Notes under the pieces: model-generated
The model's database searches: none
What the model was told of the DNA's origin: nothing
What the model saw: the letters and a program-made list of their open reading frames with translations, nothing else
IMG/VR virus record: IMGVR_UViG_3300035698_025955
Span: 1 to 45,494 of that record
Origin: a virus
Length of the DNA stretch: 45,494 nt
Direction: 5' to 3' (one strand)
Made by a program: the position numbers and the translations under genes
Shown: one piece after another, positions 1-45,494 of the stretch
Numbering within the stretch: the stretch's first letter is position 1
Layout of the letters: every line of letters begins with the position of its first letter

Positions 1-1
1 C

Positions 2-214
2 AAACATGCTCGCAGGCGATTGAAGCAGAGGTATAAAGTTTGCTATTCGACTGCGTTAAAGCAAGCGCTTGAGAAAAAGATCCTCCGGCACGAATGCAAA
101 CTACTAAGCAGTAATAAGAATTCAAGAGTAAAAATTCACATAATGTATAAGAATGTAAGTTACACATTAATTTTCGATAAGATATTGAAAGAGATAGTTA
201 CATTCTTACCATAG
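2..214 (+). CDS. Uncharacterised small basic protein, cut by the left edge
   Basis: The frame is open from the left edge, so the gene probably starts outside the window. An internal TTG at 20 has no good ribosome binding site and is unlikely to be the real start. The visible part is about 70 residues, rich in Lys and Arg, with a C-terminal stretch predicted as beta strands (IHIMYKNVSYTLIF). I see no family motif. It sits 11 nt before the next gene in the same direction. Confidence 0.5.
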   Translation, partial: KHARRRLKQRYKVCYSTALKQALEKKILRHECKLLSSNKNSRVKIHIMYKNVSYTLIFDKILKEIVTFLP

Positions 215-225
215 AGGAGAAGTAG

Positions 226-768
226 ATGTATAAATTTGTAAAAATTAAGTGTGGAAATATCCAGCACAAATGGATGCTTTACTGCACAGAAGTTAAACAG
301 CTAAATGAACATACAGATAAGTATATGAAAACCGCTGTTCAAGAAGGCGTTACAGACCTGATGAAGTCTCGCGTAGGGCATTACACAACCAACTGGGCGG
401 CTGCAAGTGCTACGCTTGCAGGTATTCAGAATGAATCTGTAATTGCAACTTCAGCAAACTTAGAGTGCGAGATTCAGACTAACAAGACTATGCACTTACT
501 TCAAGTAGGTCACCTCCTTCTTAGAGAAGATGGTACTTATATGTTTATGACTAATGATGCAGTGATAGTGGAGGAAACTACAGTAGCAAAGATGCTATAT
601 CCTTCTTACACATTAGAGGACATAAAAGTAGTTAAGTGGCCTGGAGGAAAGCATTACTATGCTAAGATTGGTAGAATGGATGTAGTCGTGAACGGTAAGC
701 AGAAATGGCATACACATGCTGCAGCTGAGAATGCAGCTAAGAAGTTTTTTAAGAAGGAGTTATCATGA
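226..768 (+). CDS. Uncharacterised phage protein, 180 aa
   Basis: The ATG follows a clear GAGGAGAAG ribosome binding site. The protein is mixed alpha/beta with no signal peptide or membrane segment. The C-terminal third (about residues 130-180) has alternating strands and a basic Lys-rich end, which could bind nucleic acid; this is only a guess from composition. Its stop overlaps the start of the methyltransferase-like gene by 4 nt (ATGA), so the two are probably translationally coupled. I do not recognise the family. Confidence 0.8.
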   Translation: MYKFVKIKCGNIQHKWMLYCTEVKQLNEHTDKYMKTAVQEGVTDLMKSRVGHYTTNWAAASATLAGIQNESVIATSANLECEIQTNKTMHLLQVGHLLLREDGTYMFMTNDAVIVEETTVAKMLYPSYTLEDIKVVKWPGGKHYYAKIGRMDVVVNGKQKWHTHAAAENAAKKFFKKELS

Positions 769-1439
769 AGGTAATTACAGAGCTACATTCGCTAGATGCT
801 GCAATAAAAAGATTCGGAAGTTTAGAGGATATAATTTCAGATCAAAAGAAGCAGGAACATCTTAAAAATCACATTGTAGTAAAGGTACCTGATGGAGAAA
901 GTGGTCCTTGGACTGTAAGAACATTTAAGATAACTGAAAAAGATGCAAATATGTACAATCTTAGAGCGATGATTAATTATCAAGGAAGTGATAGAACAGT
1001 ATTTCCTGATACATATAAGTCCTTATCTTGCAACGGTACTATTATTATGAGTAACACGCCTGCAGAGATTAGAGACCATAGAAATTTTATTGATCGAGCT
1101 GAAGGAGATATTTTGATAACAGGCTTAGGATTAGGAATGTGTATTGAAGCTCTCTTGCTGAAAGACACTGCTAAGTCAATTACAGTAATTGAGAAATCAA
1201 AGGATGTTATAAAGTTAAGTGCTGCAACTTATCTTAAAGATGAAAGAGTTACAATCATTAATGCAGATGCTTTGGATTACAAACCTGCTAAAGGAACCAG
1301 ATTTGATTATGCTTGGCATGATATATGGCCTACAATTTGCGGCGATAACAAAGAATCAATGATGAAGTTGCACAGAAAGTTTGGACAGTTTTGCAGCTGG
1401 CAAGATTCGTGGTGCAAGAAATTAGTTTACGAAAGATAA
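765..1439 (+). CDS. SAM-binding, spermidine-synthase-like methyltransferase-fold protein
   Basis: The middle of the 224-residue protein shows a class I Rossmann methyltransferase signature. Motif I is a glycine loop near residues 115-125 (ILITGLGLG), an acidic residue ends strand 2 (E143 in TVIEKS), and D168 sits in INADALDY where the adenine-contacting Asp is expected. FDYAWHDIW near 180-188 resembles the strand 4 region. The order and spacing match spermidine-synthase-like methyltransferases found in several phage groups. The substrate cannot be read from the sequence. The N-terminal 100 residues are unrecognised. It overlaps the preceding gene by 4 nt. Given the DNA modification genes downstream, a role on nucleic acid is possible but not shown. 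Confidence 0.65.
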   Translation: MKVITELHSLDAAIKRFGSLEDIISDQKKQEHLKNHIVVKVPDGESGPWTVRTFKITEKDANMYNLRAMINYQGSDRTVFPDTYKSLSCNGTIIMSNTPAEIRDHRNFIDRAEGDILITGLGLGMCIEALLLKDTAKSITVIEKSKDVIKLSAATYLKDERVTIINADALDYKPAKGTRFDYAWHDIWPTICGDNKESMMKLHRKFGQFCSWQDSWCKKLVYER

Positions 1440-1455
1440 GGAGGGAGTGGATATA

Positions 1456-1854
1456 ATGAATAAGTGGCGCTGTGATTTAGAACCGTCGAAACAACTATTT
1501 GAAGCAGGGATAATAAAAGATGCTGAGTATTGGTGGATAGATGATAAAGAGTTCCTAATTTCTAGTAATTATGATGTTGCATTAAAAGCTACATTAAATA
1601 CTGGCGGTGATCCCTTATGCCCTGCGCCGATAGCCGAGGAATTATTAGAGTTGATGCCGTGGTTTGTTGGGCACAAATTCATGTCCTTTTTTTATAGAAT
1701 GACATTGCCAATAAATAAAGGCGGAGAGTACTCAATAATATTCGACAATCAAACATTTGACGAAGAACTTAAAAGAGTTAACGATACTAAACTATCCAAC
1801 GCATTAGCAAAGATGCTTCTATGGCTAAAGAAAGAAGGTTACTTAAAGGAGTAG
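1456..1854 (+). CDS. Uncharacterised phage protein, 132 aa
   Basis: I take the ATG at 1456 rather than the in-frame GTG at 1447, because the ribosome binding site (AAGGAGGG, ending near 1445) is too close to the GTG but well spaced for the ATG. The C-terminus (ALAKMLLWLKKEGYL) and a central GGEYSIIF block resemble a small protein family seen in many Firmicutes phages, whose function is unknown to me. No membrane segments or catalytic motifs are visible. Confidence 0.75.
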   Translation: MNKWRCDLEPSKQLFEAGIIKDAEYWWIDDKEFLISSNYDVALKATLNTGGDPLCPAPIAEELLELMPWFVGHKFMSFFYRMTLPINKGGEYSIIFDNQTFDEELKRVNDTKLSNALAKMLLWLKKEGYLKE

Positions 1855-1907
1855 CGATTATGAAACATTCTAAATAAGAAAAGTTTACAAAAGATAAGGA
1901 GGAAGAA

Positions 1908-2087
1908 ATGGTAAAAGCAGAAGTAGTAATTAACAAGACCGTAATCATAACCTTAACGGAGAGGGAAGCAGTATGGCTTAAAGCAGTATGCCAGAATCCA
2001 TTGAATGCTTTCGGTGAAAAGCCTAATGAAGACCTTCTAGAAGCGCAAATGAGGAGATCTATATTTGAGGCATTAAAAATCGATTAA
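1908..2087 (+). CDS. Small uncharacterised protein, 59 aa
   Basis: An ATG follows a strong AAGGAGGAAG site, and the frame runs 59 codons to TAA. The translation begins MVKAEVVINKTVIITL and ends with EALKID, with a Trp/Cys helix in the middle (REAVWLKAVCQNP). The pattern of a short beta hairpin followed by a helix is common in small phage proteins. It lies head to tail with its neighbours, 14 nt before the next start. I assign no function. Confidence 0.65.
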   Translation: MVKAEVVINKTVIITLTEREAVWLKAVCQNPLNAFGEKPNEDLLEAQMRRSIFEALKID

Positions 2088-2101
2088 AAGGAGAAAGAAT
2101 C

Positions 2102-2260
2102 ATGAGGTATACTAAGGCAGTAATAGTATTTGTACTAGTAGGGATGTTATTTGTGTTTGCAGGCACCATAGTAGTTACGCACAAAGCATTATCTGTAGTA
2201 ACAGAGTTAGGATTGAGGAATGTTATAAACAGAATATGGGAAGGACCAGGTAATGAGTAA
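2102..2260 (+). CDS. Small single-pass membrane protein, 52 aa
   Basis: The ATG follows an AAAAGGAG site. Residues about 6-25 form one strong hydrophobic segment (AVIVFVLVGMLFVFAGTIVV) after a short basic N-terminus, so it is either a membrane anchor or an uncleaved signal. The remaining 27 residues form an amphipathic tail. The stop codon region contains the ATG of the next gene (8-nt overlap). Function unknown. Confidence 0.65.
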   Translation: MRYTKAVIVFVLVGMLFVFAGTIVVTHKALSVVTELGLRNVINRIWEGPGNE

Positions 2261-2573
2261 TAATGAGATACCTTGCAGAGCTAGCCAGGTTCAAGAGTAC
2301 CAGTGTCAGGTTAAATGTTTCTATGAACCTTTGGATAAAGATATAGCCTTCGATGCTTGTTTAGCAAGAGAGTTATTCTTTTTGTGGGATAGGGGAGTTG
2401 TTACTTTAGGATGCTGTTGTGGTAAACATGCAGGTGGTATGGAAAAAGTTCTAGATCATTCCTATATACAGGTAGAGGAAGAGTCTGCTGATTTAATGAT
2501 AGAGCTAGGGTATGAAAAAGCAGCTATTGCACCACCGAACATATCAGTGTATAAACCTAAAACAAAACTATAG
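2253..2573 (+). CDS. Cys-rich uncharacterised protein, 106 aa
   Basis: The protein has Cys at residues 8, 18, 22, 36 and a striking CCCGKH cluster at 54-59. That set could coordinate zinc or an iron-sulfur cluster. The middle reads like a helix (ACLARELFFLWDRGVV). I recall similar short phage proteins with a CCCG-H signature but no known role. The gene starts inside the end of the preceding membrane-protein gene and is followed 11 nt later by the deformylase. Confidence 0.7.
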   Translation: MSNNEIPCRASQVQEYQCQVKCFYEPLDKDIAFDACLARELFFLWDRGVVTLGCCCGKHAGGMEKVLDHSYIQVEEESADLMIELGYEKAAIAPPNISVYKPKTKL

Positions 2574-2584
2574 GAGGGATAGAA

Positions 2585-3058
2585 ATGAATGATACAGAAG
2601 ATAAAGTAGAAGAGGAAGAACCTTCAATAACACTTGTAGCTGCGCACAAAGTAATTAGCAGAGATGTTAAAGAGGAAGATATTACTACTGTTATTGAGGT
2701 AGCTCAAAGAATTGGATCTTTGTGCGATGCTGAGATTAGCAAGCTTGAGATTATGGCATTAGCTCATAGTCAGGTTGAGGATAAGGAACCTTTACGATTC
2801 TTTGTAACAGAAGATAGAGAAGTAATTATTAATCCTGTTATAACAAGGCATACTAACTATACTGTTGATAGTAAGGAGGGGTGTGTTACTTTTCCAACTA
2901 GAAGAGGTATCGTTGTTCAACGGTATAATAAAATGGATGTAACCTATTCTATTATACAGGAAGGAAAACTTGTGGAGAAGCAAGAAAAACTAACTAGTAC
3001 AAGATGCAAAGTGTTCCAGCACGAGATTGATCATATGAATGGTATTTATATATTCTAG
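2585..3058 (+). CDS. def: Peptide deformylase
   Basis: Peptide deformylase removes the N-formyl group from new proteins. The two metal-site motifs are intact: EGC at 98-100 (KEGCVTFP) and HExxH at 146-150 (QHEIDHMNG). The first family motif, normally G-x-G-x-A-A-x-Q, is degenerate here (MALAHSQ, with Q63 kept), as often happens in short phage deformylases. Length 157 is near normal, with an acidic N-terminal extension of about 20 residues. The start follows a GGAGGGATAG site. Phage deformylases are known from marine and other large phages and are thought to support host translation during infection. Activity is likely, since the Cys, both His and the Glu are present. Confidence 0.88.
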   Translation: MNDTEDKVEEEEPSITLVAAHKVISRDVKEEDITTVIEVAQRIGSLCDAEISKLEIMALAHSQVEDKEPLRFFVTEDREVIINPVITRHTNYTVDSKEGCVTFPTRRGIVVQRYNKMDVTYSIIQEGKLVEKQEKLTSTRCKVFQHEIDHMNGIYIF

Positions 3059-3067
3059 ATTAAGTTA

Positions 3068-3073
3068 TATAAT
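3068..3073 (+). promoter_or_regulatory. Possible -10 box (TATAAT)
   Basis: A perfect TATAAT lies in the 50-nt gap after the deformylase gene, within the context GTTATATAATATAG that recurs at several other gene junctions of this window. The -35 region at the expected spacing is AT-rich and poor. It would drive the ribbon-helix-helix gene. Confidence 0.35.
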
Positions 3074-3108
3074 ATAGATTAAATAGAGACACAAGGAGTA
3101 TTACTAAG

Positions 3109-3309
3109 ATGGCTAAGGAAATTATTAGTGCTAGTTTACCGGAAGAAAAATTAAGGAAGCTAGACACATTTGCGAAGAACTATAAAAGTAGAAGCGAGGC
3201 TGTTGAAGTTTTGATTGATACTATCGACCAAAAAAAAGAAGATAAAATGGAAAAACAAAGGAAATTATTATTGGATATAGCATATCTGATAGTTGAAGCT
3301 TTATCATAA
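3109..3309 (+). CDS. Ribbon-helix-helix (CopG/MetJ-like) DNA-binding protein
   Basis: This 66-residue protein begins with a strand (EIISASLPEEKLRKLDTFAK) followed by a helix, a turn at YKSRSEAVEVLI and a second helix. That is the ribbon-helix-helix layout, and the SRSEAV turn is typical of the family. The remaining 25 residues form a charged helix. Such proteins bind DNA as dimers and usually regulate transcription. It follows a TATAAT-like box and an AAGGAG site. The target is unknown; it may control the replication genes that follow. Confidence 0.7.
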   Translation: MAKEIISASLPEEKLRKLDTFAKNYKSRSEAVEVLIDTIDQKKEDKMEKQRKLLLDIAYLIVEALS

Positions 3310-3330
3310 TAAATAATAAGGAGAGTTGAG

Positions 3331-3822
3331 ATGGGAATAACAAAAGTACCTTCATGTTTTGGAAATTTTCTAGATGAGATATTTGAAGCATGTAAGTATT
3401 CACACGACGAGACACAAATGTGCGATTCTAGAGATGAGTGTATAGCACAGACTAAAAAGGATTCTACAAAGAAGGTAGTACCTGCAACAACGCCCGAAAA
3501 TACATCTGCTGTTAAAGTAGAGAAGAAGAAGGAGTTAGAAAGTAAAGTCGGTACAGTTGAAGAAACACTTACTGAATTAGGATTTGAAATAGAGAAGAAG
3601 AAAACTTGCTGGAAGCTTACTGAAGAGAATGGATTTGCTGTTTCTATTAATGGCGTTGAGACAGAAAACTTTGTCATTTTACAAACATTTAAAAATGAAG
3701 CTTTAGTTACTGATAAATATATCAAAACTAAGTACGAGTTTAAATTTAAGACTTCTGACCTTACTGAACTTATTGAAGAGATAAATAGACTCTTTTTACT
3801 CTTTCTAGAAACAAAAAAATAG
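3331..3822 (+). CDS. Uncharacterised protein, 163 aa
   Basis: The start follows a TAAGGAGAG site. The N-terminal 40 residues contain four Cys and a few His (DEIFEACKYSHDETQMC), a possible metal site. A Lys/Thr/Glu-rich linker follows (about 47-75), then a compact alpha/beta C-terminal domain (about 76-160). I do not recognise the family. Its TAG stop abuts the polymerase ATG directly, so the polymerase, which has no obvious ribosome binding site, may be translated by coupling to this gene. Confidence 0.7.
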   Translation: MGITKVPSCFGNFLDEIFEACKYSHDETQMCDSRDECIAQTKKDSTKKVVPATTPENTSAVKVEKKKELESKVGTVEETLTELGFEIEKKKTCWKLTEENGFAVSINGVETENFVILQTFKNEALVTDKYIKTKYEFKFKTSDLTELIEEINRLFLLFLETKK

Positions 3823-6800
3823 ATGCATGAGTACCCCTTAGATCTAAAGATATGTTCAGACTGTACCTCTGCAGGGTATTGTATTACGAAAAGTACACAA
3901 TACTCAGGCAACACTAAGCTACTTGTTGTTCTAGATAGCCCAACTACAGAAGAAGCTAAAGGCAGCAGGCGTATCTCTGAAGCTCACGGATTCCTGAAAG
4001 ACTTAATTCTTGGCTTAATTCATAAAGAGGATATAGATCTAGATCCAGAAGATATATCCTTTACTTTTGCTTTGAAGAAAGCATACGGGGAAGGTACTCC
4101 GTCTGCAAAATTATATAAAGACTGTTCCCAGCATATTAAAAACGAGATAGAATTCATTAAACCTAAATGCGTTCTCCTTGTCGGGGCTGCTGCTTTAAAG
4201 GCAGTTCTTGGTAAGACAGGTATTACAAACTTCGAAGGTAAGATTATAAATAGCTTGAAATTTCCAGAGGGTACATTAGTAGAGGAAGATAAGCCTATTT
4301 ATACATCCATCAGACATCCAGTCACAATGATTCGCAATGCAATATCAGGAAACTTATTAGGATACAGAGAAGCTTTAAAGAAAGCTCTTTACTATTCAAC
4401 AACTTGGACACATCAAAACTACGGTGGTGATATAGTAGTTGTTGATACCTGGGATAAATTCTTAGCTTTCGAAAAAGAGATAGTAACTAAGAAATTTGTT
4501 GCTTTCGATATTGAAACGACTGGCTTTAGAATCAAGGGAGAGGATGCAAAAATACTGTGTATGAGTTTTACTTGGCGCAAAGATCAAGCGGTAATACTCC
4601 CTTGGCTCCACAGAGATTTAACTTACCACGATTGCTTTAGAGAGAAGGCTAGCGAATACAAAACTAGATTACAAAAGATATTATTACTTACAACACTATA
4701 CTGGATTATGCAAAATGGAAAATATGACTCCAGTTACTGCAACAGTAACGGGCTAAGAATACCGTACCCGCATTTTGATATTATGCTTGCTCATTATGTT
4801 GCAGTCACAGAGGAATTAAGGACACACGGTTTAAAAGCAATGGCTTGGACCTACACTGAAAGAGGTGGGTATGAAGAATGCTTAGAGCAATATATTAAGA
4901 AGAATACAAAAGAGACTGATAAGGAAAATAAAGAGAAGGTTGTTGACTTACTAGCTAGAAGAGAAGAGAGTTTCTCCTCTGAGGATATAAAAGAGTTAGA
5001 GGAATTACTTGCAGATCAAGGCTTTAAGAATTACGAGGATATTCCTTATTCAATTTTAGCGCCTTATAACGGATTAGATACAATAGTAACATTTGATATT
5101 TATAAAGAGCTATGGAATGCTATAGAAGATCCTGAATATGCTTGCTACACTTGTGGTGATTACTTAAAAAGATTGACCTCTACTTCAAAGGAATGTAAAT
5201 GTATTAGAAAAGGCAATCCTAAGTGGAAGCATATCATGTTCGACTTGTTTATGAGAGGTACTAGAGTTTTAGGGGAGATAGAAGAGAGAGGCGCGCTGAT
5301 AGACTTAGATAGGGTTAGGGCAGCTAAATTGCATTACGAAGAGATAATCAATGGATTAGAAAAGGGCCTTAACAGTTATCCAGAGGTATTGCAGCTGGAA
5401 GACGAGATGTATAATGAAGTAATGTACCTTTATAATAAAGAGAAGTTAATTAAGACAGAAGCATTTGAGAAATTAAAGGTAGCTAAGCTAGCTGTTGAGG
5501 AAGAGTACGTCGATTTAATTAAGACGCAGTCTAAGATAGTATCAAGGCTAAAGAGAATGGCTAAAGCTAAGAAGACTCCAGAGGAAGACAGGCCTTTGAT
5601 AGAAGAGCTTTTGGCAGAAGAGATGTCTGACCTTACGCTTTTAAAAGAAGGCAAGAAGCAGTCAATCAAGAGTCTAGGAAGAGCAACACAGTTTAGAAAA
5701 AAAGTACCAGAAAAAATTCCCTTTAACTTTAACTCATCTACACAGCTAAGATTATTACTATTTCATAAATTAGGATTAAAAGCTTTCAAGACAACCGATA
5801 AAGAAGAATTAAAAACTTTTATAGATAAGGATAAGTTTCCTGTGATATTTAGCAAGCTTTCAACTGACGCAACTGCCTTAGAATATGCGGCAAAGCAACA
5901 CGCCTTACCTAGTCTACTGTCTGAATTCAGGACAAGTAGAAAATTATACACTACCTATCTAGAACCTGCCGAGGGTTGGGTGCAAAGAGATGGAAGAATT
6001 CATGCAGGACATATGATACCCGGAACAGTAACAGCACGTTTATCTTGCAGCGCTCCTAATTTACAAAATATTCCTTCTAAGAATAAGATCATCAAAGGAT
6101 TTTTTATTCCCTCGTTTAAAAATGGATTTATAGTTAATGCGGATTTAAGTCAAGCTGAGTTAAGAGTACTTGCATGTGCTTCAGGAGAAGAAGCTTTAAT
6201 TAAAGCATATTTAGAGGACAGAGATATTCACAGAGAAGTTGCTGCACTTGTATTAGGTAAGAAACCGGAAGATGTAACTGACGCTGAAAGAACTCAGGCC
6301 AAGGGAGTTAATTTTGGATTAATTTACGGTAGAGGTGCTAGATCACTTGCTGAGGAAATGGGTATGACATTAGCTCAAGCAACTGCGTTTATTAGTGCTT
6401 ACTTTAAAAATCTACCTAAAGTAAAGATTTGGATCGATAAACAGCAAGCAGACGTAAAATTAAAAGAAAGATATTATGTTGATAACCTCTTCGGATTTAG
6501 GAGAAGATTATATGATGCAAGACATAGTATTCCAGAATTTGCCGGATCAGCTGCAAGACAGGCAATCAATGCTCCGATTCAGGGAACAAGTGCAATGTTT
6601 ACCTTACATACAATGTGCGAAATACATGATATATTCGCTGCTAGAAAGATGCAATCTAGAGTTATAATGACAGTACATGATTCTGTTGTTGCTGAATCAC
6701 CTGAGGATGAAGTTATTCATACTTCAATGTTAATGAAAGCGTTAATGGAGATTAAATATTTTGATTGGCAAACGATTCCTATGAAGGCAGATTTAAGTAT

Positions 6801-6909
6801 AGGCCTTGATTATGGACATATCGATGATGTATCTTTTGATATCTCTCACCTAAAAGGAGCGACAGTAGATGATCTAACTAGAATGTCTTCTGCTACTCTT
6901 ATCGGCTAA
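3823..6909 (+). CDS. polA: Family A DNA polymerase with N-terminal UDG-like domain and 3'-5' exonuclease
   Basis: This is the replicative polymerase. Residues 1-190 resemble family 4 uracil-DNA glycosylase: C11/C14, the KDC-SQHI block (C101) followed by KPKCVLLVGAAALKAVLG, and SIRHP at 162-166. The usual catalytic GEAPG loop is replaced by LDSPTTEE, and a cysteine expected about 16 residues before C101 is missing. Residues about 205-430 form a DEDD exonuclease (D229 and E231 in AFDIETTG, NGKYD, LDTIVTFD). A Cys insert at 441-460 (CYTC...CKC) may bind zinc. Polymerase motifs are complete: A (D774 in ADLSQAELR), B (K827, F831, Y835, G836) and C (H952-D953). A phenylalanine at 831 matches E. coli F762. 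There is no 5' nuclease domain; that activity is encoded separately at 8052. The start directly follows the previous stop and lacks a clear ribosome binding site. Confidence 0.95.
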   Translation: MHEYPLDLKICSDCTSAGYCITKSTQYSGNTKLLVVLDSPTTEEAKGSRRISEAHGFLKDLILGLIHKEDIDLDPEDISFTFALKKAYGEGTPSAKLYKDCSQHIKNEIEFIKPKCVLLVGAAALKAVLGKTGITNFEGKIINSLKFPEGTLVEEDKPIYTSIRHPVTMIRNAISGNLLGYREALKKALYYSTTWTHQNYGGDIVVVDTWDKFLAFEKEIVTKKFVAFDIETTGFRIKGEDAKILCMSFTWRKDQAVILPWLHRDLTYHDCFREKASEYKTRLQKILLLTTLYWIMQNGKYDSSYCNSNGLRIPYPHFDIMLAHYVAVTEELRTHGLKAMAWTYTERGGYEECLEQYIKKNTKETDKENKEKVVDLLARREESFSSEDIKELEELLADQGFKNYEDIPYSILAPYNGLDTIVTFDIYKELWNAIEDPEYACYTCGDYLKRLTSTSKECKCIRKGNPKWKHIMFDLFMRGTRVLGEIEERGALIDLDRVRAAKLHYEEIINGLEKGLNSYPEVLQLEDEMYNEVMYLYNKEKLIKTEAFEKLKVAKLAVEEEYVDLIKTQSKIVSRLKRMAKAKKTPEEDRPLIEELLAEEMSDLTLLKEGKKQSIKSLGRATQFRKKVPEKIPFNFNSSTQLRLLLFHKLGLKAFKTTDKEELKTFIDKDKFPVIFSKLSTDATALEYAAKQHALPSLLSEFRTSRKLYTTYLEPAEGWVQRDGRIHAGHMIPGTVTARLSCSAPNLQNIPSKNKIIKGFFIPSFKNGFIVNADLSQAELRVLACASGEEALIKAYLEDRDIHREVAALVLGKKPEDVTDAERTQAKGVNFGLIYGRGARSLAEEMGMTLAQATAFISAYFKNLPKVKIWIDKQQADVKLKERYYVDNLFGFRRRLYDARHSIPEFAGSAARQAINAPIQGTSAMFTLHTMCEIHDIFAARKMQSRVIMTVHDSVVAESPEDEVIHTSMLMKALMEIKYFDWQTIPMKADLSIGLDYGHIDDVSFDISHLKGATVDDLTRMSSATLIG

Positions 6910-7021
6910 GATGATAAAATTACATTCCTGAGGTGTTGATACTACTAAGATAGAATGCAAAGCTTTAAAAAGAATTGTTTTTCCTGACGATCATCAAGAC
7001 TTCATAAAAAAGTAATTGTAA

Positions 7022-7027
7022 TATAAT
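7022..7027 (+). promoter_or_regulatory. Possible -10 box upstream of the RNA candidate
   Basis: A perfect TATAAT sits 2 nt before the closing stem of the structured region. The expected start of transcription would fall inside the 5' arm of that stem. The -35 hexamer is weak (ACTTCA-like at 17-nt spacing). Confidence 0.4.
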
Positions 7028-7029
7028 AC

Positions 7030-7157
7030 ATAACGTGAATGGTATAGGAACCTGAGCTAGTCATTAGTACGTAGATTTGCGGAGTAATTAATACCTATAG
7101 GACTATTGTTACACTGGTAAAAATCGAGACGCTTGCAGACTTACTGCTTTACGTTAT
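7030..7157 (+). ncRNA. Candidate structured RNA 1 (after polA)
   Basis: A 10-bp long-range stem closes the region: ATAACGTGAA at 7030-7039 pairs with TTTACGTTAT at 7148-7157 with one G-U. Inside are TTAC/GTAA and GCAG/CTGC hairpins, a TAGTC/GACTA helix, and an element (GGTATAGG) that can pair either as GGTAT/ATACC or TATAGG/CCTATA; some of these pairs interleave. It matches no family I can name. It could be a free-standing RNA or a leader for the gene at 7184. Confidence 0.35.
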
Positions 7158-7183
7158 AGAAAAAATTTAAGGAGATAGAAAGA

Positions 7184-7771
7184 ATGAGAGAACTAAATTA
7201 TGATGGTACACAGTTAAAATCAAACATAGCTTTTGATTTGTTAGAGGAGAAGGAGATACGAAAGATTAATGTTATTACAGGCAGAGGATTATGTGATGTT
7301 AGCTTAGAACATATGGTTGATTTAGAAGATGTAGTCGCTAATGAGCCTATCTTTTCAGATGATATGTATCATATAATCATAGAAGTATTAAATGACAGAG
7401 ACTTAGAGAAACTAGTTTACATGCAGAGATATATTATTAGACTAATTTCTGATGTAATTGCTAATATGTGCATAGGGTTAGAAGATATGGAAGTCCGAGG
7501 AGATGATATAATGATAGGTAAAGGAAAACTATCTGTATCAATTGCAACTTGCTCTATAACATCTGGGTTAATTCACATTGGGTTAAACGCACACGCAACA
7601 AAATGTCCTGAAGGTGTAGTTATGGCTACTCTTTATGAACTATTCGATAGTAAGCACGACGCAGATTTTGCAAAAACCTTAGGTATTTTTGATTTCGCCT
7701 TAACTACTAAACTTAAATCAGAGTTTCAAGATATCTTAGTAGCAACTAGTAAAGTTAAAGGGCTAGCTTAG
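7184..7771 (+). CDS. DUF366-like protein
   Basis: The 195-residue protein has a YDGTQL block near the N-terminus, HMVDLEDV near residue 45, and GKLSVSIATCSITSGLIHIGLN around 110-135. These match my memory of the DUF366 family, known mainly from archaea and some bacteria and of unknown function. The start follows a TAAGGAG site after the structured intergenic region. Its placement between the polymerase and the 5' exonuclease suggests a link to DNA metabolism, but that is inference from position. No membrane segments. Confidence 0.6.
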   Translation: MRELNYDGTQLKSNIAFDLLEEKEIRKINVITGRGLCDVSLEHMVDLEDVVANEPIFSDDMYHIIIEVLNDRDLEKLVYMQRYIIRLISDVIANMCIGLEDMEVRGDDIMIGKGKLSVSIATCSITSGLIHIGLNAHATKCPEGVVMATLYELFDSKHDADFAKTLGIFDFALTTKLKSEFQDILVATSKVKGLA

Positions 7772-7773
7772 AT

Positions 7774-8064
7774 ATGCAGTTTACGCTTATCTATGACCCA
7801 CGGAGGGAGAATGATAAGCTTATCGCCGACTTCGTGCAAGGTATGATCAGGGAGCCTATCTTTAAAAAGGTAAGTATCTTAGACGAAGTTGGCAAGAAAC
7901 TATTCGCTAGAGTTAGGCAAGATATAATGCCTATTCTTATATTTGAAAAAAATAGTTCTCCTATTGGATATGATGCAGAGGTGTATACAATACTCTCTGT
8001 AGCAATTACAGCTAGAGTACTTGACCAGATTGAGAAGGAGTATCCTTTACTATGCAAACAATAA
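7774..8064 (+). CDS. Uncharacterised protein, 96 aa
   Basis: The gene starts 2 nt after the DUF366-like gene and overlaps the exonuclease by 13 nt, so it belongs to the same transcript. The predicted pattern is strand-helix-strand-strand-helix (FTLIYDP at the start, DIMPILIFEKN in the middle), which is reminiscent of a thioredoxin-like or other small alpha/beta fold, but there is no CxxC. I assign no function. Confidence 0.65.
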   Translation: MQFTLIYDPRRENDKLIADFVQGMIREPIFKKVSILDEVGKKLFARVRQDIMPILIFEKNSSPIGYDAEVYTILSVAITARVLDQIEKEYPLLCKQ

Positions 8065-8963
8065 AAACCACACTACTTGATATCAATAATATATGCTACA
8101 TGGCTTTTCCTATGATGACTGAACGCGAGTTCAATAGCAGAAACGCTATTGTACATACAGTAGTTAGAAAAGTACTTGAGTATCAAACTCAATGGAATGC
8201 AACATTTACTGTTGCTGTTATCGATGCAGGCAGAGAGTACAGAAAGGCTCTTTATCCTGATTACAAGGGTAATAGAGTGGAAGCCGGTAAAGGTGCTATA
8301 GATGATCCAATAGCATCATTTAGAGAATCTTTATATTTGCAGCTTCCTTTACTTGAAAGAGTACTAACAGCAATGGGTGTTCATGTTGCTAAAATGTCTG
8401 GTTTCGAGGCTGATGATTTAATTGCTGCTTATTCTTACCTACTTCCTAGAACTACAATTGTATCAGGAGATTCAGACTTACTACAGCTGATATCAGATAC
8501 TTGTTATGTGTACCAACCTTTGGCTAAAAGGATGGTTACTATGCATAATATGGAAGCATATTATAATTTTCCACCGCATGAATTTGTTCGAGCAAAAATA
8601 ATTCAGGGTGATTCTTCAGATAATATCCCAGGTGTTAAAGGTGTAGGTATTAAAACACTGCAGAAAATTTATGAAGATTTAGGCACCTTGCAAACTGAAG
8701 TCTTATTTCAAAATGTAGAATATCTATCTAAAACATCTCGCACTAGAAAGATAGTTGATCAAAGAGATATTATAGACAGAAACATGCCGTTAATTGATTT
8801 ACAAGATGCATATGATGTATACTGTGAGATGGCACCTGAGTATCCTTTAACTCTGTTAGAATTTATGGATAAGAATTTTGTATTCGATAGAGATGAGACA
8901 GTTACTTTACTCAAAGAAAATAACCTAAATGATCTTGCTTTTAGAGCATTAGATATCTTCTAA
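8052..8963 (+). CDS. 5'-3' exonuclease of the FEN/T5 D15 family
   Basis: The 303-residue protein carries the metal-binding acidic residues of the FEN family in order: D10 (TLLDINN), D58 (VIDAGREYRK), E119/D121/D122 (GFEADDLIA) and D140/D142 (SGDSDLLQL). These are followed by GDSSDNIPG at 186-194 and the helix-hairpin-helix GVKGVGIKT. The family removes RNA primers and flaps, which is the activity missing from the polymerase at 3823. It overlaps the preceding gene by 13 nt and is the last gene before a promoter-bearing gap. Confidence 0.93.
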   Translation: MQTIKTTLLDINNICYMAFPMMTEREFNSRNAIVHTVVRKVLEYQTQWNATFTVAVIDAGREYRKALYPDYKGNRVEAGKGAIDDPIASFRESLYLQLPLLERVLTAMGVHVAKMSGFEADDLIAAYSYLLPRTTIVSGDSDLLQLISDTCYVYQPLAKRMVTMHNMEAYYNFPPHEFVRAKIIQGDSSDNIPGVKGVGIKTLQKIYEDLGTLQTEVLFQNVEYLSKTSRTRKIVDQRDIIDRNMPLIDLQDAYDVYCEMAPEYPLTLLEFMDKNFVFDRDETVTLLKENNLNDLAFRALDIF

Positions 8964-8982
8964 AATTTCTTTTAAATAACAG

Positions 8983-9011
8983 TTGTAATATCGCTTATTA
9001 GTCTATATAAT
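8983..9011 (+). promoter_or_regulatory. Promoter, sigma-70 type
   Basis: TTGTAA (8983-8988), a 17-nt spacer and TATAAT (9006-9011) form the best -35/-10 pair in the window. It lies in the 93-nt gap before the sigma-like gene. Confidence 0.6.
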
Positions 9012-9056
9012 ATAATAGTAAGGAAATTATTAAACTAATAAGGGAGGCAATAGTCT

Positions 9057-9746
9057 ATGGATTTTCAAATGTATCACGCTAGGTTTATTGGGGTAATCAA
9101 GAAAGTATCAGGACAGTATAAGAACAGAAAGAGGTATTTAGAGTATGAGGATTTAGTACAAGAGGGTTTAATTCACTTATACAATATGGCAACAAAGTAT
9201 GATGGTAAGATGCCAATAGAAAATTTCGCAAAGCTATTTAAGACACATTTAATATTAGAATTTCAAATTCTATTCACAAAGCAGACTACACTAAAAAGAG
9301 ATCCATACAGAAATCCAATAGTACTTAAAATATCTGATCTTGCAGAAGATTTTGAAGATAATGAAAGTGCTCAGCAGTTATATATTTCTTACTTTATACA
9401 GGAAACTATGGAGTTACTTTCGTATGAAGCTACACAGTATTTAAGAGATGCATTACTTAACACAGCAGATTATGCAAAAGTATACCAAGAATGTGAATCA
9501 CGCAGAATTGAATTAGCATCTTTTGGAAAAGAGATTCCTCAGAACTTACCTTCTTTTGCGAAAGTATTCGCAAGTATGCATAACATGAGTGCTGAAAAGG
9601 TTAGAGGGGTTAAGAATGAGATAGGTAATCTTATTGTTAATAATGAGATAGTTAGAGAGATGCTTTACTCCTTAAGTGATACTGTTAAAAAGGAAGTAGC
9701 AGATTGTCTGAAAGGTTTTAGAGTTCCTAAATTACAAGTAGCTTAG
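9057..9746 (+). CDS. Sigma-factor-like protein
   Basis: The start (ATG) follows a GGGAGGC site. Residues about 28-70 (EYEDLVQEGLIHLYNMATKYDG...) match sigma-70 region 2, where DLVQEG and the following aromatic/acidic pattern are typical. A C-terminal region 4 HTH is not obvious. Phage sigma-like proteins direct host RNA polymerase to middle or late promoters, and this one has its own good promoter at 8983. The 229-residue length is normal for a divergent phage sigma. A weaker sigma-like protein is encoded at 36386. Confidence 0.6.
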   Translation: MDFQMYHARFIGVIKKVSGQYKNRKRYLEYEDLVQEGLIHLYNMATKYDGKMPIENFAKLFKTHLILEFQILFTKQTTLKRDPYRNPIVLKISDLAEDFEDNESAQQLYISYFIQETMELLSYEATQYLRDALLNTADYAKVYQECESRRIELASFGKEIPQNLPSFAKVFASMHNMSAEKVRGVKNEIGNLIVNNEIVREMLYSLSDTVKKEVADCLKGFRVPKLQVA

Positions 9747-9770
9747 TTACAAGCAGTTGTTATGTAATAC

Positions 9771-11189
9771 ATGAAACTAATAATTAATAGTAGTGATGTG
9801 ACTATAAAGGATTGTCATTATGCTTTATACACATCACTACATTCTGAATTTGTCTTAAAAGACCCAAACGCATTCTTCATTAAGAAAAACATGCCTGCTA
9901 ATAAGGCTATGTTCTACACAGGTGATGTATCCTTTATATCTAAGTATAAGTTTAAAATAGGATTACTTCCTAGAGTATTAAAGATTATGGGTATAAAATT
10001 TCCTGAGGAGCCTATTACTCTTAAAACATACACTCCAATACTAACCCCGATGAGCAGAGACGCTTTACTTATAAATAGAACTCTAAGAGTTTACCAGGAT
10101 AGATCTGTGAAGGCAATGCTTGAGAGTGATCGTGGTATTATAAAGATTGCTACTAACGGGGGTAAGACAACAATACTGTGCGCCTTTTTAGAAAAATATA
10201 GACATAAAAGTATTATACTTATTCACAATATAAATATCTTTCAGCAATTGGTAGAATCACTTGAGTCTCTAACAACACTAAAAGTAGGAATTGTTACATC
10301 AAGTAAGGTTAAAGACGGTGATGTTATTGTTGCCATGGTAAAAACTCTAGCTAATGCGCATACAAATAAAAAAGAGGCGGTGCTAAGCATTACCAGAGGT
10401 GTTACTTGCATTTGCACAGACGAGTGCCATCATCTTTCTGCAAAGACTTATGTTACTGCATATGCTGCATGTCCTAACGCTTCAAAGTTTTACGGATTCT
10501 CAGGTACGCCTTATCCTGAAAAGGATAGAATTAAGGCGTTACAAATCATACAAATGGCTGGAGAGATTATAGCAACTGTTAGTAATCAAGATTTGATTTC
10601 GCTTGGAGTATCTGCATCAGTTAAGCTTTTTAGAATAGATTTTGAAACAGCTCTTATTAAAAGGCATAAAGATACTAATTTTCAAATGGCTTATCAAGCA
10701 GGTATAGAAGACAATAATGAGAGAAACGAGGTGATGATAGCTATACTGCAATCAAAGCTTGAAGAAGGTAAGCAAGGATTGCTTATTATAAATACACTCA
10801 TACACGGTGAGGAACTCTTATACTTAACACAGAAACATGGCATAAAGAAAACTATCTTCCTGCAAGGGTCCTCTAGTGAAGAAGAAAGAATTGAAGCGAT
10901 CGAGAACTTTAAAGATAGAAGAGTTAGTTGTATAATTGTTACTAAAATTTTCGATGAAGGAATAGATATTAGTAACATCAATTTTGTTATACTTGGTGCA
11001 GGTGGTAAATCTTCTTATCAGTTCTTGCAACGCATAGGTAGAGGGATAAGGGAGAAGAAGGATGGCTCTTCTTTAGAAGTATATGACTTCCAAGATCTGC
11101 ATAATCACTACTTAAGGAAGCATTCTGAAGAGAGATTGCAGATATGTGTTAAAGAAGATTGTTTCGAGATTATTGATTTCAAGATATAG
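9771..11189 (+). CDS. SF2 DNA helicase, UvsW-like
   Basis: The helicase motifs are in order: a Q-like ARVYQ block before motif I (RVYQDRSVKAML), Walker A TNGGKT at 128-133, DECHH at 217-221 (DEAD/DECH box), FSGTPYP as motif III, and QRIGRGIR as motif VI. The N-terminal 100 residues resemble the extra domain in front of the UvsW core. UvsW-type helicases drive branch migration and strand annealing during recombination-dependent replication. The start is odd: no ribosome binding site lies before the ATG, which instead follows GTTATGTAATAC at once. Translation may be leaderless or coupled to the gene ending 24 nt upstream. Confidence 0.88.
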   Translation: MKLIINSSDVTIKDCHYALYTSLHSEFVLKDPNAFFIKKNMPANKAMFYTGDVSFISKYKFKIGLLPRVLKIMGIKFPEEPITLKTYTPILTPMSRDALLINRTLRVYQDRSVKAMLESDRGIIKIATNGGKTTILCAFLEKYRHKSIILIHNINIFQQLVESLESLTTLKVGIVTSSKVKDGDVIVAMVKTLANAHTNKKEAVLSITRGVTCICTDECHHLSAKTYVTAYAACPNASKFYGFSGTPYPEKDRIKALQIIQMAGEIIATVSNQDLISLGVSASVKLFRIDFETALIKRHKDTNFQMAYQAGIEDNNERNEVMIAILQSKLEEGKQGLLIINTLIHGEELLYLTQKHGIKKTIFLQGSSSEEERIEAIENFKDRRVSCIIVTKIFDEGIDISNINFVILGAGGKSSYQFLQRIGRGIREKKDGSSLEVYDFQDLHNHYLRKHSEERLQICVKEDCFEIIDFKI

Positions 11190-11223
11190 TTATATTATAT
11201 AGATAAAAGAAAGGAGTCTAACC

Positions 11224-11736
11224 ATGACTACAGACAAATTTGAGGAGTTTTTAGACATTAGTATTCAGATAGATGACGGTAAGGTTTATACAAAAAATCT
11301 TGGGAGAGATTCTAAGATTGATAAGCTTGATATAAACAGAGCGTTAATTGAACACCCTGGAAAATCAGCTTGGTGGAGCACACTTTCTGCGCTAGCAGAG
11401 GATAAGGAGGCAAAGATAGAAATTTTATTGAAGCAGTATAAAGCAGAGTTAGATTTAAGTATTCGTAATGGGTCATACTTTATGAAGAATCCATTAAAGA
11501 AGCCTTTGATTACGACGCAAGGTGGAACTGATGTAAAGATAACAGAAGCAGTTGTAACTAACATTATTGAATTAGATGAGATGTACCAGCAAACACTCAG
11601 CATGGTCCTTCAAGCGAGAAAAGAGAAGATGGTTCTTAGAAACGCCAGAGGCGTTTTCGAGCAGAGAAGAGATATGCTTCAAAGCTACGCTTCAAATTTG
11701 AGAAACGAGCACTTTAAGAATGCGCCAAGCGCATAA
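11224..11736 (+). CDS. Uncharacterised protein, possible UvsY-like recombination mediator
   Basis: The 170-residue protein is mostly helical. Its first half contains HPGKSAWWSTLSALAEDKEAKIEILLKQYKA, followed later by a long C-terminal helix (about 120-165) rich in Arg, Lys and Gln. T4 UvsY has a similar layout and is made next to UvsW. Here the gene lies between a UvsW-like helicase and a gp32-like protein, which supports a mediator role by position. No sequence motif proves this. It follows a GAAAGGAG site. Confidence 0.5.
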   Translation: MTTDKFEEFLDISIQIDDGKVYTKNLGRDSKIDKLDINRALIEHPGKSAWWSTLSALAEDKEAKIEILLKQYKAELDLSIRNGSYFMKNPLKKPLITTQGGTDVKITEAVVTNIIELDEMYQQTLSMVLQARKEKMVLRNARGVFEQRRDMLQSYASNLRNEHFKNAPSA

Positions 11737-11755
11737 AAAATAAGGAGGAAGTACA

Positions 11756-12910
11756 ATGGCAGAACAGGATTTTTTAGCAAGGCTTGAGGCAGCAAAATCT
11801 AGGAATGATCAGGTTTTAGCGAAACAAGCGATGAGCGGCAAGCTCAATTGGATGAAAGCAAAGATAGGGTCAAACTTGATTCGACTACTACCTATCACAG
11901 ACGGGGACCCATATCCTTTTAAGGAGTATAGATCTCATGGATTCTATGTTAAAGAAGGATATAGAGGCTTCACATGTGCAAATGAACCAGAAAAAGGTAT
12001 TTCAGGTGTTTGTCCATTATGTTTCTCTGTAAAAGCTATCTGGGAACAAGTAAATGACTTAACAGAATCTGGAGCTCCTGAGCATGAGATAGAAGAGTTG
12101 AAGAAGAAAGCAAAGGCATTATCTGCAACTGATAGATTCCTTGTTAATATAATTGACGGCAGTGAGCCTGATCCAACAAAGAAGTATAAGTTATTCGAGT
12201 TCAGCAGAACTTTATTTAATGACTTCATGAACTTAATGCAAGACCCAGATTATCACTATGTTGCCTCTCCAACAGATGGAACAGATATTAACTTGGAAAG
12301 AACAGGTGAAGGTATTGATACTAAATATAGTCTTATTCCGAAAAAGAATAATATTATTGAGGTTCCTCTAGACTGGACGAATAAGGTGCAAGATTTACAC
12401 GCTCTTAAAACACCTGGAATGGAAGAACTAGAGTGGCTATCAGAAACTGTACTTCAGGTTCCTTTAGCGTCTATTCAATTTGCAGATATACCTTCTTCCT
12501 ACGGTAAGAATCTTAAAGCAGCTGCAGACGCTAAGGCAGCTAAAACAGTAGAAGTTAAGAAGGAGACAGTAGCTGTTAAGGAAACGGTTAAGAAGGAAAC
12601 GGTTAAGAAGGAAATAGTTACTCCTAAGACAGCAGCTGTTACTACAGCTAAGGTAGAAGTTGTTGCTAAGGAGGAAGTTAAAGCTGAAGTAGCGGCACCA
12701 GTTATTGAGAAAGCAGTTGTAGAGGCAACAGCTACAGTTGTTACTAAGGAAGAAGTTAAAGCTGAAATAGCAGCTCCTGCGGAGGAAGTAGTAGCAGCTC
12801 CTGTAGTTGAAACAGCAGCAGCTCCTGTAGTTGAAACTACTGAGATGAAAATCAAAGCTAAACTTGCTAAGTTAAAAGCGGCTAAGGCTGCTTCTGCGGT
12901 GACAGCGTAA
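11756..12910 (+). CDS. gp32-like single-strand DNA-binding protein with zinc site and low-complexity tail
   Basis: Residues 61, 74, 86 and 89 (H, C, C, C; the last two in CPLC) match the zinc site of T4 gp32 (H64, C77, C87, C90) with nearly the same spacing. The core up to about residue 250 looks like the gp32 OB-fold. The last 130 residues are a low-complexity tail of Lys, Glu, Ala and Val with repeated KKETV, KEEVKAE and APVVE units, longer and more basic than the short acidic tail of gp32. The protein coats single-stranded DNA during replication and recombination. The start follows an AAGGAGG site. It overlaps the next start by 1 nt. Confidence 0.88.
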   Translation: MAEQDFLARLEAAKSRNDQVLAKQAMSGKLNWMKAKIGSNLIRLLPITDGDPYPFKEYRSHGFYVKEGYRGFTCANEPEKGISGVCPLCFSVKAIWEQVNDLTESGAPEHEIEELKKKAKALSATDRFLVNIIDGSEPDPTKKYKLFEFSRTLFNDFMNLMQDPDYHYVASPTDGTDINLERTGEGIDTKYSLIPKKNNIIEVPLDWTNKVQDLHALKTPGMEELEWLSETVLQVPLASIQFADIPSSYGKNLKAAADAKAAKTVEVKKETVAVKETVKKETVKKEIVTPKTAAVTTAKVEVVAKEEVKAEVAAPVIEKAVVEATATVVTKEEVKAEIAAPAEEVVAAPVVETAAAPVVETTEMKIKAKLAKLKAAKAASAVTA

Positions 12911-13596
12911 TGGTAACACAGGTACTACAAGTCACTAAAGTTTTATCAGAGATTGACGGTGATCAGATACTTCGGAATCTCGAAGTAGCTGGTCGTACCT
13001 GTTATAAATCTGAAGGGCTGATTACTAAAGGGTCAGCTCTTAAATTCATCAGGGGGATTATGAAAAGAGATCATCTATCTGTAATTGAGCACGAATCGAT
13101 AACGGTTAAGTATATTACAGACAGAGGTGCGACACACGAAAAGGTTAGACACAGACTTGCCTCTTTTTCACAGGAGAGCACAAGATATGTAGGTTATGAA
13201 GAAGGACTTAATGCAGTTGTTCCTGTTCCCTTTGTAGAACTCTATTCAAGCGGAGCAGCTGATCATGTTGTTCCTGGACTTGGTGTTAAAGAGTTAGAGC
13301 AATACTTGGTATGGCTCGAAGCAATGCAAAATGCAGAGAATTCGTATAAGAAACTTCTTGACTTAGGGGCTAAAAAAGACCTAGCGAGATCAGTGCTACC
13401 TAACTCCACAAAAACAGAGATAGTAGTTACTGCAAATCTTAGAGAGTGGAGGCATATTCTCTCAATGAGATGTGCAGATAACGCTCATTTTCAAATTCAA
13501 CAGCTTATGAAATGGACACTGGAGACTTTCAGCAGAGAAATACCAGTTATATTTGATGACCTTGTTGTTAAATTCATGCCTGAATTGTTACGTTAA
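12910..13596 (+). CDS. thyX: Flavin-dependent thymidylate synthase ThyX
   Basis: The ThyX signature RHR-x2-S-x-x-x2-S-x-R is present at residues 80-92 (RHRLASFSQESTR), with Ser in place of the common Asn at position 87, a known variant. Length 228 is typical. The enzyme makes dTMP from dUMP using FAD, NADPH and methylene-tetrahydrofolate, which supplies thymidine during rapid DNA synthesis. The ATG overlaps the last base of the SSB stop, so the two are co-translated. A strong hairpin separates it from the recombinase gene. Confidence 0.95.
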   Translation: MVTQVLQVTKVLSEIDGDQILRNLEVAGRTCYKSEGLITKGSALKFIRGIMKRDHLSVIEHESITVKYITDRGATHEKVRHRLASFSQESTRYVGYEEGLNAVVPVPFVELYSSGAADHVVPGLGVKELEQYLVWLEAMQNAENSYKKLLDLGAKKDLARSVLPNSTKTEIVVTANLREWRHILSMRCADNAHFQIQQLMKWTLETFSREIPVIFDDLVVKFMPELLR

Positions 13597-13610
13597 TAAT
13601 TTAATTTTAG

Positions 13611-13644
13611 GTAAGTGCTTGTTATATATTTAACGAGCACTTAC
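13611..13644 (+). promoter_or_regulatory. Long hairpin directly before the recombinase ribosome binding site
   Basis: GTAAGTGCTTGTTA (13611-13624) pairs with TAACGAGCACTTAC (13631-13644) over 14 bp with one G-T pair and a 6-nt loop. TTAG and CTAA flanks extend it with a bulge. The 3' arm ends right before the AAGGAG of the next gene. There is no T-run, so it is unlikely to be a terminator; a processing site or translational control element fits better. Confidence 0.55.
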
Positions 13645-13660
13645 TAAGGAGAGGACACCC

Positions 13661-14719
13661 ATGACAGAATTTAATTTCGACAAATTTAATAAAGCAGTTG
13701 TAAAAGGGTTTAAAGAGGATAGCATTATAAACCTAGAGGATGATAATAAGGTAAAGCATTTTGTATCCACACAAATTCCTGCGTTAGACTCAGCATTAGG
13801 CAGAGGCTTGCCTGTAGGTAAATTAGTGGAGATAACTGGAGACTATTCTTCAGGCAAAAGTCTTATCGCAACACATGTACTAGCTGAAACTATTAATACA
13901 GGAGGCTTGGCTGTACTGATTGAGAGTGAGGCTTCAATGGATTTAAACTTTATAAATAATGTAGGGCTTGATTATAAAAAACTAATACATCTTTTTCCAG
14001 AACATTTAGGAGACGGGTATCAGATGATTTTTGATATAATTGGCATGTCTGAGGACCTAGAGGCAAAAGGTGAAGCACCTCCTTTTACAACTATCGTATG
14101 GGATAGCATATCCGGAGCTGGTAATAAAGCAGTTGAAAAAGGCAAAGATGGAAAGTATGTAATAGATATTAATATGAAGTCTAGATTATCAGCAGCACAG
14201 ACTAATTCAGACTTACTGCCTTCATTAATAAGACTTTTATACAAGCATAATATACTACTTATCTTTATTAATCAGCTTAGAGATCAACCTGGTGTGCAGT
14301 ACGGACCTACAGAAGAAACTATGGGTGGTAGGGCTATAAAATTTTACTCCTCTGTTAGAGCTAAGTTTACAAAAGGACCCTCTATTCTAAAAGGTGATGT
14401 GATAGTTGGTAAGAAAGGTAAATTTACTGTTAATAAGAACAAGGTTGCACCTCCTTTCCGATCAGCAAATGTTACTGTTTATTTTGATAAAGGCTTTGAT
14501 TGGTTAGTTGATTTAGAAGTACTTCTTTTAGAGGAAAAGGTTCTGGTAAAAGAAGGACTGTCTTACTTCTATAACGGATCAAATCCTGGTGTAGATAAGC
14601 TGAAGAAGCTTGCTGTCGGGGCAGAGAAGCTTTCCGAGAGATTGCGTACAGATAAGCAATTATTAGAAGCTGTTAAAGAAGATTTATTATCGCCTTTAGG
14701 AACACTTTCCTGCGAGTAA
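13661..14719 (+). CDS. RecA/UvsX-like recombinase
   Basis: Walker A is GDYSSGKS at residues 60-67. The ALGRGLP and VGKLVEITG blocks before it, LIESEASMD after it, the IVWDSISG strand of Walker B, and INQLRDQPG plus MGGRAIKFYSSVRA later are all RecA-family features, with sequence closer to phage UvsX-type proteins than to bacterial RecA. Length 352 is typical. It pairs homologous DNA strands and probably works with the gp32-like SSB and the helicase encoded upstream. The start follows an AAGGAGAGG site. It is followed by a 238-nt region with a structured RNA candidate. Confidence 0.93.
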   Translation: MTEFNFDKFNKAVVKGFKEDSIINLEDDNKVKHFVSTQIPALDSALGRGLPVGKLVEITGDYSSGKSLIATHVLAETINTGGLAVLIESEASMDLNFINNVGLDYKKLIHLFPEHLGDGYQMIFDIIGMSEDLEAKGEAPPFTTIVWDSISGAGNKAVEKGKDGKYVIDINMKSRLSAAQTNSDLLPSLIRLLYKHNILLIFINQLRDQPGVQYGPTEETMGGRAIKFYSSVRAKFTKGPSILKGDVIVGKKGKFTVNKNKVAPPFRSANVTVYFDKGFDWLVDLEVLLLEEKVLVKEGLSYFYNGSNPGVDKLKKLAVGAEKLSERLRTDKQLLEAVKEDLLSPLGTLSCE

Positions 14720-14728
14720 CAAATAAAA

Positions 14729-14896
14729 AAAGCGAGTGGTGCTGAAAAGCATATGTGGTGTAGAACATACGGCCACTCTGTAAATAGGGATAAGAGCTTT
14801 CCCGAATAAGAACTGTTGCTGTCCTGAATTGACAGGGGCCTGATTAGAATGCGGTTATGTTCCCAGGTTAAACTTTAAGCAACCCAGCCTCGCTTT
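14729..14896 (+). ncRNA. Candidate structured RNA 2 (between the recombinase and gp47-like genes)
   Basis: AAAGCGAG at 14729-14736 pairs with CTCGCTTT at 14889-14896 and closes about 168 nt. Inside are GAGTGG/CCACTC (an alternative or partly overlapping helix), a TGCT-GAAA-AGCA hairpin with a GNRA-type loop, TGT/ACA, GGGA/TCCC, CTGTC/GACAG and a longer-range GTTGCT/AGCAAC helix that encloses CCTG/CAGG. This density of pairing in an otherwise packed genome argues for a functional RNA. There is no coding frame. I cannot match it to tRNA, tmRNA, 6S RNA or a riboswitch class by eye. Confidence 0.45.
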
Positions 14897-14902
14897 AAAG
14901 TA

Positions 14903-14908
14903 TATAAT
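14903..14908 (+). promoter_or_regulatory. Possible -10 box before the gp47/gp46 pair
   Basis: TATAAT in the context AAAGTATATAATAAGG lies 50 nt before the gp47-like start, followed by a second AT-rich stretch (TTATTATATAC). No good -35 is seen at 17 nt. Confidence 0.35.
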
Positions 14909-14957
14909 AAGGCAAGATGTAGTTATTATATACATAAATATTAAAGGATAATAACTT

Positions 14958-16010
14958 ATGAGCAACTTATTAGTAACAGCAGATATACACGGGCATCAGT
15001 TTGCAGCACATGCAAGAAATACAGAGTTTGGATATAATAGCCGCCTTATGTGGATATTGCAAGCATTGCAAGACTTAGAAGATATTGCAATAACAAACGA
15101 TTGTAAAGATATAGCAATACTAGGTGATTTACTTCATGCGAGAAAGACGATAGATGTAATAACCTACAATGCTATCTTTTCTGCAATTAAATGCCTGTCC
15201 ATGAAATTTAAAATTTGGATTTTAGTTGGTAATCATGATTGCGCGTTAGTTGATTCAGAGCACTCTTTACTTACCTTTAATGAGATACCAAATGTTGAAA
15301 TAGTAGATACAGTTAGAATAACTGAGATAGCTGGAATGTCTGTTAAGTTTATTCCTTTCTCAATCGATAAAGAGATGATCAAGAAGGAGATTAAATCAGG
15401 AGCTAAGCAGCAGTTAATCTTAGGACACTTTACATGTACAACAGCTGTTCCACCTAAAGTAATGTCGCCGCTTAAATTAGGTATTGATATTGAAGAAGAA
15501 CTAGCCGGTATAGATGATCATAATCTTGAGCATATTATATTAGGACATTTCCATAATTATCAAACTGCCGGCAAAGTAACTTACATAGGATCTCCTATTC
15601 AGCATAACGCAGGTGATGCAGATGATCAGAAATTTGTTGGTGTATATAATACAGATAAAAAAGAATTGCAATTAGTTGAAACAACGGAGAGATATCCGAT
15701 GTTTAGATATAAGACTTTTGATGATGATAACATAGGGGAACTAGATCAGTATCTAAAGGACTCAAGACCAGAAGATTATATACAGATTACTACAAGGACA
15801 AGTAAGAAGGTAGTAACCCCTGATAATATAAATGTTATTTCAACAGCGGTCTCAAGTGTAGAGAGTAGATTGAAAATTACAGCGGAGTCAAACTTACAGG
15901 ATATAATTCAAGCTTTCGCAGAATTAAACGTAAATCCTCATCTCGATATTAAGAAGTTAGCTGAGATAGGCCTTGGTATATTAGAGAAGACAGGAGCACA
16001 CTTATCATGA
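14958..16010 (+). CDS. SbcD/gp47-like recombination nuclease subunit
   Basis: The metallophosphoesterase motifs are in order: ADIHGH (D9, H11), LGDLLH (D57), GNHD at 91-94, GHFTC, and GHFHNYQTAG near residue 195. This is the Mre11/SbcD/gp47 family, the nuclease half of the complex that processes DNA ends for recombination. Length 350 matches gp47. It overlaps the SbcC-like gene by 4 nt (ATGA), and both proteins act as one complex. The start follows AAAGGATAATAACTT. Confidence 0.93.
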   Translation: MSNLLVTADIHGHQFAAHARNTEFGYNSRLMWILQALQDLEDIAITNDCKDIAILGDLLHARKTIDVITYNAIFSAIKCLSMKFKIWILVGNHDCALVDSEHSLLTFNEIPNVEIVDTVRITEIAGMSVKFIPFSIDKEMIKKEIKSGAKQQLILGHFTCTTAVPPKVMSPLKLGIDIEEELAGIDDHNLEHIILGHFHNYQTAGKVTYIGSPIQHNAGDADDQKFVGVYNTDKKELQLVETTERYPMFRYKTFDDDNIGELDQYLKDSRPEDYIQITTRTSKKVVTPDNINVISTAVSSVESRLKITAESNLQDIIQAFAELNVNPHLDIKKLAEIGLGILEKTGAHLS

Positions 16011-18340
16011 GTAGCAAGCTAAAATTTTTGAAGCTAGAGATGACAAACTTTATGTCATATAAAGGTACAACAATACTACATCTTGATAACAGGGGTACTA
16101 TTCTGATTGAAGCAAAGAATATGGATAAGAATGGATGCTCTTCTAATGGAAGTGGTAAGTCTGTATTAGCTATTGAAGCTTTAAACTGGTGTCTTTTTGG
16201 TGAAACGTTAAGAGGGCTTAAGGGAGATGAAATTGTTAATAATAAGACAAACAAAGATGCTTACGTTGCATTATACATTCAAGACGAAGTAAATTTACAT
16301 GTTGTAGAAAGATATAGGAAGCATAAGGAATTTAAAAATAATTTATATTACTCTATAAATAATATAGATACTCCTGCTAGCCTTGTTAATGATAGAAAGC
16401 AAACTGGAGCAACTAGTGCTCATACCCAAGAGAGTATTAATAACTTACTTGGAATGAATAAAGAGAGTTTTAAATACAGTACGTTTAGTAGTCCTAGCAT
16501 CATGGAGTCTTTCTCCACAAAGAATGATGCAGAGCAAAAAGCTGTGCTAGAAAATTTATTAAATGTGATTGATACAACAGCCTGCCTAGAAGAGGCTAAG
16601 AGGCAGAAGAAAGCGTGCGGAATAGAGATAACAACTAAAAGCGGTAAGCTGCTTGTATATGAAGATAGAGCTGTGCAAATTACTAATAATGAACCTGCTT
16701 TAAAAGAGCAAGAAGCTCTTTTTAAATCAGAGCAAGATGCAAAGCTTGTTGTTAAAGAATTATTCTTAGAAGACTGCAGAGGAAAGTTTGAAGAGCATGA
16801 TAAAAAGGAAGATCTTCTTACAACAAAATTAACTACACAGAATACAAGGCTGCAGGACCTCGATGCTTTAATTGTTGATCTATTCGAGGAAGAGCATAGA
16901 CAATACCTTAATGCTGAAAGAGAATTACTTATGCTTAGCGAGCATAGAGACATAACAAAGAATGATATTAAAGAGAATAATGAAGATATAACAGAATTAG
17001 AAGCAGAAATACTTAATGTAGTCGAACTACAGCCTGAAATTATAATCTTAGAGAATGAGATAGATACCTTACGCAGAGAGCAGCAGAATCATCTTAGTAA
17101 AATGGCTGCTTGCGAAGGGGAGAAGGAATACCTACAAAATACTATTGATGAAACGCACGCTTTAGCAGAAAGTAAGTGCCCTAAGTGTGGTAACAAAGTA
17201 ACAGAGGCTTGTAAGAAGGAAATTAATGATGAAAGACAGGTACAGTTCTTACAAAAAGCAAAAGATTATAATGAGGAGCAGGCTTTATGCGATATAGTTG
17301 AGCAGAGATTAACTATAAGAGAATATGATCTAAAAGAGTTAGAGAAGAAACAATCTAGTAATCTTGTATCTACGACGACTAAGAAGACAACACTTTCTCA
17401 TTTAAAGACAAAGGTTGTTACATTAGATGAGACTTTAGCGACAATAATAAACGACATGAAGATAACATGCGATACTATTAATCACCTTAATATACACTAT
17501 ATTTTCAATGACGTAACTACTTTAGAAGATATTGCAAAAGAAGAAGAGTTACTAGCTAAGGAAATTCAACTAAAGACCTCTTTTGTAAATGAGCGAGTAT
17601 CTTTAAATGCAGATATAAAGATTACGAACAGTGCTCTTAACTCTTTAGGTGTAGCTAACACAGGATTACTATCACTAATTGATACAGCTGAGAGAGATAT
17701 TAGGGCTATTAAAGAGGAAGCTAATACGTACACAGCTCAGATAGCTAAAGGGGATGAAGACCTTCTTGCGCTTGCAGGTACGATTGTTGAGGCAGAGACT
17801 GAGATTGAAGAGCTTGAAGAGAGGTTACAATACCTAGCTTTTTGGGAAGCAGGGTTTGGAAACAGGGGGATTAAGAGTTACATATTCGATATGTACACAC
17901 CTATTTTGAATCAATATACTAGCGAGTACATGTCAATGCTTTCAGAGGGTGCAGTAGAAATTGAGTTTTCAACACAGACTATACTTAAATCGGGTGATGT
18001 TAGAGAGAAGTTCAGTATTAATATTAAGAACTCTTCTGGAGCAACATCTTATGTAGGAAGTAGTACCGGTCAGAGAAAGAGAATTGATGTAGCTATTACG
18101 TTAGCTTTATATAGAATAGCACAACTGAGAATTCCTCAGCAAGTTGATTATCTTGTCTTAGATGAGATTGATGATGGTATTGATGGTGAAGGATATGAAA
18201 GGCTGCTAGAGATCATTGCATCTTTAAGTGAAGAAGTTAGTACATTATTTGTTATATCGCACGAAGAGAAGTTGAAAGAGTATTTCGAAGAAGTAATAAC
18301 AGTAGAATATAAGGGAGGCATTAGTAATGTGGTTACCTAG
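16007..18340 (+). CDS. SbcC/gp46-like recombination ATPase
   Basis: The 777-residue protein has the Rad50/SbcC/gp46 layout: N-terminal Walker A (NGSGKS at about 47-52), long coiled coils, a zinc hook CPKC at 391-394, a second coiled coil, the ABC signature near SSTGQRKRIDVAI, and Walker B VDYLVLDEIDDGID. It is the ATPase partner of the gp47-like protein just upstream, and they open and resect DNA ends. The length is a little greater than T4 gp46. Its end overlaps the following small gene by 14 nt. Confidence 0.94.
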   Translation: MSSKLKFLKLEMTNFMSYKGTTILHLDNRGTILIEAKNMDKNGCSSNGSGKSVLAIEALNWCLFGETLRGLKGDEIVNNKTNKDAYVALYIQDEVNLHVVERYRKHKEFKNNLYYSINNIDTPASLVNDRKQTGATSAHTQESINNLLGMNKESFKYSTFSSPSIMESFSTKNDAEQKAVLENLLNVIDTTACLEEAKRQKKACGIEITTKSGKLLVYEDRAVQITNNEPALKEQEALFKSEQDAKLVVKELFLEDCRGKFEEHDKKEDLLTTKLTTQNTRLQDLDALIVDLFEEEHRQYLNAERELLMLSEHRDITKNDIKENNEDITELEAEILNVVELQPEIIILENEIDTLRREQQNHLSKMAACEGEKEYLQNTIDETHALAESKCPKCGNKVTEACKKEINDERQVQFLQKAKDYNEEQALCDIVEQRLTIREYDLKELEKKQSSNLVSTTTKKTTLSHLKTKVVTLDETLATIINDMKITCDTINHLNIHYIFNDVTTLEDIAKEEELLAKEIQLKTSFVNERVSLNADIKITNSALNSLGVANTGLLSLIDTAERDIRAIKEEANTYTAQIAKGDEDLLALAGTIVEAETEIEELEERLQYLAFWEAGFGNRGIKSYIFDMYTPILNQYTSEYMSMLSEGAVEIEFSTQTILKSGDVREKFSINIKNSSGATSYVGSSTGQRKRIDVAITLALYRIAQLRIPQQVDYLVLDEIDDGIDGEGYERLLEIIASLSEEVSTLFVISHEEKLKEYFEEVITVEYKGGISNVVT

Positions 18341-18470
18341 AAACACTAAAGCAAGAATCAAAGTAGTATCCAGCACAGGAAGCTCTAATTATACAACAGC
18401 AAGAAGAGGTGGCAAGAACCCTGTTAAAATTATATCTGGTAAAAGCAGACCCTCTAGTACCCTATCCTAA
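18327..18470 (+). CDS. Small basic protein, 47 aa
   Basis: An ATG follows AAGGGAGG inside the end of the gp46-like gene and runs 47 codons to TAA. The product is strongly basic and rich in Ser, Arg and Lys (TARRGGKNPVKIISGKSRP), so it may bind nucleic acid. The good ribosome binding site and the lack of another gene in this gap favour a real gene. Family unknown. Confidence 0.5.
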   Translation: MWLPRNTKARIKVVSSTGSSNYTTARRGGKNPVKIISGKSRPSSTLS

Positions 18471-18507
18471 ATATAAGAAGTAGTTATTTTAATAAAGGAG
18501 ATATAAT

Positions 18508-19098
18508 ATGTACATAAGAAAAAAGTATACCGCAGAATCAGCGCACGCAGTACGTAATTGTGCAAGCTCTAGATGTTCAAGATCAGTTCACGGGCATTCA
18601 GCAATAATTGAAGTAATGCTGACTTCAGATAAGTTAGATAGAGGTGAGATGGTTTATGATTTCGGGTTGATGAAAGGCACAATTCGAGATATGATAGACA
18701 GCATGGATCACGCAATGCTGCTATGGGGTAATGATTTAGAAGAGTATATACAAGCAATGAAGACTTTCAGTGTACGATGGGTTGAGTTTGGATTTAATAC
18801 AACCGCAGAGCAATTAGCAAAATGGTGTTATATTATGATTACCAAGATTATAGAAAATACAACTTTTAGAAACCAAGAAGATGCTGATATAATGGTTGAG
18901 AAAGTAAAGTATCATGAAACAGCTTCTGGATATGCTTGCTTTACAAAAGAAGATTACTTTAAACTTAGTCCGAGAGAAATAGAAGATTTCTGGACAGCGA
19001 CAGTTTTTTCTGATGGTGTAGTTGCAGAATGGACTAATCCAGATATGTTAAAAGATTTGATAGCAGGTAAAAAATTCATTAATTTAAAAAAGGTATAG
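18508..19098 (+). CDS. queD: QueD, 6-carboxy-tetrahydropterin synthase
   Basis: QueD converts dihydroneopterin triphosphate to 6-carboxy-tetrahydropterin, the second step of 7-deazaguanine synthesis. The zinc ligands H13, H28 and H30 (SAHAVRN and VHGHS), the catalytic Cys at 23 (CSRSVHGH), D71-H72 (SMDHAM) and E141 (YHETASG) are all in place. At 196 residues it is longer than the usual 120-150 because of a central insert (about 80-130) and a C-terminal extension. It opens the deazaguanine cluster with its own AAAGGAG site and lies 2 nt before the phosphoribosyltransferase. Confidence 0.93.
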   Translation: MYIRKKYTAESAHAVRNCASSRCSRSVHGHSAIIEVMLTSDKLDRGEMVYDFGLMKGTIRDMIDSMDHAMLLWGNDLEEYIQAMKTFSVRWVEFGFNTTAEQLAKWCYIMITKIIENTTFRNQEDADIMVEKVKYHETASGYACFTKEDYFKLSPREIEDFWTATVFSDGVVAEWTNPDMLKDLIAGKKFINLKKV

Positions 19099-19099
19099 T

Positions 19100-19501
19100 A
19101 TGACAGATCATCCGAGTTATAAAGACGCAGAGAAGTATTCATTATCTTACAATTCCTTTCTTGCACATGCAACAGAGTTAGTACAGTTGATTCAAAAAGC
19201 GGGTAAGAAGTATGAAGCAGTATATGCTATCCCAAGAGGCGGATTAGTACTAGGTGTCTTTCTTTCTCATGCGTTAGGTATACCAATGGTAGACGAAGTA
19301 CATAAAGGTGTATTAGTTGTAGATGATCTTGCTGATACAGGAGATACGCTGCAAGAATATTACAAGGAAGAGGATGTAGCAGTATTATTTATGAAACCTT
19401 GGAGTACGTTTACTCCAACTTATTTTGTTAGCAAAACTGAGTATTGGATTGAGTTTATGTGGGAGTTTGATATTAAGAAAAGATTAGGGGAGATAGCGTA
19501 A
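19100..19501 (+). CDS. Purine-type phosphoribosyltransferase
   Basis: The PRPP-binding motif VLVVDDLADTGDTL covers residues 71-84, with D75 and D76 the paired acidic residues. An AIPRGGLVLG loop at 43-52 is also typical of type I phosphoribosyltransferases. At 133 residues it is short, with a reduced hood. Relatives use xanthine, guanine or hypoxanthine. It lies between queD and folE2 in what looks like one operon, so it may salvage guanine released when DpdA swaps the base, or act on a deazaguanine base. That link is inference. It overlaps the next gene by 1 nt. Confidence 0.8.
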   Translation: MTDHPSYKDAEKYSLSYNSFLAHATELVQLIQKAGKKYEAVYAIPRGGLVLGVFLSHALGIPMVDEVHKGVLVVDDLADTGDTLQEYYKEEDVAVLFMKPWSTFTPTYFVSKTEYWIEFMWEFDIKKRLGEIA

Positions 19502-19698
19502 TGTACGGCTTAACATCTCGGCTAGATAATGCTTGGATGCATATGAGTGCGATGAGTTTGGATTACTTACAGAAAGAGATAATCAAGAAGTTTGTAATGC
19601 AAGAAGTTAAAGATGCTCGAATAGAGACTTTAGAGTGGGCGAGAAGAAAAAATTTATTTGAAATTATAAAGAGAATAAAGGATATAAAGGAGAGTTAG
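19501..19698 (+). CDS. Small helical protein, 65 aa
   Basis: The ATG shares a base with the phosphoribosyltransferase stop (TAATG). The product is predicted as two charged helices rich in Lys, Glu and Arg. No motif is recognised. It is followed 4 nt later by folE2 and belongs to the same operon. Confidence 0.6.
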   Translation: MYGLTSRLDNAWMHMSAMSLDYLQKEIIKKFVMQEVKDARIETLEWARRKNLFEIIKRIKDIKES

Positions 19699-19702
19699 CG
19701 CA

Positions 19703-20527
19703 ATGGTAGAATTAAAAGATACACAGGCAGAAAAAGATACAAGAGATATTTTTATACAGAAAGTGGGGATACGTAATTATGAAGCACCTGTTAGAATACT
19801 TAGAAAAGACGGTACTGTTGCAGAGACAGTTGCAAACTTTAGTCTTTATGGTTCTCTGTCTGAGGAATTAAAAGGTACTAATATGTCTAGATTCAGTAGA
19901 GTCATCAATAGGGCAATTGCTGATCACAATATTGGTATTGATTTTATGTACGATGTACTAACTACTATGAAAAAAAGGTTAGAATGTGAGGATGTATATA
20001 TCAAGATTAGATTTCCATTCTTTGAAGAGAAGCTTGCACCTGTATCTAAGTTACCTTCTTTTGTCAAACGTGAGGTAGTATTCGAAGGCGAGTTACAAGA
20101 AGGCGTTCCTAAGACTTACTTAACAGTTAAAGCGAACTATATGTCACTATGTCCTTGCTCGAAGAATATGTCCCTTACAGACGAAGAAGAAGGTATTGGT
20201 AAAGGAGCGCATAATCAAAGATCTATTGCGTCTATTAAGGTTGAGCTTACTGAGATGGATGATAGAATTACTAACATTTGGATAGAAGACCTTGCCGATA
20301 TAGTTGATGCATCAGGATCTTGTCAGATATGGAACACTTTAAAGAGAGAAGATGAAAAATGGGTTACAGAAGAATCATATAACAATCCTAAATTTGTTGA
20401 GGATACTGCAAGAGATATTGCCTTAAAAGTACAAGTCTTTAATGTTCCTTTTGTTATCGTCGCTGAAAATTTTGAGAGTATTCATCAAAGCTCCGCTTGC
20501 GCAATTGTTAAGGGTGGGCTAAATTGA
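19703..20527 (+). CDS. folE2: GTP cyclohydrolase IB (FolE2)
   Basis: FolE2 converts GTP to dihydroneopterin triphosphate, the entry step to 7-deazaguanines. Family features: DTRDIFIQKVGIRNYEAPV near the N-terminus, LKGTNMSRFSRV at 57-67, SLCPCSKNMS with C150/C152, GAHNQRS at 168-174, and ENFESIHQSSA near the C-terminus. Length 274 is typical. Phages more often carry the unrelated type IA enzyme, so the type IB choice is worth noting; IB uses several metals and works when zinc is scarce. The stop overlaps the next gene's TTG start (TTGA). Confidence 0.93.
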   Translation: MVELKDTQAEKDTRDIFIQKVGIRNYEAPVRILRKDGTVAETVANFSLYGSLSEELKGTNMSRFSRVINRAIADHNIGIDFMYDVLTTMKKRLECEDVYIKIRFPFFEEKLAPVSKLPSFVKREVVFEGELQEGVPKTYLTVKANYMSLCPCSKNMSLTDEEEGIGKGAHNQRSIASIKVELTEMDDRITNIWIEDLADIVDASGSCQIWNTLKREDEKWVTEESYNNPKFVEDTARDIALKVQVFNVPFVIVAENFESIHQSSACAIVKGGLN

Positions 20528-20754
20528 GACCTTGGGAAGAAGAAAAAGAGCGTCCTGTAAAGTTTGTAGGCATTTTGCCTACAGAGTTTATAGATAAATT
20601 CATACGTAGAAGATTTAAGCTACCTAAGAAAGGTAATAGTATTTTACAGTTAGCTTTTAGAAAAGGTAATCTGTACATAGCTTCTAATATGAATTTAACA
20701 GAGGCAAATAAAGAGTGGGATGAGTTAGAGGAGAGAATTCAGAGGGGATTATAG
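20524..20754 (+). CDS. Uncharacterised basic protein, 76 aa
   Basis: The start is a TTG that overlaps the folE2 stop as TTGA, so translation is probably by coupling. The product has a compact alpha/beta pattern (RPVKFVGILPTEFIDKF, then ILQLAFRKGNLYIAS). No family is recognised. It lies inside the deazaguanine operon. Confidence 0.6.
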   Translation: MRPWEEEKERPVKFVGILPTEFIDKFIRRRFKLPKKGNSILQLAFRKGNLYIASNMNLTEANKEWDELEERIQRGL

Positions 20755-21108
20755 ATGCGAAAGATACCAAAACGTAAGAAGATAAAACGATTACGAATAA
20801 GGGATGAGCGTCTGATAGAATTAATTGATAAGCTTTATTATAAAGTATTCCTTCTACGATTGTTTTTTATACCTAGTCTTCAAACAAAAGTTTATTCTAT
20901 TATAACTGAGAAATGGGTAATTACTTCTTACGGAGGACATGACACGAAAGTATATAAATGTAGTCCTTGGCACGCAGATGTTACAGAAATTGCAGTTGCA
21001 GGTAGTATTCAGATCTTTAAAGTTATTGGATATACAAAAGAGTTGATGGACCTTGTTATGATATTTAAATTATACAAACAATTAAATTTACCTAAGGAGA
21101 ATAAGTAG
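20755..21108 (+). CDS. Uncharacterised protein, 117 aa
   Basis: The ATG follows the preceding stop without a gap. The first 35 residues are very basic (KIPKRKKIKRLRIRDERL), then a hydrophobic stretch near 35-45 that is too short to be a confident membrane span, then a beta-rich part. It ends 1 nt before queE. No family recognised. Confidence 0.6.
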   Translation: MRKIPKRKKIKRLRIRDERLIELIDKLYYKVFLLRLFFIPSLQTKVYSIITEKWVITSYGGHDTKVYKCSPWHADVTEIAVAGSIQIFKVIGYTKELMDLVMIFKLYKQLNLPKENK

Positions 21109-21109
21109 T

Positions 21110-21799
21110 ATGAAAATTAATAGTATTTATGAAGGTATTGAAGGAGAAGGAAAGCATATAGGAACACCGACTACATTTATCAGAACACAGGGTTGTAAAG
21201 TTGGATGTAGGAATTGCGATACCTTAGAATCATGGGATGAGAATAAAGGTAAGAGTATGTCTGTTGGGGAGATAGTAGAAGAGCTGTATAGCCATTCTCC
21301 TGAAGTAATATCTATTACAGGAGGTAATCCTTTAGAGCAAGATATTGCACTTGTTCCCTTAATTCATGAGATAAATAGAACATTTATTACCTCTGAAATT
21401 AATATTGAGGTAACTGGTCAAGACTACAACGAACGTGTATTTGATCTTGTAGATAGGATAAGCTTAGACCTTAAGACTCCATCAACAGGAGTGAAAGCAA
21501 ATAAAGAAAACATAACACATATCCTTAAGAGATATAAAGATAAAGTTCAGCTTAAATGTGTTTGCGCTGACAATGAGGATTTAATCTTTATCATTAATAC
21601 ATACACAGAACTTAACAGCAGCTATGTACTAGATGATTATCAGATGATTATTACACCTTGTTACACACAGAAAGCTACTAAATTTGATTTCGATTTTATT
21701 AAAGAAATTAATGATAGCATATTAACTATTGGATATAAGATTAGAGTAATACTTCAGCAGCATAAAGTAATTTATGACAGTAAAGAGCAGAACGTATAA
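21110..21799 (+). CDS. queE: QueE, 7-carboxy-7-deazaguanine synthase
   Basis: QueE is a radical SAM enzyme that turns 6-carboxy-tetrahydropterin into 7-carboxy-7-deazaguanine. Residues C29, C33 and C36 (GCKVGCRNCD) form the Cx3Cx2C cluster site. YEGIEGEGKHIGTPTTFIR at 7-25 is the typical QueE start, SITGGNPL at 68-75 is the SAM-binding GGE-like motif, and SLDLKTPS follows. Length 229 is normal. A ribosome binding site (AAGGAG) lies before the ATG. It overlaps the next start by 1 nt. Confidence 0.95.
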   Translation: MKINSIYEGIEGEGKHIGTPTTFIRTQGCKVGCRNCDTLESWDENKGKSMSVGEIVEELYSHSPEVISITGGNPLEQDIALVPLIHEINRTFITSEINIEVTGQDYNERVFDLVDRISLDLKTPSTGVKANKENITHILKRYKDKVQLKCVCADNEDLIFIINTYTELNSSYVLDDYQMIITPCYTQKATKFDFDFIKEINDSILTIGYKIRVILQQHKVIYDSKEQNV

Positions 21800-22170
21800 T
21801 GAGGCTAGTTAAAGGTTTAGGCGGCTATGAGATACACATGGATGAAGAGGATGTTGAGTTATTAAACGACGCTTTGACATTCGTTAAGGTTGAAGAGGAC
21901 CGGGACGATTTGAACGATTATCTGGATATACTAATTAGAAAAATCAGTTTAAAACTTAAGAAATTTCTTAGAGAAGAAGGTAAGACTAACCCGACTGAGG
22001 CTACCACAGGGGAGTTTACATTTCTTCACCCTGATAATATATTTGTTCTACCTTTCGCGGAGAGTGTTTCCAGTATAAGCCAGATACCTCCCGCAGTACA
22101 GATGCATTTAGCAAATCTTCCGGAGAATGTACGTAAGGATCTTATAAAACTACTCGAGCGGAAGAAATAG
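21799..22170 (+). CDS. Uncharacterised acidic protein, 123 aa
   Basis: The ATG overlaps the queE stop (TAATG). The N-terminal 60 residues are acidic helices, and the C-terminal half is a compact domain with PPAVQMHLANLPENVRKDLIKLL. No family is recognised. Its place between queE and queF makes it a candidate accessory factor of the modification pathway, by position only. Confidence 0.6.
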   Translation: MRLVKGLGGYEIHMDEEDVELLNDALTFVKVEEDRDDLNDYLDILIRKISLKLKKFLREEGKTNPTEATTGEFTFLHPDNIFVLPFAESVSSISQIPPAVQMHLANLPENVRKDLIKLLERKK

Positions 22171-22193
22171 TTATATTAGTAAAGGGAGATGTT

Positions 22194-23093
22194 ATGATTA
22201 ATAAAGAAACATTACTAGGTAAATCGGGTGTAACAGCCTCTAGGGAGAGAGATGTAGATATACTCTTTCCTGTAGCAAGAAAGATAGACAGAGATGAAAT
22301 AGGTATTCCAGTACAAGAGCAGTTCGGAGTTGATATCTGGAATGCATATGAGTTTACATATATTAATAAGGAATCAGATATGCCTATTACAGGTGTATTA
22401 CAAATTATATATACTTCATTAAGTGATAATATTGTCGAGAGTAAATCTCTAAAACTATACTTAAACTCTTTTGCAAATATGAAGGCTACACAAGAGGAGA
22501 TTCAAATGTATGTACATATGGATCTAGAGAAAGTGGTTAGGGGTAGTATTAATGTATTATTTTATAGGTATAACGATTTTAATTCACTTTATCCTATTTA
22601 TGATACTGCTGCAATTACAAAAGAGATGAATATGATGCTATCACGTCCTTTCGCATTCTACCTTTTAGACCATGGGGATGTTGCAGAGCCTAGCAGAGGA
22701 GGTTTTCCTGTCTTCAAAACAAAAGAGTACACTACACAGGCGTCGAGAGTTTTTATATTCGAAGGCTTGAGAAGTAATTGCAAGGTAACAAAGCAGCCTG
22801 ATTCAGGGGATGCAGTAATAACAATCTCCGGCGATGCATATCCTACACCGGAAGAAATGGTACGTTTCCTTATTAATATGCGTACTGAAAATCATTTTCA
22901 CGAGGAGATCTCAGAGAGAATAATGCATGAGTTAGTTACTATGTTTGATCCAAAAGAGGTACTCATTCAGCTTAACTATGCAAGACGGGGTGGTATCGAT
23001 ATTAATCCTATTCGGCATTACAGAAAAAATGCAACCCTTACTGACGACTCTGTTTATATAGATAAACATTGGTTTAGAACGGCTAGGCAATAG
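22194..23093 (+). CDS. queF: Bimodular QueF, NADPH-dependent preQ0 reductase
   Basis: QueF reduces the nitrile of preQ0 to the aminomethyl group of preQ1. The whole 299-residue protein aligns with the long (E. coli type) two-fold QueF. VESKSLKLYLNSF at 81-93 carries the family motif, C196 (RSNCKVTKQPD) is the catalytic Cys and D203 the matching Asp, HFHEE at 234-238 gives the His/Glu pair, and RRGGIDINPIR is the C-terminal signature. All catalytic residues are kept, so real preQ1 production is likely. It starts after an AAAGGGAG site and ends 1 nt before the fusion gene. Confidence 0.96.
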   Translation: MINKETLLGKSGVTASRERDVDILFPVARKIDRDEIGIPVQEQFGVDIWNAYEFTYINKESDMPITGVLQIIYTSLSDNIVESKSLKLYLNSFANMKATQEEIQMYVHMDLEKVVRGSINVLFYRYNDFNSLYPIYDTAAITKEMNMMLSRPFAFYLLDHGDVAEPSRGGFPVFKTKEYTTQASRVFIFEGLRSNCKVTKQPDSGDAVITISGDAYPTPEEMVRFLINMRTENHFHEEISERIMHELVTMFDPKEVLIQLNYARRGGIDINPIRHYRKNATLTDDSVYIDKHWFRTARQ

Positions 23094-23094
23094 G

Positions 23095-24477
23095 ATGTTA
23101 GTAGATATACATGTTCATTTAGGGTCTATTCCTGGAAAGAATGGAGTGTTATATAAGTTTGTTTCCCCTAAAGAAGTGTTCGAGTATGCTTTGCATGAGG
23201 ATCTAACTCACATAGGCGTCATGTATATACCTGCTGAACTAGAGTTACTTATGGAAGTCTTTGAACTATGCGGTTCTAAGATAAAAGTGTTTCCTATTCA
23301 ATGGATTCAGGACTACGAGGTAGATGAGATTAATGATTTTGATTTTGGTATAAAGCTTCATACTTTAAGAGGCAAACAATCTCTTGATTCTATTGCAGAT
23401 AAGGTGCTGATAAAGTTTTTAAAAACTATACCAGGTAATACTAAAGTATTTATTCACACTCAGAGTGGCTCATTAAGTAGTAAGCATTGTATGGCGCAAT
23501 TCCTTGGGCTATTTAAGAAGTTTCCTTTGTTAACTTGGGTGCTCTGTCACGCAGGAGGAGCTACTAACAATAATACTTATTATATGAACAGATACGCAGA
23601 GCATTTAACATCAGCTCAGAAGAGAGATTATGATCTAATGGCGCTACCTGTTGATGCTAACATTTATATAGCCGCTCTTTTAGCAAAGAGATTTCCAAAT
23701 GTGTACTTAGATACATCAATACTATTCTATTCTTTCTATAAATACAGACATTTATATGAAGTTGAACATAAACTTTTATGGGCATGTGATTTTCCTTTCT
23801 TCACTAAACTAACATCACCTGTTCGGCAACTTAAAAATTACATTCGGGGATGTGGAGTAACTGAAGAGAGGGCTCAGAAGGTGATAACTAATACAGTTAA
23901 CTTTCTTGAAGGGAAACCAGCTGAGCCTTCCCTGAAAATTCTATTTATGTCCTCGGGCTCGGGAGAGACTGTTACTTATCTCCATAAATTTAATCATGAA
24001 CATAATTTAAAAAACACAGATATTATAGGAATTGTTACTGATAGAGAGTGTAAAGCGGATAAGATTTTAAAAAGAGTTATACCAAAGTATAAGGTAGATG
24101 TTAAAAATTGGGGAGCTTACGAGGAATTGTTATTAGAACTTAAACCTGATGTTATTATACTATCAGGTTTTATGCGTATAGTGCCCGATTCTATATGTAC
24201 TAAATATTTAGTACTAAATTTACATCCGGGAGATCCAGATTTCTTTCCTGGATTAGATCCTCAGGAGCAGGCTGTAATGTCAGGAGCGACTCACACTGCT
24301 AACACAATTCATATAGTTACATCTGATTTAGATCAAGGACCGATTATACTAAAACAGTACGAAGGTATTCGGGAAGATGATGATACATATGCACTTGCTG
24401 CTAGGTTAAAAGCAAAATCTATGGAGATGTGGAAGTACGTAATTAGAGAGCGTCTTTGGGAGACTGTTGTTGATTAA
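23095..24477 (+). CDS. Amidohydrolase-PurN-like formyltransferase fusion, probable DpdN
   Basis: Two enzymes are joined. Residues 1-275 form an amidohydrolase-fold domain with a full set of metal ligands: H6 and H8 (DIHVHLG), K87 (GIKLHT), H121 (FIHTQS), H152 (CHAGG) and D232 (ACDFPF). Residues 280-460 form a formyltransferase like PurN: KILFMSSGSGE, LSGFMRIVP, N375 and H377 in LNLHPGDP, and D413 in DLDQGPII, which match the PurN catalytic Asn/His/Asp. It lies directly after queF. DpdN, a dPreQ1 formyltransferase, has been described in phages with formylated deazaguanine DNA, and this is the best candidate here. The role of the amidohydrolase half is unknown. Purine synthesis is the alternative, but no other pur gene is present. 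Confidence 0.8.
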   Translation: MLVDIHVHLGSIPGKNGVLYKFVSPKEVFEYALHEDLTHIGVMYIPAELELLMEVFELCGSKIKVFPIQWIQDYEVDEINDFDFGIKLHTLRGKQSLDSIADKVLIKFLKTIPGNTKVFIHTQSGSLSSKHCMAQFLGLFKKFPLLTWVLCHAGGATNNNTYYMNRYAEHLTSAQKRDYDLMALPVDANIYIAALLAKRFPNVYLDTSILFYSFYKYRHLYEVEHKLLWACDFPFFTKLTSPVRQLKNYIRGCGVTEERAQKVITNTVNFLEGKPAEPSLKILFMSSGSGETVTYLHKFNHEHNLKNTDIIGIVTDRECKADKILKRVIPKYKVDVKNWGAYEELLLELKPDVIILSGFMRIVPDSICTKYLVLNLHPGDPDFFPGLDPQEQAVMSGATHTANTIHIVTSDLDQGPIILKQYEGIREDDDTYALAARLKAKSMEMWKYVIRERLWETVVD

Positions 24478-24499
24478 CATGCTTTGAAGGTAGAAATAT

Positions 24500-25129
24500 A
24501 TGTACGACTCAACACTAAAACTAGTACAGCAGTTAAATTCTCTCAAAGGTGGAATTATTCTCTCTCCGCATTTTTTTAGATCTTTTGTTTGCCCCGCTGG
24601 TTGCGGCGCCTGCTGCTCTTCAAATATATCTGTTGACTTCTATGAAGGTACGGAGAGGTTTAAGAAATTTAAAAAGATCTATCCAGAGGAGTTAAAAATA
24701 TTTGAAAAAGTATTGTACAAAGGAATAACAATCTGGAGACTTACACAGGAAAATAACACTACAAAATTCTGTCATTTTATTAATGCTGCAGACGGCAGGT
24801 GCAAGATACATAAATGCAATGGATTATCCTGTGCTGTTGAGCCTATTAAGTTCTGGAAGAGAGGAAAGTCTTTGTTTCTATTGATAAAGGAATTTGGGAG
24901 AGGTTGGGCAATGAGAAGAATAGATGGGCATAAAGGCGCTGCATGTATGGTTAAGCCTTTCGAATATAAGTACCTCCTTAGTAATATAGCTATACTTCAA
25001 GAATTACAGGAATTATCAGAAATGCTTAATATCATAACTCCTTTACCGAAACTGTTATTATATTTAAACGAACACTTAAATCAATATGAAAAGGGTATCA
25101 TACCTGCATTTCCAAGAACATTTAAGTAA
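24500..25129 (+). CDS. YkgJ-family Cys-cluster protein
   Basis: C31, C35, C38 and C39 (CPAGCGACC) and a second set in KFCHF, RCKIHKC and LSCAVEP form the zinc/iron-chelating cluster of the YkgJ (CxxCxxCC) family. The family function is not settled; some members are suggested oxidoreductases or metal carriers. The C-terminal 60 residues are helical. It sits between the formyltransferase fusion and dpdA in the same direction, so it may serve the modification pathway. Length 209. Confidence 0.75.
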   Translation: MYDSTLKLVQQLNSLKGGIILSPHFFRSFVCPAGCGACCSSNISVDFYEGTERFKKFKKIYPEELKIFEKVLYKGITIWRLTQENNTTKFCHFINAADGRCKIHKCNGLSCAVEPIKFWKRGKSLFLLIKEFGRGWAMRRIDGHKGAACMVKPFEYKYLLSNIAILQELQELSEMLNIITPLPKLLLYLNEHLNQYEKGIIPAFPRTFK

Positions 25130-25140
25130 AGGAGAATACG

Positions 25141-25524
25141 ATGGCAATACAAATTAATATTGATAAACTACAAACTTACTTTAAAGGCGGTGGGTATGGA
25201 CCTAAAATAACTGCTTTCAACCCAAACAAAACAGTTCGTATAGACAGGCAGAATATAGAGTATTTGAATAATGGAAATGCAGAAGTATTTGCCATAGTTG
25301 TATCCTTCGATGAGGAGCAGCAATTATTAGTTATATCGAAAGCAGATGAAAAATATAGATTATCTTATAATGTTGGTGCTACAGGTGTTGTATCTATGTC
25401 CGGTGCGTTGAATCAGTTTGGAATTAATGTATCTGAGGAAGAAATAGACCTCTATGAGACTGAAACTGATATTGTTGAAGGGTTAGGAAGCTGTGTAATT
25501 ATTCATATGAGTAAGAAGCTATAG
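25141..25524 (+). CDS. Uncharacterised protein, 127 aa
   Basis: The start follows an AAAGGAG site. The protein is beta-rich with alternating hydrophobic residues (FAIVVSFDEEQQLLVIS) and an N-terminal GGGYGPK stretch. No motif is recognised. It lies between the YkgJ-like gene and dpdA. Confidence 0.65.
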   Translation: MAIQINIDKLQTYFKGGGYGPKITAFNPNKTVRIDRQNIEYLNNGNAEVFAIVVSFDEEQQLLVISKADEKYRLSYNVGATGVVSMSGALNQFGINVSEEEIDLYETETDIVEGLGSCVIIHMSKKL

Positions 25525-25556
25525 AAGACGTTATTTTAATAAAGGGAGAATATAAA

Positions 25557-26348
25557 ATGAGTATACAAAATGCAATTATATCAACAACAAATCATTTAGG
25601 TTTAAGCGACGAGGGAGACTTATACATGTGCCTTGCTTGGCTATGCCTAGAGGATGAGAACTACAAAGGCTTTTTTAAAATGAGAGCTGCAGAAGGTAAA
25701 TTTGTTATGCTTGATAATGGATGTAATGAAAATAAGCAAGTAACAAACCAAGAATTAGCAGACCTTGCCGTCTCTATGGGATTATCTGAAATAGTGCTGC
25801 CAGATACTTTTAGGGATATAGAAGATACAAATAGAAAGTTAAAAGATTTTATTATGTCTCCTAATTATGCTTACACTCAAAAGCACAATATAAAGTCAAT
25901 GGCTGTAGTGCAAGGGTCAACTTTACTTGAAGCAGTAGACCATTTTGAATTCCTGTTAAACTTAGAAGAGATTGATACAATAGGATTAGGGTTTGATAAC
26001 TACTTTACTATCGATTATCCTAATAAGACGCAAGGTGGAACTATTACGAGATTGTTACTAACACAGGCACTTGAGGAGAAGTTTGGGAATCAGATTCCTG
26101 GAGATAAGGTACACTTACTTGGATTATTTAATCCTATAGAGTTAAAGTATCAAAAGCAGTACCCTTGGATCAGATCGAATGATAGTAGTTCTCCTATTCT
26201 ATGCGGAGAGCATCTTCTAGAGTTCGACGAAGAAACAGGTATTGATGTAAAACCAGCGCAGTTCTTATCTTTCAAAGCACAGTTATCTAGAGAGTCTATT
26301 AATATGGCTATAGATAACATTAAGATATTAAAAAGCTGGAGTAAGTAA
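25557..26348 (+). CDS. dpdA: DpdA-like DNA guanine transglycosylase
   Basis: DpdA enzymes are TGT relatives that swap guanine in DNA for a 7-deazaguanine. Points matching the TGT barrel: D53 (MLDNGCNE), D83 (LPDTFRD), Q119 in MAVVQGST (TGT has VQGG), the glycine strand DTIGLGFDNY, HLLGLFNP (TGT LMGVGTP) and D209 in IRSNDSSSP, where TGT carries its nucleophile Asp. It lacks the TGT zinc site, and at 263 residues belongs with the short phage DpdA forms. It has its own AAAGGGAG site after a TTATTTTAATA stretch. A structured RNA candidate follows at once. I am confident of the family, less so of the subfamily. Confidence 0.85.
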   Translation: MSIQNAIISTTNHLGLSDEGDLYMCLAWLCLEDENYKGFFKMRAAEGKFVMLDNGCNENKQVTNQELADLAVSMGLSEIVLPDTFRDIEDTNRKLKDFIMSPNYAYTQKHNIKSMAVVQGSTLLEAVDHFEFLLNLEEIDTIGLGFDNYFTIDYPNKTQGGTITRLLLTQALEEKFGNQIPGDKVHLLGLFNPIELKYQKQYPWIRSNDSSSPILCGEHLLEFDEETGIDVKPAQFLSFKAQLSRESINMAIDNIKILKSWSK

Positions 26349-26349
26349 G

Positions 26350-26486
26350 ATGATACGGTAGCACCGTACTGATGTGAGGGCAAGACGGGTAAGCCTCATT
26401 AAGAACAATAAAAAATCCCGTCCAGTAAGTTAGTAACATGAGATGCTTATATGGAGCTACTGAATGGTGTGGTAAGCTTTATCATT
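26350..26486 (+). ncRNA. Candidate structured RNA 3 with H-type pseudoknot (after dpdA)
   Basis: ATGATA at 26350-26355 pairs with TATCAT at 26480-26485. Inside, TACGGT-AGC-ACCGTA (26354-26368) is a perfect hairpin that competes with the first pairs. TGAGG (26375-26379) pairs with CCTCA (26394-26398), and GACGGG in that loop (26384-26389) pairs with CCCGTC (26417-26422), bridged by an A-rich 18-nt strand. That is a textbook H-type pseudoknot. A TTAGTA/TACTGA helix follows. preQ1-I riboswitches use an H-type fold with an A-rich strand, but the conserved preQ1 loop bases are not seen. Confidence 0.45.
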
Positions 26487-26519
26487 ATAAAGTTACAGTT
26501 CGTAAGTTAGGAGCAAAGC

Positions 26520-26837
26520 ATGACAATTGAATTATCAACATCTTGGGTAGTTGTAGTATTTGTAATTATAGTACTACTTGCAATAATTGTAGATAGAGCA
26601 GATACTAAGAAGCACAAGAAGCGGGTGGATGCTATTAATGGCCAGTTTGAAAAGATGAATGAGCTTCAGGCAATAATAAAGAGTAATATGGATAAGAAGG
26701 ATAAGAAGAAATCTACTACATACAGGTGTAAGAATTGCGGGTATGAAGGTTATGCATACGGTGCAGCTACAAGCGCTGGTGTGTCCGCACCTTGGTGTCC
26801 TACTTGCAAGAAAAATAATTCGTTAGAGGAGATTTAG
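26520..26837 (+). CDS. Membrane-anchored zinc-ribbon protein, 105 aa
   Basis: A transmembrane segment spans about residues 8-24 (SWVVVVFVIIVLLAIIV). A charged helix follows, then a zinc ribbon with C70, C73, C93 and C96 (CKNC and CPTC). The start follows a TTAGGAG site at the end of the structured region. The layout suggests a membrane-tethered zinc domain facing the cytoplasm. No function assigned. Confidence 0.7.
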   Translation: MTIELSTSWVVVVFVIIVLLAIIVDRADTKKHKKRVDAINGQFEKMNELQAIIKSNMDKKDKKKSTTYRCKNCGYEGYAYGAATSAGVSAPWCPTCKKNNSLEEI

Positions 26838-26838
26838 T

Positions 26839-27108
26839 ATGGCAGAAGGGGATGGGGTTAAAGCAAAAAGTCATCATGATAGACGGCTAACACAGAACAG
26901 AACAGATACATCGTCTCGCTCAAGAGTCAAAGGATTTAGCTTAGAGTATTTAAAGGAAAGAATGAAGAGATGCCCAGAGTGCGGAGCTAAAGCACACTTC
27001 AGAGGCGATTCATACTTCTGCGAGGAAGCGGATGAGATATGCGGTTTTGTAAAGCATAAAAATTCTATAACTGACGGAGATATACTTAAAGCAGGTATGA
27101 AACCGTGA
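26839..27108 (+). CDS. Small zinc-ribbon protein, 89 aa
   Basis: C45, C48, C61 and C68 (CPECG ... CEEADEIC) form a zinc-ribbon-like set after a basic, disordered N-terminus (residues 1-30). The start follows GAGGAG. It overlaps the next start by 4 nt (GTGA). Possible nucleic-acid binding; no family named. Confidence 0.65.
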   Translation: MAEGDGVKAKSHHDRRLTQNRTDTSSRSRVKGFSLEYLKERMKRCPECGAKAHFRGDSYFCEEADEICGFVKHKNSITDGDILKAGMKP

Positions 27109-27284
27109 TAATATCTTTTGACCCAAATAAAGTAATGTGCGAGTTTTTCGGATTTCACGCCTTCGACGAGCCTAAAGTAAATCAGGCAAAGACTTATCTT
27201 AAGGGTAAGCCTATCGTAGAGAAGACCTGTAAACACTGTCATAAAATAAAACGAAAGAGAACCTTAGTTTGGTTCTGGTGGTAA
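27105..27284 (+). CDS. Small CxxC protein, DUF1660-like, 59 aa
   Basis: A GTG start overlaps the previous stop (GTGA). The product contains VMCEFFGFHAF and TCKHCHKIKRKR, which recall the short DUF1660 prophage proteins (CxxFGH ... CxxC). It ends in an unusual Trp/Phe-rich VWFWW. No function known. Confidence 0.5.
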   Translation: MIISFDPNKVMCEFFGFHAFDEPKVNQAKTYLKGKPIVEKTCKHCHKIKRKRTLVWFWW

Positions 27285-27285
27285 T

Positions 27286-27423
27286 ATGAAACACTGGATA
27301 ATAACAATTATAGTAGCAGTAGTAATCAGTATATGTATGCATGTCTACAAAATTCAGCTTAAGTTCTCTATCCTAAAAGAAACAGAGCCTGTAGTAGAGA
27401 TGTGGTTAGGTCAAGGTACTTAA
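27286..27423 (+). CDS. Small single-pass membrane protein, 45 aa
   Basis: The ATG lies 1 nt after the preceding stop. Residues 4-20 are a hydrophobic segment (WIITIIVAVVISICMHV) after a basic N-terminus. The stop overlaps the next ATG (TAATG). No function assigned. Confidence 0.5.
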   Translation: MKHWIITIIVAVVISICMHVYKIQLKFSILKETEPVVEMWLGQGT

Positions 27424-27620
27424 TGTCGAAGCTTATTGTAATAAATAATTGCGGTGAGTGTCCTAAACGGGATGAAGTTATATATAATAGGAAGATTACC
27501 TATTGCAGTTTGCTTTATAGTGCATGTGATTTCATAAAAGATGATCATGTAGCAGTTATAGCAGTAAAAGATTTTGATAAATTGAAGCCAGAATGTCCAT
27601 TAGTTGATCAAGGGAGATAA
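27423..27620 (+). CDS. Small Cys-rich protein, 65 aa
   Basis: I take the ATG at 27423, which overlaps the preceding stop, instead of an in-frame GTG at 27402. The product has CGECPKRD, YCSLLYSAC and ECPL, six Cys in all, a probable metal site. No family named. Confidence 0.55.
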   Translation: MSKLIVINNCGECPKRDEVIYNRKITYCSLLYSACDFIKDDHVAVIAVKDFDKLKPECPLVDQGR

Positions 27621-27621
27621 G

Positions 27622-27795
27622 ATGAAGAGAGTAACATGTAATACATTTACTGCGACAAGTACACACGTTATAGGTCCAAGTATGAAAGAAGCTTTGGATA
27701 AAGCAGGATTACTTATAGAGGTTAAGGATAAAGATGGTAATGAGTTTCTTACTATTGATGAAGGTCAATTAAGTAAGCTGGGTAAGAAGGGATGA
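27622..27795 (+). CDS. Uncharacterised protein, 57 aa
   Basis: The ATG at 27622 has a well-placed AAGGGAG site and is preferred to an in-frame TTG at 27604. The product is a small alpha/beta protein (MKEALDKAGLLIEVKDKDG). It overlaps the next gene by 4 nt. Confidence 0.55.
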   Translation: MKRVTCNTFTATSTHVIGPSMKEALDKAGLLIEVKDKDGNEFLTIDEGQLSKLGKKG

Positions 27796-28322
27796 AGCTG
27801 GTTACAGACTACGAAGTAGAAGGTTGCTGGGGTAGCATAGATCTTGAACGTAAATCCAAATGTAGAAAATGCGGTGCTGTTGAAGAGCTTGTTCCTAAAG
27901 AAGGGCATTTTAATTCTAAGTACTGGCCATTACAGCAGGCGGATGGATTATTCTTACTATGCTGTCCAGAGGGCTGCAATGTAGATAGTGCAGTTAAGGC
28001 AGGTGCTTACTTCATGCGTATATCTGAATTCTGCGTAAAGGGTAGTACTTCCGGTAAGTATACCTTAGATTTTTCAAAAATTAGAGATGCTTGGGTTGAT
28101 AGAACAGGTAAACTTATTCCTGTTCTTATACAAGGGCATAGTAACTATTGTATAAGTATTGGCAAGGATGAGAATATAATTGAAAACTTAGGTTGGGTAA
28201 AGATATCAGATCTATCCCCCTTAATGCTCGCACAGCATTTAAGAGTTACTCCTAAACAGAAAGTTACTGTGCAAGAGTTGTTTATGTTTCATAAAATAAG
28301 AATACCGGGTAAGTATCTTTAG
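27792..28322 (+). CDS. Cys-rich zinc-ribbon-type protein, 176 aa; possible +1 frameshift at its end
   Basis: C24 and C27 (CRKCG) and CCPEGC near 57-62 look like a zinc ribbon in the N-terminal third. The remainder is a mixed alpha/beta domain I do not recognise. The ATG overlaps the previous gene (ATGA). The last codons are TAT CTT TAG. In the +1 frame the sequence stays open for another 79 codons to 28557, so readthrough by a +1 slip on CTT would give a protein of about 255 residues. Confidence 0.65.
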   Translation: MKLVTDYEVEGCWGSIDLERKSKCRKCGAVEELVPKEGHFNSKYWPLQQADGLFLLCCPEGCNVDSAVKAGAYFMRISEFCVKGSTSGKYTLDFSKIRDAWVDRTGKLIPVLIQGHSNYCISIGKDENIIENLGWVKISDLSPLMLAQHLRVTPKQKVTVQELFMFHKIRIPGKYL

Positions 28323-28419
28323 TAAAGTAGTTAGTATTATTGATAGAGAATTTACACATCCTCACAGAGAATGGGAATTTTATCTAGATTTAGCTAAGAA
28401 GAAGAAAGAGGTGATAAAG

Positions 28420-28557
28420 GTGAGGGCAAAGGTAATAAGTCTATTGCATGCTAATAGACAAGATATAGTTATAAAGGCAATAACACATACAGAAAGTTTT
28501 ACAGAAGCGAATAAAGGATTTGCACATGAAAAAGATAATACTGCACATAGCAATTAG
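28420..28557 (+). CDS. Small uncharacterised protein, 45 aa, or the 3' part of a frameshifted gene
   Basis: A GTG with a good GAGGTGA site 5 nt upstream starts a 45-codon frame (MRAKVISLLHANRQDIV...). The same frame is open upstream to 28300 with protein-like sequence (IIDREFTHPHREWEFYLDLAKKKK) and no usable start, so it may instead be the +1 extension of the gene ending at 28322. It overlaps the next small gene by 32 nt. Confidence 0.4.
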   Translation: MRAKVISLLHANRQDIVIKAITHTESFTEANKGFAHEKDNTAHSN

Positions 28558-28621
28558 ACTAACGTACCTGAGTATCGGATATCAGTTAGCTCTACTTGTA
28601 GATTTAATGCGTTATAAATAA
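28526..28621 (+). CDS. Very small hydrophobic peptide, 31 aa
   Basis: An ATG with an AAAGGA site runs 31 codons to TAA, 11 nt before queC. The product has a basic start and a mostly hydrophobic middle (IILHIAIRLTYLSIGYQLALL), so it may be membrane-associated. It could be a chance frame. Confidence 0.35.
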   Translation: MKKIILHIAIRLTYLSIGYQLALLVDLMRYK

Positions 28622-28632
28622 AGGAGGAAGAG

Positions 28633-29526
28633 ATGTTAATAGCAGAAGGAGTAGAAAGTAGTAACATATTCAAAATTGGATATGTAAAAGATAATAAAGA
28701 ATTAAGAGTTATGTTTACCGATCAGACCACATATAGTTTTAAAGGTGTTCCTGAGGAGCAGTATCTTGCTTTTATTAGTGCGCCTTCTGTAGGTAAGTAT
28801 TTTCATGCTTACATACGAAATAGTTTTGAGGGTAAGAAGATATTAGGTTTTATTGAGGATTGCATAGTACTACTAAGCGGTGGTGCAGATAGTACTACTT
28901 TACTTTATTCTGCATTAAACGAGTTCCGTTTTCCATTAGTTGTATCTTTTGATTATGGACAGAAGCATGTGAGAGAATTAGGTATGGCTGAAAAGACTTG
29001 TAAAGAATTAGGGCTAAGGCACAAAATACTTCACATAGATTTAAATCAGATAGGTGGATCACCTTTAACAGATAATTCATTAGAAGTACCTGATCAAGTA
29101 GCAGACGCACAGAGATCAACAGTTGTTCCATATAGGAATATGCTGCATATTACAATGGCAGTAGCATTAGGCGAGGTAGAAGGTATTACTGATGAGAACG
29201 AGGATCTATCTATTTATCACGGTGCTTGCCTAGAAGACTTTGAAAACTACAGAGATTGCAGAGGTGTATTTTTCAAAGCATTATCAGAAGCTCTTTCATT
29301 CGGAGGAACTGCAGAGACTTGTAGTGTAGAGATTAAGGCTCCTTTCTTAAAAATGAACAAGAAGCAGATTATTGAGAAAGGAATGCATCTACAAGTTCCT
29401 TACCAGAATACATATACTTGCTACAAAGGCGAATCAGTTGCGTGCGGTAAATGCGATGCCTGTGTTGAGAGAACAGCTGCATTTAAAGAATTAAAGCTTA
29501 TAGATCCAATTACTTACGCCTCTTAA
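28633..29526 (+). CDS. queC: KTSC-QueC fusion, 7-cyano-7-deazaguanine (preQ0) synthase
   Basis: QueC converts 7-carboxy-7-deazaguanine to preQ0 with ATP and ammonia. Residues 70-297 are a full QueC: PP-loop SGGADS at 82-87, FDYGQKH at 106-112, VPYRNM at 165-170, and zinc ligands C263, C271, C274 and C277 (CYKGESVACGKCDAC). Residues 1-70 are a separate KTSC-type domain (SSNIFKIGYVKDNKELRVMF ... VGKYFHAYIRN), a small domain seen alone or fused to nucleic-acid enzymes. I do not know of this fusion. The start follows an AAGGAGG site. It lies apart from the other que genes by about 2.3 kb of small genes and ends at a terminator. Confidence 0.93.
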   Translation: MLIAEGVESSNIFKIGYVKDNKELRVMFTDQTTYSFKGVPEEQYLAFISAPSVGKYFHAYIRNSFEGKKILGFIEDCIVLLSGGADSTTLLYSALNEFRFPLVVSFDYGQKHVRELGMAEKTCKELGLRHKILHIDLNQIGGSPLTDNSLEVPDQVADAQRSTVVPYRNMLHITMAVALGEVEGITDENEDLSIYHGACLEDFENYRDCRGVFFKALSEALSFGGTAETCSVEIKAPFLKMNKKQIIEKGMHLQVPYQNTYTCYKGESVACGKCDACVERTAAFKELKLIDPITYAS

Positions 29527-29550
29527 AACTTAGAAGATTAGTATACTCAA

Positions 29551-29580
29551 AAAGGGGTGCTTAGGCACCTCTTTTTTTTA
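29551..29580 (+). terminator. Rho-independent terminator after queC
   Basis: GGGGTGC-TTAG-GCACCTC forms a stem of about 10 bp, including the flanking A/T pairs and one G-T, followed by a run of T. It is the clearest terminator on the plus strand and marks the end of the modification cluster transcript. Confidence 0.85.
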
Positions 29581-29594
29581 TGTATTCCTTGTTA

Positions 29595-29600
29595 TATAAT
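29595..29600 (+). promoter_or_regulatory. -10 box directly before a start codon
   Basis: TATAAT ends 5 nt before the ATG at 29606. Transcription would start at or next to the A of the ATG, so the message would be leaderless. The -35 region falls in the T-run of the terminator (TTTTTT). Confidence 0.4.
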
Positions 29601-29605
29601 ATACA

Positions 29606-30007
29606 ATGAGATTAACAATAAAAGATACGCTAGCTACTGTTTCGATAGATTTATCTAACATAACAACCTTTGAAGTTAGAGCTAAAAACTCGTACTATGC
29701 AGCACACCCTTCAGAAGAGATGATGTGTAGTATTACACATTCAACAGATAAGCTAGAGGGACTCATGTGTACTATTGAAAGCGGGCATTCCTCTTATACA
29801 CACGCTTTTAGTACAGGACCGGAGGCACCTGTAATAGCTTGTACACGTACAGAGGTACTACTGCCGCCTTGCATAATTAGAAGTCTTAATACATACCTAA
29901 ACATACAGCGAACGGGTATTGGTAAAGAAGCAAATCAGGCCTCTTGCACATTCTGTAGCAACTATTTAGTCTGTGTTAAGAGAGATGAGAAGGTATTTAT
30001 AGTATGA
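29606..30007 (+). CDS. Small protein with C-terminal CxxCxxYLxC motif, 133 aa (paralogue 1)
   Basis: The ATG has no ribosome binding site and lies 5 nt after a TATAAT, so translation may be leaderless. The N-terminal half is beta-rich. The C-terminus carries CTFCSNYLVCVK, a probable metal site. The following gene has the same C-terminal layout (PPCIIRSLNTYL matches PSCIVENIENYL), and a third gene has a looser copy. No known family. It overlaps the next gene by 4 nt. Confidence 0.6.
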   Translation: MRLTIKDTLATVSIDLSNITTFEVRAKNSYYAAHPSEEMMCSITHSTDKLEGLMCTIESGHSSYTHAFSTGPEAPVIACTRTEVLLPPCIIRSLNTYLNIQRTGIGKEANQASCTFCSNYLVCVKRDEKVFIV

Positions 30008-30435
30008 CTATATCAAAGGGATTAGTACTTAGAGGACCGTTTTTTGAAGATATAGCTTTGAATAGTATTGCACAGCTTACTATCAGTAATACCCTGCAGA
30101 CAGTTGAGAGCTTACGTAACACTACTGAAAAGCTGCTGTGCGAAATAGCTGTTATGGTAGGTATCGGTAACGCAGCAACTGCATTAAATACGAGGCAAAT
30201 ATACGCAGACTGTATAATACACAACTATGGAACAAGTCCTGCGGAGCTTGCCTCCGTCAGACGCATTACGCTGAGAATACCTTCCTGTATAGTAGAGAAT
30301 ATTGAAAATTATCTACGGTGGAAATATAATGCTGACGGTTGCGAAGTAGTACATTGCGGAGAACTACAGTGTACTTTTTGTAATAATTATCTAGAGTGCG
30401 TAAAGAAGGGAATTGAGGTTTCTATATGTTCCTAA
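30004..30435 (+). CDS. Small protein with C-terminal CxxCxxYLxC motif, 143 aa (paralogue 2)
   Basis: It overlaps the preceding gene by 4 nt (ATGA) and shares its C-terminal half: a strand-helix unit, then CTFCNNYLECVKKG. The N-terminal halves differ. The Cys set suggests a small zinc-binding domain. Role unknown. Confidence 0.6.
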   Translation: MTISKGLVLRGPFFEDIALNSIAQLTISNTLQTVESLRNTTEKLLCEIAVMVGIGNAATALNTRQIYADCIIHNYGTSPAELASVRRITLRIPSCIVENIENYLRWKYNADGCEVVHCGELQCTFCNNYLECVKKGIEVSICS

Positions 30436-30845
30436 GAATTAAAAGACAGCATTCTAAGAATTACGAAGCTTGTTTTACTAAGTATGCTATAACATCGGTG
30501 ATTGTTAGGGAGAATAAAGTTTACCTTGACATAATAGGTTTTGAAGACAGCCTCGGATTTGAGTTTCCCTGCTTTGAAATGGCAAACAGCGCGTGTAATA
30601 ATATAATTGACAATCTCAGCACTAAGAATGTTATTATGCATATTCCTGAAAAGGAGACGTTTAAGTGTAAGAATGAAGAGTGCAGCTGGTATTTGAACTG
30701 TAAATACGGAATGAATATTAACCCTACTGCAATTAGTGCGCAAATGTTCTCACCTAATGCTGGAATGTTATCTGTAACACCTAATTTGTATGAGGGATAT
30801 CTTAGTGGTTCAAGATCAAATCCTCCTAAAGTTAATGTTATGTAA
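30426..30845 (+). CDS. Small protein with C-rich motif, 139 aa (divergent paralogue 3)
   Basis: It starts inside the end of the preceding gene (10-nt overlap). The motif is CKNEECSWYLNC, which keeps the Cys-x-Cys-xx-YL-x-Cys pattern of the two upstream proteins but with a longer first gap. After it is a low-complexity tail. The three genes look like a tandem family that has diverged. Confidence 0.55.
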   Translation: MFLRIKRQHSKNYEACFTKYAITSVIVRENKVYLDIIGFEDSLGFEFPCFEMANSACNNIIDNLSTKNVIMHIPEKETFKCKNEECSWYLNCKYGMNINPTAISAQMFSPNAGMLSVTPNLYEGYLSGSRSNPPKVNVM

Positions 30846-30873
30846 TATAGATATAAATAAGGAGTTGTTGAAA

Positions 30874-31746
30874 ATGGAAAGAGGAACAGTTTACAATATT
30901 ACACACACAGATTTGGATGGCTGTACATCGGCTATAGTAGTTAAAGCAGCATTTGAAGAAGCATTCAACGTAGTTATTGAACAAGCAGGATACAATAATA
31001 TACAAAAGAGTATTGAGAAAAAGATTGCTTTGCTTAAAGAAGCAGAAATGGTATTCTTTACTGATATTTGTCCGCCTGTAGAATCTATTACCTTAATGAA
31101 AGAGAATAATGTATCTTTCATGGTGTTTGATCACCACGATTCAGCAAAGGACTTACATGACGGAGAATCTATTTTCATTGAACCGGAGCATTGTGGAGCG
31201 TATAATACATTTGTTCATTTAAAAGAGTACTTAGACCCTGAAGTGATTGAAAAGTTATCTCCTTTGATTGAGATAACTGAAGTGTTTGACATGCACATTC
31301 TTGACAGTCCTATTTGGGATAAGGCAGATGATTACGGATTATATTTTGGATTTGTGGGATTTAAAAAATTCTTAGTCAATCCTTTGATCAACGAAGAAAT
31401 ACTCGAGTTGTTAAAAGCACAAAGGCTTCGCTACCTTAAAAGAACTCCTTACATTTCTCAGAAGTATAAAGCAGGAAGATTTAAGCTAGGTGTAATTTTT
31501 ACAGCTGAGTTTATCGGAGACTACGCAGGTATTCTATTGAGAGATAATGATGTTGCTATTGTTGTTAATCCAAATAGAAAAGCTGTTAGTTTAAGAGCAG
31601 TAAACGACGGTATACATTTAGGCGAATTAGCCGGCACGTTTGCGTGTGGCGGTGGACACCCTAGAGCAGCAGGTATAAGCTATGATGATATCTTAGGATT
31701 TAATGCTATTTTAGCTGATCTTATTAATCTTATTAAGGAGATGTAA
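30874..31746 (+). CDS. DHH-family phosphoesterase
   Basis: Residues HTDLDG at 11-16 (D13, D15), FTDICPP (D64), FDHHDS at 85-90 (the DHH motif) and GGGHPRAAG near the C-terminus define a DHH/DHHA1 protein. Such enzymes include RecJ, NrnA and nano-RNases that degrade short oligonucleotides. The 290-residue length fits NrnA/oligoRNase types rather than RecJ. I start at 30874, where an AAGGAG site is well spaced, and not at in-frame codons further upstream. It may recycle nucleotides from degraded host DNA or RNA. It ends 3 nt before the ligase. Confidence 0.85.
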   Translation: MERGTVYNITHTDLDGCTSAIVVKAAFEEAFNVVIEQAGYNNIQKSIEKKIALLKEAEMVFFTDICPPVESITLMKENNVSFMVFDHHDSAKDLHDGESIFIEPEHCGAYNTFVHLKEYLDPEVIEKLSPLIEITEVFDMHILDSPIWDKADDYGLYFGFVGFKKFLVNPLINEEILELLKAQRLRYLKRTPYISQKYKAGRFKLGVIFTAEFIGDYAGILLRDNDVAIVVNPNRKAVSLRAVNDGIHLGELAGTFACGGGHPRAAGISYDDILGFNAILADLINLIKEM

Positions 31747-31749
31747 AAC

Positions 31750-33618
31750 ATGCAGGAACTAGAGAAAAACATACTTAGACATAAAGATTTATACTATAAG
31801 GGTACTCCAGAGATAACAGATAATGAATTTGATCTCTTAATGGAGCAGTTACCTGAAGATTCAGAATTAAAGCATATGGTTGGATATAGGGTATTAGATA
31901 GAGATAAAGTACAGCATAGTATTCCAATGGGCTCTTTAAACAAAATAAAGACATTAGAAGAACTGCAGGAGTGGATGATAGGTAGAGAAGGGCATACAAT
32001 CTTTGCTATGCCGAAATATGATGGCGGATCTGTTTATTTTAAAGTGTTTAAAGGAGAACTTGTTCAAGCAATTACAAGAGGGGATGGGGAATTTGGTGTT
32101 GATTGCACCCTTAAGCTTCAAAAAGCAGTATCTAAGAATCCATTTTTTAAAGATAAAACTATTGAAACAAGAGGTGAAGTAGTTGTATCAAATATTGACT
32201 GGGAAGTATTACGTAAAATGCCAGGTTACAAAGCGCAGAGGAATTCAGCAAGCGGTATTTTAAACAGTAGTTTTATGGAAGGCAATAATCCATTATACGA
32301 CCTACTAACTATTAAACCTTTCTATCACGAGACAGAAGGTCTTCCAGACACAGATTTCTTTACCAGCTTTGGTAACGTAAAAGCAGAAGAGATATTTGAA
32401 TTATTACCTTCTGTATTTGAGAACGCTAACGGAATGCTATTAGCTGATGGAGTTGTATTAGTTGATAAAGATGATACTCTTGTTTATGATAAGAATATGT
32501 ACCCGTCAAATCAAATTGCTGTTAAGTTTAAAGATGAAGAGGCTACTGCAACTATCAAAGAGATTGAATGGGAAGTTTCCAGGCACGGTAAGCTAGCGCC
32601 AGTTGTAGTATTTACAGAAGCAATATTTCTTGACGGGGCTGAGATAAATAGAGCTACTGCTCATAATGCTTCAATGCTTGCTACTAAAGGTATAGGACCT
32701 GGAGCTGAAGTTACAGTTGTCCGATCAGGTAAAGTTATTCCCTACATTCAGGATGTAACAAAACCTATTGCAGATGTTCCATTACCTAACTTATGTCCTT
32801 CGTGTAAGGCCGAAACTATTGTTGAAGGTGTAGAGCTAATGTGCTCCAACAAGACTTGCTTCGCTCGGATCTTGAAGTATAATGCATTCTTTTTTGAAAG
32901 CCTGGGGGTAGAAGGATTTAGTGCTTCTACTTTCGAGCAGTTATACTATGCAGGGTTTGAAGATATTATAGATTATTTTGAATTTGATACACTGCAACTT
33001 GCCTTAGAGATACTACCGGGATGGCAAGATAAGAAGATTGCTAAACTAATCGGTGAGTTGAAGAAAGCGAAGAAGCCAACAGAAGCTAAGTTTTTAAAAG
33101 CTCTTGGTATTAAAGGTATAGGAGAATCACTTTGGAAGACAATACTTGCAGAAATACCTTTTAATCAGCTACTTCCAGCCTTGGGTACTCAAAGTCTGCT
33201 TCAAGTTAAACTTCGTAACGTTGAGGGTATATCAGTCGGCAGAGCAGAAACTATTGAAAACGAGCTTGATAATCTCAGCGACTTAATAAATAATCTGTTA
33301 ATTGCAATAACACCTAAGGCAGAAGTGTTTAAGATAAGTGAGATGCTTGCAGGGTTTACAGTATGCATTACAGGTAAAACATACCAGTACGCAAGGGATA
33401 AATTTATTAAGCTTATCAAAGAGTACGGAGGAAAACACTCTACTACTAAATTCGATGTACTAATTACTAATACACAAGATAAGACAGCAAAGCGTACAAA
33501 GGCGGAAGAGATTGGCGCATTGATAGTAACTGAGGAAGAGTTCTTCAACGTATTTAATGGACTGTCTGAGGATGCCAATAAAGAATATATAATGGACTTG
33601 TTAAGTAATGGCATATAA
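31750..33618 (+). CDS. ligA: NAD-dependent DNA ligase
   Basis: The protein has the complete LigA layout. Domain Ia (HKDLYYKGTPEITDNEFDLL) binds NAD. The adenylation site is K89 in KYDGG. The OB-fold follows, then a zinc finger with C349, C352, C365 and C370, a helix-hairpin-helix region (KALGIKGIGES, RNVEGISVGRAE), and a C-terminal BRCT domain (AGFTVCITGKT ... KFDVLITN). At 622 residues it is slightly shorter than bacterial LigA (about 670). It joins nicks in phage DNA. The start follows an AAGGAGATG context. It overlaps the next gene by 11 nt. Confidence 0.96.
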   Translation: MQELEKNILRHKDLYYKGTPEITDNEFDLLMEQLPEDSELKHMVGYRVLDRDKVQHSIPMGSLNKIKTLEELQEWMIGREGHTIFAMPKYDGGSVYFKVFKGELVQAITRGDGEFGVDCTLKLQKAVSKNPFFKDKTIETRGEVVVSNIDWEVLRKMPGYKAQRNSASGILNSSFMEGNNPLYDLLTIKPFYHETEGLPDTDFFTSFGNVKAEEIFELLPSVFENANGMLLADGVVLVDKDDTLVYDKNMYPSNQIAVKFKDEEATATIKEIEWEVSRHGKLAPVVVFTEAIFLDGAEINRATAHNASMLATKGIGPGAEVTVVRSGKVIPYIQDVTKPIADVPLPNLCPSCKAETIVEGVELMCSNKTCFARILKYNAFFFESLGVEGFSASTFEQLYYAGFEDIIDYFEFDTLQLALEILPGWQDKKIAKLIGELKKAKKPTEAKFLKALGIKGIGESLWKTILAEIPFNQLLPALGTQSLLQVKLRNVEGISVGRAETIENELDNLSDLINNLLIAITPKAEVFKISEMLAGFTVCITGKTYQYARDKFIKLIKEYGGKHSTTKFDVLITNTQDKTAKRTKAEEIGALIVTEEEFFNVFNGLSEDANKEYIMDLLSNGI

Positions 33619-33886
33619 ATACAGCAAAGATAATTGCAGCGGACACTACTATTATGAAATATACGCTGGCGCACTAAGGAGTGATAAAAATACTGGCTGG
33701 GGTAGAATTGAATATGTTGCTATATGTCCCAAATGCGGTACTGTGCTAAGGCACCAACAGGCTTCAAATATGCTACAGCTTCAAAGACTTGCGGAAGTAA
33801 CTCCCTCGGCGGAGGCAAGAGAAGAATATAGTAAACTATACCCTAAAAACTTTGATGTAATATCAGTAGGTAGAAAGAGGAGATAA
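33608..33886 (+). CDS. Small zinc-ribbon-type protein, 92 aa
   Basis: One CPKC pair (ICPKCGTVLRH) near residue 40 and an N-terminal CSGHYYYEI block suggest a small metal-binding fold. The ATG lies within the end of the ligase gene. No family named. Confidence 0.55.
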   Translation: MAYKYSKDNCSGHYYYEIYAGALRSDKNTGWGRIEYVAICPKCGTVLRHQQASNMLQLQRLAEVTPSAEAREEYSKLYPKNFDVISVGRKRR

Positions 33887-33889
33887 ATA

Positions 33890-34297
33890 ATGATTAAGGT
33901 AGAGACACATCAGAATTATATTAATAAAGTAACAATGGATGAAAATCTTCAAGAAAGATGGGCAGCTAGAATAGGTCATTTAGTACTGTCAAAAGATATT
34001 ACTATCCCTAAGTTAGATCTGTGGAGTAAGAGAGCTAATAAGAATACAACACTACATGCATTGAATGAATCAGATATTATATTTCTAGGTACAGAGTTTA
34101 AAGATAAGTTCTATTGGATACCTAGAATGGGTGATCTAATCGACATGATCCAAGACGTAACAGGTGTCAGTATTGTAGATATATTCGACAGACTGAACGC
34201 TAAACTAAAAGGTATGGCTACAGGCGAAGGGAAATCGGAAGTATCCAAGACTGTTGAGGAGCACCTATACGACACTTTAGAACTTTATTTACCCTAG
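33890..34297 (+). CDS. Uncharacterised protein, 135 aa
   Basis: The start follows GAGGAG. The protein is mostly helical after a short beta section (KFYWIPRMGDLIDMIQDV). The last 30 residues are acidic helix. No family is recognised. A short 53-nt gap follows with GTTATACTAG, an AT-rich promoter-like stretch. Confidence 0.65.
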   Translation: MIKVETHQNYINKVTMDENLQERWAARIGHLVLSKDITIPKLDLWSKRANKNTTLHALNESDIIFLGTEFKDKFYWIPRMGDLIDMIQDVTGVSIVDIFDRLNAKLKGMATGEGKSEVSKTVEEHLYDTLELYLP

Positions 34298-34350
34298 AAC
34301 TTTAAAGGAAAGAAAATGTTATACTAGTAAATTAGAACGGGGAGGTCTCT

Positions 34351-34659
34351 GTGTCAGAGAAAGTAAAATGTCCGATTTGTGGTGTAGAGAAGCAGAATCT
34401 TGGGTGGCATATACGCTCCGCTCATAATTTAACAAAAGCAGAATTCCAAACATTATACCCTGGAGTATTCCTGATATCTAAGAAAGCTCGGACTAGAATG
34501 AGTACTTCTGCTAAGAAGCAGTGGGAAGAGAACTACTTTGTTAAGAAGAGTTCCATACACAGTATTCAAGCTAGGCAAAAAGGCAAGGAGAATAGAGGAA
34601 AAAGCGCTTTGACAATGGAGGGCAGGTTTAAAAAGGGAAGGATTCTAAATAGTGTTTAA
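34351..34659 (+). CDS. Zinc-finger (C2H2-like, MucR/Ros-type) protein, 102 aa
   Basis: The GTG start has a strong GGGGAGG site. C7, C10, H20 and H25 (CPIC ... WHIRSAH) with HNLTKAEFQTLYPG form a single zinc finger like those in Ros/MucR-type and phage homing-endonuclease-associated proteins. The rest is basic (STSAKKQWEEN). It probably binds DNA. It overlaps the next gene by 8 nt. Confidence 0.65.
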   Translation: MSEKVKCPICGVEKQNLGWHIRSAHNLTKAEFQTLYPGVFLISKKARTRMSTSAKKQWEENYFVKKSSIHSIQARQKGKENRGKSALTMEGRFKKGRILNSV

Positions 34660-34996
34660 AGAAGCGTTGATGAAAGCTATTGATAAGAAGGGGATTACGT
34701 TAGAACAATATTACGATAAAATATATAAACCAGGAACACCGAGTAGTAGAGTACATATGTTTTTTAAAGTTGAAGCAATCCTTAAGAGTAAGTACATGTG
34801 GTCAAGACCTGATTTCATGTTTCAAGATATATTAAAAAAGGTATCCGAAGTGTTACCATTATACTATAAAAGTAATTATGCTTTAGAAAAGCAGTACGAT
34901 AAAATAACAAAGATACCTGGAAAGCTTGATCTATTCTACTATCTATTTAATTGGCTGCTAAGATTACATGAAGAAGTTTCTCAGGAAGGGGAGTAA
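34652..34996 (+). CDS. Uncharacterised protein, 114 aa
   Basis: The GTG start overlaps the preceding gene. The protein is helical with many aromatics (YYKSNYALEKQYDKI, LFYYLFNWLLRL). No membrane segment is certain. It ends 3 nt before the next start. Confidence 0.6.
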   Translation: MFKEALMKAIDKKGITLEQYYDKIYKPGTPSSRVHMFFKVEAILKSKYMWSRPDFMFQDILKKVSEVLPLYYKSNYALEKQYDKITKIPGKLDLFYYLFNWLLRLHEEVSQEGE

Positions 34997-34999
34997 TAA

Positions 35000-35893
35000 A
35001 TGCGCATTTTTTTAGGAAATTTGATTGAGGATGATAAGAGTTGGGATTTTATAAATAGAGTTGGTAAGGATGAGGTAAAAGCGATTGTATACGGAGAATC
35101 AAAGATAACAAAGTTCGACGTTTATACAAAAGTAAAGGATCTATCGTCCCTTAAGAAATGTACTGATGAACGCCTTACCTTCTACGGAGACTTCTCTATA
35201 CTTACAGATAAAGATTTAGATATTATAGAAAAATTAACTGCACTTGTATCTATACGGATAGTAGATATAATGGCAGTATACCCTAAATCATTTATGCTGC
35301 ATCCGACACTGTATAAAATGTACCTTACAAAGGAGATAAATGAGGACCTACATACTAAACAAACCAGAGTAACTCAGAGAGCTACTATAGTTGAACAGCC
35401 TTTGCAATTTGATTACAATTTCATCGGTCCTGTAACTAAGAGTTTAGATAAAGGAATTCTAATTATAGGAATGAATTCGGGATACATGGAAGCACTAGAG
35501 GAAGCAATACAGCAAATTGCTACAGTTAACGAGACTAAAACATTAGAGATATTCCTTCATAATCCAGATGTGACAAAAGAAGAAATGGGGCTCTTGAAAG
35601 GACTTTTTAGAGCTGCAGGTATTAGATATATGGTAGTAGATATTACAAACCATGAGTACATCGCAGATATCTTTACAAGTTCTTTTATTACACTAGATTT
35701 AAAAGGTCTATTTATGTATAAAGCCGCTTGTTTCTATTATAGAAGTCTTTATAACAATAATTTTGGATGCTTAAACTTAGATAACTTAGTTACACTATGG
35801 AAGTACACCTACTTTAAAATGGAAGCTGTTAATACCCAGCATAAAGAGTATGCGAAGATTTACCTCGCAGGAACTGCAAAAGGAAATGTGTAA
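35000..35893 (+). CDS. Uncharacterised protein, 297 aa
   Basis: Residues about 140-240 show a Rossmann-like alternation of strands and helices: KGILIIGMNSGYMEALEEAI, LEIFLHNPDVTKEEM and RYMVVDITNHEY. The first 120 residues have two further alpha/beta repeats. A nucleotide-binding or DNA-processing role is possible, but no catalytic motif is seen. It overlaps the nuclease gene by 1 nt. Confidence 0.6.
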   Translation: MRIFLGNLIEDDKSWDFINRVGKDEVKAIVYGESKITKFDVYTKVKDLSSLKKCTDERLTFYGDFSILTDKDLDIIEKLTALVSIRIVDIMAVYPKSFMLHPTLYKMYLTKEINEDLHTKQTRVTQRATIVEQPLQFDYNFIGPVTKSLDKGILIIGMNSGYMEALEEAIQQIATVNETKTLEIFLHNPDVTKEEMGLLKGLFRAAGIRYMVVDITNHEYIADIFTSSFITLDLKGLFMYKAACFYYRSLYNNNFGCLNLDNLVTLWKYTYFKMEAVNTQHKEYAKIYLAGTAKGNV

Positions 35894-36396
35894 TGACGAA
35901 CGGTAGAACCAAGGGAAGTGAGTTTGAGAGAAAATTATCCAAGCTCTTCTCTGAGTGGTCCGGTCTAACATTACGTAGAACACCTCTCTCAGGAGGCTTT
36001 GCAAAAGAAGGAAATGCCTTTACAGGGGATATTACAACAGTAAACAAAGAAGATTTCTTTCCTTTCGGAATTGAAGCTAAAAAGCAAGAGGGGTGGATTC
36101 TAGATAATTTATTTAATAAAAAAAATATTATCTTTAATTGGTGGAAACAGTGCTCAGATGATTGCAAGGGTAAGAAGCTCTATCCTATATTAGTATTCTC
36201 TAGAAATAGAGCACCTATTTACTTTATGACTACTGTAGATATTATACTTGAAGAGTTTACTAAGTTTGATATAGATTTCTTCGAGCTTGAACATATGCTG
36301 TACAATAATAAATTCTACATTGGCAAGCTAGACGATTTTCTAGGAAGCTTAGATTTTCAAAGTATTAAGACTATGGAGTATACACATGAAGCCTAG
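35893..36396 (+). CDS. PD-(D/E)xK nuclease, Holliday-junction-resolvase-like
   Basis: The pattern KGSEFERKLSKLFSEW at the start (with E10), RRTPLSGG, D46 (TGDIT) and E61-A-K63 (IEAKK) is the PD-(D/E)xK core, in the order found in archaeal-type Holliday junction resolvases and related phage nucleases. Length 167 fits. A junction resolvase next to the packaging genes would clear branched DNA before packaging, as T4 gp49 does. That role is inferred from position. It overlaps the next gene by 11 nt. Confidence 0.75.
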   Translation: MTNGRTKGSEFERKLSKLFSEWSGLTLRRTPLSGGFAKEGNAFTGDITTVNKEDFFPFGIEAKKQEGWILDNLFNKKNIIFNWWKQCSDDCKGKKLYPILVFSRNRAPIYFMTTVDIILEEFTKFDIDFFELEHMLYNNKFYIGKLDDFLGSLDFQSIKTMEYTHEA

Positions 36397-37012
36397 GGTA
36401 TTATTCGACCCAGACGCTTTTTACAATGCAGTATTGTTATGCAGAGATGAACCTTCCGAGGGATATGATTTAGTTTATACTTTATCTCGTCCTGTAATGG
36501 AATGGCTTTACTTCTCGAAGTACCTAAGTGGTGAAGATCATATGGAAGATTTATTCTCAGAGGCGCATATTGCTATCTACAAAGAGTTCATATTAAAAGA
36601 AAGAGATATGGATGGTATAAAGAGTATGTTTAATTTCATTGCCACTGTTATTGAAAGAGCTTTCGGTGAGTATCTAAATATTCAGAAGAAGCACAATCTA
36701 AGCACTATTAATACAGTAGAACTAGAAGGATTATGGAAAGCACGCTATAGACCGAAAAGATATACAGTTAACGAGTTACTACTTATATATAACAGAGCAT
36801 TAAAAAATGTAAGATTTAAAAACAAAGAATTGCTAGTTTGTAAATATTTACTATTCCTGCAGATATTCGATAGAAGAAGGTTAGAATTCAAGTTGCCTGA
36901 AATAGTAACGCATCCGAATAATGACTTTTTTAAAAACTATGTTAAGGTATTGCAGTACCACACGATTCAGATTCTAATCAAGGAGGAAGTTATATGCCAC
37001 GCGAAATTTTAA
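36386..37012 (+). CDS. Weakly sigma-like protein, 208 aa
   Basis: Residues about 55-98 (MEDLFSEAHIAIYKEFI ... FIATVIERAFGEYL) resemble sigma-70 region 2 in the spacing of acidic and hydrophobic residues, and the C-terminal 90 residues are helical. The match is weaker than that of the gene at 9057. Its place just before the terminase genes would suit a late-gene regulator. Alternatively it is an unrelated helical protein. Confidence 0.45.
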   Translation: MKPRVLFDPDAFYNAVLLCRDEPSEGYDLVYTLSRPVMEWLYFSKYLSGEDHMEDLFSEAHIAIYKEFILKERDMDGIKSMFNFIATVIERAFGEYLNIQKKHNLSTINTVELEGLWKARYRPKRYTVNELLLIYNRALKNVRFKNKELLVCKYLLFLQIFDRRRLEFKLPEIVTHPNNDFFKNYVKVLQYHTIQILIKEEVICHAKF

Positions 37013-37446
37013 GCTTACCAATAAAAGAGCTTATTCTCTACAGTTTATCCCAAAGATCTTTATTGCTAGAGTTGTTCACAATATTAGGAACACAATCAAC
37101 ATTAAAGATAATTTCTTATTTCGGAGGAACAGAAATAAAATTACCTACGAAATACGAGATTCAAAAACAGATTAAAGAAGTTTTAATATACAAAATGTAT
37201 AAAGAAAAAAAATCAATCATATCTATTGCAACTCATTTTAAGATGAATGAGGAAGATGTGCAGAATTGCATTAAGAAAGTAGAGGTTCTTGCACAGAAGA
37301 TTGAACTAGAAAAGACTAAGGCAGGCACTGAGGATATGTCGAAGAAAGAATTAGAAGATTTTATACTTTCTCTAGAAGGGGAAGATTACGAAGATTATGA
37401 ACACCATACAGATAATACAATTGAAGAATTTGAAGGAACAATGTAA
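36994..37446 (+). CDS. Mor-like helix-turn-helix protein
   Basis: Residues about 25-90 (LGTQSTLKIISYFGGTEIKLPTK then SIISIATHFKMNEEDVQNCIKKV) follow the Mor/C activator layout: a beta hairpin with GG, then an HTH with SIxxIAxxFxMxExxV. The C-terminal 50 residues are acidic and disordered. It could be a transcription activator or a DNA-binding factor linked to packaging. It overlaps its neighbours on both sides. Confidence 0.6.
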   Translation: MPREILSLPIKELILYSLSQRSLLLELFTILGTQSTLKIISYFGGTEIKLPTKYEIQKQIKEVLIYKMYKEKKSIISIATHFKMNEEDVQNCIKKVEVLAQKIELEKTKAGTEDMSKKELEDFILSLEGEDYEDYEHHTDNTIEEFEGTM

Positions 37447-38042
37447 TGAGAAATTATACCTTAGATGATAGAACACAGTCTTATGAAGAGACAATTCCTA
37501 AGGAGTATTCTTTGGAAGAAGTGTCTGAAAGTTTAGTTCCTGATACTTCTACTTTTAGTGAAGACGATAAGCTCTTAATATCTTTTGCGTTGGATAGAAG
37601 AGATATGTCTCCTGATGCAGTACCGCAGGTTAATACTTTTAAGAGAGTAAGTGTATTCAAAGAGGGATTAAAACTTGCACAAGTGAAGACAATAGCTACT
37701 CTCATGGAAAGGCTAGATGTATTTGAAACGGAGATGCTAAAAAGAGTTAAGATAGGTGGTGCTGCTGTTTCAGATAAAGATCTTATTCAGATGTATAAAC
37801 AGCTACAGGATAATTTAAAACTTCAATTGGAAGGATTAAACGATGCTGTTAAGGGTAACCTTCTTAATCCAAATGGTGTTGCTATCAGCCAAACTAATAT
37901 TAATCAGACTAATATTTCTCAGAATAATGACGCCTCTCATATGCAAGTGTCAGAAGATATTCAGGGAATTGTAAAAGATCGAACTAAGAGAAGACGTGTA
38001 ATTACACTATTCGAAAATATACTAGAGCAATCAAGGGAATAA
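37446..38042 (+). CDS. Probable terminase small subunit
   Basis: This 198-residue protein is assigned by place, directly before and overlapping terL by 1 nt. It has an acidic N-terminus, a helical middle (VFKEGLKLAQVKTIATLMERLDVFE), an Asn/Gln/Ser-rich linker (about 145-165) and a basic C-terminal helix (KDRTKRRRVITLFENI). No HTH is obvious, as in many T4-like small terminases. Confidence 0.5.
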   Translation: MRNYTLDDRTQSYEETIPKEYSLEEVSESLVPDTSTFSEDDKLLISFALDRRDMSPDAVPQVNTFKRVSVFKEGLKLAQVKTIATLMERLDVFETEMLKRVKIGGAAVSDKDLIQMYKQLQDNLKLQLEGLNDAVKGNLLNPNGVAISQTNINQTNISQNNDASHMQVSEDIQGIVKDRTKRRRVITLFENILEQSRE

Positions 38043-40087
38043 TGCTTAACCTAGAACAAGAGGCCTTTAAGAAAGCACTTACAGAAATGATTCCAGATGT
38101 TGATATTGATTTACTTGACACTCTCGAAGAAGATGAAATATTTGCTATTAAGAGTATGATGCAGGAAATGCATAAGGGCGGCGAATCACTTTTATATAAA
38201 AATTTAAAAGATCTAGACTGGAGAGAAACTCCGGTTGATCCAGAGACTTTTCTTATGGATCCATATTATATGGGCACGATGGGCAAATCCCTTTATCCTA
38301 AGCTACGAGAGCACTTCATAAACATATTTTCTAGAAGTGATATAGTAGAGATAATCTTAACAGGATCTATTGGGTACGGAAAGGATTACCTATCTACAAT
38401 TATATTAAGTAGAATGTTATATGAAATATCTTGTTTAAATAACCCACATGCTTTTCTAGGTATCGCTGAGAATACTCCTATTGTTATGTCAATATTAAAT
38501 GTTACAGGAGCTAAATCATCTGAGTACTTTGATAATATGAAAGCCTTAGTTGATACCAGTGCCTATTTTACAAAAACATTCCCTAGAAATACTAGAGTAA
38601 ATACAGAGCTCAGGTTTCCAAACAGAATTACATTTATGAACGCTGGTTCAACTGAACTAGGTGCAATAGGGTCTAACGTATTATGTTGTGTAATGAACGA
38701 GCTGAACTTTATGCAGAAGAGTAAAACATCTGCTAGAAAAAGAGCAGGTGAAGAAGAATACGATAGAGCTCTTGAATTATACGATAATATTATGAACAGA
38801 TTAAAATCAAGATTTATGTTTGCTGGTAAGGCTTTAGGTAAAGTACTGCTAATATCCTCAAGGGCTGACCCAGATACTTTCTTAGAGAAGCATATTTTAT
38901 CTAAGGAAGACGACCCTACTGCATATATAATAGACCATAAAACTTGGGATGTTAAAGACGCCTCAGTTTTTGGTAAAAAATGGTTCTATGTATCTCTTGG
39001 TGATTCTGTAACTTTGCCTACGGTTACACAACCGGAGGATGCAGAAGAATGGTCAGAGAAGTGGGAGGCTGAGCAAGCTACTATTGATAAGCCTAGAGAT
39101 GAGACTATTCTAAAAGTACCTCATATCTACTTAGATTCTTTTACGAAAAATATTTACTCTGCTTTGAGGGATATTGCAGGTAAGGCGACTAGGAGTTTAA
39201 ATACTTTCATCATTAATAGAGATAAGCTAGCTAAAGCATTTAATGTTATACCTAATCCAGATCCTATTGTGCAACATAATGAATCTATGCTGAAAGCTGT
39301 GAAGAAATCTTGTCTTACTAAACTAACTACTAACTTTCATGACGGGTTTAAAGTAAACAAAAAATTACTTCTATCAGCCTTTGCAGAAGTACCAAGATTT
39401 GTGCATATTGATCTAGCTTTAAAAGGTGGAATCGGTGGTGATAGTGCAGGTTTTGCGATGGGGTGCTTTGCGGGATATAAAACTATTACAAGAATGACTG
39501 ATGATGGAATGGTGGAAGAGCAGATTCCTAAGGTGCATGTAGATTTTACATTTGAGATACATGTTAATCCCCATACTCATGAGATCAACTTTTCAGATAT
39601 AAGGCAGTTCATATATGCCTTAACCAAAATGGGTATTATAATTAAGTTTATAACACTTGATTCATTTCAATCAGCTGACTTTAGACAACTACTTGAAGCA
39701 AAAGGGTATAATGTAGATCTTTTCTCACTTGATAGAACACCTGAAGGTCCCAATATTTTTAAAAATTTTATACTAGAGGAAGTAATTGATATTCCATATC
39801 ATAAAAAAGCGTATGAGGAAGCGATGCACTTAGTTAGAGACTCTAAGACAGGTAAGGTGGACCATCTACCTAACAAGTCAAAAGACATATGCGATGCTCT
39901 TGCAGGGGTTTGTAAATTAATTATGGATAATTACAAATCTAATCCTATTCTAATATCTCCAGAAGTGTCTGATGAGCTAATTAAAGTTGAGACTACGGAT
40001 ACAAAATTCCAAGAGCCTGAATTTTATGTTAATGATGCTGATCTAAGTGAAACAGATAGATTCGAAAAAGCTATCTTTTTAGGATAG
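38042..40087 (+). CDS. terL: Terminase large subunit
   Basis: The motor that packages DNA. Walker A is TGSIGYGKD at residues 107-115, with Asp in place of the usual Ser/Thr after GK, and Walker B ends in VMNE with E220. The nuclease domain follows, with FVHIDLALKGGIGGDSAG, ITLDSFQSADF and KSKDICDALAGV supplying the three acidic positions expected in the RNase H fold. Length 681 is within the range of large-phage TerL. It is the last plus-strand gene. Its stop lies inside a hairpin that is shared with the convergent peptidase gene. Confidence 0.92.
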   Translation: MLNLEQEAFKKALTEMIPDVDIDLLDTLEEDEIFAIKSMMQEMHKGGESLLYKNLKDLDWRETPVDPETFLMDPYYMGTMGKSLYPKLREHFINIFSRSDIVEIILTGSIGYGKDYLSTIILSRMLYEISCLNNPHAFLGIAENTPIVMSILNVTGAKSSEYFDNMKALVDTSAYFTKTFPRNTRVNTELRFPNRITFMNAGSTELGAIGSNVLCCVMNELNFMQKSKTSARKRAGEEEYDRALELYDNIMNRLKSRFMFAGKALGKVLLISSRADPDTFLEKHILSKEDDPTAYIIDHKTWDVKDASVFGKKWFYVSLGDSVTLPTVTQPEDAEEWSEKWEAEQATIDKPRDETILKVPHIYLDSFTKNIYSALRDIAGKATRSLNTFIINRDKLAKAFNVIPNPDPIVQHNESMLKAVKKSCLTKLTTNFHDGFKVNKKLLLSAFAEVPRFVHIDLALKGGIGGDSAGFAMGCFAGYKTITRMTDDGMVEEQIPKVHVDFTFEIHVNPHTHEINFSDIRQFIYALTKMGIIIKFITLDSFQSADFRQLLEAKGYNVDLFSLDRTPEGPNIFKNFILEEVIDIPYHKKAYEEAMHLVRDSKTGKVDHLPNKSKDICDALAGVCKLIMDNYKSNPILISPEVSDELIKVETTDTKFQEPEFYVNDADLSETDRFEKAIFLG

Positions 40088-40090
40088 CTT
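40064..40090. terminator. Hairpin between convergent terL and peptidase genes
   Basis: AAGCTATC (40068-40075) pairs with GATAGCTT (40083-40090). Read on the minus strand the stem is followed by a T-run, so it is a good terminator for the minus-strand genes; on the plus strand the T-run is absent. Both genes' stop codons lie within this hairpin. Confidence 0.7.
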
Positions 40091-40645
40091 AACTCTATAT
40101 TTCTTAAGTACCTTTGATTTACCTAGATCACTTGGAGTAGTATTCATTGGATGAATACCTGGAGAGATATCAATCCCTTCAGAAGCAAACCCAGTAGTAT
40201 TCAGTTCTGTGCAGTAGAAACGGTTTGGATCATTATGCTTAGGTTTCTTTCTACGAATACCTGTCCAGCCAAACAATATTCCTACCCATACTTGAAAGAA
40301 GGGTTTTAAATCATACTTACATTTCTTATCCGCCTTATCTTGATGCCAAACAGTTATCTTATCTATAGTTGCTTCTAGTATGCCTCTGCCGTCTGAGTAT
40401 TCATATCTGCCGATAACAATATAAGGAAGCCATTTAGGATTAAGAGCTTTCTCAACTACACCGGCTTGTATATGACTTTCTATGATTCTCATAAGGCCTT
40501 TATAGTAGGAGCCGTGAGAAAAGTATCCGTCACTAAAGAACGCTATTGCGTGCCCTAGCCAGTCCCCTTTTAAAGGTGGGTATAGTAACTCATCTCCTTT
40601 TTTTAAGTCTGTCTCTGGTAGTTTATTGTATTTACTTTTTCTCAT
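40079..40645 (-). CDS. Permuted NlpC/P60-like (YiiX/YebB type) cysteine peptidase or amidase
   Basis: GDWLGHAIAFFSD (27-39), H44 in FSHGSYY, ESHIQAGVV and C145 in FYCTEL have the order of permuted papain-like enzymes of the YiiX/YebB group, where His comes before Cys. Such enzymes cut peptidoglycan peptides or lipids. In a phage it may act in lysis or cell-wall penetration. It is convergent with terL and overlaps it by 9 nt. The start follows AAGGAGGC. No signal peptide. Confidence 0.75.
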   Translation of the reverse strand: MRKSKYNKLPETDLKKGDELLYPPLKGDWLGHAIAFFSDGYFSHGSYYKGLMRIIESHIQAGVVEKALNPKWLPYIVIGRYEYSDGRGILEATIDKITVWHQDKADKKCKYDLKPFFQVWVGILFGWTGIRRKKPKHNDPNRFYCTELNTTGFASEGIDISPGIHPMNTTPSDLGKSKVLKKYRVKLS

Positions 40646-40657
40646 CCTACTGCCTCC

Positions 40658-41401
40658 TTAGTCTTCTTTAATTGCTATTTTGTCTTTCAAAACACGCATA
40701 AAACTTAGGAACATTTCTTCTTCTAGATTTTTTGAATGTTCTCTAATTAATAGGTTTGCTGTACCATTACCAATAATTTTATTCATATTACAAACAAAAT
40801 TTCTTATCTTAGTTTCGAATCCTTCGAGTGTATCATTTTCAGTCTCTTCCCAAAGCTCTATAGTCATTGGTTTTAATTTGCCTGTTAATGATCCCCCTGT
40901 TCCATGATTCATATTTCTATCTTCGTTTATTTTATCGTAGGCAATAGCTATTGCCACATCTGGATCAGCTGCAATCTCATCATGACGACATTTTGCAACA
41001 TACATATACACTGCTTTACATATAGTTTTCTTACATATTGCTACTGCGTTTGAAATTAAATCTATTTCATCTATAGAAGCATTGTGACTTTTTAATTTAT
41101 AGGTTACTAAAGTCTTTTCTATATTAGTAACAATATTAAAAGTTTCTTCCATAGCCTTATCACCTGTTATAATGTGTAATCTTAGTACTTCACTAAGCTT
41201 ATATATACTGCCTTTAATTCTAAAGTATGTGAGATAATAAGCTAACACCATTATAAGTACAGCTATATAGTTTGCTTGCCAGGGAGTTATGTGTACTTGT
41301 AAATCAAGCTTTCCAATATACACAAATACCCCTGTTAATGCTGTTAGTGCCCCTAATAATATTGGTATATTCTTACAAATTTTAATTCCTTCACCGCTCA
41401 T
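40658..41401 (-). CDS. Two-TM membrane protein, 247 aa
   Basis: Residues about 11-29 and 43-60 are two hydrophobic segments separated by a short loop, followed by a large soluble, mostly helical domain with Cys and His residues (VAICKKTICKAVYMYVAKCRHDE). The layout could suit a holin-like or membrane-associated lysis protein, and it lies next to the peptidase gene, but no holin family is recognised. The start follows AAAGGGG. Confidence 0.6.
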   Translation of the reverse strand: MSGEGIKICKNIPILLGALTALTGVFVYIGKLDLQVHITPWQANYIAVLIMVLAYYLTYFRIKGSIYKLSEVLRLHIITGDKAMEETFNIVTNIEKTLVTYKLKSHNASIDEIDLISNAVAICKKTICKAVYMYVAKCRHDEIAADPDVAIAIAYDKINEDRNMNHGTGGSLTGKLKPMTIELWEETENDTLEGFETKIRNFVCNMNKIIGNGTANLLIREHSKNLEEEMFLSFMRVLKDKIAIKED

Positions 41402-41411
41402 AAATTCCCCT

Positions 41412-41459
41412 TTATATTTTTATTTCTTTACTTCCTAAATTTAATTTAATTTTTTTCAT
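41412..41459 (-). CDS. Possible 15-codon leader peptide
   Basis: On the minus strand an AAGGAG site lies 6 nt before an ATG that opens 15 codons (MKKIKLNLGSKEIKI, then TAA). It sits in the gap before the two-TM gene. It may be a leader peptide or chance. Confidence 0.25.
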   Translation of the reverse strand: MKKIKLNLGSKEIKI

Positions 41460-41504
41460 TCTATACTCCTTAATATAATTTAACTTCTACAAAATATCCT
41501 ATAA

Positions 41505-42263
41505 TTACAATAAAGTACCATCCCCATCATTATATAGGTTTAGTATTTCTTGGGCTGATAGAGCATAAGAGTACACACGAAAATCCTCCAAATAACCATA
41601 AAAATCATAATATGAAGAGTTAGGATGGTTTAATCCTAGTTGACCATCTGTGGGTGTAACGTCTACAGGTTTAGTTAAGCCTGTGCCACTGTGCCATTCT
41701 GAACCATCAATATATATTTTCATAACTCCTGCTGTAACATCTTTCCAAAATACCCAATGATGCCAAGCATTGTAGTAAGAAGGGCTTGTCTTTCCTATAA
41801 CATCACTACCACCATCCTGACCACAGACCCAATAACTATTTCCATTTGAATATAATGGTTGCCCCATAAATACTATGCCAGTTGAATTGGAAAATGTAAA
41901 AGGTCTATCATACGAGTTAGATTTTCTATACATCCAAAAACATACAGCGATACCAGTTGTTCCAGATGCTAGAGAGTATGATGGCATATCTATATACCCT
42001 TTATGGAAGTAGTAACTCTTATCTATTTTTCCTGTTGAGTTTACCGTAACTGTTCCTCCAATAGTTCCATCTACAGGGTTAGTACCAGAATCATAAGCAG
42101 TTGTTCCACTAGTTTCTTGAAGCTTCCAATGATTAACTGGTGAAGTAACTGTTGGCCATGAAGATGGTATCTCAACACTATTAACCTTAGCTATAGCACT
42201 ATACGCAAGTCCATCAACTGCAGTAGGAGAAGTAACAGAATTTATTTTTTCAATAACACTCAT
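41505..42263 (-). CDS. LamG/concanavalin-fold tail-associated protein
   Basis: Residues about 38-250 read as a LamG_3 (concanavalin A-like) jelly roll: VNHWKLQETSGTTAYDSG with DGTIGG at the start, CFWMYRK, WHHWVFWKD, MKIYIDGSEWHSGTG, and LEDFRVYSYALSAQEILNLY at the end. Such domains bind glycans in tail fibres and receptor-binding proteins. The N-terminal 35 residues probably attach it to the tail. Its ATG overlaps the upstream gene's stop (TAATG). Confidence 0.8.
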   Translation of the reverse strand: MSVIEKINSVTSPTAVDGLAYSAIAKVNSVEIPSSWPTVTSPVNHWKLQETSGTTAYDSGTNPVDGTIGGTVTVNSTGKIDKSYYFHKGYIDMPSYSLASGTTGIAVCFWMYRKSNSYDRPFTFSNSTGIVFMGQPLYSNGNSYWVCGQDGGSDVIGKTSPSYYNAWHHWVFWKDVTAGVMKIYIDGSEWHSGTGLTKPVDVTPTDGQLGLNHPNSSYYDFYGYLEDFRVYSYALSAQEILNLYNDGDGTLL

Positions 42264-42724
42264 TATAGTACTACCTCACCATCACCAATTAGAAAACTAA
42301 TAGCAGTAACTTCAGATATAGTTAACGCTTCATTTATCTGCAGTTCAAATCCATTTATATAGTCTATATTATCTCGAATAATTTTTGTAAGTTCTACTTT
42401 CTCAGCAGCACTACTAATTCCTAAAACTACATTAATTTGTTTAAACAGCAGTGGGAATCTAGATTCCATGTATAGCTTTAAATCAGCTATCTTACTATCT
42501 TTGGTTTCTTGTAGTGTAGGTTCGTGATAGAACTGTATGCAAATTTCTTCCACTTGAGTATCGCTAATAGTTAAACCTTCTATTACATCTGGAGTCGCTC
42601 CTTCAGGAAACCTAGCAATAGTGTGTTTATATGGAAGTAATCCTTTACGCTCCCACATACTTTCTGGTATATCTGTTACTGTAATAATTACTTTTTCTTC
42701 TTTTAATTTATAAAATTCTGGCAT
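42263..42724 (-). CDS. Tail-associated protein, 153 aa
   Basis: The gene lies between the long tail protein and the LamG protein, coupled to both by TAATG overlaps. The product is mixed alpha/beta with an N-terminal beta region and a helical C-terminal half. It may be a fibre chaperone or assembly factor, as is common in this position, but no motif shows it. Confidence 0.55.
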   Translation of the reverse strand: MPEFYKLKEEKVIITVTDIPESMWERKGLLPYKHTIARFPEGATPDVIEGLTISDTQVEEICIQFYHEPTLQETKDSKIADLKLYMESRFPLLFKQINVVLGISSAAEKVELTKIIRDNIDYINGFELQINEALTISEVTAISFLIGDGEVVL

Positions 42725-45494
42725 TATGCTACCTCCACAAATGTGTTATCAGTCTTAAATTTTAGAATTGTAGTACTCTTAGCAGTTCCTATAATTCTGA
42801 GTATTGATGTAGATGTTGTTGGTGCTGTTGCAGTAATGGCACCTGATGTTTCACTGACATAATAAAGACTTCCAGCGGTTAATCCTGTAGTTGTAAACTC
42901 TCCAAATTCTAAAAAATCACCAGTACTACTTGCTGAGATAGTTTCTGTACACATTAGTAAATCAGTGCTTGCTGTTGCTTCGGCTGACGCATCTGCTTTC
43001 CAATACTTACCATCTGATTTTAAATAGCATAAATTTCCACTTACTAGAGACTCACCGGCAGTTTCTGTAACAACAAAACAAGATGTTATTTGATCATCTA
43101 CATACTTCTTATTAACTATCATCGCATCAGTTGTTGGTGCATCTGAACTAGCGAGTAAAGAAGCTTTAGCTAGAGTGGCTATACCTGTAGTTAATGTGCT
43201 AGAACCGTTATTAATATTTCCGAATCCACTTGTTATACTTCCAGAATTTAATGTTCCTACAGTTACCAAATTACTACACGTAGTAATACTTGCTTGAGTA
43301 GCTCCAGTAACTGTAGCTGCTGTAGTAGCTGTAGTAGCTGTAGTTGCATTTCCAGAAAATGTAGGAGCTGTTACTGTATTATCAAATACTGTATGCCCAT
43401 CACCAAAAAATTGTACATGTTTAACTCCATTAGAGCTCTGAAGTTCAAATGCTACGTCAGTAGCATACCTACCAGCCTTGACTTTGAAACCATGACACCT
43501 TCCTGATGTTTGTTCGTTATTTATAAAGGTAGCAATCCATTCATTATCAGCTTGTCCATCATTTCTTACAATTACAAATGCACTAGTACTCAAACCAGCG
43601 GGTGTATCAGGACCTATCTGTAAATATCCTGGGTCAGAAATAATTATATTTGAACTAAAATTCCCTGTAGTAGCGGAGATGCCTCCTGTAGTTAATGAAC
43701 TAGAACCGTTATTAATGTTTCCGAATCCACTTGTTATACTTCCTGAGTTTAATGCTCCTACAGTTACCAAATTACTACATGTAGTAATACTTGCTTGAGT
43801 AGCTCCTGTAACTGTAGCTGCTGTACCAGATACATTTCCTGTAACATTTCCTACTAAAGCTCCGCCAAAACTGGTAGCTGTTAATCTTCCAGTTGAACTA
43901 TTGAATGTTAAGTTAGAACCTGTTTTTACAGGTAAATTTCCAGTAGTAGCTGTTACAAAAGCTAAGTAGCAAGAAGTGTCTGATGATTCATCTGCGCAAG
44001 TTACATTAGTTGCAATAGAAGCAGTTCCTGTACATGATGCTGATGAACTTGATGTTGGTCTTGATAAAGTTCCAGTTGTTATTGCAGATGCATCTAGACC
44101 ATTAATTGTACTATCACCATGAGTATGACTATCATTTTCAACAACTGTTGCACCCTGCGTTCCAGTTACATCACCTGCTAAGCTACCAGTAAAGTTAGTA
44201 GCTGTGCCAGAAGTAGTAATATAACCATAAGAAGTAATCTTCTCTTTAATAGCTTGAGAAGTCATTAGGGATGTATCATCATCAACGAAAGTAATATTTA
44301 TATCATTAACTCTAACACCAGAAGCTAAGGCAAGACCTGAAGATGTAAGTGTCATTCTAGATGTAGTACCAGTGTGGAAACTCATTGTTCCTGTAGAATG
44401 AGTGTATCTTATCGATCCCTGGTTCGTCATACCAGTGGTGGCTCCATCTGCGAAATAGATAGCTCCGTAATAGCTAGATGTACCTGCACTTAGAATAGTA
44501 ATACCACGATTACCAGTTATATCCCCTACTATAAGGTCGTTAGCGTTATTATCAAATATGGATGCTGGATATGTGCTATTTATAACTACTTCGCTGGTAA
44601 AAGTTTTAGCTCCAGCAAATGTCTGAGTAGATGTTGTAACAATACCAGAAGCAGAAGAAGATGCACTTGGTATAATTGCATCTGATCCTGTATTTGAATT
44701 ACAAGTAGGGCCCGAAGTACTGCCTGGCGTCCAAGATATGCTAGTTCCTACATTAACTTGAGCACCAGTTGCTATACCATTTAACTTAGTTGCAAAAGCA
44801 GTTGTCATATATCCAGTTTGTGAAGCAGATGCTGCTCTAATTGCTATAGCTTTCTGAGCAGCAGATAGATGTAAATAATCTGCAAGGTTTAATCCTGATA
44901 AGCTATTGTGTGTAAATGAAGCACTGGTATAAGTTGTGTTGGTAGCATTAAGTGTAGTACCAGACCAAGCAATATTAGTTCCCGCAGTAATTATACCTGA
45001 AGGTGTAGTCCATGTCATATCCCCAGTAGCAGCACTCTGAGCTGTGAGTACATATCCATTAACTGGATTATTACTTACTTTTAGGTTTGCTTCATCTACC
45101 ACATTATTCGCTATAGTTAAAGAAGTGCTTCCAGTAACCTCCCCTGTGTGAGCAGTATGTGAAACAGTCCACGCCCTATTAGCAGCTAAGGTTTGTACAC
45201 CAGCTGATAGGGTTATACCAGTTCCGCCAGTAATTGTTAATGTTCTAGACGTGTAAACCCCATCGGTGACCGTAACGGAGTTGCCTGTGCAAGCAGCTGC
45301 GGTTGTTGCACTAGATGCATTACCTGATAATGAACCATAGAACCAAGTTGAGTATAGCCTGTTATTCGTGTTATCAAAGTACAATGCTGAATCTTCGTAA
45401 ACAGCTTTATACCCAGCAGTTGATGTTGCTGTAAATAATATCGGATTGTTAGTATCTCCAGTATCATCGTTATTAATGTATAATTGTGATGCTG
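42724..45494 (-). CDS. Long repetitive tail fibre or tail-spike-like protein, cut by the right edge
   Basis: The frame stays open to the window edge, so the real start lies outside; the TTG at 45384 is internal. The visible 920 residues are rich in Ser, Thr, Ala and Gly with repeats of VTGATQASITTCSNLVTVG (twice, in a 141-bp direct repeat) and many TGNxSGxAxT-type units, typical of phage fibre shafts. The C-terminal part (SDAPTTDAMIVNKKYVDDQ, then TTGLTAGSLYYVSETSGAIT) is like the ends of other phage tail proteins. No intramolecular chaperone peptidase signature is visible. Confidence 0.8.
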   Translation of the reverse strand, partial: ASQLYINNDDTGDTNNPILFTATSTAGYKAVYEDSALYFDNTNNRLYSTWFYGSLSGNASSATTAAACTGNSVTVTDGVYTSRTLTITGGTGITLSAGVQTLAANRAWTVSHTAHTGEVTGSTSLTIANNVVDEANLKVSNNPVNGYVLTAQSAATGDMTWTTPSGIITAGTNIAWSGTTLNATNTTYTSASFTHNSLSGLNLADYLHLSAAQKAIAIRAASASQTGYMTTAFATKLNGIATGAQVNVGTSISWTPGSTSGPTCNSNTGSDAIIPSASSSASGIVTTSTQTFAGAKTFTSEVVINSTYPASIFDNNANDLIVGDITGNRGITILSAGTSSYYGAIYFADGATTGMTNQGSIRYTHSTGTMSFHTGTTSRMTLTSSGLALASGVRVNDINITFVDDDTSLMTSQAIKEKITSYGYITTSGTATNFTGSLAGDVTGTQGATVVENDSHTHGDSTINGLDASAITTGTLSRPTSSSSASCTGTASIATNVTCADESSDTSCYLAFVTATTGNLPVKTGSNLTFNSSTGRLTATSFGGALVGNVTGNVSGTAATVTGATQASITTCSNLVTVGALNSGSITSGFGNINNGSSSLTTGGISATTGNFSSNIIISDPGYLQIGPDTPAGLSTSAFVIVRNDGQADNEWIATFINNEQTSGRCHGFKVKAGRYATDVAFELQSSNGVKHVQFFGDGHTVFDNTVTAPTFSGNATTATTATTAATVTGATQASITTCSNLVTVGTLNSGSITSGFGNINNGSSTLTTGIATLAKASLLASSDAPTTDAMIVNKKYVDDQITSCFVVTETAGESLVSGNLCYLKSDGKYWKADASAEATASTDLLMCTETISASSTGDFLEFGEFTTTGLTAGSLYYVSETSGAITATAPTTSTSILRIIGTAKSTTILKFKTDNTFVEVA
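43184..43324. repeat. Direct repeat copy A (about 141 bp) in the tail gene
   Basis: It matches the copy at 43685-43825 with only scattered single-base differences. On the minus strand both encode the VTGATQASITTCSNLV and NSGSITSGFGNINNGSS units. It is followed by short GTAGTAGCT-type tandem units. Confidence 0.85.
43685..43825. repeat. Direct repeat copy B (about 141 bp) in the tail gene
   Basis: The partner of the copy at 43184-43324, 501 bp away, in the same frame and orientation. It could mediate recombination that changes fibre length. Confidence 0.85.

Follow-up and report, generated by a model that had tools for sequence, protein, structure and literature searches.

A gene of a virus recorded in IMG/VR combines an amidohydrolase (AH) domain and a formyltransferase (FT) domain in one protein and lies within a cluster of 7-deazaguanine genes. 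The combination is new relative to the related viruses and genomes that we searched, and it hints at a further step in viral DNA modification. The reading that we tentatively prefer, at somewhat less than even likelihood, is that the fusion is a bifunctional enzyme of the phage 7-deazaguanine DNA-modification pathway, with an FT half that formylates preQ1 or dPreQ1 and an AH half that acts on that substituent. By carrying 7-deazaguanine bases, phage DNA is shielded from restriction enzymes, and each odd enzyme found in these clusters has lengthened the list of bases. A hydrolase-formyltransferase fusion with a methyltransferase-type gene next to it suggests a step (formyl editing, protection or further conversion) that is missing from current pathway schemes, with some chance that the final base is undescribed. 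As one expressible protein, the fusion lends itself to testing such a step.

A single open reading frame encodes both domains

The fusion gene occupies positions 23095-24477 on the plus strand of the window, as we call the whole 45,494-nucleotide stretch of DNA that was analysed. It encodes 460 amino acids, from an ATG at 23095 to a stop at 24477, without an internal stop. The AH half (23095-23925, plus strand; residues 1-277) is of the PF04909/COG2159 type, and the FT half (23926-24477, plus strand; residues 278-460) is of the glycinamide-transformylase fold. Pfam comparison yielded a PF04909 (Amidohydro_2) match at residues 116-238 (E=5.3e-7; 30.1 bits, cut-off 26.4) and a PF00551 (formyl transferase) match at residues 281-444 (E=1.2e-20; 74.5 bits, cut-off 26.1). 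Because both matches exceed the curated thresholds, the two domain calls are not due to chance, and the original prediction of a two-domain fusion in this frame holds. For the whole protein, no NCBIfam or PHROG model covers both domains.

The fusion is known from one metagenomic contig alone, as might be expected of an assembly or sequencing artefact that joined two genes. Against such an artefact, the junction between the halves is in frame, with no stop and a short linker, and the GC content, GC3 and codon usage of both halves are those of the rest of the contig. The start is coupled as well: the ATG lies one base past the queF stop (TAG-G-ATG), and the two genes are probably translationally coupled. 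Since the composition is uniform, the junction in frame and the neighbours members of one coherent pathway, an assembly chimera of two genes appears unlikely, and we consider an artefact of any kind scarcely credible. A chance match or artefact was rejected on the above-threshold Pfam scores and the uniform composition and codon usage.

The fusion is embedded in a preQ1 gene cluster

The region 18508-29526 is, as judged by homology, a full route to preQ1 and to its insertion into DNA. Upstream of the fusion it carries genes for QueD (6-carboxytetrahydropterin synthase; 18508-19098; NCBIfam and PHROG model matches), FolE2 GTP cyclohydrolase (19703-20527; Pfam and NCBIfam matches), QueE (7-carboxy-7-deazaguanine synthase; 21110-21799; NCBIfam and PHROG model matches) and a long-form QueF-type preQ0 nitrile reductase (22194-23093), which has a catalytic-type RSNC motif at C196 and is predicted to make preQ1. 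Downstream are genes for a CxxCxxCC protein (PF03692; 24500-25129), a DpdA-type DNA guanine transglycosylase (25557-26348), whose relative in Flavobacterium phage immuto is annotated DpdA, and QueC (preQ0 synthase, by homology; 28633-29526). All of these genes are on the plus strand. The 7-deazaguanine setting proposed originally was borne out, with folE2, queD, queE, queC, queF and dpdA all in the cluster.

The DNA polymerase of the virus is closest to Lysinibacillus and Bacillus myophage enzymes (30%), which makes a Bacillota host likely.

Several other features of the region were noted. The first pathway step is represented by FolE2 in the window, in place of FolE, which is the enzyme annotated in those related isolate phages that were examined. 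A small phosphoribosyltransferase-like gene (19100-19501, plus strand), which occurs too in many dpdN-type clusters, recurs in 34 loci of such clusters (as at L002:13771-14166). A DUF366 protein (PF04017, E=1.9e-38) is encoded at 7184-7771 of the window, within the replication gene block.

The formyltransferase half is related to, but distinct from, PurN and DpdN

The catalytic triad of the FT half, N375, H377 and D413, aligns with N106, H108 and D144 of E. coli PurN, which confirms the Asn/His/Asp triad seen earlier, and the folate-side GFMRI motif is kept. The structure model of this half (pLDDT 90.8, pTM 0.86) matches solved PurN structures with a TM of about 0.85. The likeness to PurN in fold, triad and folate-side motif does not extend to S12, N13 and E173, the GAR-binding residues of the E. 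coli enzyme: they are replaced by E291, T292 and S442 in the window FT, and the HPSLLP of PurN, with its invariant LLP, is lost. Within PurN, N13 is conserved at 98% and E173 at 100%, and the DpdN-type proteins align there with Glu and Ser. The curated NCBIfam PurN model gave the window FT 72.5 bits, where 150.1 are required. From the sequence and the structure model, we conclude that the FT half is probably a folate-dependent formyltransferase with an acceptor other than GAR. A known purine-pathway enzyme, the outcome that would have spoken against the original prediction, was not what emerged: the GAR-binding residues are gone, and none of the family models describes a fusion of this kind.

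Stand-alone FTs adjoin dpdA and/or queF in 79 other viral loci, which were found by scanning viral contigs for FT relatives and long-form queF and which, as they include near copies and short fragments, comprise 31 distinct rows below 60% identity. Among them is Flavobacterium phage immuto, in which the transglycosylase is annotated DpdA and the FT glycinamide formyltransferase. We equate these stand-alone FTs (e.g. QQO91746 of immuto) with the enzymes that Cui et al. 2023 named DpdN. None of the 79 FTs is fused (0/79). Because the stand-alone DpdN-type FT adjoins dpdA and queF in these loci, the FT half most likely works on preQ1, and the gene context suggests preQ1 or dPreQ1 as its natural candidate acceptor. 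As an observation in its own right, viral contigs often carry clusters of the order dpdA, stand-alone FT, queF and queC (79 loci, L023-L117), much more often than annotated isolates would lead one to expect. These loci also show the formyl branch to be far more widespread among viruses than it would seem from the few isolates with such annotation.

The window FT shares with the DpdN-type enzymes (e.g. QQO91746) the fold, the triad, the dpdA and queF neighbours, the loss of PurN N13 and E173, the HPG and PQ motifs, and the residues G379, P389, Q390, L438, S442 and W446. In contrast to the window FT, DpdN is a stand-alone protein of about 175 amino acids with a PELKGKDPQ insert and an FSQTGSE start, and the window FT is fused to an amidohydrolase and encoded beside a DpdM-type gene. 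In its diagnostic residues, the window FT is a mosaic that keeps 6 of 23 DpdN-type and 5 of 13 PurN-type positions; DpdN-type members keep at least 15 of the 23, whereas no PurN member keeps more than 2 of them. A tree rooted with the outgroups Fmt, ArnA and PurU places the window FT outside the stand-alone DpdN-type clade (support 97/99), to which it is probably the sister (89/88), on a long branch; a topology that groups it with PurN instead was not rejected (p-AU 0.18). The original description of the FT as DpdN-like thus stands as far as the PF00551 match, the triad and the dpdA/queF setting are concerned, and needs correction for the position in the tree and the diagnostic residues. Simple DpdN membership was rejected on the placement outside the clade, and PurN identity on the lost GAR-site residues.

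The amidohydrolase half retains a complete set of predicted metal ligands

The predicted metal site of the AH half consists of H6, H8, K87, H121, H152 and D232. In an alignment of the window AH with 34 relatives (35 rows, some of them fragments), H6, H8, K87, H121 and H152 are common to 28-32 rows, K87 being kept in 28, and D232 is present in 24. The ligands noted at the outset are therefore all retained, and this half appears to be a complete metal-dependent hydrolase. An insertion of about 32 residues (about 156-187) follows H152-A-G-G. The single-sequence structure model, with a pLDDT of 39, is too poor to show the TIM-barrel fold. Like the small amidohydrolases of COG2159/PF04909 (e.g. 3cjp and uncharacterised Bacillota proteins), the window AH has the HxH, KLH, H, H and D motifs and the PNVYLDTS segment; unlike them, it contains the 32-residue insertion, is fused to an FT and is phage-borne, and it is 25-28% identical to them.

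No AH matches were found in isolate phages or in plasmids. A search of Bacillota genomes with the single sequence recovered one relative (1/399), an AH alone, and with a profile built from the window AH and two relatives the family turned up in 87 of the 200 Bacillota genomes searched. The family-profile scan of viral contigs identified one AH relative, without FT or que genes, and PF04909 was absent from 50 whole viral records.

Among characterised PDB entries, those related to the family profile are for the most part decarboxylases, alongside hydratases and a dihydroorotase; the closest are the 5-carboxyvanillate, 2-amino-3-carboxymuconate semialdehyde, gamma-resorcylate and uracil-5-carboxylate decarboxylases. 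The AH subfamily has Lys (K87, in K-L-H) at a strand-4 position that is occupied by Gln in 5-carboxyvanillate decarboxylase and ACMSD. In known dihydroorotase structures, this is the site of the metal-bridging carboxylated Lys, which speaks for the hydrolysis of an amide or ring rather than for decarboxylation.

The fusion and its DpdM-type neighbour form a rare combination

Whole-protein and motif-steered scans revealed no second AH-FT fusion in viral contigs, nor did a first motif scan of genome contigs; a second motif scan of genome contigs returned PurN-type enzymes with no amidohydrolase kin nearby. The patterns for the motif-steered searches were picked from alignments with made-up second rows. 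The domain-architecture search thus agreed with the claimed rarity across the viral and genome contigs scanned. Among 80 FT loci, none besides the window contained AH kin in or near it.

The CxxCxxCC protein encoded next to the fusion is 40% identical to AGH07802 of Cellulophaga phage phiSM. Of 14 viral loci with relatives of its gene, 13 contain que genes as well, and the remaining locus breaks off where its contig ends. We assume that the name DpdM (dPreQ1 methyltransferase) applies to the phiSM-type CxxCxxCC protein. An amine methyltransferase role is plausible because the lysine methyltransferase FliB relies on an iron-sulphur cysteine motif of a similar kind (PMC8598068), and we regard the window protein as a putative DpdM-type amine methyltransferase. 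Among 32 FT-bearing records, 14 DpdM-type viral records and phiSM, some of which may be fragments, only the window has FT and DpdM-type genes together.

Possible functions of the fusion

In the preferred pathway, preQ1 would be made by QueF, whose gene is coupled to the fusion, and the FT half would transfer formyl from 10-formyl-THF onto the amine of the 7-aminomethyl group, either in preQ1 itself or in dPreQ1 within DNA. The AH half would act on the same substituent, most likely by hydrolysing or remodelling the N-formyl amide, although we propose this step less firmly than the FT step. Formylation would then be transient or edited, and would either precede methylation by the DpdM-type enzyme encoded next door or take its place; DpdA would place the base in DNA. 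The complete preQ1 pathway and the dpdA that surround the fusion support this scheme.

The chemistry has precedents. FwdA makes formylmethanofuran from formate and an amine (PMC11656701), and FhcA and the N-substituted formamide deformylase NfdA are named in PMC13081902. All three belong to the amidohydrolase superfamily, enzymes of which are known to act on N-formyl amides of ring-CH2-NH2 amines, and preQ1 is chemically such an amine. FwdA and the FhcA/FhcD complex resemble the proposed enzyme in that an amidohydrolase acts on the N-formyl of such an amine, and Fhc pairs the hydrolase with a formyltransferase. However, these are unrelated protein families, in separate subunits and in C1 metabolism, and the analogy is functional only; the FhcA and FhcD families are absent from the fusion, in which Pfam detects just PF04909 and PF00551. 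The Ara4N pathway of E. coli, the arnA and arnD genes of which were seen, shows that a formyl group may be added for a time only: ArnA is followed by ArnD, and the formylation is undone later by a deformylase within one pathway. Here too there are differences, since ArnA and ArnD are separate proteins with a sugar substrate and ArnD is not of PF04909.

Several points count against the preferred reading. FwdA, FhcA and NfdA belong to amidohydrolase families other than PF04909, whose characterised members related to the AH half are mostly decarboxylases, hydratases or lactonases. The addition and removal of a formyl group by one protein would be futile unless split in time or place. In addition, the FT lies outside the DpdN clade, the fusion is a single case and the AH model is of low confidence. 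If the FT formylates preQ1 or dPreQ1 as DpdN does, the AH might instead make a further or different change, such as dehydrative ring closure of the formylated arm or the removal of a different group, yielding an undescribed base. The AH was found only in this virus among the 80 FT loci and the 50 whole records, and none of the other FT records checked has a DpdM-type gene like the one that adjoins the fusion, so something other than plain formyl-preQ1 may be produced. Moreover, PurH joins a formyltransferase and a cyclohydrolase in one protein, and reversible ring closure is catalysed by amidohydrolase enzymes such as dihydroorotase. This argument is built purely on gene content, and we consider it unlikely to be correct. 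On a related proposal we are doubtful, though a little less so: that the fusion and its DpdM-type neighbour make an undescribed 7-deazaguanine DNA base (e.g. N-formyl-N-methyl or ring-closed preQ1), or that the formyl serves as a temporary protecting group in DNA hypermodification.

The AH half might also be a decarboxylase that is merely tethered to an FT, with 7-carboxy-7-deazaguanine as one conceivable substrate (an activity known as DpdL). Such a role would agree with the closest characterised structures and with the aromatic carboxylate made by the QueE of the cluster. It would leave unexplained why a decarboxylase should be fused to an amine formyltransferase; the queC and queF also present would compete with it, and the Lys at position 87, in place of Gln, prevails in the subfamily. 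We judge it improbable. More improbable still is a role of the AH half on the folate side, where it would make or recycle the formyl donor. The FT half is expected from its fold and folate-side motif to need 10-formyl-THF, and amidohydrolases do act on cyclic amidines and imides, but methenyl-THF cyclohydrolases and formyl-THF synthetases are of other families, and we know of no PF04909 enzyme that makes or recycles a folate formyl donor. Finally, the FT half might be a phage purine-synthesis PurN and the fusion unrelated to DNA modification, for which we see very little room. The top pairwise identities of the FT are to PurN (31%), some PurN-diagnostic residues are kept and the PurN grouping was not rejected by the topology test; yet the GAR-binding residues and the invariant LLP are missing, no further purine-synthesis gene was seen in the window, and the gene order is that of dpdN clusters.

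Some minor observations concern the compared loci. Two DpdA-type open frames lie side by side in one cluster (L077:6548-8228). A thymidylate kinase-like gene, which may handle modified nucleotides, adjoins FT or dpdA in immuto (L002:17409-17933) and in Campylobacter phage CP220 (L006:8717-9259). A 2019 paper supposed that a DpdA-independent route was possible for phages such as CP220 (PMC6884629); CP220 and its relatives encode an unannotated DpdA relative (L006:7899-8675).
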